Below, piece by piece: positions 1 to 64,000 of a stretch of 64,000 bases of DNA (position 1 is the stretch's first letter; each line of letters starts with the position of its first letter). Origin of the DNA: Chloroflexota bacterium (lineage in GTDB: Bacteria > Chloroflexota > Anaerolineae > Anaerolineales > Anaerolineaceae); assembly GCA_009773005.1 (NCBI GenBank), contig WOUT01000001.1:63389-127388 (forward strand), written 5' to 3'. The position numbers and the translations under genes are program-made. The notes beneath the pieces are model-generated. The model worked only from the letters and a program-made list of their open reading frames with translations, ran no database searches and was not told where the DNA came from.

Positions 1-91
1 CCATATCAACGACCGGATCAATTCCGGCGCAATGGCACTTTCGTGGAAACTAATTTTCACGAGTCTATGCATGCCAGTCTTGGAGGAATTA

Positions 92-1933
92 ATGTGCGGA
101 ATTGTTGGGTACATTGGAAATAAAAATGCAACACCTATCATACTTACTGGTCTAAAGAAACTTGAATACCGCGGTTATGATTCTGCCGGAATCGCGGTGA
201 TAACAAACGGACATATCGAAGTTCGGCGGGACGCGGGTAAACTCTCAAACCTGGAACAATTGGTGGCAAGTCTTCCAATTGTCGGAAAGGTTGGGATCGG
301 TCATACACGATGGGCGACACACGGTGAACCATCCACGCGCAACGCCCATCCACATCTCAGTAGTTCAGGAAAAGTGGTAGTTGTTCACAATGGAATCGTT
401 GAGAATTTTATCGAGTTAAAAGAGGAATTAGTAAAAAAGGGTGTTGAGTTTAAATCGGATACTGATACAGAGACTATAGTTCAGCTGATTGAAATGTATA
501 TGGAAGACGGACAAAACCTGGAAAGCGCAGTCAGATCGACGCTGGAGAGGTTAAAGGGAGCCCACGGCGTGGTTGTGATGTCTACCCTTGAAAGGGACAA
601 GATCGTCGCTGCCCGTATCGGCAATGCAGGCGGGGTGGTGATTGGCTTGGGCGATGGTGAGACGTTTATCGCATCCGACATCCCTGCCATTCTTGACTAT
701 ACAAGAAGCTTAATATTCCTGGAATCCCGGCAAATGGCAGTAGTAACACGTGAGGGAGCCGAGATCACAACTATCGAGGGAGAAAAAATAAAACCGCAGG
801 TTTCCGCGGTGGCATGGGATCCGGTATCTGCCGAAAAAGGGGAGTACCGCCACTTTATGCAAAAAGAGATCCATGAGCAAGTGAGGGCATTAACCGATAC
901 TTTAGCCGGACGGGTAGATTTTAAAGAAGGCAGCATCCGATTGCCGCAACTCAATCTCACGATGGAAAAAGCCAAAAGTATCAACAAAATCATCATCACG
1001 GCTTGCGGAACGGCTTCTCACGCCGGAATGGTGGGGAGAGTTCTGATCGAGAGAATTGCGCGCATTCCGACCAGCGTCGAGATCGCTTCGGAATTCAGAT
1101 ACTCAAATCCAATTGTGGATAAGAATACGGTCGTTCTTGCCATTAGTCAATCGGGTGAGACGGCAGACACCTTGGCCGCCATGGAAGAGGCTCGCAATCA
1201 CGGCGCGACGACCTGGTCAATCGTTAACGTTATCGGATCGCAAGCCATGCGCATCTCCGACGGATACATCTCCATGCAGACAGGTCCTGAGATCGGTGTG
1301 GCCTCAACAAAAGCTTTCACCGCACCGTTGGTCGACCTCTACATGCTGGCGGTGTTATTGGCTGACCTGCGTGGAATCATCACACTTGAGGAACGTAAAG
1401 CGCTTGTGGATGACCTGCGGCTTGTACCGGAATTGGTGGGGGAGTGTCTGGACCGTGAAAAGGAAATCGAAGAAGTCGCGGCATTTCTGAAAGATGCGAG
1501 AGACATGCTCTATTTGGGGCGAGGGATCAACATGCCGATTGCCTATGAGGGAGCCTTGAAATTAAAGGAAATCTCTTATATCCATGCCGAAGCTTACCCG
1601 GCTGGCGAGATGAAACATGGACCAATTGCTCTGATCGATGAAGAGATGCCAGTACTGGCGATTTCCATAAAAGATCCCTGGTATGAGAAAATGATCAGCC
1701 AAATCGAGCAAGCAAAGGCTAGGGGAGGAATTGTTATTGCAGTGGCAACGGTCGGGGATAAACGAGTTGAATCCTTGGTAGACCGCATCTTGTGGGTGCC
1801 TGAAACCCCCTGGATGCTAAGCCCTGTGGTCACTGTGATACCGTTGCAAATGCTGGCATACCACATCGCCTCTCTGAGGGGACTGGATGTTGACCAGCCT
1901 CGCAATCTCGCGAAATCAGTGACTGTCGAGTGA
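92..1933 (+). CDS. glmS: Glutamine--fructose-6-phosphate aminotransferase (isomerizing)
   Basis: Cytosolic enzyme that makes glucosamine-6-phosphate from fructose-6-phosphate and glutamine, the first step towards UDP-GlcNAc and peptidoglycan. The protein of 613 residues opens with MCGIVGYIG, so Cys2 becomes the N-terminal glutaminase nucleophile. Residues 1 to about 220 are the class II amidotransferase domain. Two SIS isomerase domains follow, with ITACGTASHAG and SQSGETADT motifs, and the C-terminus is the typical DVDQPRNLAKSVTVE. A start at 32 is open in frame, but ATG 92 has GGAGG at 82-86 in front of it and places the catalytic Cys at position 2, so I choose 92. Length and motifs are those of a normal GlmS. 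No ribozyme or riboswitch can be judged because only 91 bases of leader are present. Confidence 0.97.
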   Translation: MCGIVGYIGNKNATPIILTGLKKLEYRGYDSAGIAVITNGHIEVRRDAGKLSNLEQLVASLPIVGKVGIGHTRWATHGEPSTRNAHPHLSSSGKVVVVHNGIVENFIELKEELVKKGVEFKSDTDTETIVQLIEMYMEDGQNLESAVRSTLERLKGAHGVVVMSTLERDKIVAARIGNAGGVVIGLGDGETFIASDIPAILDYTRSLIFLESRQMAVVTREGAEITTIEGEKIKPQVSAVAWDPVSAEKGEYRHFMQKEIHEQVRALTDTLAGRVDFKEGSIRLPQLNLTMEKAKSINKIIITACGTASHAGMVGRVLIERIARIPTSVEIASEFRYSNPIVDKNTVVLAISQSGETADTLAAMEEARNHGATTWSIVNVIGSQAMRISDGYISMQTGPEIGVASTKAFTAPLVDLYMLAVLLADLRGIITLEERKALVDDLRLVPELVGECLDREKEIEEVAAFLKDARDMLYLGRGINMPIAYEGALKLKEISYIHAEAYPAGEMKHGPIALIDEEMPVLAISIKDPWYEKMISQIEQAKARGGIVIAVATVGDKRVESLVDRILWVPETPWMLSPVVTVIPLQMLAYHIASLRGLDVDQPRNLAKSVTVE

Positions 1934-1938
1934 AGTTC

Positions 1939-2496
1939 TCAAGCCGTTGGATGATCTCCAGCGGCTTTTTCTATTAATTTTCGAATAGCTTCTATCAGGA
2001 TGGCAATTGATAATTCTGGGTTGCCGGTGAGATCTGATAGTGTCTCTTTAACGACCAGAACTTTAGGTCCTGTTTTACCGGCTTCCCATTTAACCTTAAT
2101 ACCTAGCTGTTCCAGAAAAGACACCATTTGATTCATCCTGACGGCAGGTGACCCAACGGGTTGAAAATCATAGATAAGTGCATCAGAAATCTGATTGACC
2201 AACCCTTTTCTTGTCTGTTCATCATTAGCGAAATTAGTGACTGTTCCAAACAATCCTCTGATCAGACGTTTATAGAGCATCTCCGGAAATGAGTCAACCA
2301 AAGCGAACCACGCGGCTGGCCTTCCGCGAAAATAGCTCTGTGGAAGGAGTGTTTTATGAATTAGTTTCTGAAAGAGGAGATTTTTCAGTTGGTAGCGAAT
2401 ATCAGCAACTGTTCTGTCTAATGATTGTGATAACAACAGGGCAGTCGATGGTCCGTTTTGTTCCAGGTAGTTGAGTATTTGAGTACGAATATTCAT
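1939..2496 (-). CDS. Winged-helix transcriptional regulator (ArsR/MarR-like)
   Basis: Protein of 185 residues. The first 70 residues form a predicted winged helix: [19 protein letters not shown], then a recognition-helix region with [15 protein letters not shown], then a wing with [12 protein letters not shown]. The rest (about 75-185) is an effector-like region with no metal- or ligand-binding motif I recognise. No Cys is visible, so metal sensing of the classical ArsR kind is unlikely. It is divergent from the nuoB operon and shares a 106-base spacer with it, which contains a palindrome and the nuoB promoter. Regulation of itself or of nuoB is therefore possible but is only inference. The family call rests on fold-like pattern, not on a named subfamily. 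Confidence 0.7.
1941..1972 (+). terminator. Intrinsic terminator of glmS
   Basis: AAGCCGTTGG (1941-1950) pairs with CCAGCGGCTT (1958-1967), ten base pairs with one G-U, followed by a run of T. It starts eight bases after the glmS stop and overlaps the 3' end of the convergent regulator gene. Confidence 0.85.
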
Positions 2497-2498
2497 TT

Positions 2499-2510
2499 TC
2501 TTAATTAAGA
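2499..2510. promoter_or_regulatory. Palindrome, candidate operator between regulator and nuoB
   Basis: TCTTAATTAAGA is a perfect 12-base palindrome just upstream of the regulator start at 2496. Its half CTTAATT recurs at 2524-2530, next to the nuoB -35 box. The position suits autoregulation. Being very AT-rich it could also be chance. Confidence 0.35.
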
Positions 2511-2536
2511 TAAATAAATTTTACTTAATTCTAATC

Positions 2537-2564
2537 TTGACAATCGCTTTATGCAAGTTAAAAT
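2537..2564 (+). promoter_or_regulatory. Promoter of the nuoB operon
   Basis: TTGACA (2537-2542), 16-base spacer, TAAAAT (2559-2564). The perfect -35 and near-consensus -10 lie 39 bases before ATG 2603. Confidence 0.75.
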
Positions 2565-2602
2565 TCAATAGGATAAGATTTGGCAAACCAAGGAAGGTAA
2601 AA

Positions 2603-3262
2603 ATGACTGTAAATGGTATCAATATTCCGAATGCAAGTATTCCTCCCGATCTTCAACATCAGGTGGCTGTCACAACGCTGGACAAGATCTACAATTGGAG
2701 TCGGAGTAACTCGCTTTGGCCGATGATGTTTGGTTTGGCGTGCTGTGCGATCGAAATGATCTGTACCGCAGCCAGTAGGTACGACCTTTCACGATTCGGC
2801 ATGGAAGTAATGCGGCCAAGCCCGCGCCAGGCGGATGTGATGATCGTTTCTGGCACAGTCACAAAAAAGATGATCCCTCAAATTGTGCGTCTTTATAACC
2901 AAATGGCGGAACCAAAATACGTGATAGCAATGGGAGCCTGCGCCTCAGGGGGCGGTCCATTCAAAGAGGGGTACAATGTCGTCCCAGGTGTTGATAAATT
3001 CATTCCGGTGGATGTTTATATTGCTGGCTGCCCGCCGACGCCACAGTCACTTTTGCATGGTTTGATCACGCTCCAGAAGAAAATCGAAAAAGAACATATA
3101 CCCACTACAAGATGGTATAAAAAAGAGGATGTGGTTGAAATTCCAATCCCCGTTTTAGGACCAGATCTTTTCGACCCAAGAAAATCTGAATTGATCAGTT
3201 TGGAAACGCATAAACCGATCCTCGTTGAAGAACCAGTTACAGAATCTGGAGATGCGGCATGA
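2603..3262 (+). CDS. nuoB: NADH-quinone oxidoreductase subunit B
   Basis: Carries the N2 [4Fe-4S] cluster at the junction of the peripheral arm and the quinone site of complex I. The 219-residue product has the CCAIEM double Cys, GACASGGG and AGCPPTPQ motifs that supply the four cluster ligands. The length matches the family. The frame is open back to 2537, but that codon is the -35 box of the promoter. ATG 2603 has AGGAAGG just before it and is the start. It is first in an operon and its stop overlaps the start of nuoCD by four bases (ATGA), which suggests translational coupling. Confidence 0.96.
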
Positions 3263-5004
3263 GTGAACAGACAGCAAATCATCCCTTGTATTATGAAATG
3301 GCGAATAAATTTCCAGATGCTATCATCCTTGAAGTCCGATCAGGTTTTTTTGGAGCAGTAGTAAAATCACAATCTTTACTGGACGTGGCCAAGACTCTGC
3401 GAGACGCTTATAGTTTTGATTATTTATCAGCGGTTACTGGCGTGGATGATTTCCCGGAAGACCGCATGGAAGTGATTTACCATTTCTTTAAATCAATTGG
3501 GGGACCTCAGTTTGAACTAAAAGTCTTTACGACCCGCAATGAACCGACTGTTCCTTCGTTAACAGGTCTTTACCCGGGCGCAGAATTACAGGAACGGGAA
3601 ATTTGGGACCTGTTTGGAATCAAGTTCACGAATCACCCTGACTTGCGAAGGATATTAATGTGGGACGATTTCGAAGGACATCCTCTCCGAAAAGATTGGA
3701 AGGAACCGTTTTATGAGGAAGATGTTAAACCGTTTAAGAACCGTTGGCCTGAAGGGAAAGCCAGACATAGCGAAAACACAAACCCTTTTCAGGACAATGT
3801 TCAATACCCACGAGAATTCAACCCAGCAAATTGGACTGGGGAAGCCGATCACTTAATGTACAAAAGCCTCATTATGAGTGGCGAACAATCAAGTAACATC
3901 ATCAAGACAGACCAATTGGTTGTTAATCTCGGTCCTCAGCACCCATCAACGCACGGAGTATTCCGCATGGTGGTCGTGTTAGAAGGTGAGACGATTGTCA
4001 ACTTACGCCCAGTTGTAGGCTACATGCACCGTAACCATGAGAAAATTGGAGAACGGAATACATTCCTGCAAAATATGCCTTACACCGACCGGCTTGATTA
4101 CCTCTCGTCAATGAGTAACAATTTTGGTTACTCCATCACAATAGAAAAAATGTTGGGGATCACTCCCCCTGAACGGGCGGAATATATCAGGGTAATGATG
4201 GCAGAATTGACCAGAATCGCCAGCCATGTTATGTCAATTGGTTTCTTGATGAACGATCTGGGTGCATATTTCACACCCGCACTATATGCTTTAGAAGAGC
4301 GTGAATTAATCCTTGACATTTTTGAAGCTGTAGCAGGCTCGCGTATGATGTGTAATTATTTCCGTTTTGGCGGCGTCGTCAGGGACGTTCCGGAAGACGT
4401 GATGAAGAAGGTCAAACATTTAGTTGAAAATCGACTTCCACGAAAGATCGATGAACTTGACAGGTACTTAACTAAAAACGAGATCGTCCGTACCAGGTGC
4501 GAAGGTGTTGGCGTGATCACCTCTGATGAAGCAATTGCTTTTTCCGCAACAGGTCCGATCTTGAGGGCTACCGGTGTGCCTTATGACATACGTCGGGCTG
4601 ACCCTTATAGTATTTACGAAAGTCTTGATTTTGATGTATGCATCCGGAATCATGGTGACGTCTATGACCGTTATCTGTTGCGGATGGATGAGATCAGGCA
4701 AAGTTTGAGGATCTTGAGGCAAGTGTTGAACCGTATTCCAAAAGGTCCAGTCATATCCGGAAAACCTCAATACCTGGCAAAAGTTCCTGCTGGCGAGTCA
4801 TACGGCCGGGTTGAGGGCCCGAGAGGCGAACTAGGTTTCTATATCGTCTCGGATGGCAAACCTAATCCAAAGCGATATCATGTGCGAGCTCCGTCATTTA
4901 TCAATTTGACCGGGTTGGCTCAAATGTGCAAGGGCGCAAAAGTTGCCGATGCCGTGACGATCTTGGGATCTGTAGACATTGTACTTGGTGAAGTTGACCG
5001 ATAG
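3259..5004 (+). CDS. nuoCD: Fused NADH-quinone oxidoreductase subunits C and D
   Basis: A 581-residue fusion of the 30-kDa and 49-kDa subunits of complex I. Residues 1 to about 175 are NuoC, with [20 protein letters not shown] and HPLRKDW. After a linker of some 30 residues NuoD starts, with GPQHPSTHG at residue 225, [18 protein letters not shown], and the canonical C-terminus DIVLGEVDR. There are no nickel-ligand Cys pairs, so this is the complex I form and not a hydrogenase large subunit. The same fusion is known in Escherichia coli. It overlaps nuoB by four bases and is 12 bases before nuoI. No nuoA, nuoH or antiporter-type subunit follows. Confidence 0.95.
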
Positions 5005-5016
5005 GTCGGAGGAAAA

Positions 5017-5595
5017 ATGAACGGATTCGGAATCGTTAAAGGGCTGTTCGTTACAATCAAGCACTTTTTTACGACGTATTGGGTCGACCTGTTTCATGGA
5101 AAGAAAAATAAGACTAGAGCAGCTCGGCGGGGCATGGTTGACTCGGCAGGGTTATTTACAGTCCAATATCCTGAGGAAATTATTATTCCTTCTGAAGAAT
5201 TCAGGGTGATCCCTTTTCTAATATATGAGGTTGGAGAAAACGGTGTAAGAAAATACCGCTGCACTTCCTGCGGCATTTGTGCCAAAGTTTGCCCGACGCA
5301 GTGTATTTACATCACGCGCAAGAAAGATGAAGTAACCGGCAAACCAATCTTGTCTCCCGAAGAATTTTATATTGACACAGATAAGTGCATGAATTGCGGC
5401 TCTTGCGCGGAGTTTTGTCCGTTTGACGCAATTAAAATGGATCATGATTTTGAAATTGCCACTTATGAACGGGGGGAAACGCATATATATTCAAAAGAAA
5501 AACTTGGCAAACCACTGGAATACTATGCTAAAATTCGTCCAGTCAATTATGCCAGCGAAGAGGCTGTTCGGCATGAAAAAGCCTCTGTGCATTAA
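5017..5595 (+). CDS. nuoI: NuoI-like 2x[4Fe-4S] ferredoxin subunit of complex I
   Basis: Electron-wiring subunit of 192 residues. Two CxxCxxCxxxCP motifs (CTSCGICAKVCP and CMNCGSCAEFCP) bind two [4Fe-4S] clusters. The N-terminal amphipathic part and the YPEEIIIPSEEFRVIPFL segment match NuoI/TYKY. The C-terminus, about 45 residues beyond the second cluster, is a little long. It lies 12 bases after nuoCD and is preceded by GGAGGA. Partner genes nuoB and nuoCD make complex I the clear assignment. Whether the electron donor is NADH or ferredoxin cannot be told because no nuoEFG is in the window. Confidence 0.92.
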   Translation: MNGFGIVKGLFVTIKHFFTTYWVDLFHGKKNKTRAARRGMVDSAGLFTVQYPEEIIIPSEEFRVIPFLIYEVGENGVRKYRCTSCGICAKVCPTQCIYITRKKDEVTGKPILSPEEFYIDTDKCMNCGSCAEFCPFDAIKMDHDFEIATYERGETHIYSKEKLGKPLEYYAKIRPVNYASEEAVRHEKASVH

Positions 5596-5613
5596 TTATT
5601 TTGAAGGCGAAAT

Positions 5614-5940
5614 ATGTTTAATTCAGATACAGAATTGTTATTCCCAATCCGGGTTATTCCATCTCTGCAAGATCTGCGCGGGCAAGAATGGCAGGTTTTG
5701 ATCGGGAAACTGTCTACAGAAGATGCGGATAGTAGTGACAGAATTGCTTTTACCGCAATGATCGTAAAACTCGCGGGTTGTACTGGATGTAATGCAGACT
5801 CATTTCGAGCTATGCGGGGATGTACTCAGTGTTCCCGATTAACCATTAAGCGTTATAAAGGAACTGATGCTGACCTAATGCAGCATTACCGGGAATGTCA
5901 AAAGGAAGTAAAGGCTTATTTATCAAAAAGAGATCAGTAA
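5614..5940 (+). CDS. Small Cys-rich protein of unknown function in the nuo operon
   Basis: A 108-residue protein that I do not recognise. Its centre has a four-Cys array, CTGC and CTQC separated by ten residues (CxxC-x10-CxxC), suitable for Zn2+ or an Fe-S cluster. The flanks are basic and charged without signal peptide or membrane helix. A GAAGG ribosome site precedes ATG 5614, 18 bases after nuoI, and mrp follows after 25 bases. The neighbours (Fe-S subunits before it, an Fe-S carrier ATPase after it) suggest a role in cluster handling or complex I assembly. That is context only. Confidence 0.75.
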   Translation: MFNSDTELLFPIRVIPSLQDLRGQEWQVLIGKLSTEDADSSDRIAFTAMIVKLAGCTGCNADSFRAMRGCTQCSRLTIKRYKGTDADLMQHYRECQKEVKAYLSKRDQ

Positions 5941-5965
5941 AATCATCTGCTCACAGGAAAAAATA

Positions 5966-7039
5966 ATGGTATCCAATCAGGATGTACTGAAGGCGTTGAG
6001 TAATGTAATTGAACCAGAATTACACAAAGACCTGGTTTCGTTGAAAATGATAGAAAATATCATAATAAATGGCACTAATGTGGATCTTAAAGTTATCCTT
6101 ACGACACCGGCTTGCCCACTAAAACAAAAGATCGAGTCTGAGGTTAAAACTGCGGTATTGGGTATTAAGGGTGTCGAATCAGTGCGGGTAGAAATGGATG
6201 CGCGGGTTCCTTCAGACGGGCAAACTCGTGAAATGCTGGTTTTGCCGATCAAGAATGCTATCGCAATAGCTTCGGGCAAGGGCGGAGTTGGAAAATCAAC
6301 AATTGCTGTGAATGTGGCAGTGACTTTAGCAATGCGAGGCGCTAAAGTTGGATTGGTTGACGCGGATATCTATGGACCAAATATCCCCACAATGATGGGA
6401 GTTGATTCCTTGCCAGCTCCGCAAAATGGCAGGTTGATCCCGGCGGAAGCCTACGGCGTAAAAATAATGTCCATCGGATTTATGGTACGCCCCGGTCAAC
6501 CACTAATCTGGAGAGGACCGATGCTTCATACAGCCATCAGGCAATTTTTAACTGATGTAGAGTGGGGAGAACTTGATTATCTAATCATTGATCTACCCCC
6601 TGGCACAGGAGATGCCCAATTAAGTTTGATGCAAAACTTGCCACTAAGCGGAGGTGTGATTGTTACATTACCGCAAAAAGTATCCATTGAAGACGCCGGC
6701 AGAGGACTGCAAATGTTCAGGGAAATGAATGTGCCAGTATTGGGGGTTGTGGAGAACATGAGCTTCCTTGCGATGCCAGATGGCACAAAGATGGATTTGT
6801 TTGGAACAGGCGGTGGTGAAGCGTTGGCATCGAAAATGGACACAACTTTTTTGGGTTGTATTCCGATCGACCCGGCAGTGCGAATTGGCGGGGACAATGG
6901 AAAACCCATTGTTTTTGAATACCCCGAATCGCCTGTAGCTATGTCTCTAATCGAGATTACTGAAAAAATTGCCGCGCAAGTAAGCCTTTTGGCAATTACG
7001 CATCAATTCACTGATTCAGTGAAGAAAGCGACCGAATAA
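5966..7039 (+). CDS. mrp: Mrp/NBP35-family iron-sulfur carrier ATPase (ApbC)
   Basis: Cytosolic P-loop ATPase of 357 residues. Residues 1 to about 85 are a MIP18/DUF59 domain. Then comes the deviant Walker A GKGGVGKSTIAVN, switch motif DADIYGPN, and LPPGTGDAQL. The family carries and delivers [4Fe-4S] clusters. The usual C-terminal CxxC pair is not visible, as in some bacterial members. Its place behind nuoBCDI fits a role in maturing complex I subunits. It is followed two bases later by ricT. Confidence 0.9.
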   Translation: MVSNQDVLKALSNVIEPELHKDLVSLKMIENIIINGTNVDLKVILTTPACPLKQKIESEVKTAVLGIKGVESVRVEMDARVPSDGQTREMLVLPIKNAIAIASGKGGVGKSTIAVNVAVTLAMRGAKVGLVDADIYGPNIPTMMGVDSLPAPQNGRLIPAEAYGVKIMSIGFMVRPGQPLIWRGPMLHTAIRQFLTDVEWGELDYLIIDLPPGTGDAQLSLMQNLPLSGGVIVTLPQKVSIEDAGRGLQMFREMNVPVLGVVENMSFLAMPDGTKMDLFGTGGGEALASKMDTTFLGCIPIDPAVRIGGDNGKPIVFEYPESPVAMSLIEITEKIAAQVSLLAITHQFTDSVKKATE

Positions 7040-7041
7040 TT

Positions 7042-7953
7042 ATGGGCGAGAGTATTGCATCAAGAATTGTCGGAGTCAGGTTCTCGAAAGTTGGCAAAGT
7101 TTATCATTTCGATGCCAGGAAGATCGAATCATTGCGACTCGGTGATGTCGTTGTCGTTGAAACGAGCCGCGGCTGGCAGCTTGGTGAGGTTGTTGATATC
7201 ATAAATGATCCTGTAACACCTCCAGAAGGAACCTGGAAGTTGCTAGATCGGCTAGCGACCCCAAAAGACCTGTTACAGCGGCAATCCTGGCAAGCCAAAG
7301 AATTGGATGTTGCAGCAACTGCCAAGAAAAGATTGCATGAGTTAAGGTTGGTTGGGGTTAAGATAGTGATGAGCGAATACAGTTATGACGGTCTGAAATT
7401 AACCATATTCTTCAGCAGTGATTCTGAAGATAAGGTTGACTTGAAGTCATTACGATCTGACATGCAGCGGGTTTACACACCAGCTCAAGTGGAGTTACGG
7501 CAAATCGGTCCGCGTGATGTTGCTAAGATATTGGGCGGTATGGGAGCGTGTGGTTTGGAAGCCCGATGTTGTTCCCGGTTCATCACTGAATTTAGCTCAA
7601 TCTCAATCAGAATGGCAAAAGAACAAGGGATTTCACTCACCCCAACCGAGATTACCGGAATGTGCGGAAGATTACGCTGCTGCCTCATTTATGAATACGA
7701 GAATTATGTGGAAGCAAGAAAACTGCTGCCAAAGAAAAATAAACGCGTGATCACTCCTGACGGTGAAGGAAAAGTGATTGATGTTTCGCCAATCAGGGAG
7801 ATGGTCTTGGTCGAACTTCCTGAAATTGGCAGGAAAGAATATCACAAGGACTTTCTAAAACCTGTCGATGAATTGGAAGCCTTCGAGAATAAGGCCAATA
7901 AAACGAGTGGCGGTCACGGTGGTGGTGGGTGTGGACAATGTAACCACCGTTAA
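7042..7953 (+). CDS. ricT: PSP1-domain protein RicT
   Basis: Protein of 303 residues with the PSP1 C-terminal domain. The Cys-rich motifs GLEARCCSRF and MCGRLRCCLIYE are the family signature. In Bacillus, RicT belongs to the RicAFT complex, which binds Fe-S clusters and affects RNase Y-dependent mRNA processing. RicA and RicF are not seen here. The C-terminus ends with a Gly/His/Cys tail (GGHGGGGCGQC) that could bind metal. Translation is probably coupled to mrp (two-base gap), and the next gene overlaps its 3' end. Confidence 0.88.
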   Translation: MGESIASRIVGVRFSKVGKVYHFDARKIESLRLGDVVVVETSRGWQLGEVVDIINDPVTPPEGTWKLLDRLATPKDLLQRQSWQAKELDVAATAKKRLHELRLVGVKIVMSEYSYDGLKLTIFFSSDSEDKVDLKSLRSDMQRVYTPAQVELRQIGPRDVAKILGGMGACGLEARCCSRFITEFSSISIRMAKEQGISLTPTEITGMCGRLRCCLIYEYENYVEARKLLPKKNKRVITPDGEGKVIDVSPIREMVLVELPEIGRKEYHKDFLKPVDELEAFENKANKTSGGHGGGGCGQCNHR

Positions 7954-8692
7954 ATTTCCTCCTACACTCGTAGACTTTGAGGGTTGGACGCAAAAAAAGA
8001 AAATTCTGGTTATCCTGGCTCATCCGGATGACCCTGAGTTTTTTTGCGGCGCTATGATTTCCAGATGGGCTGCAATTGGGCATGAAATCCATTATTGCTT
8101 GCTGACCACTGGTCAAAAAGGGTCCCAAGATGTCAACCAGTCTCTTGAGGAAATTTCCGCAATAAGAATGAAAGAGCAACGAATGGCAGCCGAAGCCTTA
8201 GGTGTAAAAGGTGTTGAATTTCTTGACTATATTGATGGCGAAGTTGTTCCGGATCTCGATATGCGCAAAAAAATAGTTCGCATTATCCGCAAATATTCTC
8301 CACAAATTGTACTTACGAGCGACCCGCAAAATTATTTTCCGACAGATAATCGCATTAATCATCCAGATCATCGCGCTGCTGGTCAGGCAGTAATCGACGC
8401 GGTTTTTCCGGCTGCCGGAAATGCTTTGTTCTTTCCAGACCTTTTTATGAAAGAACATCTCGATCCTGTCAATATCGACGAACTATGGATCTCAGCCACG
8501 GTTCAACCGAACCTTGTGGTAGATATGACGGATTATTTTGAAGCAAAAATCTCAGGTATTGTCTGCCATAGATCACAAATAGGCATTCATATTGGCGAAT
8601 TTGAGAAATATATGCGGGCACGCTTTGTTAACGAACCCACAACAGGGAAGTTCTTCTACCCTGAAAAGTTTAAGCGTATTGCATTCAAGTAA
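7931..8692 (+). CDS. PIG-L family N-acetylglucosaminyl deacetylase
   Basis: Zn2+-dependent deacetylase of the PIG-L/LmbE fold, about 253 residues. Metal-site motifs are AHPDDPEFFCG near the N-terminus and HPDHRAAG near the middle. Family members deacetylate GlcNAc-containing conjugates such as mycothiol or bacillithiol precursors, or glycolipids. The substrate is not evident here. The frame is open from 7868, but the leading residues are not PIG-L-like. GTG 7931, preceded by a GGTGGTGGG stretch, is my choice and gives a 23-base overlap with ricT. The start is uncertain. Confidence 0.85.
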   Translation: MDNVTTVKFPPTLVDFEGWTQKKKILVILAHPDDPEFFCGAMISRWAAIGHEIHYCLLTTGQKGSQDVNQSLEEISAIRMKEQRMAAEALGVKGVEFLDYIDGEVVPDLDMRKKIVRIIRKYSPQIVLTSDPQNYFPTDNRINHPDHRAAGQAVIDAVFPAAGNALFFPDLFMKEHLDPVNIDELWISATVQPNLVVDMTDYFEAKISGIVCHRSQIGIHIGEFEKYMRARFVNEPTTGKFFYPEKFKRIAFK

Positions 8693-8699
8693 CAATTAT

Positions 8700-8794
8700 A
8701 TAATCAGATTAATAAGATTAATAATTGTGACATATATCAGTATTGACCTTATAAAAAGGATTGGTATACTCTAATTGTCTGAATAATCAGATTA
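8700..8794. repeat. Two copies of a 12-mer flanking the gntR promoter
   Basis: ATAATCAGATTA occurs at 8700-8711 and again at 8783-8794. The second copy is part of the inverted repeat TCTGA-ATAA-TCAGA (8778-8791) at the expected transcription start. The 83-base spacing is close to eight helical turns. A likely operator pair for the GntR-type regulator encoded next. Confidence 0.5.
8743..8770 (+). promoter_or_regulatory. Promoter of gntR-korA-korB
   Basis: TTGACC (8743-8748), 16-base spacer, TATACT (8765-8770), 40 bases before ATG 8811. It sits between the two copies of the 12-mer repeat. Confidence 0.75.
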
Positions 8795-8810
8795 TAGAGG
8801 TCTAAGCCTG

Positions 8811-9512
8811 ATGGAATATTCATCATCTCAAAACTATAAACTTTCCGAGCTGTTAAAATACCTGGCATCAATACCTGAGGATGCACGTCAGCGGATTCCA
8901 CCACTAAGTGAACTCAGTCAAACCCTAGGTGTTAGCGTTGCATCGCTGCGTGAACAGCTCGAAGTCGCACGTTTGCTGGGGATTGTTGAAATAAAACCAA
9001 AATCTGGAATTCGAAAAACAAAATACGAGTTAAAACCAGCCGTTGTTGCTAGCCTGACCTACGGGGTTGAGTCAAACTCCCGGCTGTTTTGGCAAGTGTC
9101 AGATATGCGCAAGCACCTTGAAGCAGCCTACTTTATCGAAGCTGCCCAGATGCTTTCAACTGCTGACAAAGAAGAATTAGATGTTTTGGTTAAAAAAGCA
9201 CAACTAAGGCTTCGTAGCATTCCAAGTCAACTACCAAATATTGAACATCGGGAATTCCACCTTGTGATTTACCGGAGGATTTCCAATCATTTGGTATTTA
9301 ACCTCCTGGAAACTTATTGGGACCTTTATAGACTCACAGGATTGGATATTTATACAGATATTAACTATGTAGATCGGGTTTGGCAATATCATGCTCGCAT
9401 TGTTGAACAAATCAAACAGGGTAACTATTCAAGAGGATTACAAATTCTTTTGGAACATATGGACTTGATCAGCCAAAGAGAAAGACAAGCGCCACGACTA
9501 TCGTTTGAGTAG
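8811..9512 (+). CDS. GntR-family transcriptional regulator with FCD effector domain
   Basis: Protein of 233 residues. Residues 1-75 are the winged helix (IPPLSELSQTLGVSVASLREQL). Residues 90-225 are an all-helical FCD domain with His-containing motifs HREFH, YHARIVEQI and LLEHM, which typically hold a metal next to a carboxylate ligand. FCD regulators sense organic acids, which suits control of the 2-oxoacid oxidoreductase genes that follow after 40 bases. The inverted repeat and repeated 12-mer around its own promoter are the probable binding sites. The effector is unknown. Confidence 0.88.
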   Translation: MEYSSSQNYKLSELLKYLASIPEDARQRIPPLSELSQTLGVSVASLREQLEVARLLGIVEIKPKSGIRKTKYELKPAVVASLTYGVESNSRLFWQVSDMRKHLEAAYFIEAAQMLSTADKEELDVLVKKAQLRLRSIPSQLPNIEHREFHLVIYRRISNHLVFNLLETYWDLYRLTGLDIYTDINYVDRVWQYHARIVEQIKQGNYSRGLQILLEHMDLISQRERQAPRLSFE

Positions 9513-9552
9513 ATGAGTAATCAAATTATTAAGTTTGGAGACCAGACAAGAG

Positions 9553-11367
9553 ATGAGTGAGAAAAATTTCATTGAAAATGACTTTTGCATCACATTCAGT
9601 ACAGTCAACGGGTCTGGTAGCGCAACTGCGAATACGACCATTATGCGGGCATTATTCAAAATGGGAATTCCTGTTTCAGGAAAAAATATATTTCCATCCA
9701 ATATTCAAGGACTTCCAACCTGGTTTTCCCTTCGGTTGAGTAAGGATGGTTACCTGGCGCGGGTTGAAAAAGATGATATCGTGGTTTCGATGAACCCTGC
9801 GACGTTATCTAAGGAAATTGAATATATTACCAATGGCGGCGTACTTTTAGTACCGGACGATTACGCAGTCCATGATATACGGCCTGATATTATAGTTTAT
9901 CCTATGCCCATAAAAAAATTGATAAAGGATGCCGAAGTTGCACCTGGATTGAGAGATTACATTTCCAACATGGTTTACGTAGGAATTCTCTCTCAACTTC
10001 TCGGGATTGATCTGGATTTGGTGTACAAAGCTCTTGATTTCCATTTCAAAGGAAAACTAAAGGCCATTGATCAGAATTTCAATGTTGTTAAATCCGCTTT
10101 CGAATGGGCGCAGCATAATATTGAGAAGAGAGACCCTTACACTGTTAAAAAGATGAATGGGACAGATGGCTGCATCATGTCTGACGGGAATGCTGCCGCT
10201 GCCCTCGGTTCGATTTACGGTGGAGTTCAATTTTCCGCCTGGTACCCAATCACTCCTGCCACTAGTCTGGCGGAATCATTAATAGAGTATCTACCTGAAT
10301 TTCGAATAGATCCAGATACTGGAAAAGATACTTATGCTGTGGTGCAATCAGAAGATGAGCTTGCTGCAATTGGAATGGCAATTGGTGCGGGTTGGGGAGG
10401 GTTAAGGTCGATGACTTCAACCTCAGGACCTGGTTTATCTTTGATGTCAGAATATATTGGTCTTGCGTACTATGCAGAGGTTCCAGTTGTTATTTGGGAT
10501 GTTCAACGTGTTGGTCCAAGCACTGGTATGCCGACCAGAACCGCACAAGGCGATTTAACAATGGTCAATTTCATCAGTCATGGTGATAAAAACATGATCA
10601 TCCTGATTCCTGGATCGATCAATGAATGTTTTGAATTCGGATGGCGAGCATTTGATATTGCCGAGCGATTACAAACCCCGGTGATCGTGCTCTCAGACCT
10701 CGATTTTGGTATGAACCAATGGATGACAAAGAAATTTATTTATCCTGATCAGCCAATGGATCGCGGTAAAGTGCTTTGGGAAGTAGACCTTGAAAAAATG
10801 CTTAAAAAACATAGTGGAGAGTGGGGAAGGTATCGCGATATTGATGGCGATGGAATCCCCTACAGAACGTTACCGGGCAATATGCATCCTAAAAGCGGAT
10901 ACTTCACTCGTGGGACGAGCCACACAGAAGATGCAGGGTATACCGAAGATCCTGTCATATGGGAGACACTATTTGCGCGTATTGCAAAAAAATTCGAAAC
11001 AGCAAAAAAGTATTTACCAAATGCAATCGCCGATTACAAACAAAATGCTGAAATTGGGATCATATCCTCCGGCTCTGCAGACCCGGCTGTTGTTGAAGCC
11101 AGAGATTTGTTAGCTAAACAAGGTGTCAAAACAAATTACTTGCGGATCCGCAGCATTCCTTTCAACGATGAAGTTGGTGACTTTATTTTCAAACATAAGA
11201 GACTTGTGGTTATCGAATTAAATAGAGATGGGCAGCTGCATCAATTACTTACCTTGTCCTTTCCAGATGCTGCCGCAAAAATGAAAAAATCAGCACATAT
11301 GGACGGTCTTCCGCTGACTGCGCGTTGGGTAGAAAAACAGATCCTTGAAAATGAGGAGAATTCGTGA
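9553..11367 (+). CDS. korA: 2-oxoacid:ferredoxin oxidoreductase, fused gamma-alpha subunit
   Basis: Subunit of a 2-oxoacid:ferredoxin oxidoreductase, probably of the 2-oxoglutarate type, which makes acyl-CoA, CO2 and reduced ferredoxin. About 604 residues. The N-terminal 190 residues are the gamma domain (VNGSGSATANTTIMRALF, GIPVSGKNIFPSNIQGLPTW). The alpha part begins near residue 205 and has YPITPATSLAESL and SEDELAAIGMAIGAGWGG. The frame is open from TTG 9535, but ATG 9553 is the better start, with GGAG at 9537-9540. Substrate choice among 2-oxoglutarate, pyruvate and others cannot be proved from motifs. The two-subunit fused layout is the KorAB form. Confidence 0.9.
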   Translation: MSEKNFIENDFCITFSTVNGSGSATANTTIMRALFKMGIPVSGKNIFPSNIQGLPTWFSLRLSKDGYLARVEKDDIVVSMNPATLSKEIEYITNGGVLLVPDDYAVHDIRPDIIVYPMPIKKLIKDAEVAPGLRDYISNMVYVGILSQLLGIDLDLVYKALDFHFKGKLKAIDQNFNVVKSAFEWAQHNIEKRDPYTVKKMNGTDGCIMSDGNAAAALGSIYGGVQFSAWYPITPATSLAESLIEYLPEFRIDPDTGKDTYAVVQSEDELAAIGMAIGAGWGGLRSMTSTSGPGLSLMSEYIGLAYYAEVPVVIWDVQRVGPSTGMPTRTAQGDLTMVNFISHGDKNMIILIPGSINECFEFGWRAFDIAERLQTPVIVLSDLDFGMNQWMTKKFIYPDQPMDRGKVLWEVDLEKMLKKHSGEWGRYRDIDGDGIPYRTLPGNMHPKSGYFTRGTSHTEDAGYTEDPVIWETLFARIAKKFETAKKYLPNAIADYKQNAEIGIISSGSADPAVVEARDLLAKQGVKTNYLRIRSIPFNDEVGDFIFKHKRLVVIELNRDGQLHQLLTLSFPDAAAKMKKSAHMDGLPLTARWVEKQILENEENS

Positions 11368-12416
11368 TGACGACTCAAGTTGCTCCTTCCGCCTCACTGA
11401 ATTTGAATAAAGTTGGACTTTCCAGAAACGATTACAAGGGGGCTCCTTCCACTCTTTGCCAGGGATGTGGTCATAACGGAATTGCTGCGCAAATTGTGGC
11501 TGCTTGTTTTGAAATGAATCTGGTGCCGGAGAAAGTAGTTAAATTTAGCGGAATTGGCTGCTCCAGTAAAAGTCCAACTTACTTTTTAGGGCGATCGTTT
11601 AGTTTCAATGGCCTACATGGAAGAATGCCGTCACTCGCATTAGGCGGCATGTTCGCCGACCGAACATTGAAAGGTTTCGGCGTCAGCGGCGATGGCGACA
11701 CTGCCAGTATTGGAATTGGACAATTCAAGCATTTGGTGCGAAGAAATCTTCCGATGGTTTATATCGTTGAAAATAATGGCGTTTATGGATTAACCAAAGG
11801 ACAGTTTTCAGCGACCGCTGAACGAGGATTAATGCTCAAAAAGCAAGGAACCAATCCGTATTTACCTGTAGATATTGCGATGGAGGCTCTTATTTCAAAT
11901 GCAACATATGTGGCGCGCTCATTTGCCGGAGACCCCAAGCAAGTGAAAGAACTCCTTAAAGCTGCCATTGCGCACAATGGTATTGCGGTGCTGGATATCA
12001 TCAGTCCGTGCGTGACTTTTCATAATCATGAGAACTCGTTCCATTCCTATAGTTTTGGCAAACAACATGAAGAGCCGCTGCATGAGATCTCGTTTGTTCC
12101 TGCTCGTGACGAGATCACTGTAGATGATTTTGAAGAAGGAACTACGCGAGAAGTCGAATTACATGATGGCAGTCATGTGATATTAAAGAAATTGGAAAAG
12201 GAATATGATCCGCGTGATCGGTGGCAAGCGTTGCGAATGTTGGAGGAAGCACAAGTTAATAACTGGTTGATTACCGGGTTGATTTATGTTTCTCCGGAAA
12301 CGCCATCCATGTTTGACATTTATAATATTCCGGAAACTCCCCTTAATCGCACACCTGACAGTAAACTAAGACCCTCGAGAGAATCGCTGGATGCCTTGAA
12401 TGATAAGATGTTCTAG
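11367..12416 (+). CDS. korB: 2-oxoacid:ferredoxin oxidoreductase beta subunit
   Basis: Thiamine-diphosphate-binding beta subunit, about 349 residues. TLCQGCGHNGIAAQI and SGIGCSSKSPTYF give Cys ligands of the [4Fe-4S] cluster. GDGDTASIG followed by NNGVYGLTKGQ is the ThDP/Mg2+ site. Both GTG 11364 and ATG 11367 are possible. ATG 11367 lies eight bases after GGAG and overlaps the korA stop by one base (TGATG), so I prefer it. The C-terminal 70 residues are an extension typical of this subgroup. An intrinsic terminator follows immediately. Confidence 0.92.
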   Translation: MTTQVAPSASLNLNKVGLSRNDYKGAPSTLCQGCGHNGIAAQIVAACFEMNLVPEKVVKFSGIGCSSKSPTYFLGRSFSFNGLHGRMPSLALGGMFADRTLKGFGVSGDGDTASIGIGQFKHLVRRNLPMVYIVENNGVYGLTKGQFSATAERGLMLKKQGTNPYLPVDIAMEALISNATYVARSFAGDPKQVKELLKAAIAHNGIAVLDIISPCVTFHNHENSFHSYSFGKQHEEPLHEISFVPARDEITVDDFEEGTTREVELHDGSHVILKKLEKEYDPRDRWQALRMLEEAQVNNWLITGLIYVSPETPSMFDIYNIPETPLNRTPDSKLRPSRESLDALNDKMF

Positions 12417-12422
12417 AAAACG

Positions 12423-12450
12423 ATCCCCGGGTTACGGCTTGGGGATTTTT
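12423..12450 (+). terminator. Intrinsic terminator of korB
   Basis: ATCCCC (12423-12428) pairs with GGGGAT (12441-12446), followed by a T run. The sulfurtransferase gene on the other strand ends at 12452, so the hairpin separates convergent units. Confidence 0.75.
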
Positions 12451-12451
12451 A

Positions 12452-13306
12452 TTATATATCTTTGGTGATTGGATTCGCAGGATCGCTGATCCACTCGCTC
12501 CAAGAACCGGCGTACAGTTTGGCGAGGGGTATGCCAGCGTGTGCCATTGCAACCAGATGAAGGCAGGATGTCACGCCTGATCCACAGTACACCACTGCGT
12601 TTTCTGGTTTCACACCGTTTAATAAATTCAGAAACCCCTCTTTCATTGTTTGTTGCGGAAGAAACATTCCGACTTTATCAAGATTGTTGCCGTGAAAACG
12701 ATTGACTGCACCGGGGATCCGACCGGCAACCGGGTCTATTGGCTCCATTTTACCGGTATAGCGTTCTGGAGCGCGGGCATCAATGATCATGTAGTCGCTT
12801 AATGGTGCGATTTTCATTAACTCAGAACTCGAAATGATCATTGACGGGTCTGATTTTCCTTTAAAGTGAGCAGGTTTATTCTTATTAAACCCTGATTCTG
12901 TGGGATTCTTGTCTGCAAGCCATTTCACGAATCCTCCATCCAATAAACCGACTGCATTATGACCATAGTATTTCAACAAAAACCACAGACGGGACGCCAT
13001 ACTCCCAGAAGTTGTATCATAAACGATGACCTGGGTATTTATGTCAATTCCCAAGTTTGAGCAGGTTCTAAAAAAAACATCTGAGTCAGGTAAAGGGTGA
13101 CGACCTGATTTTAAATTGACCAGTCCAGATAGATCAGACTTTAGATTGGCATAGACCGCGCCAGGGATATGAAATTGCTCATAATCAAACTGACCCCATG
13201 TTGGATTTGAAAGGTCAAACCGGCAATCGACTATAACCCAACCAAGAGTAGAGAGGTTGGCAAGTAACTCTTCAGTTGAAATAATTGTCGAAAACAAAAT
13301 GTCCAT
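12452..13306 (-). CDS. sseA: Two-domain sulfurtransferase (SseA-like rhodanese)
   Basis: Sulfurtransferase of 284 residues with two rhodanese domains. The first (1-130) is inactive-like. The second carries the active loop VVYCGSGVTSCL, where CGSGVT is the loop of 3-mercaptopyruvate sulfurtransferases (thiosulfate enzymes usually have CRxGxT). It transfers sulfane sulfur to thiols or cyanide. The start follows the stop of the GNAT-like gene without a gap, so it is the last gene of a pyk-GNAT-sseA unit. Preferred donor is inferred from the loop only. Confidence 0.87.
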   Translation of the reverse strand: MDILFSTIISTEELLANLSTLGWVIVDCRFDLSNPTWGQFDYEQFHIPGAVYANLKSDLSGLVNLKSGRHPLPDSDVFFRTCSNLGIDINTQVIVYDTTSGSMASRLWFLLKYYGHNAVGLLDGGFVKWLADKNPTESGFNKNKPAHFKGKSDPSMIISSSELMKIAPLSDYMIIDARAPERYTGKMEPIDPVAGRIPGAVNRFHGNNLDKVGMFLPQQTMKEGFLNLLNGVKPENAVVYCGSGVTSCLHLVAMAHAGIPLAKLYAGSWSEWISDPANPITKDI

Positions 13307-14422
13307 TCAGGATAAGGACTTCTTAAATGTCCTATGGCGTTTATTCCACACAACTTTCATGGTGTCGGCGTCTGATCTACTGCGATAATTCCTTTCGTCA
13401 ACTTGTACGATTTCCGCTTTTTTAAAATGAGAGTTATGTAAAACTTTGTCAATTTCCGCATAGAGAACAGCATTACCTCCGAGCCCCTGATATTCAGGAA
13501 GAAGGCCGACTGCCTCGATGTCAAGGATTCTTGTGTATTTCTTTGCCAAAAGTAGAGCCATCCAACCAAAGGGAAATAAATTCCCTCTCGAAAACTTTAT
13601 GCCTTGATTGATATTTGGAAATGCGATAAGGAATCCTGCAATATCATCTCCACGCAAAATGAGTTTCATGTAGCGCGGATCAGCAATCGCAAGAATATTC
13701 TTGGCCAATAAATTAAATTCTTCAGGTGTCGAAGGACAAAAGCCAAGATTATCAGCAAAGGCTCGATGATGAATCTCATCCATTCGCGGTATCCAGTTTT
13801 GCATCTCTGAGGTTGAGTGAAAACTCCGGACAACGAAATTTCCTCTTGATAGGACTTTTTTGGCTACATTATGAATTCTTTGATCAATATGGCTATCCAA
13901 ATAACCAGAAAAATGATCTGAAAAATTCTGGTAACCAGCCGTTTCAAGTTGAATTTGATAATAGGGCATGTTATAGATCATGCCTGTGGCAGGGTGCTGA
14001 TCAAATCCGTCAACTAATAATCCAATGCAGTTCGAGCGCAGTAGTCCGCGCGGTCCGTAGAGTTCAGATATTTTTCGCTTAAAACACCAATCTTCCGCTG
14101 CAAATAATAGCGCTTCCGCTACTTGTTGGTCATCAATTGATTCAAAGTAATAAAAGAATGCCGTGTTGGTTTTATGATAATCGCAATAATTCGCATTTTT
14201 CATTACCGCTATCCTTCCAACAATTTGCTTTTCACTTTCTACTACAATAAAGTCGGCATCAGAGTGAGCATAGAATGGATGCTTTTTTCGGTCCATCGCA
14301 AATTCGATCTCCCCGGGCAACGGAGGAACCCAATAAGGGTTTTTACGATAGATTGAAAATGGCAGTAATCTGAATTGTTTTACATGTCTTGGGTTATTTG
14401 TATCGAGAATTCTGGTTTTCAA
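13307..14422 (-). CDS. GNAT-like acetyltransferase-fold protein, paralogue 1
   Basis: Protein of 371 residues. I recognise only the fold. The C-terminal half has a motif A-like segment, GLLPEYQGLGGNAVLYAE, that resembles the acetyl-CoA pyrophosphate loop (Q/RxxGxG/A). The N-terminal part has FWVPP-like and KKHPFYAHSDADFIVVE segments. A second copy with the same architecture lies at 46595-47725. No substrate is known to me. It sits between pyk and the sulfurtransferase gene, 18 bases after pyk and directly abutting sseA. Confidence 0.72.
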   Translation of the reverse strand: MKTRILDTNNPRHVKQFRLLPFSIYRKNPYWVPPLPGEIEFAMDRKKHPFYAHSDADFIVVESEKQIVGRIAVMKNANYCDYHKTNTAFFYYFESIDDQQVAEALLFAAEDWCFKRKISELYGPRGLLRSNCIGLLVDGFDQHPATGMIYNMPYYQIQLETAGYQNFSDHFSGYLDSHIDQRIHNVAKKVLSRGNFVVRSFHSTSEMQNWIPRMDEIHHRAFADNLGFCPSTPEEFNLLAKNILAIADPRYMKLILRGDDIAGFLIAFPNINQGIKFSRGNLFPFGWMALLLAKKYTRILDIEAVGLLPEYQGLGGNAVLYAEIDKVLHNSHFKKAEIVQVDERNYRSRSDADTMKVVWNKRHRTFKKSLS

Positions 14423-14440
14423 TGTTGATTCCTTATAGCA

Positions 14441-15889
14441 TTAGACTTCTTCCCCGACGGTATGCAGTAATGCCAGGTTCGGCAAACGCATTGCCCCTAC
14501 TGGAAATCCCGATATCAATACAATCTGTTGACCTGGTTTCAATTGCGTTCTTTGTTTAAGGGCATGATCAACGCTCTGAACCATCCCTTCTAGCGAAGTT
14601 GCAAAAGGTACCAGCACAGGCAACACGCCCCAATAAAGGTTTGTAAGGGTTAGCGTTTTTGGTTCAGGGGTGAATGCCATTATAGGCACACGAGGGCGGG
14701 CTTTTGACATCAATAATGCAGTTTTTCCGGATTGAGTGAAAACGGCAATATTGGATACATCCCGGTCATGCGCAAGTTCCTTGGCGGCGTTACAGATGCT
14801 TAAAGCATCATCTTTCAGTGCTTCTTTTGGAAATTCCTCGCATAAACTCCATTCATCGGTGTGTTTCTCGGCTTCACGAACGATAGAATCCATCATTTTT
14901 ACACTCTCGACAGGATACTCTCCAGAAGCGGTCTCACCGGAAAGCATAACTGCATCACTGCCATCAAAGATCGCATTTGCAACATCTGAAGCTTCGGCGC
15001 GGGTGGGTCTTGGATTATGGATCATCGAATCGAGCATCTGCGTGGCAGTGATGACAATTTTGGCATGCCGATTTGCACTTTGAATGATCTCTTTTTGCAT
15101 GATCGGTACAACCGAGGGAGAAGTCTCCACACCGAGATCTCCGCGGGCAACCATTACGCCATCTGAAATATGTATGATTTCGTGCAAATTCTTTACTGCT
15201 TCAGGTCTTTCCATTTTCGCAATGATCGGAGTAGTACTTCTGGACGGATTCAAGGATTTTATTGCTTCTCGAACGATTTCAATATCTCTGCCAGTCTCAA
15301 CAAAGGAGATAGCAACATAATCGACCTCGTGAGCCAACCCAAATTCGAGATCCAATCTGTCTTTTTCTGTGAAACTGGGGATTCCTAAATGCGCTCCCGG
15401 GAGATTCACACCTTTATGAGAGGTGAGAGTACCGCCGATAATCACCTTGGTGATGACGGTTTCTTCAATAACTTGTTTTACTTGAAGTTCTAATTGCCCA
15501 TCATCCAACAGGATTCGGTTTCCAGGTTTGACTCCTTTAGCCAAATTGGGTACATCCAGGGGCAATGCCATTTCATTGCCCGTGAAATCTTCTTCTCCTG
15601 TACCTGCCATGAATAATTTCAAGGTTTGGCCGGTTTCAAGATGAATGCCTTCTGGCGGCAAAATACCAACCCGCAATTTGGGTCCTTGAAGATCCTGAAG
15701 GATCGAGATCGGGCGATTCACTTCCTTTGCACATTCTCGAATAATAGAAATTAATTTTTCATGAGACTCATGAGTGCCGTGGGAAAAATTTAACCGAGCC
15801 ACGTCCATACCTGCTTCGATCAACTGAAGAATGGTGTCCTTATCGGATGAACTTGGACCCAGCGTGCATACAATTTTTGCGAATCGCAT
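14441..15889 (-). CDS. pyk: Pyruvate kinase
   Basis: Converts phosphoenolpyruvate and ADP to pyruvate and ATP. The 482-residue protein has the family pattern: MRFAKIVCTLGPSS at the start, ARLNFSHG, IIAKMERPEAV with the catalytic Lys, ITATQMLDSM, and PTRAEASDVANAI. No extra C-terminal PEP-utiliser domain is present. AGGAAGG precedes the start. It leads a minus-strand unit with the GNAT-like gene and the sulfurtransferase. The window also holds a phosphofructokinase with PPi-type residues, so both ends of lower and upper glycolysis are represented. Confidence 0.96.
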   Translation of the reverse strand: MRFAKIVCTLGPSSSDKDTILQLIEAGMDVARLNFSHGTHESHEKLISIIRECAKEVNRPISILQDLQGPKLRVGILPPEGIHLETGQTLKLFMAGTGEEDFTGNEMALPLDVPNLAKGVKPGNRILLDDGQLELQVKQVIEETVITKVIIGGTLTSHKGVNLPGAHLGIPSFTEKDRLDLEFGLAHEVDYVAISFVETGRDIEIVREAIKSLNPSRSTTPIIAKMERPEAVKNLHEIIHISDGVMVARGDLGVETSPSVVPIMQKEIIQSANRHAKIVITATQMLDSMIHNPRPTRAEASDVANAIFDGSDAVMLSGETASGEYPVESVKMMDSIVREAEKHTDEWSLCEEFPKEALKDDALSICNAAKELAHDRDVSNIAVFTQSGKTALLMSKARPRVPIMAFTPEPKTLTLTNLYWGVLPVLVPFATSLEGMVQSVDHALKQRTQLKPGQQIVLISGFPVGAMRLPNLALLHTVGEEV

Positions 15890-15944
15890 GATTGATTCCT
15901 TCCTGTTATGAGAACTATAACCATTTTATCTTAAATATTGCCTC

Positions 15945-15989
15945 CAATAAAAATAACAGACTGCACTGATAGTAGTTGCAGCCTGTTAT
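15945..15989 (-). terminator. Intrinsic terminator of argF-rocD
   Basis: On the minus strand a 13-base stem (positions 15977-15989 with 15953-15965, one G-U) has an 11-base loop and is followed by TTTTATT. It lies 14 bases past the rocD stop. Confidence 0.85.
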
Positions 15990-16003
15990 CTAGTAGAATT
16001 ATT

Positions 16004-17206
16004 CTAACCCATCATTAAAACATTCTTGATTAGAGGCAAAGCCCAATCAACCGTTTTCCGGTCAATCACAAGAGGTGGTGCGAACCGGATTACATTATCA
16101 TGGGTCTCTTTAGCGAGAATACCCTTTTCTTTTAAGGCGACACAAAACCGCCGGGCGCCTTTTGCTTCCGGTATTAATTCAATACCGATCAATAGACCTT
16201 TGCCGCGAATTTCTTTGATATATGGGCTGTTGATTTTCCGCAGTTCATTCATAAAATACTCACCCAAAACAGCGGCATTATTGATTAATTTCTCGTCTTT
16301 GATTACTCGCAATGCGGCACGTGCAACTGCGGCGGCAACCGGGTTTCCACCAAACGTTGATCCGTGTTCACCGGGTGTGTATAATCCCATTACAGCTTTA
16401 TCAGCCAGAACAGCCGAAACAGGATAGAAACCACCTGACAGGGCTTTGCCGATAATGACCATGTCTGGGCGTACACCATCGTGTTCAGACGCGAACAGTT
16501 TACCAGTTCTACCCAAACCGGTCTGGATCTCGTCCGCAATAAAGAGCACATTGTTCTTCTCGCAAATCCGTTTCACTTCGGTCAAATAACCCTTGGGCGG
16601 AATTAAAACTCCACCTTCACCTTGAATGGGCTCTAGCATCACGGCGGCGGTGTTTTTGTTAATTGCTTTCTCGATGGCTTTTGCATCCCCGTAAGGAACG
16701 GATTCAAAACCAGGTGTAAAGGGCCCGAAATCTTCTTTATATAAAGGCTCGCTGGAAAAAGAGACAATGGAAATCGTCCGCCCGTGGAAGTTGCCGTTTG
16801 CGACGATGATCTCGGCTTTATGGCGTTGAATGCCTTTTACAACATAACCCCATTTACGAGCAAGTTTTAAAGCAGTTTCAACCGCTTCAGCGCCGCTGTT
16901 CATGGGAAGTGACATCTCATACCCGGTCATTTCTGACAACTCTTTATAAAAGAGCGGAAGTTGGTCATTCCGAAATGCGCGAGAAGTGAGCGTCACTTTC
17001 TTAGCCTGGGCAATCATGGCTTTCAATATTTTAGGATGAACATGACCTTGATTTAATGCAGAATATGCGCTTAGGCAATCCAGATACTTCTTTCCGTCCA
17101 CATCGGTGACCCAAACCCCTTTGCCTTTGGTGATCACAACATCCAGAGGGTGGTAATTATGGGCGCCGTATTTTTCTTCCATTTCGATGTATTCTTGTGT
17201 TTTCAT
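16004..17206 (-). CDS. rocD: Ornithine aminotransferase
   Basis: PLP enzyme converting ornithine and 2-oxoglutarate to glutamate-5-semialdehyde and glutamate. About 400 residues. EKYGAHNYHPLDVV and CLSAYSALNQGH at the N-terminus are the ornithine aminotransferase form of class III aminotransferases, not the ArgD form. FIADEIQTGLGRTG and GKALSGGFYP (PLP Lys) are present. The frame is open to 17308, but ATG 17206 with GGAG in front begins the family-like sequence MKTQEYIEMEEKYG. It starts one base after the argF stop, so the two are translationally linked. Confidence 0.92.
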   Translation of the reverse strand: MKTQEYIEMEEKYGAHNYHPLDVVITKGKGVWVTDVDGKKYLDCLSAYSALNQGHVHPKILKAMIAQAKKVTLTSRAFRNDQLPLFYKELSEMTGYEMSLPMNSGAEAVETALKLARKWGYVVKGIQRHKAEIIVANGNFHGRTISIVSFSSEPLYKEDFGPFTPGFESVPYGDAKAIEKAINKNTAAVMLEPIQGEGGVLIPPKGYLTEVKRICEKNNVLFIADEIQTGLGRTGKLFASEHDGVRPDMVIIGKALSGGFYPVSAVLADKAVMGLYTPGEHGSTFGGNPVAAAVARAALRVIKDEKLINNAAVLGEYFMNELRKINSPYIKEIRGKGLLIGIELIPEAKGARRFCVALKEKGILAKETHDNVIRFAPPLVIDRKTVDWALPLIKNVLMMG

Positions 17207-17207
17207 T

Positions 17208-18134
17208 TTATTCTCCGGCAAGAAGTTTATAGAGGACAGCTTTTTGTGCGTGCAGCCGGTTGTGAGCTTGCGGGAAAATGACTGAGTGTGGACCATCTGC
17301 CACCTCATCAGTCAATTCCTGGTTGCGATGAGCGGGCAGGCAGTGCATCACAATCACGTCCTTGTCTGCTTCAGAGACCAGATTGGCATTAACCTGGTAG
17401 GGCGGGAAGACAAGTTTGCGTTTTTCTGTTTCGGCTTCCTGTCCCATGCTCGTCCATGTGTCGGTGTAAATGACGTGAGCAGATTTTACGGACTGGTGCG
17501 GATCCCGGAGGAAGTTCAACTTGCTTCCACTGGTTTTGGCGAATTTTATTGCATCTTCAACTGCTTTTGGAGTAATATCATAACCTTCCGGGTTGGCAAT
17601 GGTGAAATTCGCGCCCAGTTTAGAGCAAATATGCATCAAAGAGACTGCAACGTTATTGCCGTCTCCGAGGTAAGTGACATTCAGGTCTTTCAGTGTGCCG
17701 AATTTTTCGATGATCGTTAGGGCATCTGCCATCCCCTGACAGGGGTGATTGTAATCACTTAAACCATTGATGACCGGAATAGATGCCCATTTTGCCAATT
17801 CCAAGACATGCGCGTGATCAAAAACGCGTGCCATAATCGCGCTGACATATCCGGAGATGACTCTTGCAACGTCAGCCACCGATTCGCGTTGACCCAGACC
17901 AATTTCATTTGGAGAAATATACAAGGCGTCACCACCCATGTGGCGCATTGCCATGTCAAAACTCATACGAGTACGCAGACTCGGTTTTTGGAAAACCATC
18001 GCCAGAACTTTGCCTTTGAAGACCGGTTTATTACCGGTAGCAAAATGTTCTTTTTTAAGTCTGATTGCCAGGTCTAACATCTCTTGTAAAGCTTCAGGAG
18101 AATAATCGGACACAGCAAGAAAATCTTTTTTCAT
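17208..18134 (-). CDS. argF: Ornithine carbamoyltransferase
   Basis: Makes citrulline from ornithine and carbamoyl phosphate. About 308 residues, with carbamoyl-phosphate loop SLRTR (usually STRTR), HPCQGMAD, and the ornithine-site HCLPAHR. ATG 18134 is preceded by AGAGGA at good spacing. The upstream TTG at 18152 is less likely. Pairing with rocD rather than argB/C/J puts ornithine at a branch between arginine synthesis and glutamate/proline. Whether the flow is biosynthetic or catabolic cannot be decided from this pair. Confidence 0.94.
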   Translation of the reverse strand: MKKDFLAVSDYSPEALQEMLDLAIRLKKEHFATGNKPVFKGKVLAMVFQKPSLRTRMSFDMAMRHMGGDALYISPNEIGLGQRESVADVARVISGYVSAIMARVFDHAHVLELAKWASIPVINGLSDYNHPCQGMADALTIIEKFGTLKDLNVTYLGDGNNVAVSLMHICSKLGANFTIANPEGYDITPKAVEDAIKFAKTSGSKLNFLRDPHQSVKSAHVIYTDTWTSMGQEAETEKRKLVFPPYQVNANLVSEADKDVIVMHCLPAHRNQELTDEVADGPHSVIFPQAHNRLHAQKAVLYKLLAGE

Positions 18135-18181
18135 ACTAAATCCTCTCGGCAAACGGGGTTAGTTACGGTAGTGGTGAGTAT

Positions 18182-18187
18182 ATTATA
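18182..18187 (-). promoter_or_regulatory. Candidate -10 box of argF-rocD
   Basis: TATAAT on the minus strand, 48 bases before the argF start, inside an AT-rich spacer. No good -35 at 16-18 bases is visible, so an activator or an alternative element may be needed. Confidence 0.4.
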
Positions 18188-18244
18188 CCGTATTGGTTTA
18201 GAGACTGGTCATAAATAAATTTTATATAGAAGAAAAAAAGGAAC

Positions 18245-19078
18245 TTATTCCCCAAATTTTATCTTTTTAATGGCAAATTTAACCATCATGTCCATAACCG
18301 GATAGAGAGATGCACCAAGTAGATTTCGAGCGAAATACAAGAATTTTCCTTCGGAACCAGGCAGAATCAAATATTTCTTATTGGCAACTTGCTTAATGAT
18401 TTCGATTGCGACTGAATCTGCTGACATCAATTTTGCTGATTTGGAGATTTCTTTTGTGACATTCGGTTTGTATTTGCTTTCATACTCCAGTTGCGGCGTA
18501 TCGGTGTCCGGTGGAAAGACAATTGATACCTGGATGCCATAGGGACGTAATTCTGCGCGCAAGGCGTCTGTGAACCCGCTGACTGCAAATTTAGAGGCGC
18601 TGTAGGCGGTGTAACCATATACGCCGATGAAACCGGCAATCGAAGAAATGTTAACAATCGTGCCACAACGTCGCTTTTGCATGAGAGGAACTAATACTTT
18701 AAGTACGTTCACGGTGCCGAAGTAATTGACATTCATCATCCAATGGAAAATGTCATTTTTGAGAGCAGAGAAATTGCCCGGGTGGGCAACCCCTGCAGAA
18801 TTAAAAACAAAATCCGGGAGACCGTTGCGCTTCACAAATTCAGTCAAGCTTGATGCAAGTTCAGATTGGTGTGTCACGTCTGCCTGAATGGGCAGGATCA
18901 ATTGATCTGGATGAACCCTGACCTTTTCCAGGGCTTTAACTGCTGATTCCAGCAGTTCTTTGCGCCGGGCGAGAATTGCTACATTTCCCTCGTTCTGTAA
19001 AATCTGTTTGGCGAGGGCAAAACCAATTCCGCTGGACCCCCCAGTGATTAGAGCAAGCCGGGATTGATATGGTTGCAT
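18245..19078 (-). CDS. Short-chain dehydrogenase, 3-ketodihydrosphingosine reductase-like
   Basis: Classical SDR of 277 residues. ITGGSSGIGFALAK is the nucleotide loop, NSAG follows, and the catalytic YTAYSASKF supplies Tyr and Lys. After the active site, IVFPPDTDTPQLEYE closely resembles the corresponding stretch of 3-ketodihydrosphingosine reductases (PPDTDTP), and the C-terminus has hydrophobic helices with basic ends that suggest membrane contact. A lipid-linked keto substrate is therefore plausible, but no serine palmitoyltransferase gene is in the window. It is last in a minus-strand gene row behind fmdB (24-base gap). Confidence 0.85.
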   Translation of the reverse strand: MQPYQSRLALITGGSSGIGFALAKQILQNEGNVAILARRKELLESAVKALEKVRVHPDQLILPIQADVTHQSELASSLTEFVKRNGLPDFVFNSAGVAHPGNFSALKNDIFHWMMNVNYFGTVNVLKVLVPLMQKRRCGTIVNISSIAGFIGVYGYTAYSASKFAVSGFTDALRAELRPYGIQVSIVFPPDTDTPQLEYESKYKPNVTKEISKSAKLMSADSVAIEIIKQVANKKYLILPGSEGKFLYFARNLLGASLYPVMDMMVKFAIKKIKFGE

Positions 19079-19102
19079 GAATGCCTCCTGATGAAAATAC
19101 CG

Positions 19103-19327
19103 TTAATGACTGCAAGAAGAACAAGAACCACCGCTGCATCCGCCACAACCATGTGAACCAGAAGATGTAGAACGACCTTCACTCTTGGCATAACAAAGCG
19201 AAAGGACTCGCTTGGTATCCGCAGAATTACATGATTTGCATGGAATCTCAGCATCTGAATCCTTCATCGCGCGGATCACTTCAAATTTCGTTTGACAGTT
19301 GGAACATCGATATTCATAAATTGGCAT
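19103..19327 (-). CDS. FmdB-family zinc-ribbon protein
   Basis: A 74-residue protein with the FmdB start MPIYEYRC and Cys pairs CSNC and CKSC that form a zinc ribbon. The tail is rich in Ser, Gly, Cys and His (SHGCGGCSGGSCSSCSH). The family is widespread and is often called a putative regulator; its role is not settled. It has its own strong promoter within the end of the preceding gene. Confidence 0.9.
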   Translation of the reverse strand: MPIYEYRCSNCQTKFEVIRAMKDSDAEIPCKSCNSADTKRVLSLCYAKSEGRSTSSGSHGCGGCSGGSCSSCSH

Positions 19328-19356
19328 ACTCTTCTCGCAACGTTTTTATGTGATAG

Positions 19357-19385
19357 ATTTTACTTTTTACAGCAGAGTCAGTCAA
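19357..19385 (-). promoter_or_regulatory. Promoter of fmdB-SDR
   Basis: On the minus strand TTGACT (19385-19380), 17-base spacer, TAAAAT (19362-19357), 30 bases before the fmdB start and just after the stop of the methyltransferase gene. It would allow fmdB and the SDR to be expressed apart from the genes upstream. Confidence 0.7.
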
Positions 19386-19390
19386 TCTGA

Positions 19391-20038
19391 TTAATATTGT
19401 TTTCGGAAACGAAGTGCATATATTGCGATCCCGGCGGCTACCGCGACATTTAAAGATGTTTTAGATCCTGTCATCGGCAGAGAAAGAACACTTTGTGATC
19501 TTTTCATCAATTCAGGGTCTATTCCTGAAATCTCATTGCCAACGATTAGCAATATCGGTTTATCTTGCGGAAGTATTCCTTTTTCAGCAAAAAGGGAAAT
19601 TGAAGACTCGGAGGTTTCCAATGAATAGACGAGTCTCTTTTCTTTAAGGTTATCAATAACCTTAAGGGAATTGCGATGATAACTCCATGAGACAAATCCT
19701 TCAGCGCCAAGACCCGTTTTAATTATCTTGGGATGGTCCGGGGTAGGCGTTGTACCGCAGCAATAAATGTGAGACACGCCAGCGCCGTCGGCTGTCCGGA
19801 AGATAGAACCAACGTTTAATGCACTGCGCAAATTATCAAGCAGCAGTTCAAGTTGGTGTGCTGGAAAGGATCCCGCAGTATGGCTTACTTTCTCATTTGA
19901 ATACGTCTCGCCTGATGGTTGAAGTGAGTCACCGCATTGGGGGCAAGCAACCATTTTTGTAATTGTTAGATCGGATGAAAATCTAAATCGGCATTCTGGA
20001 TTTTGACATTCGAAGACTTGAAAAGAAGGTTCTGCCAT
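19391..20038 (-). CDS. SpoU/TrmH-family RNA methyltransferase with N-terminal zinc ribbon
   Basis: Probable 2'-O-ribose methyltransferase of the SPOUT fold, 215 residues. Motif 1 is NLRSALNVGSIFRTADG, motif 2 is LLIVGNEISGID, and motif 3 is LSLPMTGSKTSLNVAVA. Residues 1-45 carry two Cys pairs (CQNPEC and CPQC), a zinc ribbon which could help bind RNA and is not part of the core family. The target nucleotide is unknown. The gene follows the DUF2344 gene by 11 bases. Confidence 0.88.
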   Translation of the reverse strand: MAEPSFQVFECQNPECRFRFSSDLTITKMVACPQCGDSLQPSGETYSNEKVSHTAGSFPAHQLELLLDNLRSALNVGSIFRTADGAGVSHIYCCGTTPTPDHPKIIKTGLGAEGFVSWSYHRNSLKVIDNLKEKRLVYSLETSESSISLFAEKGILPQDKPILLIVGNEISGIDPELMKRSQSVLSLPMTGSKTSLNVAVAAGIAIYALRFRKQY

Positions 20039-20049
20039 ATTAATAATTC

Positions 20050-20709
20050 TTAAACTTTCGGCTGATTTAATAATTCGGAGTCGATAGATGAAAACAATAA
20101 TGCTGTGCGTTTTATGTCGACAGTGTTTGGAGGAATTCCCAATACCTCCAACACTTCCTCTGGTCTCCCGGTGGCTCCGGGCAGCGCCGACAAACGCATT
20201 TCAATACTGGGTGGATTTGAATCAAACAACTTTAGAAACTTGATCAATGGTCGAAGATTGTAAGGTTTTCCTCTCCTCTCTCGAACAAGACACTCAGATG
20301 AAAGTAGATTTTGAATCTTTATATCAATGTCTTGAATGTCTGTATTTTCATCCAATGAGACCAGATAATCTGAGGCTTCAATAACGGTTTGAAGAACCGG
20401 ATTTTTTAATGGGATCGATGAAAGAGTGAGTATCTCGATCCCAGGCTGTACAGTTTTCTCCAGCATGGCTCTTATTTTTTCCAAGGAATCTTCAGAATCA
20501 CACCAGAAATCAAGAATTTCGCAATTGCTTGTAAATCCGAGAGGCAAAGGGCAGGCTTGGTGCATCCGAGGTTGGGGGTGGAACCCTTGTGAATACGCCA
20601 GAGGCAGCTGCGCCCGTCGAAAAGTACGTTCCCAAACCTTGTGTAGGTCCAAATTACCGGTGTATTGAAGGGCTTCTCCCTTTTTGTATCGAATACGAAT
20701 TCTTTGCAT
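20050..20709 (-). CDS. TIGR03936/DUF2344 radical-SAM-linked protein
   Basis: Protein of 219 residues of the family that accompanies, or is fused to, TIGR03960-type radical SAM proteins. Typical parts are RIRIRYKKGEALQYTGNLDL and QLPLAYSQGFHPQPRM. The frame is open to 20796, but ATG 20709 overlaps the stop of the radical SAM gene by one base (TGATG), and family similarity begins there. In many genomes the two are one polypeptide. Function is unknown; a role in RNA or ribosome modification has been suggested for related proteins, which I cannot test here. Confidence 0.88.
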   Translation of the reverse strand: MQRIRIRYKKGEALQYTGNLDLHKVWERTFRRAQLPLAYSQGFHPQPRMHQACPLPLGFTSNCEILDFWCDSEDSLEKIRAMLEKTVQPGIEILTLSSIPLKNPVLQTVIEASDYLVSLDENTDIQDIDIKIQNLLSSECLVRERRGKPYNLRPLIKFLKLFDSNPPSIEMRLSALPGATGRPEEVLEVLGIPPNTVDIKRTALLFSSIDSELLNQPKV

Positions 20710-22586
20710 CAGACTATCTCCGGACAGAACCATTGGGCAACTTGTGTTGTTTTCCGAAGGTCTGAAAAAGCGGGAATAATGCCACAGGAGTAACAATGTT
20801 CACGGCAATCGTCGGTGGTCTTTCCTTGCTGAGCATTATCATATTCGCGCTCAAGATATTTTCGTTTGATACCGGCGCTGATATGGTCCCACGGGAGTAC
20901 TTCTGTGAATTCCCGTTCCCGGGTGGTATAAAATTCCGGAGTAAGTTGCGCATAATCGAATGCGTCCATCCACACATTGAAATTGAATTGATCCTGCCAG
21001 GCATCAAATTTGGCACCTCGTCGCCAGGCGCCTTCTATCACATCTGCCAAACGCCGGTCACCGCGCGAAAGAGCAGCTTCAAGGATCGTTTCACGTGGAT
21101 TAGACCAGGTCATCTTCATTCCGGGACCACGCAATTGGTCTTTGAGCAGGTTTTGTTTTATTAAGACCGACTCGATTGAGTCTAAAGATGACCATTGGAA
21201 AGGCGTATGGGGTTTGGGAACAAAAGTGCTGACACCTGCATGCAAGCTAGCTTTTTTTCCGATTATTTTTCGACCTTCGACAATCACGGCTTTACAAAGA
21301 TCCGCGATCGCCTGCACATCCTCAACGGTCTCTGATGGGTGACCGATCATGAAATATAGTTTTAGAGTTGTCCAGCCGCGGCTGTAGACCGCTTTGGCGG
21401 TTTCTAGAAGCTGCTCGGCCTGAATTGGTTTATTAATGAGATTGCGCATCCGGTCAGTGGCTGCCTCAGGGGCAAGGGTAAATCCGCCCTGGCGCGCGCC
21501 TTTCAATTTCTCCATTAATCCAACCGAAAAGGATTCAATCCTTAAGGACGGGAGGGATACTGTCAAATTTTTTCCGGCGAACCGGTCGCTGAGTGTTGAT
21601 ACTAACTCGTCAATATGCGAGTAGTCACTTGAAGATAATGAGAGCAATGCAATTTCTTCATAACCGGTATTCTTGAGAGCTTTTTCTATAGAAGAAACGA
21701 TCTGCTCAACGGGACGTTCCCTGACGGGGCGGTTGACCATTCCGGCATGGCAGAACCGGCAACCTCGGGTGCATCCACGCATGATCTCGACTGAAATGCG
21801 GTTATGGACAACGTCTATTGAGGGCACAACGAATTGGGTTGGCGGATCAGGTAAGATGGGTACAATTCTTTTTGTAATGACTTTTGGCGAGATGGGCGAA
21901 ATTGACTCAACAGCCTGTATTGTTCCGGTGGAGGTGTAAGTAATGTTATAGAACGAGGGGATGTAGACACCGGGTATTGTCTGGAGGGTTTCCAAAGTCA
22001 GCTTCCGCGAATACCGGTTTGCCTTTGAACTTTGAAAGCAGTTAATAACCTCGTGAATAACCTCTTCGCCTTCACCTATTACAAAAGCGTCGATAAACTC
22101 TGCCATTGGTTCCGGGTTAAAGGCTGCGTGTCCGCCAGCGATGATGATCGGGTGTGTTGAATCTCTGTTTTTAGAACGAACAGGAATTCTTGCTAGATCA
22201 AGGGCATTCAATACATTTGTATAAAGTGTTTCGTATGGAAGCGTAAAACCAATAATATCGAACTGGTTAAGAGGGTGATAGCTTTCAAGAGAATAAAGGG
22301 GGATATCATTGTCTCTCATGGCTTTTTCCATATCCAGCCATGGAAGGTAAGACCTCTCACATAACACGTCCTGTCTGGCATTGATCGTTTCGTATAGGAT
22401 TGTCACCCCCAGATTTGGAACACCGATATCATAAATATCCGGGAAGACGAGAACCATTCGGGTCGGGGTTTTTTCCCAATCTTTGACCACTTGATTAAAT
22501 TCACCACCGAAATAACGACCTGGTTTTTGAACTGTAGGGAGGATGGTTTTTAATTTCTTTTTAATCTCTGAAATGGCAGACACCAA
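20709..22586 (-). CDS. TIGR03960-family B12-binding/radical SAM protein
   Basis: Radical SAM protein of 625 residues. An N-terminal B12-binding-like domain (about 1-230) precedes the radical SAM core with RGCTRGCRFCHAG, where CxxxCxxC binds the [4Fe-4S] cluster. The C-terminal part contains DDCREHCYSCG, further possible metal ligands. It is translationally coupled to the DUF2344 gene. The pair is common in Firmicutes, Actinobacteria and Chloroflexota. The reaction is not known to me. Confidence 0.9.
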   Translation of the reverse strand: MVSAISEIKKKLKTILPTVQKPGRYFGGEFNQVVKDWEKTPTRMVLVFPDIYDIGVPNLGVTILYETINARQDVLCERSYLPWLDMEKAMRDNDIPLYSLESYHPLNQFDIIGFTLPYETLYTNVLNALDLARIPVRSKNRDSTHPIIIAGGHAAFNPEPMAEFIDAFVIGEGEEVIHEVINCFQSSKANRYSRKLTLETLQTIPGVYIPSFYNITYTSTGTIQAVESISPISPKVITKRIVPILPDPPTQFVVPSIDVVHNRISVEIMRGCTRGCRFCHAGMVNRPVRERPVEQIVSSIEKALKNTGYEEIALLSLSSSDYSHIDELVSTLSDRFAGKNLTVSLPSLRIESFSVGLMEKLKGARQGGFTLAPEAATDRMRNLINKPIQAEQLLETAKAVYSRGWTTLKLYFMIGHPSETVEDVQAIADLCKAVIVEGRKIIGKKASLHAGVSTFVPKPHTPFQWSSLDSIESVLIKQNLLKDQLRGPGMKMTWSNPRETILEAALSRGDRRLADVIEGAWRRGAKFDAWQDQFNFNVWMDAFDYAQLTPEFYTTREREFTEVLPWDHISAGIKRKYLEREYDNAQQGKTTDDCREHCYSCGIIPAFSDLRKTTQVAQWFCPEIV

Positions 22587-22656
22587 TAAGTACTCCTGTA
22601 AATTTATGAGGGAGTCAATGAGACTTGTTTTTATGAGAAATTATCGACAAAAAATG

Positions 22657-22974
22657 CTAATGATTTTCGATGTGATGCTCACTGATTTGAAGTTCATGGA
22701 AATGTGACTCAATAAATTGGACCACATTATTTAACACCTGAGAATTATGGTTAGCGTCATTTGAAATTAATACGCAGCCAATCCAGGCAGAATGCCAGAC
22801 ATCCTGTAAACCTATTTCCGAAATCGAGACATTGAATTCTTTTCTGATGCGAGAAATAAGAGGTTGAAGTGTACTGCGTTTATCTTTCAATGAAGCGCAC
22901 GCAGGTAGAATTAATTTTATGGTTAATAACGAGACCATGATCGATTTTTCACTCCTGTGGCTTTCTCTTGCCAT
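22657..22974 (-). CDS. DUF503 (YlxP-like) protein
   Basis: Small protein of 93 to 105 residues. SLKDKRSTLQPLISRIRKEFNVSISEI and LQDVWHSAWIGCVLIS match the YlxP/DUF503 family, which in other bacteria lies in the infB-rbfA region and may act near the ribosome. Two starts compete: 22974 has AGGA five bases before it, while 22938 gives the usual family N-terminus. It is divergent from folC and 70 bases upstream of the radical SAM gene. Confidence 0.8.
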   Translation of the reverse strand: MARESHRSEKSIMVSLLTIKLILPACASLKDKRSTLQPLISRIRKEFNVSISEIGLQDVWHSAWIGCVLISNDANHNSQVLNNVVQFIESHFHELQISEHHIENH

Positions 22975-23033
22975 ATCATTCCTGCACGGTTACAATCCCA
23001 CCATTAATATAATATAGATTGGTGAATTAGAAT

Positions 23034-24407
23034 ATGGTAGAAGACGCAGCAGATTATCAACATGCATTGGATTTTTTATATAGCTTTGTAGATTACAGTT
23101 TAACCCGTCAATTGCGCTATTCCCCTGAGAAATTTAACCTTGATCGAATGTATAAATTAATGGGATTGATGGGGAATCCTCACCAAAAATATCCGGTTAT
23201 TCATGTTGCTGGAACAAAAGGCAAAGGTTCAATCTCAGCAATGATCTCAAGCATTCTACACGAAGCCGGGTACAAAGTCGGTCTATATACATCCCCGCAT
23301 CTTATTGATTATTCTGAACGTATCCAGGTGGATGGCAATCCAATATTGCATTCAGAATTAGTAAATCAGATAGTAAAGATTAAGCCTTATTTATCCAAAG
23401 TTGAAGAGATTACAACCTTTGAAATTACAACCGCCATTGGTTTTCAATATTTCAGAGAACAAGAAGTGGACGTCGCGGTTGTTGAGGTTGGTTTAGGAGG
23501 GCGGCTTGACGCCACGAATGTTGTCACTCCATTGATTTCTGTGATCTCGTCGATTTCTTTTGATCACATGAATATTCTAGGTGATACGATAAGAGCAATC
23601 GCAGGGGAGAAAGCGGGGATCATAAAACCCGGTTTTCCGGTTGTATTAGCGCCTCAGGTCTATTCTGATGCCACGGAAGTGGTTGAAGAAGTTGCTTATA
23701 AAGTTAATGCAACAATTAGTCATGTACAAGAAGAATATCTCTATGGAAACATTTCCCATTCGCTGGAGGGACAAACGTTTTTTGTAGAAACACAAAAAGA
23801 TTCTACATATAATGGCGATACTGACCAAAAGAAATTTCATAAAAAGGAATATTCTATTCCACTGCTTGGATTCCATCAGATCGAAAATGCAGTTACCGCT
23901 TTGGACGTAATAAATGCGGCTTCTGACAAGGGATTTTCAATTACAGAAGAGCATATCCAAAATGGATTGAAGAAAGTTAATTGGCCGGGTCGGTTTGAGA
24001 TCGTTCAAAAAGAACCATTGATCATCATTGACTCTGCTCACAATTCAGACAGCGCACATAAACTTCGTAAAACTATCGACGAATATCTTCCCGGCTACAA
24101 TATAATTCTTGTTTTTGGCGCTTCTGAAGACAAAGACATCGTTGGTATGTTCAAAATTTTACTGCGGGATATCCAAAAAGTAATTATAACAAAAAGTGTC
24201 CATCCGAGAGCAATAGAACCAGAGATACTGGTAGAATTAGCAAAGCAATATTCAACTTTTGTATATAAAACAGAAACAATTGAAAAGGCGCTTGATCTTG
24301 CAAAATCAATGGCAGAAAAAGACACGGCAATTGTGGTTGCAGGCAGCATATTTATAGCAGCAGCAGCCCGAGAAGAGTTGTTGAAAAACCGAAAGCAGGA
24401 AAGCTAA
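23034..24407 (+). CDS. folC: Bifunctional folylpolyglutamate/dihydrofolate synthase
   Basis: ATP-dependent Mur-type ligase, 457 residues, that adds glutamate to folates and may also make dihydrofolate. It has the P-loop GTKGKGSISAMISS, SPHLIDYSERIQVDG and VVEVGLGGRLDATNV. A PIG-like Mur C-terminal domain follows with IIIDSAHNSDS. The segment around residues 235-280 has an insertion rich in charged residues. The stop codon is directly followed by the lon start, so the two are one transcription unit. Confidence 0.93.
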   Translation: MVEDAADYQHALDFLYSFVDYSLTRQLRYSPEKFNLDRMYKLMGLMGNPHQKYPVIHVAGTKGKGSISAMISSILHEAGYKVGLYTSPHLIDYSERIQVDGNPILHSELVNQIVKIKPYLSKVEEITTFEITTAIGFQYFREQEVDVAVVEVGLGGRLDATNVVTPLISVISSISFDHMNILGDTIRAIAGEKAGIIKPGFPVVLAPQVYSDATEVVEEVAYKVNATISHVQEEYLYGNISHSLEGQTFFVETQKDSTYNGDTDQKKFHKKEYSIPLLGFHQIENAVTALDVINAASDKGFSITEEHIQNGLKKVNWPGRFEIVQKEPLIIIDSAHNSDSAHKLRKTIDEYLPGYNIILVFGASEDKDIVGMFKILLRDIQKVIITKSVHPRAIEPEILVELAKQYSTFVYKTETIEKALDLAKSMAEKDTAIVVAGSIFIAAAAREELLKNRKQES

Positions 24408-26921
24408 ATGAAAGACGATTGGAAGAAACGTTTAGATAATCCGGAAGAATTCACTGCCGCACTTTATCAGCGGACTGACGAACTTTACCAGGTAACTGAT
24501 TCAACACCGGATGAGAACGGAATGATCTATTGCCCTGTCCTTGTCATGCGAGATATTGTCGTTTTTCCCCGCATGGTATCTCCGATTTTTATTTCTCCCG
24601 GGCAAAACCTGGACGCGATCACGCATGTCCAAAAAAATGGCGGCACTATGATTGCGTTAATGCTAAAAGATGGAGAAATCGAAAACCCCGCTAAAGAAGA
24701 TTTTTTGGAAGTAGGCGTTGAAGTTGCAGTCGGACGGTTATTGACTCTTCAAGATGGAAACGCATCTGCTTTGGTTCAAGGCAGGCGGAGAGTCAAAATT
24801 GTCGATATTGTTGATGAAGAACCTTTTAAATGGGTTAGAGGATTGGTGGTCAACGACAACCCAATTTCTGACCGGCAGGTTGAGGCGTTAATGCGCACTT
24901 CAAGAGACCTTTTTGAAAAGTGTGTTCAACTCGATAGAAGTCTTCCAGATGAAGCTCATCTCTTTTCAATCAACATTTCTGAACCAGGTTGGTTATCCGA
25001 TATGATCGCTACCGCAATCTCATTGCCTTTTGAGGAGCGGTTGGAACTCTTAACCATTCTCGAGCCAAAAAACCGTTTGAAAAAAGTAAACTGGCTGCTT
25101 GCTCAGGAATTGGATGTGTTGCAGTTGGAAGATGAAATTCAAAATCGTGTTCAAAGCGAAGTAGACCGGTCGCAGCGTGAATTTTACTTACGCGAACAGT
25201 TAAAAGCAATTCAAAACGAACTTGGCGAGGGTGATGTTTGGACACAGGAGATTGCTGAACTTCGCACGAAGATCGAAGAGAAAAAACTTCCCGAGGAAGC
25301 AAAGGCATCGGCCAATAAAGAAATTGAACGGCTCACTCAAATGCCGCCGATGTCCCCGGAAGTTGGTATTATTCGAACGTATTTGGATTGGCTGATTGAT
25401 CTCCCGTGGGTAGAGGCAACTGAAGATAATCTGGACGTAGTGCATGCTGCTAAAGTTCTAGAGGTAAATCATTATGGCCTTGGCAAAGCCAAAGATCGTA
25501 TTTTGGAGTATATTGCTGTTAAAAGCTTAAAGCCCAAAAAAGAAAGACAACCGATATTATGTTTCACAGGTCCTCCTGGAACGGGTAAAACATCTCTTGG
25601 ACAGTCAATAGCAACAGCGCTTGGCAGAAAATTTGTGAGACTTTCACTTGGCGGAGTTCGTGATGAGGCTGAAATTCGCGGACACCGGCGCACCTATATT
25701 GGAGCGATGCCCGGGCGGATTTTACAGACTATGCGTCGTGCAGGTTCTATCAATCCACTTTTTATGCTGGATGAGATCGATAAGCTTGGCTCAGATTTTC
25801 GCGGTGATCCATCGTCGGCGCTATTGGAGGTATTGGATCCTGAACAGAATTTCTCTTTTTCGGACCACTATCTTGAATTGCCATATGATCTTTCAAAGGT
25901 GATGTTCATCACAACGGCAAACAGCCTGGGAGCGATCCCGCCTGCATTACTCGATCGGATGGAAATTTTGGAATTTCCCGGATACATCGAGGAAGAAAAA
26001 GTTGAAATTGCCAAGCGGTTCCTGATCCCGAGACAACTTGAAGAAAGTGGTTTTGAACCAAATGAGATCTTTTTTGAAGAACATGCTATCAGAAAAGTAA
26101 TTAGAGAGTATACCTACGAAGCTGGTGTAAGAAATCTTGAACGCGAACTTGGACGGATATGCCGAAAGGAAGCCAGGCTAAAGTCTGAGAAAAAACGTTT
26201 TACAAAAAACCTGTCATCAACACTTTTAGAAAAATTCCTCGGACCACCACAATTCTTTATGACAGAAGCGGAACGGCAGGATGAAGTTGGTGTAGCCACT
26301 GCTATTGCCTGGACTGAAAACGGCGGTGAGATCATGCCGGTCGAAGTTCTGATTCTGGAAGGGAAGGGGAATCTGCAGGTTACCGGACAAATTGGCGATA
26401 TTATGCAAGAATCTGCTCAGGCTGCGCTTTCTTATCTGAAATCGAGGTCTTCAGAGCTGGATATTGACCCTGAAATTTACGAAAGTCTGGATGTCCATAT
26501 TCACATTCCTGAAGGGGCTATTCCAAAAGATGGTCCAAGTGCCGGAATTACATTGGCGACTGCGTTGGTTTCGGCATTTTCTGAGAGGAAAGTGAAAAAA
26601 GAAGTTGGCATGACTGGCGAGATCACCTTGCGTGGAAATGTGCTTCCAGTCGGTGGTGTTCGTGAAAAGATACTCGCTGCTCATCGAGCCGGATTGCGGG
26701 TAATTCTTCTTCCTGAAAAAAATAAAAAAGATCTAGTTGAAGTTCCGAAAAAAGTCCTGGACGATTTAAAAATTATTTTAGTTAGGCATATGGACGAAGT
26801 GTTAAAAGTTGCGCTACATGGTGAACAAACCATTGAGAACCGGACAATAAAAAAAATTAGGGAATTGGTAGAAAAGCAAAAAGAAGAAGACGAGAATAGA
26901 GAATCGCGAAAGAAAAAGTAA
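24408..26921 (+). CDS. lon: ATP-dependent Lon protease
   Basis: Cytosolic AAA+ serine protease of 837 residues that degrades damaged and regulatory proteins. The N-terminal substrate-binding domain takes about 250 residues ([18 protein letters not shown]). GPPGTGKT at 388-395 is Walker A. The protease domain has Ser711 in PKDGPSAGI and Lys754 in VGGVREKIL, at the usual 43-residue distance of the Ser-Lys dyad. The C-terminus is a Lys/Glu/Arg-rich tail. No HrcA or CtsR type operator is visible in front, since it directly follows folC. Confidence 0.97.
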
Positions 26922-26937
26922 ATTTTCCAGGAAATGA

Positions 26938-26975
26938 AAAACGTCTTGAGGTTTTATTCTCAAGACGTTTTATTT
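26938..26975. terminator. Bidirectional terminator between lon and the SepIVA-like gene
   Basis: A perfect 13-base stem (26938-26950 with 26959-26971) with an 8-base loop and A/T runs on both sides. It can stop both convergent transcripts. Confidence 0.9.
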
Positions 26976-26989
26976 GTTTGAATAATATA

Positions 26990-27454
26990 TTAAGAGATGT
27001 TCTGTTTTTGCTTTTCTGCTTCTAAAGCAATTATTCCATTTTTTACCTGATTAAGAGATTTTTCCATCTCAGATTGAAGTGAGCCAAGGGTTTGAAGAAC
27101 GTATTCATCTGCATCGCGTTTGGTTTGCTCACTTTCTAATCGGGCTTGTGCGATAATTTGTTCTGCCCTCGCCTGGGCAGCCTGGGTTGTTGGATCTTTT
27201 TCGACAAGTTTATCGCTTTTTTCACGGGCAAGCGCAATCGTACGGTTCGCCTCTTCTTGTGCTTGCGCTAGAACCCTGTCTCTTTGAGAAAGAAGTTGCT
27301 GGGCTTTCTTTATTTCTTCAGGAATCGTAATTCTCATCTGGTCGATCAAATCAAGCATTCGATCTTCATCCACAATAACACTGTGGGTGAACCAGATCGG
27401 ACGACTCTCGTTAAAAAGCTCTTCCAATCGATCTACCAGATGTAAAATATCCAT
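26990..27454 (-). CDS. SepIVA-like DivIVA-type coiled-coil protein
   Basis: A 154-residue, mostly helical, highly charged protein without signal or membrane segment. The first 70 residues (HLVDRLEELFNESRPI, then VIVDEDRMLDLIDQMR and IPEEIKKAQQLLSQRD) resemble the start of mycobacterial SepIVA, and the end (DADEYVLQTLGSLQSEMEKSL) resembles its C-terminus. The repetitive coiled coil in between is much shorter. SepIVA affects cell division and envelope growth. Annotation pipelines may name such proteins F0F1 subunit B-like. It follows coaD on the same strand by 66 bases, and the same genes are near each other in Actinobacteria. Confidence 0.65.
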   Translation of the reverse strand: MDILHLVDRLEELFNESRPIWFTHSVIVDEDRMLDLIDQMRITIPEEIKKAQQLLSQRDRVLAQAQEEANRTIALAREKSDKLVEKDPTTQAAQARAEQIIAQARLESEQTKRDADEYVLQTLGSLQSEMEKSLNQVKNGIIALEAEKQKQNIS

Positions 27455-27520
27455 TTTAGTGCTCCTGACGACATTATATCGAATATTTCTTTTCCTGTTG
27501 CAATCTTTAGACCAAACTAG

Positions 27521-28045
27521 TTAATCGCGAAATGTATGTGTAGGGATGATCGGATTGTTCTCCCCTAGATCATAGAATTTATTTTTCAGCATTTCTTCAA
27601 CTGATCGAGGCACCATCGTGGAAATATCACCTCCAAGAGAGGCTATCTCGCGGACTGTTGAAGATGATAGAAACGAATGTTCCTCATTCGTAATTAAAGC
27701 TAAGACTTCTACATCTGGTGTCAGGCGATGGTTGGCTAATGCCATGCGAAATTCATATTCGAAATCCGAAAAAACTCGCAATCCTCTGATCATAACTTGC
27801 GCGCCAATTTTCTCGCAAAATTTTACAGTCAAACCGCTATAACCAACAACTTTCACTTTCGGATGATCTTTGAAGATCCCTTGAACCAGCCCTATCCTCT
27901 CATCCGGAGAAAGTAAGAAATTTTTCAATGGTTTATCATAGACAGCGATGACTAATTCATCCACTAGTTTTACTGACCTTTTAGCGATGTCAATATGACC
28001 ATTGTGTATTGGATCAAAAGAACCTGGAAAAACTGCTCGTATCAT
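27521..28045 (-). CDS. coaD: Phosphopantetheine adenylyltransferase
   Basis: Fourth step of coenzyme A synthesis, ATP + 4'-phosphopantetheine to dephospho-CoA. About 174 residues, with the nucleotidyltransferase motif PGSFDPIHNGH and SSSTVREI near the C-terminus. The frame is open to 28084 inside recG. ATG 28045, six bases after AGGA, gives the family N-terminus MIRAVFPGSFDP. It begins eight bases after the recG stop. Confidence 0.95.
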   Translation of the reverse strand: MIRAVFPGSFDPIHNGHIDIAKRSVKLVDELVIAVYDKPLKNFLLSPDERIGLVQGIFKDHPKVKVVGYSGLTVKFCEKIGAQVMIRGLRVFSDFEYEFRMALANHRLTPDVEVLALITNEEHSFLSSSTVREIASLGGDISTMVPRSVEEMLKNKFYDLGENNPIIPTHTFRD

Positions 28046-28053
28046 CATTTGTC

Positions 28054-30522
28054 CTAACTTATATCGCTGGAATCGGTAGACCAAAATTCTGTTACTTTAG
28101 TTAATAATAATTCATTTTCTGGATTCTCAAGCATCGGATCTGCGTTGAAAAGTTCCTGGGCTATGCTTCTGGCTTTCTCGATCAAACGAATATCAGTTAT
28201 CTTCGCCATCTTCAAGTCAGCAAATCCAGATTGACGGTATCCGATAAAATCACCGGGTCCTCTCTGTTGGAGATCTTTTTCTGCGAGAACAAATCCATCG
28301 TTCGTTTCAGTCATTACAACAAGTCGTTCATTCTCAATTGAATCTTCGGTATCTGGTAATAAAAGACATATAGCTTGATCATCTCCTCGACCGACACGAC
28401 CTCGCAATTGGTGAAGTTGTGCCAGACCGAATCGATTTGCACCTTCGATCATCATTACGGTAGCGTTCGGAATATCAACTCCGACTTCAATGACCGTTGT
28501 AGAGACGAGAATATCGTAAACCTTATCTCTAAAGGATTTCATGACAGACTCTTTTTCATCGGGGCGCATTTTACCATGCAAGAGACCGACTTTTAACTCT
28601 GGAAAAATTTCTTCTTGAAGCATTTTATGGTCATCGACTGCAGCTTTAACTTCATCATTATCGCCTTGTTCGATCAATGGATAAACAATAAAAGCTTGAT
28701 GACCACATTCAATATTTGTTCGAATGATTTGGTACGCACGTTCTCGTTCCAATGGATTAAGGACGTACGTTTTTACGGGTTTTCTGCCTGCCGGCATTTC
28801 ATCCATGATGGATAACTCCAGGTCACCATAAAGCGTTAATGCCAATGAACGGGGGATAGGGGTGGCTGTCATGACCAGAAGGTGTGGATTGATTCCTTTT
28901 TTACGCAACGAAGACCGCTGGGCAACGCCAAAACGATGTTGTTCATCTATGACGGCTAATTGTAGATTATTAAACTGGATCGGGTCTTCTAGCAATGCAT
29001 GAGTCCCGATAATTAGTTTAATTGAACCATCGATTAAGCCTTGTTTTATATTGTCTCGATCCTTCGTGTTTGTATCACCCGTCAATAATTGAATTTCTTT
29101 CGTCCCTAAGGGCAAATCAGGATTATTTTCGTTAGATAATAACTTAGTTAAAGAACGATAATGCTGTTCGGCTAATATGGTTGTTGGGGCCATGATAACA
29201 GCCTGGGCGGCGTTGAGAACGATAATAGATACAGCCAATGCGGCAATGACGGTTTTTCCAGACCCTACATCGCCTTGAAGCAGGCGGTTCATCGGAGAAC
29301 CGCTTGCCAGATCTTTTTGGACGTCAGCAATCGCTTTTTGTTGCGCATTAGTAAGCATAAATGGAAAAGAGTTGATTATCTGACTGATTATTTCGGTTGA
29401 AACTTGAAATCTGGTGGCGCTCTGACTGACCCAATTTCTCTTTTGTTGCAGGACACCTAGCTGCAATAAAAAAATCTCGTCAAAGGCAAGGCGTTTTTGA
29501 GCAGCAGATAGAAACTCGTAGTCTTTTGGATAATGGATTTGATTTAATGCAACAGAAAGATCAATTAATCCAGCTTTATATTTTATTGAGGCTGGCAAGA
29601 AATCAGAAATTCGACTGGCGTAATAATTCATTGCTTCGTTGACGGAATTCCGAACCATTTTTTGAGATAATCCGGATGTTAGCGGGTAAACCGGAATAAT
29701 TCCGTTTGTGTTTAAGTGGTTTTGATCCAATTCTTCAAAACTCGGGTCACTCATTTGTTTCCGACCTAGATACATTTCAACCTTGCCAGAAATCACAAGT
29801 TGTTTTCCATGTTGGAATTGAGAAATAAAACTATGAACATATTTAGAAGACCTAAAAAAAGAAAGCCGCAAGAAACCGGTGCCATCACTTACAACAACTT
29901 CAACGCGGGTGAGTTCCTTGTTTCTGACCTTGGAAGATAAAACACTTTGAACCGTGGCGATAATTGTGAGAACATCCCCATATTCAATCCGATTGATTGG
30001 TTTCAGGGTGGAATAATCATCATAACGCCGCGGAAAATAATACAATAAATCCCTGATGGTTCTCACACCAAGCGTATTAAAGTCAGCAGCCCTGCTTGAG
30101 GCAATTCCGTGAAGCGCCTTGATTGAAGCATTAAGACCAATACTTTCTTTAGATTGAGGAGGTCCTGGATGCTTAATAACAGGATGAGAACATACTTCTT
30201 TTTTCGGAAAGACAGGCTCAATCTTGGGCGGAATTGTATTGGATTGTTTCCTCACTGCAGGACTTACGGGAAAAGGACCAAGTTGAAGAAGATTGAAAAT
30301 TATTTTTGTTGAAGATTCTCTGTCTGCTTGTGATAATCTTGAATAAGATAAGATGAACTCAGAAATAGCAGATTTGAGTTCTTCAGGGACGCCTTCGTTG
30401 GTTAATTCGAGAATTAATGCAGGTAGAAATTTTTCCAAGCCCCCAATGATCGCTCGATTTACATAGTTGTTTTGAATTTCTAATACAAGAATTTTCTTGA
30501 TCTTTTCAAAAGATTTGAACAT
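28054..30522 (-). CDS. recG: ATP-dependent DNA helicase RecG
   Basis: Helicase that remodels stalled forks and Holliday junctions. It has 822 residues, longer than the usual 680-700, because of an N-terminal extension of about 130 residues that is helical and Ser/Pro-rich. Then come the OB-fold wedge domain and superfamily 2 motor motifs: LQGDVGSGKTV (Walker A), VIDEQHRFGV (DEQH), TATPIPRSLA and QLRGRVGRG. The long form is common in Chloroflexota and Actinobacteria-like genomes, I believe. It sits between fakB and coaD. Confidence 0.95.
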   Translation of the reverse strand: MFKSFEKIKKILVLEIQNNYVNRAIIGGLEKFLPALILELTNEGVPEELKSAISEFILSYSRLSQADRESSTKIIFNLLQLGPFPVSPAVRKQSNTIPPKIEPVFPKKEVCSHPVIKHPGPPQSKESIGLNASIKALHGIASSRAADFNTLGVRTIRDLLYYFPRRYDDYSTLKPINRIEYGDVLTIIATVQSVLSSKVRNKELTRVEVVVSDGTGFLRLSFFRSSKYVHSFISQFQHGKQLVISGKVEMYLGRKQMSDPSFEELDQNHLNTNGIIPVYPLTSGLSQKMVRNSVNEAMNYYASRISDFLPASIKYKAGLIDLSVALNQIHYPKDYEFLSAAQKRLAFDEIFLLQLGVLQQKRNWVSQSATRFQVSTEIISQIINSFPFMLTNAQQKAIADVQKDLASGSPMNRLLQGDVGSGKTVIAALAVSIIVLNAAQAVIMAPTTILAEQHYRSLTKLLSNENNPDLPLGTKEIQLLTGDTNTKDRDNIKQGLIDGSIKLIIGTHALLEDPIQFNNLQLAVIDEQHRFGVAQRSSLRKKGINPHLLVMTATPIPRSLALTLYGDLELSIMDEMPAGRKPVKTYVLNPLERERAYQIIRTNIECGHQAFIVYPLIEQGDNDEVKAAVDDHKMLQEEIFPELKVGLLHGKMRPDEKESVMKSFRDKVYDILVSTTVIEVGVDIPNATVMMIEGANRFGLAQLHQLRGRVGRGDDQAICLLLPDTEDSIENERLVVMTETNDGFVLAEKDLQQRGPGDFIGYRQSGFADLKMAKITDIRLIEKARSIAQELFNADPMLENPENELLLTKVTEFWSTDSSDIS

Positions 30523-30572
30523 AAAGATATTTTACCGCAAAGAAAAATTCATAACCCGAACTGTTACTCTTT

Positions 30573-31421
30573 CTACGACTTTTCCAAAACGACGATTCCA
30601 AACCCTTTTGGGCCGATCAGGGATACCAGGTAACTATTTAAGGGGTGTTCAGTGTAGGTGGTATTTGAGTAATTCTCTTCTATATATTGCTTAATTATTT
30701 TCGCTTCAGACAATAAAGGGGGAGCAGGTTGAAGAAATGAAAGTTGAAAAAGATCGTCAAACTCGTCAATAAATTCAATAAAATAATCCACTACACTGTG
30801 GGTATTTTTTACCTTTTCAAGAGGATTCAATTTACCCCCTTCAATTCCAAAAATTGGTAGAAGAGATACCATTTCTCCAACAATGCACTGACCGATATCT
30901 ATGAAACCAGAAGTGTGCAAATACGAAAGATTAGTCGCGCATAACAAAGTGTAAATATGCGGCACTTCTTCACGCAGTTTTTGTTCAATATCTGCGCCCG
31001 GAATATTATTAATAATTAAATCTGATGCAAATTGAATTAAATGACCTTGTCCGGTTGAAATGGATTGGGAATCGATTAAATGGACGGAAGCGCGACCATG
31101 CATTTTTGAGATCATATTAGCCACGATCTCATAAACAGGGCTAAGCTCTTTGGAGTGCAAAATGATGAAAACATCGTCAAATGTACTTAGACTTGATGTA
31201 ATTAAATCATAGATTTCGCTAAAGCTTGGCAGAGTAATAATTGGTTTTTGATCTAATGTTAACTGTCTGGGAAAGGTTGATAAGTTTGGTTTTGTTTTGT
31301 CCTTTGTTCCTGATAGTCCATAGATCGACTTGTAATTAATAAACCGGAGACAAATATTCTCCGGAAAGTTGAGTTTAGTAAATTGGGCGGCGTTGTCGGT
31401 GATAATGCAGGTTGAGCCCAT
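30573..31421 (-). CDS. fakB: DegV-family fatty-acid-binding protein (FakB)
   Basis: Presents a fatty acid to the kinase FakA for phosphorylation. 282 residues with the DegV fold: MGSTCIITDNAAQF at the start, LHSKELSPVYE, and VHLIDSQSISTGQG. The gene starts two bases after fakA, which is direct contextual support for the fatty acid kinase role. Some DegV motif residues are altered, so the bound acyl chain cannot be predicted. The next gene is recG. Confidence 0.85.
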   Translation of the reverse strand: MGSTCIITDNAAQFTKLNFPENICLRFINYKSIYGLSGTKDKTKPNLSTFPRQLTLDQKPIITLPSFSEIYDLITSSLSTFDDVFIILHSKELSPVYEIVANMISKMHGRASVHLIDSQSISTGQGHLIQFASDLIINNIPGADIEQKLREEVPHIYTLLCATNLSYLHTSGFIDIGQCIVGEMVSLLPIFGIEGGKLNPLEKVKNTHSVVDYFIEFIDEFDDLFQLSFLQPAPPLLSEAKIIKQYIEENYSNTTYTEHPLNSYLVSLIGPKGFGIVVLEKS

Positions 31422-31423
31422 GG

Positions 31424-33106
31424 TTATTCTAATGAAATGATTAACTGATAGTGGGGTTGTCCACCTTTGTGAATTTCAATTTCATGATCTGGATACTCAG
31501 ATGCGATTATTTTGCTTACTTCTTCAACATCACTCTTTTTGAAATTATCACCGTAGAAGAGAGTAATTCTCTCCCTTGAGATCAGATTTGCTTTACCTAG
31601 TAGATCAATGCACGTCTCTGTTACATTGTCACCAGATACCAAAAGGGCTCCATTCAACAAACCGATTATTTTACCTTCCTCTACATCTACGTTATTGATC
31701 CCAACAGTTCTCGTAGCGGTAGTGATTTCGCAGGTATCAACTTCAGTGATTGCGTTGAGCATCTCGGTTGACACCTTTTCAATATCACCTTCAGGGTCTA
31801 ATCTGAGCATCGCTGAAAGACCTTGCGGAATACTCACTGAAGGTATAACGATGACATTTTTAACACTTAATGATTTTGCTGCATTAGCAGCTAAAACGAT
31901 GTTTTTATTATTTGGGAGAATAACCACATTATTTGTGGGCAAGTTTTCAAAGGCTTTTAGAATTTCTTCTGTACTTGGGTTCATAGTCTGTCCGCCCTCA
32001 ATAATTGCAGCAACGCCAAGACTGGCAAATATCTTTGAAAGCCCAACTCCTGGAGAAACAACAACCACTGCAATATTTCCTTCTTGAAAATCAACCAGAT
32101 TAATACCTTGTGTTTTCTTATTTGAGTCTGCCATTTGAAGCTCAAGGTTTTCCATTGCAACTTTCGACCAGGAGCCAATTTTAGAAATGTATTCTAATGG
32201 TTCATTTCGTTTTTCTGCTTCGACGTGGATATGCATACGATAAATCCCGTCGCCTTCTCCGACTTGTATGGAGGTTCCAATTTTCGAGAGACCAACATAG
32301 AAAGAATCAAGGTCTAATGAGGTCTTGGTAGTGAAATCGATTACAACTTCAACATCTTGACCTTCTTCGACTGCATCCATCGTATCGCTCAAATTCATAG
32401 CAGAAATTGGCTGTAATAGAGCATCTGAGGATTCTAACGAACTGCCGTGAATATGTCTGAGCATTCCTTCCAGAATAACAAATAACCCTTTACCGCCGGA
32501 ATCAACTACCCCTGCGGTTTTAAGGATCGGCAACAATTCAGGTGTGTATTTTACAGATTCATTTGCGGCATTTACTGCATCATCTAACAATTGTACAAGA
32601 TCGTTAGACCGGGCAAGGGAATTCTCCACTGCTATTGACACATCCTTGATCACAGTAAGAATGGTCCCCTCAACAGGTCGAACTACACCTTTATAAGCGG
32701 TATTACGGCTTTCAATGAGAGCACGCGAAAAAATTAGAGAATCCATCTCGGGAAGACTATCAAGCGCTCGAGCAAAACCTCTCCATATTTGCGAGAGGAT
32801 AACGCCAGAGTTACCTCTTGCTCCCATTAATGCGCCTTGGGCGATGTCCTTAGCCATTTTTCCGACATTTGTCTCATTTGAATTGGCGACTTCGTTATAG
32901 GCGGCTTGCATAGTGAGCAGCATATTTGTTCCAGTATCTCCATCGGGTACCGGAAATACATTTAATGAGTTAATTAGTTGTTGATGGACTTTTAACCAAA
33001 TTAGGGAAGCTTCTACTAACCTTTTAAGAGCTTGCCCGTCTATCGAATAGATAGGGGTAATTGAATCAGTCACGGTAGTTCTCGTTTCCATGGGGGTATT
33101 GATCAT
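31424..33106 (-). CDS. fakA: Fatty acid kinase subunit FakA (DAK2/YloV family)
   Basis: ATP-binding kinase subunit of 560 residues that phosphorylates FakB-bound fatty acids to acyl phosphate. The N-terminal DAK2/DhaL domain has NVFPVPDGDTGTNM and ARGNSGVILSQ, which bind Mg-ATP. The middle and C-terminal YloV domains follow, with VVVSPGVGLSKIF and VILPNNKNIVLAA. An inner ATG six residues downstream is an alternative start. asp23 lies 21 bases upstream and fakB two bases downstream. The acyl phosphate would join the pool used by PlsY, as does that from PlsX encoded at 62666. Confidence 0.92.
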   Translation of the reverse strand: MINTPMETRTTVTDSITPIYSIDGQALKRLVEASLIWLKVHQQLINSLNVFPVPDGDTGTNMLLTMQAAYNEVANSNETNVGKMAKDIAQGALMGARGNSGVILSQIWRGFARALDSLPEMDSLIFSRALIESRNTAYKGVVRPVEGTILTVIKDVSIAVENSLARSNDLVQLLDDAVNAANESVKYTPELLPILKTAGVVDSGGKGLFVILEGMLRHIHGSSLESSDALLQPISAMNLSDTMDAVEEGQDVEVVIDFTTKTSLDLDSFYVGLSKIGTSIQVGEGDGIYRMHIHVEAEKRNEPLEYISKIGSWSKVAMENLELQMADSNKKTQGINLVDFQEGNIAVVVVSPGVGLSKIFASLGVAAIIEGGQTMNPSTEEILKAFENLPTNNVVILPNNKNIVLAANAAKSLSVKNVIVIPSVSIPQGLSAMLRLDPEGDIEKVSTEMLNAITEVDTCEITTATRTVGINNVDVEEGKIIGLLNGALLVSGDNVTETCIDLLGKANLISRERITLFYGDNFKKSDVEEVSKIIASEYPDHEIEIHKGGQPHYQLIISLE

Positions 33107-33127
33107 TTTGCTCCATAAATAGCGATT

Positions 33128-33484
33128 TCAATCCGTGTTGCTGATCCGCAAGCCACGAACATGAATATTCACTTGATTTACCGATAAGCCAGTTGTATTT
33201 TCAACCTGATACTTAATATTTTCCGAAACACTCGAAGCAACTGATTTAATCCGAGTGCCGTATTCAACGATTACATAAACATCAATATTTACTTCAGCGC
33301 CATCAAACGCAACTTCGACGCCTAGAATGGGATCTTTAACAAGAACTTGCGATATACTCTCGGCAAGATTCTTGGCGGCAAGCCCTACTACCCCGTAGGA
33401 TGCTAAAGCAGATTGACAGGCAATCGACGCAATTGAACGATGAGAAATATAGACGCTTCCTAAGGTATTTGTCGCAGAATTCAT
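33128..33484 (-). CDS. Asp23/Gls24-family (YloU-like) protein
   Basis: A 118-residue protein of the alkaline-shock family. GSVYISHRSIASIACQSAL, the middle VDVYVIVEYGTRI stretch and VNIHVRGLRI are typical. Members associate with the membrane through partners and belong to envelope stress. Gene order rpmB-(divergent)-yloU-yloV is widely conserved, which supports orthology with YloU. Confidence 0.9.
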   Translation of the reverse strand: MNSATNTLGSVYISHRSIASIACQSALASYGVVGLAAKNLAESISQVLVKDPILGVEVAFDGAEVNIDVYVIVEYGTRIKSVASSVSENIKYQVENTTGLSVNQVNIHVRGLRISNTD

Positions 33485-33515
33485 ATTATTATCCTTGAGT
33501 TTATAACATTTTTTC

Positions 33516-33544
33516 TTGAAAAAAGATACGGTATGTGATAAAAT
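33516..33544 (+). promoter_or_regulatory. Promoter of rpmB
   Basis: TTGAAA (33516-33521), 17-base spacer, TAAAAT (33539-33544). This leaves a leader of about 60 bases before ATG 33611, room for ribosomal-protein or rRNA-type control, though I see no clear structure. Confidence 0.75.
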
Positions 33545-33610
33545 TCAAACTTGCTAGAAGTGTAATTAATTGTACCTAATTTTGCAATAATTGTTAGGAA
33601 AGGAATTGAA

Positions 33611-33793
33611 ATGGCAAAGTGTGCAACCTGTGGCAAGACAACTACTTTTGGGCATAACCGAAGTTTTTCTCAACGAGCAACCAATCGGTCGTTCAAACCG
33701 AATCTTCAGAAAACCACTGTAATTGAAAACGGACGCCCAGTTCAGAAAATGCTTTGTACCAAATGCATCCGCACGATGGTAAAGAGCAGCTGA
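33611..33793 (+). CDS. rpmB: 50S ribosomal protein L28
   Basis: 60 residues, normal for L28. CATCGK at the start and CTKC near the end make this the zinc-binding (C+) form, which usually means there is, or was, a zinc-free paralogue for zinc starvation. The motif GHNRSFSQRATNRSFKPN is the RNA-binding core. AGGAA lies before ATG. It is a single-gene unit with its own promoter and terminator. Confidence 0.96.
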   Translation: MAKCATCGKTTTFGHNRSFSQRATNRSFKPNLQKTTVIENGRPVQKMLCTKCIRTMVKSS

Positions 33794-33814
33794 ACTTTTG
33801 AGACTACCAACAAT

Positions 33815-33844
33815 AAATTACGGGTGAATCCGTAATTTTTGTTT
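33815..33844 (+). terminator. Intrinsic terminator of rpmB
   Basis: AAATTACGG (33815-33823) pairs with CCGTAATTT (33830-33838), a six-base loop and T-rich tail. Convergent with rpe, which ends at 33845. Confidence 0.85.
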
Positions 33845-34504
33845 TTAATGAATCAATTTACGGAGTGAATCAACCCCAGCTAAAATGCCATCGGGATTTC
33901 GAAAAATCGATGTTGCCGCCACGAAAGCATTAGCGCCAGAATTTTGAGCGCACAAAATCGTTTCGGGGTTTATTCCACCATCGACTTCAATAACGGGCGA
34001 CTGACCAGCTAATTCGCATAGCCTCAAAACTTCGTTAACCTTATCTGCCATTTGTGGAATGAACTTTTGACCAGCAAAACCTGGGTTGACAGTCATAACA
34101 AGGATTAAATCAGCAAAAGGAATTAAAGAAGAGATCGCCCCAGCGGGAGTTCCAGGATTTAGGGCAATGCCGGCTTTACATCCCAAAGATTTTATTACTT
34201 CAAGAGTCCGGTGAGAATTCGGGTTGCCTTCAGGATGAATTGTAATGATCGAAGCGCCTGCTTTGGCAAAAACTTCAACGAATTTTTCAGGTTTTTCAAC
34301 CATCAGGTGGCAATCAAGTGGCAGCGAAGTGATTTTTTTACATGCTTCAACAATGAATGGTCCCATTGTCAGATTAGGTACAAAATGACCGTCCATTACA
34401 TCGATATGAATCCAATCCACTCCTGCACTTTCGCACAGCCGGATTTCATTAGTTAAATTTAAAAAATCGGCGGAGAGGATTGAGGCAGAAATTATTCCAT
34501 TCAT
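33845..34504 (-). CDS. rpe: Ribulose-phosphate 3-epimerase
   Basis: Interconverts ribulose-5-phosphate and xylulose-5-phosphate in the pentose phosphate pathway. 219 residues of TIM-barrel type with SASILSADF, HIDVMDGHFVPN, and EVDGGINPETI, which hold the metal and catalytic Asp residues. It starts six bases after the kinase gene. The kinase-rpe pairing recalls the prkC-rsgA-rpe order of Firmicutes. Confidence 0.95.
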   Translation of the reverse strand: MNGIISASILSADFLNLTNEIRLCESAGVDWIHIDVMDGHFVPNLTMGPFIVEACKKITSLPLDCHLMVEKPEKFVEVFAKAGASIITIHPEGNPNSHRTLEVIKSLGCKAGIALNPGTPAGAISSLIPFADLILVMTVNPGFAGQKFIPQMADKVNEVLRLCELAGQSPVIEVDGGINPETILCAQNSGANAFVAATSIFRNPDGILAGVDSLRKLIH

Positions 34505-34510
34505 AATTAA

Positions 34511-35581
34511 TTACCTTAATAAAGGTTTGATTGAAAACCAAACATAGAGCCAAAAGGGGAGCAGCCCGCCGACTAATAATAGGCATAGAAGTTCAAGCCC
34601 AATTAATTTCCAGTCAATAGAATTGCGTGAAAATCGGGTGTCAGGTGAATAATCTTCGTATGAAATTGGCGAAAGCCGGCCTATTTGGTTGGGGATTGGT
34701 GGAGCCAATTGATTTTTTGAAGTCGAATTGTTATATTGTTCTTTATGCCGTTCAAGAATTGTTGATAATACGCTGCCGAGTTGGTCTGCAGTACGATATC
34801 GCAATGAGGGTTCTTTGGAAAGAACTTTCAAAATGAGTTGATCAAGATCGTGAAAGCATTCCGGATTTAATTGACTAGGGGGAACTGGGTCTTGAGTTTG
34901 ATGTAATTTGATCAATTCTTCAGGCGTATTCGCATCAAAAGGTAATTGTCCAGAGAACATTTCATACATGACAACACCCAGTGAATAAACATCTGCGTAG
35001 GGTGAGGGTGCGCCACCTAATGCTTGCTCCGGCGCCAGATATTGAGGAGACCCCCAAACCACATCTGACCTTTCCTCAGGCTCGATCGTTGAAAGGGCGC
35101 GCGCAATGCCAAAATCAGTGACCTTAAGGCGATTATCCTCAGAGATGATCATATTCTGGGGTTTAACATCACAGTGAATAATACCGGCGCGATGCGCATA
35201 GCCCAATGCGTTACATGCTTGAATAACTAATGGAATCCCTTCCGCAAGAGAGTATCGGCCCTTATCTTTTATTTTTGATTTCAAGTCTTTCCCGTTAACA
35301 TATTCCATTACGATATAAATGCCTTGCGGGTCGATACCGAAATCATGTACTGTGACAATGTTGGGGTGAGTCAAGTTTGCTGCGGATTTTGCTTCTTGTC
35401 TAAAACGATCTCGAAAACCTTGGTCTTCAGAAAAATCTTGCCTGAGCAACTTTATCGCGACCGGGCGTTCGAGCATTTGGTCGTATGCTTCGTATACGAG
35501 AGCCATGCCGCCTTTTCCAACTTGATGGAGAAGAAGGTATCGATTACCAAGTATTTGATCTTTAAGGTTAGTCACAGTCAT
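34511..35581 (-). CDS. Membrane-anchored Ser/Thr protein kinase
   Basis: Hanks-type kinase of 356 residues. GKGGMALVYEAYD is the Gly loop, Lys44 and Glu63 form the salt bridge, HCDVKPQN (136-143) is the catalytic loop with Cys in place of Arg (non-RD), and DFG is at 156-158. A single hydrophobic helix near residues 325-350 ends the protein, with almost no extracellular part and no PASTA repeats. Such a kinase would not sense muropeptides directly. It may be co-transcribed with rpe. A second kinase without membrane helix is at 38828. Confidence 0.92.
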   Translation of the reverse strand: MTVTNLKDQILGNRYLLLHQVGKGGMALVYEAYDQMLERPVAIKLLRQDFSEDQGFRDRFRQEAKSAANLTHPNIVTVHDFGIDPQGIYIVMEYVNGKDLKSKIKDKGRYSLAEGIPLVIQACNALGYAHRAGIIHCDVKPQNMIISEDNRLKVTDFGIARALSTIEPEERSDVVWGSPQYLAPEQALGGAPSPYADVYSLGVVMYEMFSGQLPFDANTPEELIKLHQTQDPVPPSQLNPECFHDLDQLILKVLSKEPSLRYRTADQLGSVLSTILERHKEQYNNSTSKNQLAPPIPNQIGRLSPISYEDYSPDTRFSRNSIDWKLIGLELLCLLLVGGLLPFWLYVWFSIKPLLR

Positions 35582-35636
35582 ACAAGGGCATTATAACATA
35601 GGGGTACTTTCCGCCAATCGATTATAATTTTAGCTT

Positions 35637-36722
35637 ATGAATAATTTCATACGATATATTAACAAGCATCCATTGTATGTTTTGCTTCTGATTTTACCCT
35701 TCGCGGTATTTGCCAAAGCTGGCGGCTGGGGGGCTGGCTGGGTATTTGGATTATCTGCAGCTGGTGTTGTTCCCTTGGCAGGTTTAATTGGTGAAGCTAC
35801 AGAAAGCTTGGCTGCCCGTACAGGTCCTAAAATAGGTGGACTAATCAACGCTTCACTAGGCAATGCTGCAGAATTGATCATTACTCTTTTTGCAATAAAA
35901 AAAGGATTGCTTGAACTGGTAAAAGCTTCAATAACTGGATCTATTATCGGAAACATACTTTTTGTGCTTGGGTTGTCGATCTTTCTTGGTGGAATAAAAA
36001 ATGGTATTCAACATTTTGACCGCCGAAACACGGTGAACAACACAATTCTTCTTGCGATTGCATTGGTTGGATTAGTGACGCCATCATTATTTAGCCACTC
36101 AACGGCTGGCGGCTTATCTCAAAAAGTAGAAGTATTAAGCCTTTCAGTGGCTGGTGTCATGATTCTTTTGTACACGATGGGGATCATTTTCTCTCTAAGA
36201 GCAAAAACAACTGCAGGAATTGGAGCGCCCTCTGGAGATATTGTTGTTGATAAAATCGAATGGAGTATTACTAGATCGTTAATAATCCTGGCTCTTTCAA
36301 CTGGCGGGATTGTTTGGCTGAGTGAGATCCTGGTCGGCAGTGTTGAGGAGGTAGTGGCTGGATCAGGAATATCAGAGTTCTTCCTCGGAATTATTTTAGT
36401 TCCGGTCATTGGCAATATTGCTGAACACCTCGTGGCAGTTAAAGTGGCTATTAAGAATAAGATGGAACTCAGCATGGAGATCGCTGTTTCTTCCAGTCTG
36501 CAAATCGCGCTTTTCGTATCACCTGTTTTGGTTTTTATCAGTCTTTTGTTGGGGAATCCACTTACCTTGGTGTTTAATCCCTTTGAGTTAGCTGCCCTTG
36601 GCGCAGCCGTACTTATCTGTTATTTTGTTTCTGCCGATGGCGAGACAAATTGGTTAGAAGGAGCTGCTCTATTGGCTGTTTATGTAATCTTCGGTCTGGC
36701 TTTCTTTATTTTTCCGAGTTAA
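35637..36722 (+). CDS. cax: Ca2+/H+ antiporter (CaCA family, Cax type)
   Basis: Inner-membrane exchanger of 361 residues with about eleven hydrophobic segments. The two inverted family repeats are visible: GEATESLAARTGPKIGG followed by NASLGNAAELI, and PVIGNIAEHLVAVKVA followed by AVSSSLQIALF. The acidic residues in both repeats transport Ca2+. Divergent from the kinase gene by 55 bases, and followed three bases later by a small SH3 protein. Confidence 0.93.
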   Translation: MNNFIRYINKHPLYVLLLILPFAVFAKAGGWGAGWVFGLSAAGVVPLAGLIGEATESLAARTGPKIGGLINASLGNAAELIITLFAIKKGLLELVKASITGSIIGNILFVLGLSIFLGGIKNGIQHFDRRNTVNNTILLAIALVGLVTPSLFSHSTAGGLSQKVEVLSLSVAGVMILLYTMGIIFSLRAKTTAGIGAPSGDIVVDKIEWSITRSLIILALSTGGIVWLSEILVGSVEEVVAGSGISEFFLGIILVPVIGNIAEHLVAVKVAIKNKMELSMEIAVSSSLQIALFVSPVLVFISLLLGNPLTLVFNPFELAALGAAVLICYFVSADGETNWLEGAALLAVYVIFGLAFFIFPS

Positions 36723-36725
36723 TAG

Positions 36726-37211
36726 ATGACCACTCCAAAAAAGACAGTGTTAAACCGAAAAGTCGTATTGGGTGCGATCGCTATCTCTGCAATCGGTCTG
36801 TTTTATCTCTTGGTTCTCTTAAATGGACTATCATACAATCAATCAATGACAATTACCCCTAAAGCAAACTTAACAGTAATTGCTGGTCCGCAGATACCCA
36901 CTTTAGACATGAGCCAATTATCCTCCGCCACTCCGACCATTAGTGTTGATGCTCAATTAACTAATGGAAACGGTTTTAGATCGGGTTCGTACGTGCAGAT
37001 AACCGGTACTGGAAGCAATGGGTTACGAATCCGCAATAACCCGGGAACCAACGCGGAAATTAACTTTGTTGCAAATGAATCAGAAGTTTTTCAAGTTATT
37101 GGTGGTCCAATTGTGCTTGATAATTTTACATGGTGGCAACTCTCAACTCCTTATGACCAAAACCGGCAAGGATGGGCAGCCGCAGAATATTTAATCGCAG
37201 TTACTCAATAA
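36726..37211 (+). CDS. Secreted or membrane-anchored bacterial SH3-domain protein
   Basis: 161 residues. A basic N-terminus and hydrophobic helix (about 15-35) act as signal anchor. The C-terminal part, from SGSYVQITGTGSNGLRIRNNPG on in spirit of SH3b domains (key residues LRIRNNPG and WWQLSTP), suggests binding to cell-wall peptide or another surface ligand. It probably shares the transcript of the antiporter gene. No enzyme domain is attached. Confidence 0.8.
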   Translation: MTTPKKTVLNRKVVLGAIAISAIGLFYLLVLLNGLSYNQSMTITPKANLTVIAGPQIPTLDMSQLSSATPTISVDAQLTNGNGFRSGSYVQITGTGSNGLRIRNNPGTNAEINFVANESEVFQVIGGPIVLDNFTWWQLSTPYDQNRQGWAAAEYLIAVTQ

Positions 37212-37224
37212 CAATAAAAATGAA

Positions 37225-38643
37225 TTATATGTCGAAATATTTTTCAATTTCGTATGGATGTGGGCGGGTCCGGATTTCGGAATCTTCAGCTCTTTTTGTG
37301 GCGATCCATTCAGTGATCATTTCTTTATCAAAAATACTTTGATTCACTAAAAAGGCGTGATCGGATTCAAGCGCAGATACGGCTTCTTCCAAGGTTGTCG
37401 GAAGGCTTTTTATTGCTGTGCGTTTTTCTTTCGACCATGTGAAAATATTCTCGTCTATCGGTCCAAATCCCTCGGCGGTTGGATCGATTTTGTTAATGAT
37501 GCCGTCTATACCTGCTAATAACATGGCTGCCATGGCAAGGTAGGGATTACAGGTCGCATCTGGAGGGCGAAATTCAAAACGCACTTTGTCAGGTTGAGTA
37601 GCATATTTTGGAATTCGAATCGCAGCGCTGCGATTTCCTGAGGAAAAAAAACAATTAACTGGCGCTTCATAACCAGGTACAAGGCGACGATACGAGTTGG
37701 TTGTTGGATTTGTGAATGCCATGACTGCAGGCGCGTGTTTTAAAAGACCGCCAATATAATAGAAAGCCGACTGGCTTAATAAGTACTTATTCATCATGTC
37801 GTAAAAAACATTTTTCTTATCCAGCATAAGCAATTGGTGAAAATGCATTCCATTACCTGCTTCACCAAAAAGAGGTTTAGGTAGAAATGTCACTGTTTGA
37901 TTGTTCTTCGCAGCGGTCATTTTAGCCATATATTTGACCATCATCGCGGCGTCAGCCGATTTTATCAATCCTAATAGGGGGGTTTCAATTTCACATTGTC
38001 CTGGTCCCCCGACTTCATGGTGGTGGTACTTAATTGGAATATTCGCAGATTCCAGAGCAAGTACGATGTTTGTGCGAAGATCGAATAGTTTGTCTTTAGG
38101 AGGGATCGCATGATAGCCACCGTGTGAAGGAATATAGTTGCCTTCACCTGTATCAGGGCTATTCCAACATGCTTCTGCAGCTTCAAATCGATAGGATGCT
38201 GAGTTAATGTTGTTTTCGAAATAGGCAGACTCAAATACGTAAAATTCAAATTCCGGTCCCCAAACACTACAATCTGCGATCCCAGTACTGATTAAATACT
38301 GTTCTGCCCGTTTTGCAATTTGACGTGGGTCTCTTACAAAATCGCTCTTGGTGTCTGCTTCAACGGTGCTGCAAATAAAACTCAATGTTGGTACGGTACA
38401 AAATGGATCCAAGAACCCGGTAGAAAGATCAGGGATTAATGCCATATCACCGGATTTTACTGATTTCAGGCCGACACTTGACCCATCAAAGCCAACGCCG
38501 GAATCCATCAAATCCGGTTCGAATTCGGTTGCAGACAATGTAACATGATGCCACCGTCCCCAAAGATCAGAAAATTTCAAGTCGATCATTCGAATATGGT
38601 GCTGGTCTACGTAATCGCTTGCATCGACAAAATTTGTAAACAT
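37225..38643 (-). CDS. glnA: Glutamine synthetase, type I
   Basis: Assimilates ammonia into glutamine. 472 residues, the usual length. GFDGSSVGLKSV, GPEFEFYVF, GGPGQCEIE, GNGMHFHQLL and the FRPPDATCNPYLA stretch hold metal and substrate residues. The usual adenylylation segment (NLYDLPPE-type) is not visible, so control by GlnE is doubtful. It is convergent with the SH3 gene and has its own promoter. Confidence 0.95.
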   Translation of the reverse strand: MFTNFVDASDYVDQHHIRMIDLKFSDLWGRWHHVTLSATEFEPDLMDSGVGFDGSSVGLKSVKSGDMALIPDLSTGFLDPFCTVPTLSFICSTVEADTKSDFVRDPRQIAKRAEQYLISTGIADCSVWGPEFEFYVFESAYFENNINSASYRFEAAEACWNSPDTGEGNYIPSHGGYHAIPPKDKLFDLRTNIVLALESANIPIKYHHHEVGGPGQCEIETPLLGLIKSADAAMMVKYMAKMTAAKNNQTVTFLPKPLFGEAGNGMHFHQLLMLDKKNVFYDMMNKYLLSQSAFYYIGGLLKHAPAVMAFTNPTTNSYRRLVPGYEAPVNCFFSSGNRSAAIRIPKYATQPDKVRFEFRPPDATCNPYLAMAAMLLAGIDGIINKIDPTAEGFGPIDENIFTWSKEKRTAIKSLPTTLEEAVSALESDHAFLVNQSIFDKEMITEWIATKRAEDSEIRTRPHPYEIEKYFDI

Positions 38644-38677
38644 AGATCTCCTGATTTTTTGTTATTGGATATAAATA

Positions 38678-38707
38678 ATCATACCTTCAAACAATTATTT
38701 TGTACAA
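38678..38707 (-). promoter_or_regulatory. Promoter of glnA
   Basis: On the minus strand TTGTAC (38707-38702), 18-base spacer, TATGAT (38683-38678), 35 bases before the glnA start. Confidence 0.55.
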
Positions 38708-38750
38708 GATGTGATTAATAAAGGGTTAGTAATTCTGTTGACTATTAAAT

Positions 38751-38779
38751 TTGCATATAAAATAAAGGGAGCTTATAAT
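38751..38779 (+). promoter_or_regulatory. Promoter of the kinase-phosphatase cluster
   Basis: TTGCAT (38751-38756), 17-base spacer and a perfect TATAAT (38774-38779). Transcription would start near 38786, about 30 bases before the GGAGG at 38818. A second -35-like TTGACT lies at 38738 but its spacing to any -10 is poor. Confidence 0.6.
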
Positions 38780-38827
38780 TCATTATCGGGTTTAAGATAT
38801 TCGAAATATTAAGAAACGGAGGAAGGT

Positions 38828-40705
38828 CTGGAAACAAAACCCATCACTCAGTCTCTCGGTAATGATTCTGGAGGGGTCCTTCAGTTATCATCCGGGGTTA
38901 TTTTATCAAGTCGATACCAAATCCAGGATGTGATTGGAATCGGTGGGATGGGCTCTGTTTATCGCGCCCGTGATTTACATTTTCCAAATGTGATCAAACT
39001 TGTTGCAGTTAAAGAGATGATCAATCAGGCTCCTGACCCGGTAGTGCGGGAAACGATTGTCAATAATTTTGAGAGGGAAGCCAATATATTGGTGACTCTA
39101 AACCATCCTTCTATTCCAAAAATATTTGATTTTTTTACTCATGAAGAACGTTCTTATCTCGTTCTGGAATTGGTCAACGGCAAAGACCTGGAAGCGATTC
39201 TCCGAAGTTCACTAGAGCCAATTCGAGAAGATCAGGTAATTCTATGGGCGATTGAAGTATGTGACGTTTTGGAATACCTTCATACGCATAAGCCTGAACC
39301 GATTATTTTTAGGGATATTAAACCTCAAAACCTGATGGTTAACCAACAAAATCATATTGTGATGGTAGATTTTGGAATCGCCAAGATCTTTAAAACAGGG
39401 CAAAAAGGGACAATGATCGGAACAGAAGGATACTCACCGCCAGAACAATATCGTGGAGATGCAACTTTCCAAACAGATATTTATGCTCTTGGCGCAACAT
39501 TACATCACGTCCTTACCCGGCGAGATCCTCGATTGGAAGCTCCTTTTTCATTTGGAGATCGACCTATCCGTCAACTTAACCCGGTTGTATCCCAAGAATT
39601 TGAATCAATTATTAGTACTGCTTTAAACTACAAACCGGAAGATCGTTTTAAAGATATTACTTCTATGAAAGCAGCGCTAGTATCCTTGGCGAGAAAAACT
39701 GGTGCCCTATCAAAGGTAGCGTCGGGCGATTTGATGACGCGTGAACAAAATATTAAACCTCTATGGGTGTTTAAATGTGAGGATGAGATTAGAGGTTCAG
39801 CGACACTGGATTCGGGAACAATTTATGTTGGTGCGTATGACAATAATTTATACGCTATTGATGCTGCTAAAGGCCAATTCCAATGGAAATATGCGGTCGA
39901 CGGGGGAGTGATTTCAAAACCGCTGATTTCTAATAACCAAGTCTATTTTGGCAGCGAAGATGGAAAGCTGCATGTTATTCATTCTAAAACCGGGAAAAGA
40001 TCCTGGATGTTTACCACAGAAGGTCCTATACGTTGTTCGGCCAAAATCGCTGAGGGGCATATTTTTTTTGGTTCGGATGATGCAAATCTCTACGCAGTCA
40101 ACATTGCTTCTAACAGAAAAAGTTGGGCAATCAAGACAGAGGGTCCCGTTAGGTCAACGCCATTTATTTCGAACGATCTGATCTATTTCGGTACTGAGGC
40201 AAATGAATTTTTATGCTCAGATTTTCGTGGACAAGTAAAGTGGCGTTTTTGGACAAAGCGACCTGTCACTTCATCGCCGATTGTATCTGATGGTATTGTT
40301 TATTTTGCATCTTTGGATTCTAACTTTTATGCATTGGATGCTAAATCTGGCTGGGTGATCTGGCGTTTTCGAATGGGTAAAGGCTCAGTGGCAAGCCCGA
40401 CGACCGTTGAAAATTTCACATTTATTGGCTCTGCGGATGGGTATCTTTATTGTGTTGAGAAATCAAGCGCGAAAGAGATCTGGCGTTTTAAAACTGATCA
40501 CCAGGTTAGCGGCTCGCCAACCATCTATAAAGATGCTTTGTATTTTGGCGCAGCAGACGGTACGTTTTATTGTTTAGATTATAAATCGGGGCGCCAGCGT
40601 TGGAAATTTACCACGAATGGACCAATAACCGGGACACCAATGGCTGCCAATGACATTATTTATATTGGCTCGGCAGATCACTGCCTGTATGCTCTAATTG
40701 CTTAA
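38828..40705 (+). CDS. Cytosolic Ser/Thr protein kinase fused to an eight-repeat PQQ-type propeller
   Basis: About 625 residues. The kinase domain fills residues 25-290 with IGIGGMGSVYRARD, VAVKEM (Lys), EREANIL (Glu), FRDIKPQNLM (an RD loop) and DFG. Eight repeats of W-x-F ... YFGSxDxxLYAxD follow to the end, a closed propeller of PQQ/quinoprotein type. No membrane helix or signal peptide is seen. The first ATG/GTG/TTG in frame is GTG 38930, which would remove the first kinase strand (RYQIQDV). The frame is open from 38813, and CTG 38828 stands five bases after GGAGG, so I take CTG as the start. It heads a gene row with phosphatase, vWA and FHA partners. Confidence 0.88.
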   Translation: METKPITQSLGNDSGGVLQLSSGVILSSRYQIQDVIGIGGMGSVYRARDLHFPNVIKLVAVKEMINQAPDPVVRETIVNNFEREANILVTLNHPSIPKIFDFFTHEERSYLVLELVNGKDLEAILRSSLEPIREDQVILWAIEVCDVLEYLHTHKPEPIIFRDIKPQNLMVNQQNHIVMVDFGIAKIFKTGQKGTMIGTEGYSPPEQYRGDATFQTDIYALGATLHHVLTRRDPRLEAPFSFGDRPIRQLNPVVSQEFESIISTALNYKPEDRFKDITSMKAALVSLARKTGALSKVASGDLMTREQNIKPLWVFKCEDEIRGSATLDSGTIYVGAYDNNLYAIDAAKGQFQWKYAVDGGVISKPLISNNQVYFGSEDGKLHVIHSKTGKRSWMFTTEGPIRCSAKIAEGHIFFGSDDANLYAVNIASNRKSWAIKTEGPVRSTPFISNDLIYFGTEANEFLCSDFRGQVKWRFWTKRPVTSSPIVSDGIVYFASLDSNFYALDAKSGWVIWRFRMGKGSVASPTTVENFTFIGSADGYLYCVEKSSAKEIWRFKTDHQVSGSPTIYKDALYFGAADGTFYCLDYKSGRQRWKFTTNGPITGTPMAANDIIYIGSADHCLYALIA

Positions 40706-40731
40706 AATATAATTCGTCGGAGGATTCAGCT

Positions 40732-41640
40732 GTGATAAATATTATTAAAAGGTTTTTTCCAAAAAGACAAAAAGAAGAGCAAAAGAGACCAACTGCTATT
40801 CAAACAACCCCATTATCAGAAGATCAATTAAGTTCTGTTTCTCATTCGACCCTTGTCCACAAACCAGCTCAATTTTTAATCGGCAGTGGTCAATCTGTTG
40901 GTATTCAAAGAGATCATAATGAGGACACCCTTTTTTCATTGAGCTCAGTAATCGCTGACGGATCAAACGATTTGACTTTTGGAATTTGTATTATCGCTGA
41001 TGGTATGGGAGGACATAAAAATGGAGAAATTGCTTCTGGGGTTGCAACTCGAGTCGTAGCCAAAAATCTGGTTTCAAGGGTTTATTCTCGGTTGTTGAAC
41101 ATTCACAGCGACCCTATGGATGAGAGCATTCAGGAAGCTGTAGAAAATGCGATCAATGAAACACAAAAAGCAGTTGTTCGCTATGCACCCGGTGGAGGAA
41201 CAACGTTTACATGTGCCTTGATTATTGGCGAGCAAGTGACAATTGGACACGTCGGGGACAGCCGAGCTTATTTTATTTACCCAGATGGCAGAATTCAAAG
41301 AATTACAAAGGATCATTCTTTGGTTCAACGAATGATTGATTTAGAAGAAATTACTGAAGAACAAGCAATTGATCACCCTCAAAGAAATGTACTTTTAAAA
41401 GCAATTGGTCAAGTGGAAACAATTCACCCGGATATTCAAACTTATCAAGTTCCCAAGGGAGGACACATGATGTTATGCAGTGATGGATTATGGGGAGTAT
41501 TGCCTGATACAGAAATTTATCGAATTGTTACCAGTTCTAATGACCCTGTATTGGCTTGCAACAAATTAGTTGACGCAGCAAATGCCGAAGGCGGTCCAGA
41601 TAATATTAGTGTCATTCTTGTGGATTATTACGGGCAATAA
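40732..41640 (+). CDS. PP2C-family Ser/Thr protein phosphatase
   Basis: Metal-dependent phosphatase of 302 residues, the natural eraser for the neighbouring kinase. Motifs RDHNEDTLF, IADGMGGHKNGE, VGHVGDSRAYF, SDGLWG and GPDNIS hold the two-metal site. The first 65 residues are a Lys/Gln-rich extension without clear fold. The start is GTG 40732, seven bases after GGAGGA. It lies 26 bases after the kinase gene and three before the DnaJ-vWA gene. Confidence 0.94.
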   Translation: MINIIKRFFPKRQKEEQKRPTAIQTTPLSEDQLSSVSHSTLVHKPAQFLIGSGQSVGIQRDHNEDTLFSLSSVIADGSNDLTFGICIIADGMGGHKNGEIASGVATRVVAKNLVSRVYSRLLNIHSDPMDESIQEAVENAINETQKAVVRYAPGGGTTFTCALIIGEQVTIGHVGDSRAYFIYPDGRIQRITKDHSLVQRMIDLEEITEEQAIDHPQRNVLLKAIGQVETIHPDIQTYQVPKGGHMMLCSDGLWGVLPDTEIYRIVTSSNDPVLACNKLVDAANAEGGPDNISVILVDYYGQ

Positions 41641-41643
41641 ACA

Positions 41644-43125
41644 ATGATTATGGGGGAATCTTATTACGAAATGTTGGACATAACAAAAGACGCAACCGCC
41701 GAAGAAATTCGGATTTCTTATTTTGAACAGGTGCGGAAATATCACCCGGATACAAACTCAAGTCCTTTGGCTAAGGAAATGTTTTTTCATATACAAGAAG
41801 CATATGAAATACTCAGCGATCCTAAAAAAAGAAAGGTTTATGATCAAACACTTTTAGGAATAATTAAACCGGAATCACTAATTACATTATCAATCGAATA
41901 TAGTAAGTCAGAAATCCCACGGTTGAACGAACCTCAATTGGTTTATGCAAAATTGGAACTGCAGAGGGTTGAAGATCCTGTATTAACACAGACTCCTCAA
42001 GTCCACATTTGCCTTATCGTTGATTGTTCTACATCAATGAGAGGCGAACGCATAGAAATGGTAAAGAAGAACATTTACCAATTAATTCTAAAACTAAGGC
42101 CTTCTGACTTGGTTTCAATTATCACATTTAACGATAAAGCAGATCTGTTATTGGCTCCGACAAATGTGGCAAATCTTAAACAAATCGAGAATAATTTGAA
42201 CCACATCATTTGTTCAGGAGCGACCGAGATTTATAAAGGGTTAAAAGCCGGGGCTGATCTTTTGTGGGGAAATTTTGCCGATAGTTTTACCAAACAAATA
42301 ATTTTACTCACGGATGGCCACACGTATGGTGATGAAGAAGCGTGTTTTGAATTAGTGAAGAAATTGGTCGATAAGAATATTATCGTTAGTACATTGGGCA
42401 TTGGTCATGAATGGAATGATATCTTTCTGGATCGGCTGGCGAATATTACCGGCGGAAGTTCATCATTTGTTTCTTCACAGGAAGATTTGTATAATTATAT
42501 GCAGAACTTCGCGGAATCAATTAATACAGTTTTTGCCCGTGGTTTAACAATGGAATTAGAATCTGGGAATAATATCGAAACCAAGTATATTTTCAGAATT
42601 CAACCAGATATCGCTGAATTGCCATTAGAAAAACCGATACCATTGGGCGATATGTATCTACGAAAAAAATCAATCTTTTTAATTGCTTTTTTACTCCCGG
42701 CTTTATCACGTGAAAATGACATTATTTGCCTCGGAAAAGGTAAAATAAGATTAGAGATCAATTCAACCAAAATAGAAAGAGCTAGAATATTGATTAATAT
42801 GTGCATCCCGGTTAAGGATGAAATCAATCGACAAGATGCGCCAATCGATATCATAAATGCGCTTTCACGGATAACCCTATATCAAATGCAAGAAAGAGCA
42901 AACCTCGAAGTAAAAAATGGAGACTTTCAGAACGCGGTAAATCATCTTGGTTGCATTGCAACTCAATTGTTAGCGCAAGGAAACAAAAAATTAGCAAAAG
43001 TGGCATTAGTTGAAGCAGAAATGTTAAAAAACACAAAAAGATATAGCGCTGATGGCGATAAACAGTTAAAATACGGTACCAGGGCATTGTTGCTATTGCC
43101 CGATCATGAAAAGAGGGATCTATGA
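41644..43125 (+). CDS. DnaJ-domain protein fused to a von Willebrand factor A domain
   Basis: 493 residues. Residues 5-72 are a J domain with the HPD tripeptide (KYHPDTNS) and AYEILSDPKKRKVYD. Residues 120-310 are a vWA domain with a full metal site: DCSTS, the Thr in GATEIYKG, and LTDGHTYGD. A beta-rich part follows (330-400). The last 90 residues are helical and end in KQLKYGTRALLL. The J domain implies recruitment of DnaK, and the vWA domain implies a protein partner held through Mg2+. ATG 41644 or 41650 may be the start. The stop overlaps the FHA gene start by four bases. Confidence 0.9.
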   Translation: MIMGESYYEMLDITKDATAEEIRISYFEQVRKYHPDTNSSPLAKEMFFHIQEAYEILSDPKKRKVYDQTLLGIIKPESLITLSIEYSKSEIPRLNEPQLVYAKLELQRVEDPVLTQTPQVHICLIVDCSTSMRGERIEMVKKNIYQLILKLRPSDLVSIITFNDKADLLLAPTNVANLKQIENNLNHIICSGATEIYKGLKAGADLLWGNFADSFTKQIILLTDGHTYGDEEACFELVKKLVDKNIIVSTLGIGHEWNDIFLDRLANITGGSSSFVSSQEDLYNYMQNFAESINTVFARGLTMELESGNNIETKYIFRIQPDIAELPLEKPIPLGDMYLRKKSIFLIAFLLPALSRENDIICLGKGKIRLEINSTKIERARILINMCIPVKDEINRQDAPIDIINALSRITLYQMQERANLEVKNGDFQNAVNHLGCIATQLLAQGNKKLAKVALVEAEMLKNTKRYSADGDKQLKYGTRALLLLPDHEKRDL

Positions 43126-43640
43126 TACTTTGCCCTAATTGCCAGCATAAAGAACTACCTGGGGCGCTTTTCTGCAGTGAATGCGGAACTCAATTGGTTT
43201 CATTGGACATATTAAATACACGGTCAATAAAAAAAACCCCTACTGACAACCTGGTTATACAAACACAAATCCCTGATGTAACCACCAGAAAAACAGCGCC
43301 AAAGGGAATTGAGCCTAGCATATCGCTGCATATTGTTGATAGCGGTCAGGTTCTACATCTTGCAGATCGCACAGATTTCACGCTTGGTCGTACTATCGAA
43401 GGACAACCCATCCTTCCTGATGTCGATCTTTCTCCATTTGATGCATTCACGCTGGGTGTTTCCAGGTTGCACGCAGCATTGCGGATTGTGAATAGCGAGG
43501 TAGTAATTACAGATTTAGGATCCTCTAATGGAACCCGGGTTAACGGACAGAAAATTGTTCCTCACGTAGATTATCCATTAAACCATGGGGATCTTATCGC
43601 TTTGGGAAAATTAAAAATCCAAGTATTAATAATTAAGTAA
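43122..43640 (+). CDS. Zinc-ribbon and FHA-domain protein
   Basis: 172 residues. The N-terminus (CPNCQHKE and CSECG) is a zinc ribbon. Residues 70-172 are an FHA domain with LGRT, the phosphothreonine-binding SRLH and NGTRVNGQ. FHA domains bind phosphothreonine, so this is the probable reader of the kinase encoded in the same unit. Residues 30-65 are Thr-rich and could be phosphorylated. ATGA overlap with the gene before it shows coupling. Confidence 0.92.
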   Translation: MILCPNCQHKELPGALFCSECGTQLVSLDILNTRSIKKTPTDNLVIQTQIPDVTTRKTAPKGIEPSISLHIVDSGQVLHLADRTDFTLGRTIEGQPILPDVDLSPFDAFTLGVSRLHAALRIVNSEVVITDLGSSNGTRVNGQKIVPHVDYPLNHGDLIALGKLKIQVLIIK

Positions 43641-43653
43641 CGGGAGCATACTC

Positions 43654-43893
43654 ATGCCGGTAATCGTGCTTCATATGCTTAACGAAGATCCTGTTCAGGG
43701 CGATGTAGATGAATTGCCTCAGCGAAACGATACATTGATTTATGTCAGGAATCCTCGCAGGCGAGATGGAAAAGATATCCCTTATTTGGAAGCAAATGTG
43801 ACTACTGTTGTATGGCCGATGTCAAGGATATCATTCATAGAAATACTGCCTGGCTCGGAAGACGAAAAAATCGTCAGTTTTGTTAGAGATTGA
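43654..43893 (+). CDS. Small conserved-looking protein of unknown function
   Basis: 79 residues, acidic, beta-strand rich, without Cys, signal or membrane helix. CGGGAG stands before ATG 43654, 13 bases after the FHA gene. I do not recognise a family. Its strand pattern and the ending FIEILPGSEDEK suggest a compact fold. Its place in the kinase-phosphatase row, between FHA and response regulator, makes it a candidate partner in that module. Confidence 0.75.
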   Translation: MPVIVLHMLNEDPVQGDVDELPQRNDTLIYVRNPRRRDGKDIPYLEANVTTVVWPMSRISFIEILPGSEDEKIVSFVRD

Positions 43894-43898
43894 TAATC

Positions 43899-44621
43899 AT
43901 GGCAGAAGAAAATTTTCGAAACAAAATCATTTTGGTTGTTGATGACGAGGAACGCATGGCCAGGTTCATTCGTTTGAACTTGGAACATGATGGGTTTCAG
44001 GTTGTTGAGGCGCATAAAGGGTTGCAGGCTATCACAGCTTTACGCGATAAAATGCCTGATGTTGTTCTGCTAGATGTAATGCTGCCTGATATCGATGGTT
44101 TTGAAGTCTTACAATTGATCAGAGAAACAAGCTCTGTTCCGGTCATCATGTTAACTGCGAAAGGTGAAGAAGATGATCGGGTTCGGGGTTTAGAATTAGG
44201 GGCTGATGATTACGTGACCAAACCCTTCAGTCCGCGGGAATTGGTCAGCAGGGTACGTGCAGTCCTTCGGCGAACCGAGCTAAGCGCTGCTTCAGGTGAA
44301 GGTGGAGTAATAAATGTCGATGACCATCTAAAAATTGATTTTGGACGCCGGGAGATAAAATTAGACGGTGACCTTATTAAATTAAGACCAACTGAATACA
44401 GATTACTCTATCATCTGGTACAAAACGCTGGTTGGGTTCTGACATACGATCAGATCCTCTCTAAAGTATGGGGTTATGAATATCGAGATGAACCACATTA
44501 TGTACGTTTATATGTAAATTATCTCAGACAAAAACTTGAGAAAGATCCAGCCAATCCTATTTATATTCTGACTGAAAGAGGCGTTGGTTATCGTTTCGTT
44601 AATTATAAGAAGGAAGATTAA
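43899..44621 (+). CDS. OmpR/PhoB-family response regulator
   Basis: 240 residues. The receiver has the acidic pair Asp15-Asp16, phospho-acceptor Asp59 and Lys108 (TAKGEEDD, TKPF). A winged helix follows (130-240), ending with LTERGVGYRFV. ATG 43899 is chosen over TTG 43890. No histidine kinase lies next to it. The only one in the window, at 53012, is of the NarL-partner class. It could also be controlled by the Ser/Thr kinase of the same gene row, which is speculation. Confidence 0.95.
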   Translation: MAEENFRNKIILVVDDEERMARFIRLNLEHDGFQVVEAHKGLQAITALRDKMPDVVLLDVMLPDIDGFEVLQLIRETSSVPVIMLTAKGEEDDRVRGLELGADDYVTKPFSPRELVSRVRAVLRRTELSAASGEGGVINVDDHLKIDFGRREIKLDGDLIKLRPTEYRLLYHLVQNAGWVLTYDQILSKVWGYEYRDEPHYVRLYVNYLRQKLEKDPANPIYILTERGVGYRFVNYKKED

Positions 44622-44627
44622 TAATAA

Positions 44628-44659
44628 ATTCGTATAAATCAAACAATATTATTACGAAT
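44628..44659. repeat. Inverted repeat between response regulator and trxA
   Basis: ATTCGTA (44628-44634) and TACGAAT (44653-44659) are exact complements 18 bases apart. Too AT-rich and without a T run for a sure terminator. It might be an operator in front of trxA. Confidence 0.3.
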
Positions 44660-44706
44660 AGAGCTTATTATTGGTAGTTAGAAGAAAATAAATCAGGAGA
44701 AGCAAG

Positions 44707-45054
44707 ATGATTGAAGAACCGATCCATGTAAATGATGCGGCTTTTGAAAAAACCGTAATACAGTCTACGATTCCAGTGATTGTTGATTTCTGGGCGCCAT
44801 GGTGTGGACCTTGCCGGATGGTTGCTCCGGTTTTAGACAAAATTGCAAAAGATTATTCAGGCAAACTAATTGTAGCAAAAGTGAATACTGACGAAAATCC
44901 TGAGAATGCTATGAAGTATGGCGTTCAAGGGATTCCAACAATGCTATTTATTTCAAGTGGGAAAGTTGTGCATCGCCAGGTAGGCGCTCTGCCAGAAGCT
45001 AATATACGAACCGCCGTTGATCAATTTCTTGACGTGGTAAAACTGTCAAAATAA
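44707..45054 (+). CDS. trxA: Thioredoxin
   Basis: 115 residues with the active site WCGPC (32-36) in FWAPWCGPCRM and the cis-Pro region GIPTMLFI. It reduces protein disulfides in the cytosol. AGGAG stands before ATG. It is alone between the response regulator gene and a strong terminator. Confidence 0.96.
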   Translation: MIEEPIHVNDAAFEKTVIQSTIPVIVDFWAPWCGPCRMVAPVLDKIAKDYSGKLIVAKVNTDENPENAMKYGVQGIPTMLFISSGKVVHRQVGALPEANIRTAVDQFLDVVKLSK

Positions 45055-45056
45055 TT

Positions 45057-45082
45057 AAAAAAGACGCGAGAGCGTCTTTTTT
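45057..45082. terminator. Bidirectional terminator between trxA and murA
   Basis: AAAAAAGACGC (45057-45067) and GCGTCTTTTTT (45072-45082), loop GAGA. Serves both convergent genes. Confidence 0.92.
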
Positions 45083-45087
45083 AATGT

Positions 45088-46371
45088 TCATTCTTCCTTA
45101 ACCCTCTCTATTTTTGCGCCAAGCAGTTGAAGTTTTTTCTCGACCTGCTCATATCCTCTATCAATCTGGTTAACATTGCGTATCGTAGATTTTCCAGAAG
45201 CCGATAATGAAGCAAGAACCAAAGCCATGCCAGCTCTGATGTCAGGACTTTCCATTTTTTCTCCGGTTAACTGAGAAGGTCCTTGAACAATGCACCTGTG
45301 AGGGTCACAAAGCACAATTTGGGCTCCCATTCCAACCAATTTATCAGTGAAAAACATTCGCGAAGGATACATCCAATCATGGAACAACGCAGTTCCTTTT
45401 GATTGAGTGGCGACAACAATTGCGATACTCATCAAATCAGTTGGAAATGCTGGCCATGGCATTACACTGATCGTGGGAATTGCTCCGCCCAGGTCCGATT
45501 CGATTTCCATTATTTGATTGCTTGGGACAAAAATATCAGTACCTTTCTCTTCCCATGTGACTCCAAGTCTTCTGAATACAAGTTTAATCATATCCAGGTA
45601 TTTGTTACCTGCATTTCGAATTGTAATTGACCCTCGCGTGATTACCGCGGCACCGATGAAGCTAACGACTTCAAGATAATCAGGCCCGATCGTAAATTCT
45701 CCACCGTGCAATGAATCTACGCCCTGAATGTTAAGCGTATTTGAACCGATATTTTCTATTTTGGCGCCTAATTGATTCAAAAAAATGCATAATTCTTGAA
45801 TGTGAGGTTCTGAAGCCGCGTTTCGGATTGTTGAAGCCCCTTTAGCTCTAACACATGCCATAATGGCATTTTCAGTCGCAGTTACACTAGCTTCATCAAG
45901 CAAGATCTCTGCTCCCTTTAAACCATTCGCGCTAAATTTAAATGTTCGATCATATTGGATAGACGCACCTAGTTTTTTTAAAGCCAAGAGATGTGTATCG
46001 ACTCTTCTTCTGCCTATGACGTCACCACCAGGTGGAGGAAGCTGCAGCTCTCCAGAGCGGGCAACCATCGGACCGGCCAGTAGAATGGACGCACGAATTT
46101 TTCTGCATAGGTCAGGGTCAAGATCAGTAGGACGGACTACTTTTGAATGAATTTTCCATACGCCTGTATCTAGATCATCAATAGTGACACCGAGACTCAA
46201 TATTAATTTCCGCATCGTGTGAACATCTTGAATATTTGGTACGTTTCGCAGGATCACTGGTTCTTCAGTTAATAAACAGGCTGCCAACAAAGGCAAGGCT
46301 GCGTTTTTGTTCCCTCCAGGAGTTACTTCTCCATGCAGAGGCGTACCGCCTTCGATGATAAATTTGTCCAT
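45088..46371 (-). CDS. murA: UDP-N-acetylglucosamine 1-carboxyvinyltransferase, Cys-to-Asp type
   Basis: First committed step of peptidoglycan synthesis, transfer of enolpyruvate from PEP to UDP-GlcNAc. 427 residues of the EPSP synthase fold, with PGGNKNAALPLLA (Lys22, Asn23). The catalytic loop reads PPPGGDVIGRRRVDTH, so residue 117 is Asp where most MurA proteins have the Cys that fosfomycin alkylates. The same Asp is known in Mycobacterium and Chlamydia. The start has weak GGAGAACCCA in front. I cannot tell whether this genome has a second murA. Confidence 0.92.
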   Translation of the reverse strand: MDKFIIEGGTPLHGEVTPGGNKNAALPLLAACLLTEEPVILRNVPNIQDVHTMRKLILSLGVTIDDLDTGVWKIHSKVVRPTDLDPDLCRKIRASILLAGPMVARSGELQLPPPGGDVIGRRRVDTHLLALKKLGASIQYDRTFKFSANGLKGAEILLDEASVTATENAIMACVRAKGASTIRNAASEPHIQELCIFLNQLGAKIENIGSNTLNIQGVDSLHGGEFTIGPDYLEVVSFIGAAVITRGSITIRNAGNKYLDMIKLVFRRLGVTWEEKGTDIFVPSNQIMEIESDLGGAIPTISVMPWPAFPTDLMSIAIVVATQSKGTALFHDWMYPSRMFFTDKLVGMGAQIVLCDPHRCIVQGPSQLTGEKMESPDIRAGMALVLASLSASGKSTIRNVNQIDRGYEQVEKKLQLLGAKIERVKEE

Positions 46372-46476
46372 TGGGTTCTCCAGATTGAAGTGAAAAACTG
46401 ATCAGATCACCTGAAAATCTCAGAATCAATAGATCAGCAAGAATATTTATTATATCGTGACTCTGATAAGATTATC

Positions 46477-46503
46477 CGCAAAAATACATCGCAAAAATAC
46501 ATC
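46477..46503. repeat. Tandem duplication of a 13-mer
   Basis: GCAAAAATACATC occurs twice back to back (46478-46490, 46491-46503). It lies in the 223-base spacer between divergent murA and the GNAT-like gene. A recent slippage event or a paired binding site; nothing else recognisable is in the spacer except a TATACT at 46548-46553. Confidence 0.6.
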
Positions 46504-46594
46504 ATTGTTTGATTGCGACCACGAGTAACATTCGTAAAAAATTAGTGTATACTCCAATTCAAATCCACTCCCATTTTCTTTAAACGAGGTAAAA

Positions 46595-47725
46595 ATGATT
46601 GATATTGAAACAGTCGACCTAAAGTCAAAAGATCAAGTTAATGCTTTTGTCCAATTTCAATATGATCTTTATAAAAACGTCCCACAATTTTGCCCCCCGT
46701 TCTTCAATGATATTAAACTAATGTTGAATAAAGAGAAGCACCCATATTATGAACATTCTGATGGCGATTTTTACATCGCCAAGCAGGATGGAAAAATTGT
46801 TGGCCGGTTGGGTGTATTTGTTAACGATTCATTTAATAATTATCACAAAGTTAAGAAAGGTCAATTTTACCTCTTTGAATGTATTGATGATCAAGAAATT
46901 GCAAACAAGTTGTTTGCTAGAGGTTTTGAATGGTGCAGGGAACGTGGCCTTAATGATATTGTTGGTCCAAAGGGACTTTCAGCATTTGATGGGTACGGAA
47001 TTCTTGTAGAGGGTTTTGAACATCATCAAATGATGACGATGATGAATTACAACTTCGATTATTACTCAAAATTAGTTGAAACGATTGGTTTTGAAAAAGA
47101 AGTTGATTTCGTTTCGTGTTATTTGCATCATGATAATTTCTCGGTGCCCGAAAAAGCAAGAGAAGTGGCCAGAAGAGTGAAGGAACGTGGTAATTTTATA
47201 GTCCATAACTTTAAAAATAAACGGGAAATGATGCGAGATTGGGCTGACCGGATCGGGGAGGCTTATAACAATACTTTTGTGAACAATTGGGAGTACTACC
47301 CACTTACGAAAAGGGAAGTGAAACTGCTGGTCGATAATCTAATGATCGTTGCAGATCCACGGTTGATCAAAATTATTACCTATAATGATAAGTTGGTTGG
47401 TTTCTTATTGGCATTTCCAGATATTACTCCAGCATTAAAACGACATCATGGTCGGATAAACCCACTTGGAATTATTGATATGGCTATTGAACTCAAAAAA
47501 ACAAAATGGGTATCGTTAAATGGAGCTGGGGTTTTACCCGAATACCAAGGGAGGGGTGGAAATGCCTTGATGTATTGTGAAATGGAAAAAACAATCAAGG
47601 ATTATGGTTTTATACATGGCGAACTAACTCAAGTAGCCGAGACAGCTGTTCAGATGAGAAAAGACCTCATTAGCGTTGGCGGTCAGCCGTATAAAAATCA
47701 TAGGGTATATCATAAAAAAATATAG
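46595..47725 (+). CDS. GNAT-like acetyltransferase-fold protein, paralogue 2
   Basis: 376 residues, clearly related to the protein at 13307-14422. Shared marks are KHPYYEHSDGDFYIA, GPKGLSAFDGYG, the I-ADPRLIKII stretch, and GVLPEYQGRGGNALMY, an acetyl-CoA loop-like motif. The active substrate is unknown to me. It is a single-gene unit with an AGGTAAAA ribosome site and a strong terminator behind it. TATACT at 46548 could be its -10, without a good -35. Confidence 0.75.
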   Translation: MIDIETVDLKSKDQVNAFVQFQYDLYKNVPQFCPPFFNDIKLMLNKEKHPYYEHSDGDFYIAKQDGKIVGRLGVFVNDSFNNYHKVKKGQFYLFECIDDQEIANKLFARGFEWCRERGLNDIVGPKGLSAFDGYGILVEGFEHHQMMTMMNYNFDYYSKLVETIGFEKEVDFVSCYLHHDNFSVPEKAREVARRVKERGNFIVHNFKNKREMMRDWADRIGEAYNNTFVNNWEYYPLTKREVKLLVDNLMIVADPRLIKIITYNDKLVGFLLAFPDITPALKRHHGRINPLGIIDMAIELKKTKWVSLNGAGVLPEYQGRGGNALMYCEMEKTIKDYGFIHGELTQVAETAVQMRKDLISVGGQPYKNHRVYHKKI

Positions 47726-47735
47726 CGCAGGCCAT

Positions 47736-47768
47736 AAACGACCTCTACACGGGGTCGTTTGTTTTTTT
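47736..47768 (+). terminator. Intrinsic terminator after GNAT paralogue 2
   Basis: AAACGACCTC (47736-47745) pairs with GGGGTCGTTT (47751-47760), one G-U, with T run to 47768. It overlaps the 3' end of the convergent nitrilase gene. Confidence 0.88.
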
Positions 47769-48515
47769 GATTATTTTGAAATTATTTCTTGTTTGGGTTA
47801 TTAACTGAAGATTAATTTCAACAACGTAGATACCTTCTTCGTTTGAAGGAGCGCGCAGGAGAATTTCACCGTTTGGTGAAATGACTACACTGTGTCCCCC
47901 ATAAATATCTCCGCCACTTTTACCAACAGAGTTCACTGCAATAATAAAAGATTGATTTTCAATGGCTCTTGCTTGAAGCAAGATGTCCCAATGAGTAATT
48001 CTTGAATAAGGCCAGTGGGCGGCAATCAAGAAACAACCCGCTCCTTGAACTAATAGCTCTTTGAAGAATTCCGGGAACCGTAGGTCGAAGCATATCCCTG
48101 CCCCGGATTTACCAATAATCGAATCAAATGTTTCGGCTTGATTCCCTGGAGACAGGTATTTATCTTCTTGCATTAACTGGAACAAATGGTTCTTGTAATA
48201 CACGGCACCAGGTTGATTCGGCTGGATCGCTACAAAGGCGTTGTAGTATTTACCTGAATCCTCGCGAATGTAAGATCCACAAATGGTGATGTTGCCGCTG
48301 TTTGAAAGTGATTGCATTTGATCTAAAAGTTTTTCGTTCAAGGCTGCATATTTTTCCGCATTCTTGAGATCGAAACCAGAAGACCACAATTCTGGAAGAA
48401 GTATTAAATCACAGTGTTCAATGATGGAAGTTAGGATGAACTCATTTGCTAAATGAGTGTTTTTCGAGAAATTTCCATATTCGATGTTCATTTGACCAAG
48501 TGCAATTTTTTTCAT
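47745..48515 (-). CDS. Nitrilase-superfamily carbon-nitrogen hydrolase
   Basis: 256 residues with the catalytic triad Glu42 (LLPELW), Lys108 (YYKNHLF) and Cys142 (GICFDLRFPE). The short length and the CFDLRFPE loop are closest to omega-amidase/YafV-Nit2 type enzymes, which repair 2-oxo acid amides. Other amidases of the family are possible. It stands alone, convergent with the GNAT gene and divergent from the glycosyltransferase row. Confidence 0.88.
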   Translation of the reverse strand: MKKIALGQMNIEYGNFSKNTHLANEFILTSIIEHCDLILLPELWSSGFDLKNAEKYAALNEKLLDQMQSLSNSGNITICGSYIREDSGKYYNAFVAIQPNQPGAVYYKNHLFQLMQEDKYLSPGNQAETFDSIIGKSGAGICFDLRFPEFFKELLVQGAGCFLIAAHWPYSRITHWDILLQARAIENQSFIIAVNSVGKSGGDIYGGHSVVISPNGEILLRAPSNEEGIYVVEINLQLITQTRNNFKIIKKTNDPV

Positions 48516-48567
48516 CGCATTTCTATTATAATGTTCTTATGCTTGGACTTGTTAGGTGGAGAATAAG

Positions 48568-49815
48568 TTGATAAAGAATTTGTTGAATAAAAAATACTAT
48601 TTATTAATTCTACTTATTGTTACTCTTTTTTCTCTACTAACTGTAGCCAATTACCAGTTCTCAAAAAATAACCCTGGGGGTAACGATTTTTTAGTCCACT
48701 GGATTGGGGCCAAGAAATTTCTGGCTGAAGGTGTGAGTCCATATTCTGATCAAACGGCGTTAGAAATTCAAAAAACCGTATACGGTCGCCCAGCCATGAC
48801 TGGTGAACATGAATTACGTGTTGCGTATCCCCTTTATTCTATATTCATATTTGCGCCATTTGCCTTGATTAAAGACTTCACAGTCGCAAGAGCGCTTTGG
48901 ATGTCTGTACTCGAATTTTCCATAGTGGGAATCATCATCTTAAGCATTCGAATTAACCATTGGAAAGTTAGACCATGGATGATTGGTTCCTTCTTGTTAT
49001 TTGGAATATTCTTTTATCATGGAATACGACCATTAATTAACGGAAATGCTGTAATTCTTGTTACGCTAGGATTATTGGTGGCAATTATCGCCATTCGAAA
49101 TGGGCAAGATGAAATTGCAGGGTTGATTTTGGCATTTTCAACGATAAAACCACAAAATGTAATCCTGGTTTTATTCTTTATTCTGATTTGGGCTGCGTTT
49201 CACAGGCGCACGAAGATCATAACCTGGTTTGCGGGAACAATGGTTCTTCTCGTAGGATTCTCTATCTTGCTTATTCCTGACTGGATTTTTCAAAACATTC
49301 GCGAGGTACTCAGATATTCCAGCTACAATCCACCTGGTTCGCCAGGAGCTGCACTAATTGCCTGGTGGGGTAATATTGGAACACGTTTATCAATTGGTTT
49401 GTCTGCATTGCTTTCTATATTATTAGTATTGGAATGGTGGAAATCTCGAAACAGTGGTATTAAACAATTCATTTGGACTGTTATGGTTACAATGACCATT
49501 AGTCAATGGATTGGAATTCAAACGGACCCAGGAAATTTCATTTTGCTTTATCCTGCTTTGTTTGTAGGGTTGGAATTACTTTGGGAACGATGGGATAATC
49601 GCTCTTATGGAATTAGTTATGCATTTCTTGCATTTTTATTTGTGAGTATATGGGTATTATTCTTAACCACATTGAATATCGATTATCAACCAATTCAAAG
49701 TTCGATATTGTTATTCCCGTTTCCATTATTTGTTTTTATTCTTCTCTATTGGTCAAGATGGTGGGTGCAAAAATCGAACCACATTAATTTTAAAAACAAC
49801 AAGATCGACCTGTAA
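48568..49815 (+). CDS. GT87/DUF2029-type polyprenol-linked glycosyltransferase-like membrane protein
   Basis: About 415 residues with eight to ten hydrophobic segments. GGNDFLVHWIGAKKFLAEG after the first helix and PYSDQTAL, YPLYSIF are typical for GT87 (DUF2029), GT-C fold mannosyltransferases that use polyprenyl-phosphate sugars. The frame is open from GTG 48556, but TTG 48568 stands six bases after GGAG and fits better. It is first of three membrane genes spaced by five bases or overlapping. Donor and acceptor are unknown. Confidence 0.78.
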   Translation: MIKNLLNKKYYLLILLIVTLFSLLTVANYQFSKNNPGGNDFLVHWIGAKKFLAEGVSPYSDQTALEIQKTVYGRPAMTGEHELRVAYPLYSIFIFAPFALIKDFTVARALWMSVLEFSIVGIIILSIRINHWKVRPWMIGSFLLFGIFFYHGIRPLINGNAVILVTLGLLVAIIAIRNGQDEIAGLILAFSTIKPQNVILVLFFILIWAAFHRRTKIITWFAGTMVLLVGFSILLIPDWIFQNIREVLRYSSYNPPGSPGAALIAWWGNIGTRLSIGLSALLSILLVLEWWKSRNSGIKQFIWTVMVTMTISQWIGIQTDPGNFILLYPALFVGLELLWERWDNRSYGISYAFLAFLFVSIWVLFLTTLNIDYQPIQSSILLFPFPLFVFILLYWSRWWVQKSNHINFKNNKIDL

Positions 49816-49820
49816 AAAAT

Positions 49821-51416
49821 ATGAAAAAAAAGGAATACTATCTTCTTTATTTGATAGCAGTAATATTTTTCGCGCTTATTACTATTTTTCAAAAAGTACC
49901 CGGATATATGGATGCTGAATATTATTATGGCCAAAGTATTCAGATTGTTTATAAGAACGGTCTTTTTGAGCCTTTTATTTGGAATTACCTGAATCATCCT
50001 GCAGCAGTTCCAGTTCCTGCTTTTTCATTTTGGATGCCTCTTACTTCACTAATCAGTTCGATTGGGCTTGTTCTCATGCGGACTGAACAATTCTATGCTG
50101 CCCGGTTGCCCTTTGTTTTGTTAGCCGGTTTGGTCCCGGTCATATCAGCTTATTTTGCCGAGGAATTTCTTCCTGATAAACGGGCCGGGTGGATCGCCGG
50201 AAGTCTGGCGTTGTTTTCCGGATTATATCTACCATATTTAACTCTTACTGATACTTTTACACCCTATATGGTTTTGGGGGGAATATTTTTTTTATTAGTA
50301 TTCAAAATGATTTTTGACAGTAGAAACAGATTTTATGACAGGTTTGGATATTTTGGGCTAGGATTAATTGTTGGATTGTTGAATTTGACCAGGACCGATG
50401 GCATTTTATGGTTAATCGCAGGGATATTGTCCATCTTAATCATAAATTACAAAGATAGACCAAGGAACGAATTGGTTTGGAGTAAATTCATAGATTTTAT
50501 AAAATTGGCACTTGGTTTCGCAATAATCATGCTGCCTTGGTTTCTACGAAATTATCTTACATTCCAGTCAATTTTTCCACCAGGAAACAGTTACGTAATT
50601 TGGTTTACCAAGTACGATGACCTTTTTACGTATCCCGCAGAGCAACTTACATTTATCAGATGGATTGATACAGGTATCGGCAGCATACTGATTGATCGTT
50701 TTATAGCACTTGGTTCAAACCTCCAGACTCTCATTGCAGTCGGGGGAGGGATCATCTTATTTCCATTTATGGTAATTGGTATTTGGATAAAGCGAAACCA
50801 TCAAGTTATCATAGTAATGATTGTGATGTTGTTAACATTACTTGGATTAATGTCCTTTGTATTTCCATATGCTGGCGAGAGGGGAGGTTTTTTTCACTCA
50901 TTGGCTTCGATGCAAATCATATTTTGGAGTCTTGTTCCGTTGGGTTTGCACAGTGCCGTTAATTTTGGGGTGAAACTCAGAAAATGGGATATAACAAGAT
51001 CATGGAAACTCTTTGGAATAACATTAATTGCAGTGATGTGTTTGTTTTCTGCGTTTTATTTCATTGGAAAAATCTCAATTGGACAGGAGGGCAATAAACC
51101 CTGGAATGAAACACAAGACAATTATTTACAGATTGAACAAAAAATCGATGATCTGAAAAGAGATAAAACTGGAATCGTCATGGTAAACAATCCACCTGGT
51201 TATTTTCTAGCCACCGGAAGAAGCGCTATTGTAATTCCTGCGGGAGGGATAGATGCGATTGCAAATGCCAGTATTCACTATAAAGCAAAATATATTATCG
51301 TGGACAATGAACGACTTGAAGTCAAAGCGCTGTTAACAAAAGAAATACTTCCAGAATGGCAATTGGAAAAGCTCTTTGAATTCGGGGATAGTCAAGTATA
51401 TGAAATCAAACAATAA
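49821..51416 (+). CDS. GT39/PMT-like membrane glycosyltransferase
   Basis: 531 residues, about eleven membrane helices. The first outer loop has PGYMDAEYYYGQ, with the acidic pair found at the catalytic site of GT-C enzymes (ArnT/PMT type). LTRTDGILWLIAG and a soluble C-terminal domain (410-531) follow. The function is inferred from fold-like pattern. It starts five bases after the GT87 gene, and overlaps the next gene by 17 bases. Confidence 0.75.
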   Translation: MKKKEYYLLYLIAVIFFALITIFQKVPGYMDAEYYYGQSIQIVYKNGLFEPFIWNYLNHPAAVPVPAFSFWMPLTSLISSIGLVLMRTEQFYAARLPFVLLAGLVPVISAYFAEEFLPDKRAGWIAGSLALFSGLYLPYLTLTDTFTPYMVLGGIFFLLVFKMIFDSRNRFYDRFGYFGLGLIVGLLNLTRTDGILWLIAGILSILIINYKDRPRNELVWSKFIDFIKLALGFAIIMLPWFLRNYLTFQSIFPPGNSYVIWFTKYDDLFTYPAEQLTFIRWIDTGIGSILIDRFIALGSNLQTLIAVGGGIILFPFMVIGIWIKRNHQVIIVMIVMLLTLLGLMSFVFPYAGERGGFFHSLASMQIIFWSLVPLGLHSAVNFGVKLRKWDITRSWKLFGITLIAVMCLFSAFYFIGKISIGQEGNKPWNETQDNYLQIEQKIDDLKRDKTGIVMVNNPPGYFLATGRSAIVIPAGGIDAIANASIHYKAKYIIVDNERLEVKALLTKEILPEWQLEKLFEFGDSQVYEIKQ

Positions 51417-52902
51417 ACTAACAACATTAATTACTTCCTGTGTTTCTTCACTTCGAATACAAAAATATTTTCTGGGTGGAGCAGCTGCAGTCGTTTCAGG
51501 GATATTTATTGGTATTGGGTTTATTCGATACAAACCAGGGTTTCCACTGGACGATTCATGGATACATCAAACCTATGCCAAAAATCTGGTCTTGTACGGT
51601 AGGTGGGAATACATTCCCGGTGAAATTTCTGCTGGCTCCACTTCTCCAATATGGACATTGATACTTAGTATTGGGAATTTACTAGGATTTAAAACGCCTT
51701 TTTTTTGGACAACTTTTATATCGGTTATATTTTTTGTATGTCTTGTTTTAACAGCTTTTGAGATTGTTAAGAATAAAAAGCCAGAGCTTTTAGGGTATTC
51801 TTTTCTCGCTGGCTCAGCAATATTGCTTGAATGGCATTTATTGTGGAGCGTTGCATCAGGAATGGAGACCGTCTTATTTTCTTTATTGATTGCCTTAGTC
51901 TTTTTACTGCTAAATATACAAAAACCAAAATGGATTCTGCTAGGTTTATTAACTGGTCTATTGGTTTGGGTAAGGCCAGATGGGATCACTGTATTGGGTC
52001 CGATCCTATTAATTTTCCTTTATAAAGGAATAACTAAGAAAATCAAGTTTATTAATTTAATTACTTTTTTTATTCCATTAATCCTTCTGATTGGTACATA
52101 CGGATGGTTTAACTTCGGAATTTCAGGGAAATTATTTCCCAATACTTTTTACGCCAAACAAATCGAATATGCGATCTTATTGTCTCAACCGTTGTTAATT
52201 AGAATTTACAATGTATTTTCTGTTCTGATATCCGGCGCTGGCGTATTACTGGTACCTGGGTTTATTTGGGCAGGTAAGAATGCAATCGTAAAGCGAGATT
52301 TTTGGAAAATTGGCGTCATTCTCTGGATAATCGGTTATGGTCTACTTTATGTATTTCGGTTACCTGTCGTTTACCAGCATGGTAGATATCTTTTTCCACT
52401 GATCCCGATGTTTGTGGTCGTTGGAATTTGTGGAACTAGCGAATTAATCGAATGGTTGAAGTCGCGCAAAAATACAAGAGAACACTTTAAAACTATATTT
52501 TTTGGTTCAGTTCTGGTTTGTTCCCTCATCTTTGTATCATCAGGTGAAAAGGCTTACATTAAAGATTTACAAACAATTGACCAGCTAATGGTACAACCCG
52601 CTTTATGGATTAAAAATAACACCAATCAAACTTCAGTCATTGCGGCTCATGATATTGGTGCATTAGGTTATTATTCAGATCGGAAAATCATAGATTTGGC
52701 TGGACTCATCGAGCCAGAAGTAATCCCATTTATTCGTAATGAAAACCTGATTATGGATTACATCGAAGAAAAAGAGGCAGAATATCTGGTTGTGTTTAAG
52801 GGTTGGTACCCAAATATGGATGAATTCGGTACAATCGTAAAAAAATTCAATTTTCATTCAGGTACCGAATCTGAAGAAGTACAAATCAAAAAGATCAAAT
52901 AA
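51400..52902 (+). CDS. GT-C fold membrane glycosyltransferase-like protein
   Basis: About 500 residues with ten or so hydrophobic helices. The early loop has PLDDSWIHQTYAKNL, an Asp-Asp typical of GT-C catalysis, followed by GSTSPIWT. WVRPDGITVLGP recalls the RxDG motif of the previous protein. The last 120 residues are soluble, with AAHDIGALGYYSDRKIIDLAGL as in other surface-sugar transferases. ATG 51400 is taken rather than TTG 51376. The three genes probably glycosylate lipids or surface proteins together. Confidence 0.75.
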   Translation: MKSNNKLTTLITSCVSSLRIQKYFLGGAAAVVSGIFIGIGFIRYKPGFPLDDSWIHQTYAKNLVLYGRWEYIPGEISAGSTSPIWTLILSIGNLLGFKTPFFWTTFISVIFFVCLVLTAFEIVKNKKPELLGYSFLAGSAILLEWHLLWSVASGMETVLFSLLIALVFLLLNIQKPKWILLGLLTGLLVWVRPDGITVLGPILLIFLYKGITKKIKFINLITFFIPLILLIGTYGWFNFGISGKLFPNTFYAKQIEYAILLSQPLLIRIYNVFSVLISGAGVLLVPGFIWAGKNAIVKRDFWKIGVILWIIGYGLLYVFRLPVVYQHGRYLFPLIPMFVVVGICGTSELIEWLKSRKNTREHFKTIFFGSVLVCSLIFVSSGEKAYIKDLQTIDQLMVQPALWIKNNTNQTSVIAAHDIGALGYYSDRKIIDLAGLIEPEVIPFIRNENLIMDYIEEKEAEYLVVFKGWYPNMDEFGTIVKKFNFHSGTESEEVQIKKIK

Positions 52903-52957
52903 TAAAACATACCTCTTATACAATTAGAAAAACGTAATCATTGAAAAATACCAATTA

Positions 52958-52966
52958 TGCTATACT
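52958..52966 (+). promoter_or_regulatory. Extended -10 promoter of the histidine kinase gene
   Basis: TGC-TATACT (52958-52966) has the TGn extension that can replace a -35 box. No good -35 at 17 bases is seen. It lies 46 bases before ATG 53012. Confidence 0.45.
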
Positions 52967-53011
52967 TTAAGAATTAATTGTAAAGAGTATGAATAATCTT
53001 GTGGAGTATTT

Positions 53012-54082
53012 ATGGATAGCGAATTGACAGCATTAGAAAGTACAACTGACGATTTCCAGGAGCAGTTGCTTGCAGAACTTCAAACAACTCGTACAACTCT
53101 TAACGAAATTACCGCAACCCTCGCACAGAGCCAAAATGAACTAAATAGACTTACTCAAATTAAGGGTAACGTCACAGCTCAGCTCCAACAGCTACAGGGT
53201 GATTCTGACTCTGTTTCGAAGTCAGATATTCGCAATGCATTTAATTCAGCGCTTGATGCTCAGCAGCGGTTATTGGTCATGCGTGGGCAATTGGATAAAA
53301 TGCAGGAACAAAAAAATGCGTTGCAAAGATACAAAACTCTTCTTGAGAAAATTGTAGAATATTTGCAAGGACACGAAACTAGAGCGCGGTCAAAAAATGA
53401 AAGCTCGGATGGAATTGCGACACTTGAGATGTTAATTACCTCCCAGGAGTCCGAACGGCAGCGACTTTCACGGCAAATGCATGATGGTCCTGCACAGGCT
53501 CTTTCAAATTTTATTGTGCAATCTGAAATTGCCAGCCGTATGTACGAAATTGATCCGGCTAAAGCCAAAGACGAGCTTGATAAGTTAAAAAATTCAGCTA
53601 TGGGAACTTTTCAGAAAATCAGATCTTATATTACAGAATTACGACCTATGATGCTAGATGATCTTGGATTAGTGCCTACCATCAAACGATATATTAACAA
53701 TTTAAAGGAACAGACCGGTGTTGATATTTCATTAAATATTACTGGAACGTACTTGAGACTAAAACCCTATTTGGAGGTTTATCTTTTTCGGGCAATGCAG
53801 GAATTGATCGGAAATTCAATTAAACACAATCTCGATAATGTAAGCAAAATTAAAATTGATGTCAATTTAACTCTGGATAATTCCTTGGTAAAAGCTTTGA
53901 TTAAGGATAACGGAAAAGGGTTTGAACCTTTGGAAATCCAGTCTCGAGGCGGGTTAGGTTTAAAGTTGATACGCGAAAGAGCTCTGTTGCTTGGTGGATC
54001 GCTAGAGATCAAGTCATCTGATTCTGATGGTACAGAAATAACGCTTACAATTCCGATTGAGGACGAACCAGTAGCTGAGTAA
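53012..54082 (+). CDS. Cytosolic DegS/NarX-type sensor histidine kinase
   Basis: 356 residues. The first 120 residues are coiled coil, rich in Gln, Leu and Thr. The HisKA_3 region has SERQRLSRQMHDGPAQALSN with phospho-acceptor His157. The ATPase domain has NSIKHN (N box), DNGKGF (G1) and GLGLKLIRERA (G2). Without membrane helix or signal it resembles DegS, which senses cytosolic cues. Its partner should be a NarL-type regulator, but none is adjacent. The next gene is pfkA. Confidence 0.93.
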   Translation: MDSELTALESTTDDFQEQLLAELQTTRTTLNEITATLAQSQNELNRLTQIKGNVTAQLQQLQGDSDSVSKSDIRNAFNSALDAQQRLLVMRGQLDKMQEQKNALQRYKTLLEKIVEYLQGHETRARSKNESSDGIATLEMLITSQESERQRLSRQMHDGPAQALSNFIVQSEIASRMYEIDPAKAKDELDKLKNSAMGTFQKIRSYITELRPMMLDDLGLVPTIKRYINNLKEQTGVDISLNITGTYLRLKPYLEVYLFRAMQELIGNSIKHNLDNVSKIKIDVNLTLDNSLVKALIKDNGKGFEPLEIQSRGGLGLKLIRERALLLGGSLEIKSSDSDGTEITLTIPIEDEPVAE

Positions 54083-54120
54083 TATGAAAGGCGACAATAT
54101 TCCTTATTAAGGAGAACGAA

Positions 54121-55290
54121 ATGCAAAAAACGATCGGAATATTGACTGGTGGAGGGGACGTACCAGGTCTAAACCCGGCAATGAAGGCAGTTACCATGAA
54201 TGCTTTCGCCCTTGGATACAAGATGATTGGGATTCGTAGAGGTTGGGCTGGACTGCTTCAATACAACCTTGATGAACCATCGACTCACGATCATCATATA
54301 CGAATCTTAACCCCGGAAGATGTAAGAAAAATTGATCGTACCGGTGGCACGTTTCTGCATACCTCCAGAACGAATCCTCAACGGGTAAAACCTGAAAATA
54401 TTCCAGATTTCTTAAAAAATTCCTCGTTCGGGAAAAAAATCGATGAAGACGGCACAATGGATTACACTGATTATGTATTAAAAGTCCTCGAACACCTGGG
54501 AATCGACACATTGGTCACGATCGGTGGTGATGATACTCTTAGTTTTTCTGTTCGGCTGAATAAAGAAAATTTTCCCGTGGTTGGAATTCCGAAAACCATG
54601 GATAATGACGTGTTTGGGACTGATTATTGCATTGGTTTTTCGACTGCTGTTACGCGCAGTGTAGATTTTATTACTAATATGCGGACTTCTGTTGGTTCAC
54701 ACGAACGAATTGGAATCGTTGAATTGTTTGGAAGGAATTCGGGAGAAACGAGTCTGATATCCGCGTATCTTAGTTATGTTGATCGTTCAATTATTTCTGA
54801 AGTTCCTTTTGATATCAACAGGTTAGCGGATTTCCTTATGGAAGATAAGCGGAATAATCCCTCCAATTATTGTATGATGACGATCAGTGAAGGTGCGATC
54901 ATGGAGGGGGGATTAATCGTTGAAACAGGCGAGGCAGATGCTTACGGGCACCGCAAATTGGGCGGGGTGGGTGAAATGACCGCCGCCGAGATCAAACGGA
55001 TTACCGGGCAAGATATCATGTATCAACAGTTGGGTTATCTTATGCGTTCTGGAGCTCCTGATTCTCTTGATCGCATGGTTGCGATGTCGTTTGGCAGCCT
55101 GGCTGTACAGTTGATCCGGCGTAATGAGACGGGCAAAATGGTGGCGTTACATGGAGGAAAGTACACAACCGTGCCAATAAATATGGTGCTTGCTGGTCAA
55201 AAACGCGTAGATGTAACCAGTTATTACGATATCGAACACTATCGTCCAAATGTGCGTGACTTTATGGGCGTACCAATGTTCCTGAGTTAA
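54121..55290 (+). CDS. pfkA: 6-phosphofructokinase, PPi-type active-site residues
   Basis: 389 residues. [14 protein letters not shown] opens the protein. [10 protein letters not shown] has Asp138 where ATP enzymes have Gly, and GIPKTMDND has Lys158 where ATP enzymes have Gly. This Asp+Lys pair marks the pyrophosphate-dependent members of the family. The catalytic TMDND and the MGR-like [11 protein letters not shown] motif are present. A PPi enzyme would be reversible and serve both glycolysis and gluconeogenesis. AAGGAG precedes ATG 54121; a strong terminator follows. Confidence 0.93.
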
Positions 55291-55304
55291 TTCAATAAAA
55301 TCAT

Positions 55305-55338
55305 AACAAGGATAAGGTATAAGCCTTATCCTTGTTTT
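55305..55338 (+). terminator. Intrinsic terminator of pfkA
   Basis: A perfect 13-base stem (55305-55317 with 55324-55336) with a six-base loop and TTTT. Confidence 0.92.
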
Positions 55339-55349
55339 CTAGAGCGAAA

Positions 55350-55850
55350 ATGATCAAAAACCCGCAAGTTATTCTAAAAAACCGCTATCAAGTCGTTCCA
55401 CGCACTTTGATCCTGGTGTTTAAAAAGGAAACTGTTTTACTTCAAAAGGGGTTGCCAGATAAAAAAATATATCCGGGCTTATATAATGGATTAGGTGGAC
55501 ACATCGAGCGCGGAGAGGATATATTAACCGCAGCGAGACGCGAACTGTTAGAAGAGTCAGGAATTGTATGTGAAGATTTGCACCTTTGTGGAACGATAAC
55601 CATTGAGGTTGAAAAAAATACCGGAATATTGTTATTTGTGATGTCTGGTAACGAACCAAGCGGGCAGATAGAAAAATCAAACGAAGGACCGCTCTATTGG
55701 GTGAGCATAAATAGAATTCCTGTCTCTGAAGTGGTTGAAGATATTCCTGAGATAATCACCAGGATAAAGTTAATGAAAAATAACACTGATTTATTTCACG
55801 GACACTACGCTTACGATGGGAAGGGAAATCGTATAACGACTTTTGGGTAA
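55350..55850 (+). CDS. Nudix hydrolase (8-oxo-dGTP diphosphatase-like)
   Basis: About 166 residues. The Nudix box is complete, GGHIERGEDI followed by ARRELLEESGI, giving the Mg2+-binding Glu residues. NRYQVVPRTLILVF and the LYNGLGGH approach are like MutT/MTH1 enzymes. The true substrate may be another nucleoside diphosphate derivative. ATG 55350 is chosen because the upstream TTG lies inside the pfkA terminator. It is convergent with rsmD. Confidence 0.87.
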   Translation: MIKNPQVILKNRYQVVPRTLILVFKKETVLLQKGLPDKKIYPGLYNGLGGHIERGEDILTAARRELLEESGIVCEDLHLCGTITIEVEKNTGILLFVMSGNEPSGQIEKSNEGPLYWVSINRIPVSEVVEDIPEIITRIKLMKNNTDLFHGHYAYDGKGNRITTFG

Positions 55851-55856
55851 TCAGGT

Positions 55857-56375
55857 TTACTCTTTGCGGGAATAAAACAACAACATCGTAGACCCATATT
55901 CGCGGCGGTCAATTTCAACGAGACAATTCAACCATCCATCTTCCGAAAGAATCTCCATATTTTGATCAACCAATTCCAATGCTTTGTTCCACATTTGTTT
56001 ATATTGAGGTGGAGCAATATAGATATAATCAAAATTCTTGGATTGCGGTGAAGTCAAGAATCGAAAAGCATCCATTTGGTGAACAGTTGCGTTGGATTCA
56101 AGTTTTGTGAGTAATAAATTTGTTTTTATTGTGTTAATTGCGTGAGAGTGGAGGTCAATGAACGTGCAGGAACGAGCCCCACGGCTCAACGCTTCTATTC
56201 CTATGCTTCCCGTTCCTCCAAACAGGTCCAGAAAAGTCGAATCCACAATATCAACCGAAAAGATATTGAACAACGCTTCCTTGACCCTATCAGTAACCGG
56301 ACGAGTAATATCCCCGGGGACGTCTTTTATTCGAATGCCCTTAGCCTTGCCAGAGATAATTCGCGGTTGGCTCAT
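55857..56375 (-). CDS. rsmD: 16S rRNA (guanine966-N2)-methyltransferase RsmD-like
   Basis: 172 residues of the Rossmann methyltransferase fold. RIISGKAKGIRI, TRPVTDRVKEALFNI and FLDLFGGTGSIGIEALSRGA are the RsmD signature. The catalytic loop, DPPY or NPPF in N-methyltransferases, reads IAPPQY (Ala121), so the usual acidic or amide residue is lacking. Either the loop is rearranged in this lineage or activity differs. It overlaps the UroD-like gene by four bases. Confidence 0.88.
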   Translation of the reverse strand: MSQPRIISGKAKGIRIKDVPGDITRPVTDRVKEALFNIFSVDIVDSTFLDLFGGTGSIGIEALSRGARSCTFIDLHSHAINTIKTNLLLTKLESNATVHQMDAFRFLTSPQSKNFDYIYIAPPQYKQMWNKALELVDQNMEILSEDGWLNCLVEIDRREYGSTMLLFYSRKE

Positions 56376-57364
56376 CCGTTTACTCTGATTTCAACTGCTT
56401 TTCTTGCTGCAAGAATATTAGAATGAGGAGCGACAATTGGTAAAACACATCCAGTACCGAGAATAAAGCGTGAGGAATCTGTATGAGAAATCGAATCCAG
56501 CGCTTCTTTTGTGACTTGATCGGGCGTCCCATAAACAAGGGTATCCCATTGTTTTAGCCCGCCACAAACAGAACCTCGAAACAATCGAATTCCGGTATTG
56601 AGATCCGGAGGGGTTTCAAGGTCGTGCCAATTCAATACGTTTACTGGATAACGACAGACCTTATCGAAGTAAATATTTGAGCCGTGGATATGAGCAAAAT
56701 TAAGCCATAACTCTTTGGCAGTTTCCAATACTTCTAAATCGTATGGAACTGCAAATTCATCAAATTCTATTGGGCTAATTATGCTAGCTTGCGCATGCTG
56801 AACTGCAAAAAATATTCCGTCAATCCCCAATTTTATTGCTGCTTTTATGAATTCGATGGTTGTTTCTGTAATTGTCCTCAAGCCTGCTTTTAATCCATCA
56901 GGGTGCATCCGGAGATGAATAGCGAGATTTTCTTTTCCAACCAAGTTTTTGGATTGCGCAAGTGAGCTAAAAATAGTCTGAATAACCGGCGTGCCTGATG
57001 GCAAGTTTTGTTTGATTAATCGAATACATTCCAGTTGTTCCAACAGGGATCCTTTACTCGATGGAAGCTTTTTAAGTTTTGACCAGTCTTCAGGGTATTG
57101 AATCGGAAAATTCCTGTAATCACGAGTTCCTTCAGGGTTGCCTCGCCATTGGTCAATTACTCCCCAGTCTTTTACACAAAATGATGACGACGGGGTTATT
57201 TTTACCAAGTCAAAATCATATGTTTCTTGAAATTGGATGACAGCTTTTGCCAATAGACCAGGTGACTGGTCTTCGACCGGAAAATGTCTCCATAACGCTA
57301 CTGGGACGCGGTCAATTTTATCATTCGCCAAACAGCGTTTTAGTCGTTCTTTGTGGGTGATCAT
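56372..57364 (-). CDS. Uroporphyrinogen decarboxylase-like (UroD superfamily) protein
   Basis: 330 residues, TIM-barrel fold. RLKRCLANDKIDRVPVALWRH at the start, GIFFAVQHAQASIISPIEF in the middle and FRGSVCGG near the end fit the UroD/MtaA superfamily. No other heme or cobamide gene is nearby, so it may be a methyltransferase-type member and not a heme enzyme. It lies 18 bases after gtrA and overlaps rsmD by four bases. Confidence 0.8.
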   Translation of the reverse strand: MITHKERLKRCLANDKIDRVPVALWRHFPVEDQSPGLLAKAVIQFQETYDFDLVKITPSSSFCVKDWGVIDQWRGNPEGTRDYRNFPIQYPEDWSKLKKLPSSKGSLLEQLECIRLIKQNLPSGTPVIQTIFSSLAQSKNLVGKENLAIHLRMHPDGLKAGLRTITETTIEFIKAAIKLGIDGIFFAVQHAQASIISPIEFDEFAVPYDLEVLETAKELWLNFAHIHGSNIYFDKVCRYPVNVLNWHDLETPPDLNTGIRLFRGSVCGGLKQWDTLVYGTPDQVTKEALDSISHTDSSRFILGTGCVLPIVAPHSNILAARKAVEIRVNG

Positions 57365-57382
57365 ATTATCTCTTGTATTTTC

Positions 57383-57838
57383 TTATGCAGGAATGTTCTT
57401 AAATGTCCAGAATCGGTTAGCAAAGTAATTCCATAACATGACAACACCAATAACGAAAGCTAGAGATAAATTGTGACCGACAATGGTTGGAGTTAAAATA
57501 TTAGGAATCGTTCTTTCTGCAAGCGGTATCAACATTTTCTCCAACCATGTGAATAAGGGTATTCTGATCGCAAGCCCTAAAAAACTGACCATTGAGAATT
57601 GGGTCATTTGTTTTAATACTGGGGTATGTTTTGTATCTGGAAAGGTCCAGAAACGGTTTAAGAAAAAATTGTTGATCACAGCAAATAAAAAAGAAACTAC
57701 ACTTGCAACGATAGCAGGTACTATAAAAACGATTGTGAGAAAATTAAAAACTCCAAAGTCGACGATTGATCCGATGATTCCAACAATTCCAAATCGAATG
57801 AAACGGGTGCGTTCTTTAGCGCTTTTGATAAGACTCAT
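57383..57838 (-). CDS. GtrA-family membrane protein
   Basis: 151 residues with four hydrophobic segments and the family marks [28 protein letters not shown] and [10 protein letters not shown]. GtrA proteins take part in moving polyprenyl-linked sugars across the membrane. It overlaps the UDP-sugar gene by four bases (ATGA), which supports a role in surface polysaccharide assembly with it. Confidence 0.9.
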
Positions 57839-58794
57839 TCCTTCTCCAACTCATGCTTAAAATATTCAATCGTTTTGGAAAGGCCCTCAACCAAGTCGAC
57901 TTTGGGTTCCCAATTTAGAACTGCTTTTGCTCTGGTGATATCAGGCTGCCGGCGCTGAGGATCATCACCAAGCCGCTTGTCCTTTTTGAGAATAATTCCT
58001 TGAGAATTCCTGGTAAGACGATTGATCTCTTCTGCAAATTGAAGGATGGAGATCTCTTGGGGATTGCCGATATTTACAGGCATGTGTTCATCAGAGAGCA
58101 AAAGTTTGTATATACCGTCGATCAAATCACTAACATAACAAAAACTTCTCGTTTGATCTCCACTACCAAAAACTGTCAAAGGTTCTTTTTTTAAGCTTTG
58201 AAGGATAAAATTCGGCACAACCCGCCCATCATCAAGTCGCATACGCGGCCCGTAAGTGTTGAAAATTCGGACAATACGAGTATCGAGGTGATGGAAACGA
58301 TGATATGCCATTGTGATAGCTTCTGCAAATCGCTTTGCTTCATCATATACAGATCTAAACCCGATTGGATCAGCATGTCCCCAATAAGTCTCTTTTTGTG
58401 GGTGCTCTTGCGGATCGCCATAAATTTCGCTGGTGGAAGCTAACAAATATCTGGCATTATGAGCTTTTGCAACCCCTAAGGTGTTATGAGTTCCTAATGC
58501 CCCAGCTTTCATGGTTTGAATTGGAAGACTCGGATATCCAAAAGGAGATCCAGGGTTAGGGCTGGCAGGGGAGGCAAAGTGTAAAACGGCATCTACTTTG
58601 CCAGGAACGAAAATGAAATTCGATACATCATGCTTGATAAACAGGAAATTACTATTTCCTGCTAGATGCACGATATTATTTGGATTACCGGTAACAAAAT
58701 TATCCAGTCCTATGACAGAATGACCTCGTTCCAACATATAATCGCATAAGTGGGATCCCAGAAACCCGGCTGCCCCAGTAATTAGAATACGCAT
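57835..58794 (-). CDS. NAD-dependent epimerase/dehydratase, UDP-glucuronate decarboxylase-like
   Basis: 319 residues, extended [20 protein letters not shown] is the NAD loop, [12 protein letters not shown] supplies Tyr and Lys, and [21 protein letters not shown] is the usual UXS segment. HFASPASP and STSEIYGDP are also in UXS enzymes, which make UDP-xylose from UDP-glucuronate. Close relatives make other nucleotide sugars. It is second in a five-gene minus-strand row. Confidence 0.87.
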
Positions 58795-58812
58795 TACTCT
58801 GTCACTCCTAAA

Positions 58813-60363
58813 TTACTTCCAATCGATTTTGCTGATAGAGCCGTCACCAGTTAAAGTTTTTATTGAACCGGAAATAGTGTCAACCAGCAATAAATTACCC
58901 TGTGCGATAAAAGCCAATAAAAAATCACTCTGAAATGAAGGTGACCATCTTAGAGACTGAGGGGTTAAACCTTGTATACCTTCACCAGGATATAGTTTTT
59001 TTTGATTTGAACCATCGCGATCCATAATTTTCAAATTATACCGGCTGGTCTCACTTTGATCGGGCAGAATCGCGCTTAGGAAACCAACAATAAATCGGCC
59101 ATTTGACACACCCATAGAGGGTGTGGGGTTACAGAACAACCCGCAATTAGCTATCAGGTCTACGGCAATTTTTTCAGGGAAGATTATTACTGACAATGCA
59201 GGGTTTTGCGAGGAACCAGGTGATTCAGGGAGGAGTATGGTATAAAGAGCTTGACCGTCCTCTGACCATTTGATACTAGGAACCCATGCCCAATCGCTGC
59301 TTGTCTGAAAGGTAGCAAGTTTGATAATAGGATTCAATAACCCTTTTTCGATATCAACCAAGCCTATAGAGTCCGGTCGAGAATATGCAATTTTACTTCC
59401 ATCCACGGACCATTCAAAAATTGTGCCCCACCAGCCATAAATTCCACCGGAGTTAGTTTCGACGATGGTTTTCGTCTCCAACGCTTTTCCTTTTTCGTCA
59501 TAACGAAAAAGATGCAAGTCATTATTTGCCTGCCATCCAGGCGGAGTTAGCACTGGTTCTACAGTGGAATAAGATATGGTACGGGTTTTACCTGGAACCC
59601 AATCAGCGTAATGAACAACATTTTTGATATTTGTATAAATCGGTTCCGGGGTTTGTTCTTTAAGATTTACGACCCAGAGCGTATTGATCTCGTTTTCTAT
59701 TGTAGAAGACCTGGAAAAGAGAAGCCATTCACGGTCAGGCGAGATTGAGAAAATCCTTCCATCTAGATCCCCGGTTGAAACCACAGGGCGCCGATTACCG
59801 GAACTGCCATCCATGACCCAGGCATTCGAAGATGTGATGTACGCAATGACACCCGGGATCGATTGAGAAGTATATGGCGATTGAACACCTAACATAACGA
59901 TTTCGGGCTTGGCAGGCTGGGTGACTTCACTATTGACAAAGGATCGGGAACTTTCAACGCCGTCTTCAGATAGAATGCGATAAATTGTCTGCAGGGTTCC
60001 ATTCGTACCTGCCTGAATGAGTATCGATTGTCCTTCAGGTAATGATTCGTTTTTTACTGTTTGTTGTTCAAACGGGAGAATGGATTCTTCGACTAGGAAC
60101 TCCTCTCGAACCCTAATAATACGGATGGTTGTATTTTCCGAAAGAATAGTTGTACCTGAAGGTTCAGTTTTGTCTAATGGATTTAACGTTATCCCTGCAA
60201 ACTCCAAAGCTTGTTTTACATTAACTCCAACCGAAACCTTAGCTCTAGTTTCAGCTCCAATTTCGATAATTGTAATATTTATCACCTTGTTTTGGTTCGA
60301 AAAATCGCATCCTACAAAGATGAATAATGAAATCATTAAAGAGAAGATAGTTTTTCTAAGCAA
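58813..60363 (-). CDS. Lipoprotein with DUF348, G5 and TolB-like propeller domains
   Basis: 516 residues. The signal peptide ends in the lipobox FVGC, so Cys19 is probably lipidated. Residues 28-85 resemble the DUF348 (YabE-type) domain (VSVGVNVKQALEFAGITL). Residues 90-165 are a G5 domain (EESILPFEQQTVKN and GTLQTIYRI). From about 170 to the end come beta-propeller repeats of TolB/WD40 type (FSISPDREWLLFS, WVVNLKEQT). G5 domains occur in cell-wall proteins and bind GlcNAc-like glycans or Zn2+. The start is TTG 60363. It leads the row with the nucleotide-sugar gene. Confidence 0.82.
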   Translation of the reverse strand: MLRKTIFSLMISLFIFVGCDFSNQNKVINITIIEIGAETRAKVSVGVNVKQALEFAGITLNPLDKTEPSGTTILSENTTIRIIRVREEFLVEESILPFEQQTVKNESLPEGQSILIQAGTNGTLQTIYRILSEDGVESSRSFVNSEVTQPAKPEIVMLGVQSPYTSQSIPGVIAYITSSNAWVMDGSSGNRRPVVSTGDLDGRIFSISPDREWLLFSRSSTIENEINTLWVVNLKEQTPEPIYTNIKNVVHYADWVPGKTRTISYSTVEPVLTPPGWQANNDLHLFRYDEKGKALETKTIVETNSGGIYGWWGTIFEWSVDGSKIAYSRPDSIGLVDIEKGLLNPIIKLATFQTSSDWAWVPSIKWSEDGQALYTILLPESPGSSQNPALSVIIFPEKIAVDLIANCGLFCNPTPSMGVSNGRFIVGFLSAILPDQSETSRYNLKIMDRDGSNQKKLYPGEGIQGLTPQSLRWSPSFQSDFLLAFIAQGNLLLVDTISGSIKTLTGDGSISKIDWK

Positions 60364-60433
60364 AATGATAAACCATTCCGATTATTCGATTATAATGAAA
60401 AGCTAACAATTTAATTAACTTTATAATTATAGC

Positions 60434-61006
60434 ATGACTGATAACTCACCTGACATTGAACAGAAAAATGACCTGGCTCGCATTGAGGCGCTTCTCTTTG
60501 TGGCTTCTGCCCCTGCAACTGTTACGCAGATCGGAGAGGCACTCTCAATTCCTATTAAGACCGTTGAAACAGCATTGATTGAGCTACAAAAAGAGTATGA
60601 AAACAAGCGGGGGATTGCTCTTCAAGAACATAATGGAAGATACCAACTCACAACAGCGCCAAATTTTGCAAAAGATATTGAGAAATTTCTAGGTATAGAA
60701 TCCACAGCACGTCTCTCTCGTGCCGGAGTTGAAACATTGGCAATCATAGCGTACAAACAGCCAATTACTCGGCCCGGGATTGACTCCATCCGGGGTGTAA
60801 GCAGCGACGGAGTGATCAAGAGTCTGTTATCAAAAGGACTAATCCAGGAAGTCGGTCGTACTGACGGCCCAGGGCGTCCAATATTATTCTCTACGGCAGT
60901 TGAGTTTTTACAACATTTTGGTTTGAACTCATTGGAACAGTTACCTCCATATGAAGTAGCTGAAAGTGAGAACGAACAACCCAGGAACTCCCTATTAAAG
61001 GATTAG
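60434..61006 (+). CDS. scpB: Segregation and condensation protein B
   Basis: 190 residues with two winged helices: ARIEALLFVASAPATV and RAGVETLAIIAYKQPITRPGID, then GLIQEVGRTDGPGRPILF. ScpB joins ScpA and SMC in chromosome condensation. No scpA lies in the window, so the usual pair is split here or scpA lies outside. TATAAT at 60391-60396 is a probable -10. rluB follows after three bases. Confidence 0.94.
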   Translation: MTDNSPDIEQKNDLARIEALLFVASAPATVTQIGEALSIPIKTVETALIELQKEYENKRGIALQEHNGRYQLTTAPNFAKDIEKFLGIESTARLSRAGVETLAIIAYKQPITRPGIDSIRGVSSDGVIKSLLSKGLIQEVGRTDGPGRPILFSTAVEFLQHFGLNSLEQLPPYEVAESENEQPRNSLLKD

Positions 61007-61009
61007 ATT

Positions 61010-61945
61010 ATGACTGAGGAAAGAATTCAAAAAATCCTGGCTCGTGCCGGCTATGGATCTAGACGTTCGTGTGAAGAATTAATTACTTCAGATCGCGTCC
61101 GTGTTAACGGAAAACCGGTGATCTTGGGTCAAAAAGCGGATTCACAATCCGACAAGATCACAGTGGATGGAAACATAGTACATGCAGAAGAAGCATCAAT
61201 ATATATCGCTTATAACAAACCGCGATTTGTCTTATGTGATAAAACGATCGGAGACGACACTCGCAGGACGGTCTTTGATATGGTTGAGGGTGGTTCTAAT
61301 TTGGCTGTGGTTGGTCGCCTGGATTTTGAAAGTGAGGGTCTTGTAATCCTTACAAACGATGGCGATTTGGTTAATCGATTGACTCACCCTCGCTACCAAC
61401 ATGAAAAAGAATATCGGGTTTTATTGGCCAGTCATCCAGATGCCAAGCAATTGGAAGTTTGGCGCAGGGGTGTGGTGCTGGAAGATGGACATCGCACTTC
61501 ACCTGCAAACGTCACGGTTGAGAGTAATGCAGGCAAAGGGACTTGGGTTCGAGTTGTTTTGAAGGAAGGGCATAAAAGACAGATCAGAGAAACAGCCAAG
61601 ATGACAGGGCTTTTTGTGGTGAAATTGATCCGCACCCGGATTGCGACATTACGACTCGGAACTCTTAAAAGTGGTGAATCTAGAAAATTAACGCCGGAAG
61701 AAATATCAGTTATCAAAGATACAACTAGACCAGGCAGGAAAATTGGATTTGTTAAAGATATGTCCAAAAAACCCAGCCGAAAGATAGATGGGAATAAAAG
61801 CGATCCGCGAAAAACATATAAAAAATCAGATAGAAAGTCGGATCCAAAAACGGATGAAACCAGAAAAACATATAAAAGACCTACAAAAGGCGAAGACATT
61901 AATAAAAAAGAAAAAAGTACAACCTATAAAAAGCGGTTGGGGTGA
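61010..61945 (+). CDS. rluB: rRNA pseudouridine synthase, RluB/RsuA family
   Basis: 311 residues. An S4 RNA-binding domain (1-60, IQKILARAGYGSRRSCEELI) precedes the catalytic domain with GRLDFESEGLVILTNDG, whose Asp is the nucleophile, and GHKRQIRETAKMTGL. The last 75 residues are Lys/Arg/Asp-rich with repeated RKTYK units, probably disordered and RNA-binding. Likely makes pseudouridine in 23S rRNA. The stop codon lies in the loop of the hairpin that follows. Confidence 0.94.
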   Translation: MTEERIQKILARAGYGSRRSCEELITSDRVRVNGKPVILGQKADSQSDKITVDGNIVHAEEASIYIAYNKPRFVLCDKTIGDDTRRTVFDMVEGGSNLAVVGRLDFESEGLVILTNDGDLVNRLTHPRYQHEKEYRVLLASHPDAKQLEVWRRGVVLEDGHRTSPANVTVESNAGKGTWVRVVLKEGHKRQIRETAKMTGLFVVKLIRTRIATLRLGTLKSGESRKLTPEEISVIKDTTRPGRKIGFVKDMSKKPSRKIDGNKSDPRKTYKKSDRKSDPKTDETRKTYKRPTKGEDINKKEKSTTYKKRLG

Positions 61946-61958
61946 CTCCCAACCGCTT
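61931..61958. terminator. Hairpin between rluB and the NERD-like gene
   Basis: AAGCGGTTGGG (61931-61941) and CCCAACCGCTT (61948-61958) with a six-base loop that holds the rluB stop. The T run is stronger on the minus strand (TTTTTATAGG), so it chiefly ends the plsX-NERD transcript. Confidence 0.82.
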
Positions 61959-61963
61959 GATTT

Positions 61964-62662
61964 TCAAATGGGGTTGATACTTTCCTGAATCACTTTGATC
62001 AATTGCGCTGATACGACATTTGTTTTTGTGCGCTTACGAATGAATTCCTTGAGTTTTTCAGCAGTTACTGCATTTACCGGCGATTCTTCAGTGAAGACGT
62101 AAGCTTTATCATTTGTGAAAACAATGATGGGTTCCGGAGTGTAAGCACCGAGGTCAACACCTTTTTTTTCAAAATATTTTAATATATCAATTAATGCATA
62201 TTTTGAATCCAAATTAGGTCTTCCCATGCTGTCGCCACCAAATGTTTTAAGAAAGAAATTGCCACCAGATTGTTTCCAACGATCCTTAATAGCGTCATAA
62301 GTTATCATGCCGGGCTGGTTATAAGGGAGCAGGCAAAATATCCCTGCAGGACCAACGAGAAGATGAGAAACGCTGGTTTGATAATGGTAGAGCGTAAATT
62401 TCTCATCAAGACCTTTTAACGCTAGCGATAACTTTTCATCGGGGCGAGGGGATTTTCCCCAACGGTTCGTAAAATAATTACCAACCTGGAAGAGCAAGAA
62501 CCCCACAATTAATGCTGTAAATGTTAAGGGAAGGTAAGTCCCATCCTTATCCTTGAAGGAAAAAAACATACCCACGCCAAGAATGGCGATGCTTAACAAT
62601 GAAGTGATATTGCCAGCGCGGTTGTTGCGTTTAATCAATTTTTCATTTGAGTAAATTTTCAT
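61964..62662 (-). CDS. Membrane protein with NERD-like domain
   Basis: 232 residues. Two hydrophobic helices (about 17-35 and 43-62) anchor a cytosolic part. SVSHLLVGPAGIFCLLPYNQ and the preceding DEKLSLALKGLDEKFTLY resemble the NERD (nuclease-related) domain, but I do not see a full nuclease active site. It starts four bases after plsX, so both are made together. A lipid or membrane role by context is only a guess. Confidence 0.75.
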   Translation of the reverse strand: MKIYSNEKLIKRNNRAGNITSLLSIAILGVGMFFSFKDKDGTYLPLTFTALIVGFLLFQVGNYFTNRWGKSPRPDEKLSLALKGLDEKFTLYHYQTSVSHLLVGPAGIFCLLPYNQPGMITYDAIKDRWKQSGGNFFLKTFGGDSMGRPNLDSKYALIDILKYFEKKGVDLGAYTPEPIIVFTNDKAYVFTEESPVNAVTAEKLKEFIRKRTKTNVVSAQLIKVIQESINPI

Positions 62663-62665
62663 TTA

Positions 62666-63688
62666 TCAAGACCTGCTCTCTATGGAATTATTTGATTGGG
62701 TTAGTTTTTCGTGAATCTCAGCCTGCATCGTTTCGAGTAAATGGTTGTCAATTGTATTTCGTGCGAGTTTTACTGCAGATACGAGCGCTTTCGCATCTGA
62801 TCTGCCGTGCCCGATGAAAACAAGACCATTTACACCGAGAAGTATACCCGCGCCAGTTTCAGAAGGGTCTAACATTTTCTTCAAGGTGGAAAATGCCGGT
62901 TTTGCCAAGAGATACCCTATCTTACTTAAGAATCTCGAAGACATGCCATCTTTTAATGTGTCGATGATGAGTTTGGCAACCGCTTCGCTCGATTTGATAA
63001 AGATATTTCCTGAGAAGCCATCTGCAACGACCACATCAACCTGGCCAAAAAATATTTCCTTGGGTTCTATATTGCCATAAAAATTTAGACCGCTGTTTTG
63101 AAGTAATATGTAAGCGTCCTTTACTAATTGGTTGCCTTTTCCAGCTTCTTCTCCGTTGGCGAGTAGTCCAACTTTAGGCGTTGGTGTATTAAATAACCTG
63201 CTCGCATAAGCACTTCCCATCACTGCAAATTCCAACAAAAATTCAGGCCGGCAGTCGGCATTAGCCCCGGTATCCATAAAAACGCACTTTCGGTTCTTGA
63301 CCGGAATGATGGCAGTTAAAGCAGGCCGAGAGATACCAGATAATCGCTTTAATATAGTAACGGCATTAAAATAAGCAGCGCCAGTATTCCCCGCGGTTAC
63401 GAAGGCTTCCGCCTCGCCATTTTTTATCAGGTTCAATCCAATCGCCATTGAATTATTCGGTTTTTTTCGCGCAGATTCCACCGGTTTGTCTGTCATTTCA
63501 ACTACGTCCGGAGCGTCTTTGATCTGAAAATTGACATGACCAAGATTAAGTTTGGATATATGCTCTTCAATGATCACTTTATTACCGACCAGGAGCACAT
63601 TTTCACCGAGTCTTAATAATTCAAAAGCAGCCAGGATTTCTGGTTCGGGGAAATCATCACTGCCCATCGCGTCAAGAATAATCGTCAT
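62666..63688 (-). CDS. plsX: Phosphate acyltransferase PlsX
   Basis: Makes acyl phosphate from acyl-ACP for the PlsY pathway of phosphatidic acid synthesis. 340 residues. MTIILDAMGSDDFPEPEILA at the start, VTAGNTGA, FMDTGANADCRPEFLLEFA and NGEEAGKGN are the family marks. With FakAB in the same window, both known routes to acyl phosphate are present. The gene is divergent from tRNA-Leu. Confidence 0.95.
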   Translation of the reverse strand: MTIILDAMGSDDFPEPEILAAFELLRLGENVLLVGNKVIIEEHISKLNLGHVNFQIKDAPDVVEMTDKPVESARKKPNNSMAIGLNLIKNGEAEAFVTAGNTGAAYFNAVTILKRLSGISRPALTAIIPVKNRKCVFMDTGANADCRPEFLLEFAVMGSAYASRLFNTPTPKVGLLANGEEAGKGNQLVKDAYILLQNSGLNFYGNIEPKEIFFGQVDVVVADGFSGNIFIKSSEAVAKLIIDTLKDGMSSRFLSKIGYLLAKPAFSTLKKMLDPSETGAGILLGVNGLVFIGHGRSDAKALVSAVKLARNTIDNHLLETMQAEIHEKLTQSNNSIESRS

Positions 63689-63729
63689 TTGGACCTCATT
63701 TCGTTTTTCTTAGTAATATTTTAATCTGC

Positions 63730-63757
63730 TTGACACTACATGATTGCCAGTTATAAT
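63730..63757 (+). promoter_or_regulatory. Promoter of tRNA-Leu
   Basis: TTGACA (63730-63735), 16-base spacer, TATAAT (63752-63757), perfect boxes. Transcription would begin near 63764, six bases before the tRNA. Confidence 0.9.
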
Positions 63758-63769
63758 AACGAAGCAATT

Positions 63770-63851
63770 GCGCTGGTGCTGGAATTGGCAGACAGGCATG
63801 GTTGAGGGCCATGTGCCGCAAGGCGTGAGGGTTCAAGTCCCTCTCAGCGCA
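63770..63851 (+). tRNA. tRNA-Leu (anticodon GAG)
   Basis: 82 bases. Acceptor GCGCTGG (63770-63776) pairs with TCAGCGC (63844-63850) with one G-U. The anticodon stem CATGG/CCATG encloses loop TTGAGGG, anticodon GAG at 63804-63806. A long variable arm (TGCC-GCAA-GGCG) marks class II. The T arm is GAGGG-TTCAAGT-CCCTC. The 3' CCA is not encoded. It reads CUC and CUU. Confidence 0.96.
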
Positions 63852-63858
63852 CTGCATT

Positions 63859-63879
63859 AGCCGCTTAAGCGGCTTTTTT
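63859..63879 (+). terminator. Intrinsic terminator of tRNA-Leu
   Basis: AGCCGC-TTAA-GCGGCT followed by six T. Confidence 0.9.
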
Positions 63880-63897
63880 ATTTTAACGTTCAGATGA

Positions 63898-64000
63898 CTA
63901 TTTATTCCGCATCACACTAAATTTTGTGAGTTGAATAAGCTCTTCTCTCTCTGAGGAGGTGGGTAATTCATTTAAATAATTCAATGCGCGTTGAGCAAAT
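63898..64000 (-). CDS. Polyprenyl synthetase family protein, C-terminal end (partial)
   Basis: The last 33 codons of a gene that runs off the window edge. The peptide (AQRALNYLNELP, then SSEREELIQLTKF and a basic end) has the pattern of the C-terminus of trans-isoprenyl diphosphate synthases, A-x-x-x-L-x-x-LP-x-S-x-x-R-x-x-L. The catalytic DDxxD motifs would lie outside. Stop codon at 63898-63900. Confidence 0.7.
   Translation of the reverse strand, partial: FAQRALNYLNELPTSSEREELIQLTKFSVMRNK

Follow-up and report, generated by a model that had tools for sequence, protein, structure and literature searches.

The kinase-propeller gene on the forward strand of the window (the whole stretch of 64,000 nucleotides that was analysed) raises the question of where its translation begins. 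Its reading frame is bounded upstream by an in-frame TAA at 38810-38812 and is open from 38813, and the first ATG, GTG or TTG after that stop is GTG 38930. The original prediction placed the start at a CTG ahead of this GTG, and the coordinates on which it relied were confirmed: the frame holds no ATG, GTG or TTG from the stop to GTG 38930, the Shine-Dalgarno (SD) sequence GGAGG (38818-38822, forward strand) lies five nucleotides before the CTG at 38828-38830 (forward strand), and a start there adds 34 residues, GTG 38930 being residue 35. The comparison of homologues described below strongly supported CTG 38828 as the start codon. The kinase would thus almost certainly be translated from CTG 38828, and the CTG together with its SD sequence very probably makes up the start site.

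The kinase gene and its neighbourhood

Read from the CTG to the stop, the gene (38828-40705, forward strand) encodes a Ser/Thr kinase of 625 amino acids with a PQQ-type beta-propeller, and the Pfam domains Pkinase (PF00069; 9.3e-40) and Beta-prop_ACSF4 (3.4e-85) were detected in its product. An AlphaFold2 model was built from 31 aligned homologues, with residues numbered from the CTG. Residues G37, G39, G40, K62, D163 and D181-F182-G183, which we take to be the glycine loop, the VAVK lysine, the catalytic aspartate and the DFG motif, were invariant across the 31 kinase sequences; with its Pkinase domain and these motif residues, the protein is a Hanks-type Ser/Thr protein kinase. In a PDB fold search, the best 50 matches were mostly propeller proteins.

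The N-terminal tail encoded between the CTG and the kinase domain (38831-38914, forward strand, residues 2-29) consists of the motif E-T-x-x-I-T-Q followed by a linker, and the model gave pLDDT values below 50 for residues 1-16. The first strand of the kinase domain was modelled at residues 30-38 (38915-38941, forward strand). Because the tail precedes GTG 38930, a standard start would miss it, and since this GTG is residue 35, initiation there would halve the first strand.

Downstream of the kinase, on the same strand, lie genes for a PP2C phosphatase (40732-41640; found in 71 of 75 loci), a DnaJ-VWA protein (41644-43125; 68 of 75) and a protein with a zinc ribbon and an FHA domain (43122-43640; 66 of 75), counts that include nine loci with fewer than 3500 bases downstream of the kinase. 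The phosphatase gene has an ordinary start region (40719-40734, forward strand), with GGAGG at 40719-40723 and GTG at 40732, and the best start behind an SD sequence was likewise a GTG in 44 of 67 PP2C orthologues. Upstream, a glutamine synthetase gene (37225-38643) is divergent from the kinase, with matches in 14 of 75 loci. The FHA protein is a candidate reader of phosphothreonine. It was also observed that the conserved ETxxIT peptide (38831-38851) and the FHA protein share an operon. The ETxxI of the tail presumably resembles the pThr-x-x-Ile ligand of FHA domains, and the peptide and the FHA protein form a possible phospho-docking pair.

Start codons of the homologous kinases

Homologues were collected by overlapping searches of 61 relatives' genomes, of contigs (75 distinct loci) and of 301 genomes of the order. 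Each was anchored on the glycine loop, and the codon preceding the tail motif was scored, the codon itself being left free; the motif was [EDS]Txx[IMYF] in the first set and the slightly wider [EDSN]Txx[IMYFV] in the second. The rule was framed after the first set had been viewed, so the second set alone tests it. The first set, which takes in some loci outside the order (such as L085), comprised 120 loci, of which 119 had a match and one (L091) lacked its N-terminus; removal of 15 duplicates and of three loci without an anchor (L095, L097, L110) left 101, and with L027, L084 and L120 unassigned, 98 were used. The second set, from the 301 genomes, comprised 22 new loci and 100 more among the best matches listed, so that remoter members are under-sampled; after removal of 17 loci identical to earlier ones and of the mis-anchored L249, 104 remained, and with L148 unassigned, 103 were used.

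The motif was present in 73 of the 101 loci of the first set, where the preceding codon was CTG in 46, ATG in 11, TTG in five, GTG in three and another codon in eight, and in 76 of the 104 loci of the second set (CTG 59, ATG 5, TTG 4, GTG 1, other 7). The second set was in accord with the first, and both together gave 149 motif loci, with CTG in 105, ATG in 16, TTG in nine, GTG in four and other codons in 15. When inspected by eye, ten of these 15 (L005, L083, L106, L113, L115, L118, L154, L156, L234, L237) had an NTG at a distance of one to five codons upstream, three were mis-anchored (L007, L206, L233) and two were left over, L111 with ACG and L148 with CTA. L148 has a TTG in frame 15 codons further up, preceded by an SD-like stretch; unless the start has shifted in these two loci, they are exceptions to the NTG rule. 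As a separate observation, L111 has no NTG at the site, and its ACG, a possible start of that kinase, stands behind AAAGGAG. Among the homologous leucines under the motif rule, 114 of 115 were encoded by CTG or TTG and one by CTA. Leucine codon use in these genes (CTG 0.372, TTG 0.205) predicts 58% for CTG and TTG together, and ordinary usage would place 42%, or about 49 of the 115, in other codons.

Across all 201 non-identical assigned loci, the start codon was CTG in 138 (34 of them assigned by eye), ATG in 40, TTG in 16, GTG in six and ACG in one; the start is ambiguous at L031, L103, L240 and L245, where the CTG has an ATG nearby. The CTG also occurs in cultured isolates, namely Thermanaerothrix daxensis GNS-1 (L104) and, through the identical copies L009, L016 and L024, Bellilinea caldifistulae GOMI-1, Levilinea saccharolytica KIBI-1 and Leptolinea tardivitalis YMTK-2. 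The original prediction had named an ATG in homologues as the sign of a read error; the ATG was indeed found in a minority of loci, but the majority carry CTG and the conclusion of a read error did not follow.

The alignment check proposed at the outset revealed that homologues remain similar beyond GTG 38930 as far up as the CTG, and the tail has the character of a coding sequence. Of 119 N-termini of CTG starts, 109 had threonine at position 3 and 84 had isoleucine at position 6. In 20 of 25 pairs of near relatives (five with indels were left out), differences within the tail fell mostly at third codon positions, a bias less clear in L105/L107 and L026/L028, and in the same pairs the 60 nt upstream of the CTG had diverged greatly. 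The conserved part of the kinase had no standard start ahead of it in 26 of 72 loci, and the same control gave 0 of 13 for glutamine synthetase, 2 of 67 for PP2C, 2 of 68 for DnaJ-VWA and 0 of 66 for the FHA protein. In the neighbourhoods of the 75 loci and in the window there was no sign of a general use of CTG starts in neighbouring genes. Within the first 35% of the 693 open reading frames (ORFs) from these loci and the window, 54 CTG codons led by GGAGG were found, 39 in kinase ORFs (some of them internal) and 15 elsewhere; the latter correspond to 15 of 2572 CTG codons, roughly the same rate as for CTC, CTT, CTA and TTA. A second GGAGG-CTGGARAC in the genome of the window (L295) was set aside as a chance occurrence, since it lies inside another ORF and the frame of its CTG stops after three codons.

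Judged by the 143 loci that carry a family code (the other 58 of the 201 have none), the CTG start is present in eight of the order's 12 families and in 49 genera. Three families used a single codon, f5 with ATG only (nine loci), f7 with TTG only (three) and f11 with GTG only (two). The CTG is not indispensable, since ATG serves as the start in some congeneric relatives (L005-L007). On a maximum-likelihood kinase tree of 86 of the 98 rows (12 under 200 amino acids were left out), nine start-codon changes were needed, a figure from a short search with 19 open forks. At the fourfold site of codon 3, the 138 CTG loci had ACA in 38, ACT in 37, ACC in 23 and ACG in 14; silent sites thus look saturated while CTG prevails.

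A class-wide search returned 30 loci, of which the 26 outside the order were read. In 21 of them the tail had no CTG with an SD-like stretch, and the other five (L272, L284, L286, L290, L291) had a CTG led by such a stretch and, in every case, an ATG in frame close by or further downstream; L284, with its CTG three codons before an ATG, is truly ambiguous. In several loci of other orders the same motif has an internal leucine with an ATG a few codons ahead of it, as in M-S-T-L-D-T (L273), M-S-L-D-T (L275) and M-S-E-L-D-T (L282), and leucine itself may be favoured at this site. The CTG start probably arose inside the order or at its base and was then kept in most lineages, the likeliest path being that an ATG was lost and the in-frame leucine codon took over as start.

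Signals upstream of the start codon

The start codon was linked to the strength of the SD sequence. A match of at least 4 nt, counted 3-10 nt before the start, preceded 137 of 138 CTG starts (59 of 60 in the first set and 78 of 78 in the second) and 12 of 40 ATG starts; the commonest spacing to the CTG was 5 nt (76 of 138), and at the lone CTG locus without a match (L070) inspection by eye found a further CTG, preceded by GGGAGA, nine codons upstream. Matches of at least 5 nt were found, in the first and second set respectively, before CTG in 56 of 60 and 65 of 78, before ATG in 0 of 26 and 2 of 14, and before TTG or GTG in 9 of 11 and 5 of 11. Fisher tests of CTG against ATG gave 3.8e-18 and 9.4e-7, values that are overstated because the loci are related; independent CTG/ATG pairs, three on supported branches and five on all, nearly always pointed in the same direction but were too few to reach significance. 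The lack of an SD sequence before ATG is not special to the kinases, because the partner genes are often without an SD-led start, which in the same scan was absent from 48 of 68 DnaJ-VWA genes and 27 of 66 FHA genes.

Further upstream in the window, a promoter-like pair (38750-38779, forward strand) of TTTGCA (38750-38755) and TATAAT (38774-38779), 18 nt apart, was found by pattern matching, one of two such pairs in the region as against 1.6 expected in shuffles; it would give a leader of about 40 nt. TATAAT occurred at most 70 nt upstream in 40 of the 60 CTG loci of the first set, where mononucleotide shuffling predicts 2.3, and in 25 of these 40 matches it lay 36-45 nt upstream. Among the 26 ATG loci there were five occurrences of TATAAT 13-17 nt upstream of the start codon, which suggests that the mRNA of such loci is nearly leaderless. 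Four homologues with an ATG start (L050, L081, L082, L089) were observed to lack an SD sequence and to have TATAAT 13-17 nt ahead of the ATG. The predicted structure of the start region was not striking, with a mean minimum free energy of -10.1 in 60 start windows and -11.4 in 177 internal windows.

Rival readings, proposed mechanism and known systems

The kinase could instead begin at GTG 38930 or another downstream standard codon, with the region of the CTG left untranslated. No standard start precedes this GTG in the frame, some ATG, GTG or TTG occurs between the upstream stop and six codons before the glycine loop in 102 of the 138 CTG loci, and in many loci one stands near the loop. In 36 of the 138, however, that whole interval has none, in 19 of 60 CTG loci none occurs from the CTG to the same point, the GTG would cut the first kinase strand, and the tail is conserved as protein, all of which makes a downstream start very improbable. 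A route by frameshift, or by termination and reinitiation from a short upstream ORF, seems equally remote. It is true that 37 of 138 loci have an in-frame stop no more than five codons ahead of the CTG, directly adjacent in L094 and L151 and in some cases overlapping the SD sequence; but the gene preceding the kinase in the window, that of glutamine synthetase, points the opposite way, the 60 nt upstream diverge between relatives, and a TATAAT 36-45 nt upstream leaves little room for an ORF. As for a sequencing or assembly error in an ATG, to which the ATG of some relatives might point, the same codon in 138 homologous loci from many separate assemblies, and from 49 genera among the coded loci, rules it out for practical purposes.

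More weight has to be given to the view that the CTG is a tolerated relic, a low demand for the kinase being met with the help of a strong SD sequence and without any regulation. Belinky et al. (PMC5622118) report SD compensation for GUG and UUG and, more generally, stronger SD sequences with weaker start codons, a trade also seen in the present loci, and ATG, TTG and GTG replace CTG in several lineages. On the other hand, TTG is one transition away, yet 16 loci have TTG and 138 have CTG despite a saturated fourfold site nearby, and the short tree search needed nine start-codon changes among its 86 rows. We consider the relic possible but rather doubtful, and somewhat favour the reading that a weak CTG start has been selected as a brake on kinase output.

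Such a brake might work as follows. Initiation at the CTG would be led by the SD sequence, and the normal initiator tRNA would presumably read the codon as (f)Met. The anticodon-stem pattern CGGGNTCATAACCCG of initiator tRNA was found exactly in 14 of 21 genomes, that of the window included, and ARAGORN assigned tRNA-Met (CAT) in three of the four loci given; an odd initiator tRNA was accordingly rejected, the signature being normal in the genome of the window. According to PMC11497404, CUG makes up 0.024% of bacterial start codons and works in Escherichia coli at 0.86% of the efficiency of AUG; judged by the E. coli figures, strong recruitment of ribosomes combined with poor acceptance of the start codon would result in a low yield of kinase. 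This low level would be set against a co-operonic PP2C phosphatase with an SD sequence and a GTG start, which might lead to an excess of phosphatase.

A further layer of control might involve initiation factor IF3. The infC gene starts with ATT in E. coli and with ATC in Streptomyces and is autoregulated by IF3, as outlined in PMC5472188. When infC loci from the genomes studied here (L121-L139, with L137 from the genome of the window) were inspected by eye, 19 of 20 appeared to start with ATC (15), ATA (2) or ATT (2), some having a standard codon further upstream, and L126 was doubtful. Since infC apparently starts with these codons here, IF3-type discrimination is very likely in these genomes. 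On the reasoning that IF3 rejects starts other than AUG, GUG and UUG, the output of the kinase would probably vary with IF3 activity, in parallel with infC; as a statement about this gene, such responsiveness is drawn by analogy and is put forward tentatively. Taken jointly, the observations could be read in the following way, which we also offer with reserve: an order-wide, selected CUG would act as an IF3-gated valve that couples the module of kinase, PP2C, DnaJ-VWA and FHA proteins to the state of translation initiation, and the AUG lineages would have lost the SD sequence, some becoming apparently leaderless, with output kept low by another route.

A functional non-canonical start of a regulator is of a known kind. 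In the open-licence literature searched, largely titles and abstracts, nothing was found on a CTG start conserved in any bacterial kinase or among Anaerolineae, nor on the order-wide CTG form. The retention of a CUG by more than 100 non-identical loci within a single order would make a strong example from nature of weak starts selected as regulatory parts. Gene callers limited to ATG, GTG and TTG would be expected to truncate or misplace the kinase in many genomes, and since several cultured isolates carry the CTG kinase, IF3 control of genes other than infC and sigR can be put to the test.

Hanks-type kinases such as PknB pair with a partner phosphatase. The kinase matched PknB chains and shares with PknB-type systems a kinase domain and a PP2C partner, but differs in its fusion to a PQQ-type propeller, its DnaJ-VWA and FHA partners and its unusual start. 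With infC it has in common a conserved start other than ATG, GTG or TTG; infC, however, encodes a translation factor that feeds back on itself, whereas the kinase would be a client. The upstream CUG of Caulobacter dnaA is likewise led by an SD sequence and binds the 30S subunit in a toeprint assay, yet it lies upstream of a working AUG, and genetics showed that it is unused in vivo (PMC8443254); this CUG, unused despite its SD sequence, is therefore a warning for the CTG of the kinase. In Streptomyces sigR a GTC start is repressed by IF3 (Feeney et al. 2017, PMC5472188). Like the kinase, sigR is a signalling regulator in one operon with its antagonist, its rare start codon is kept across species behind a strong conserved ribosome-binding site, and the start was missed where only ATG, GTG and TTG were allowed. 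In the same source, the sigR codon is GTC (GTT in two of 34 species) within one genus and was proven experimentally, the antagonist RsrA was shown to be in excess, and SigR is kept below RsrA by the GTC. The kinase, known from sequences, instead combines a CTG start with a kinase and phosphatase pair, extends over several families of one order and has ATG, TTG or GTG as replacements.
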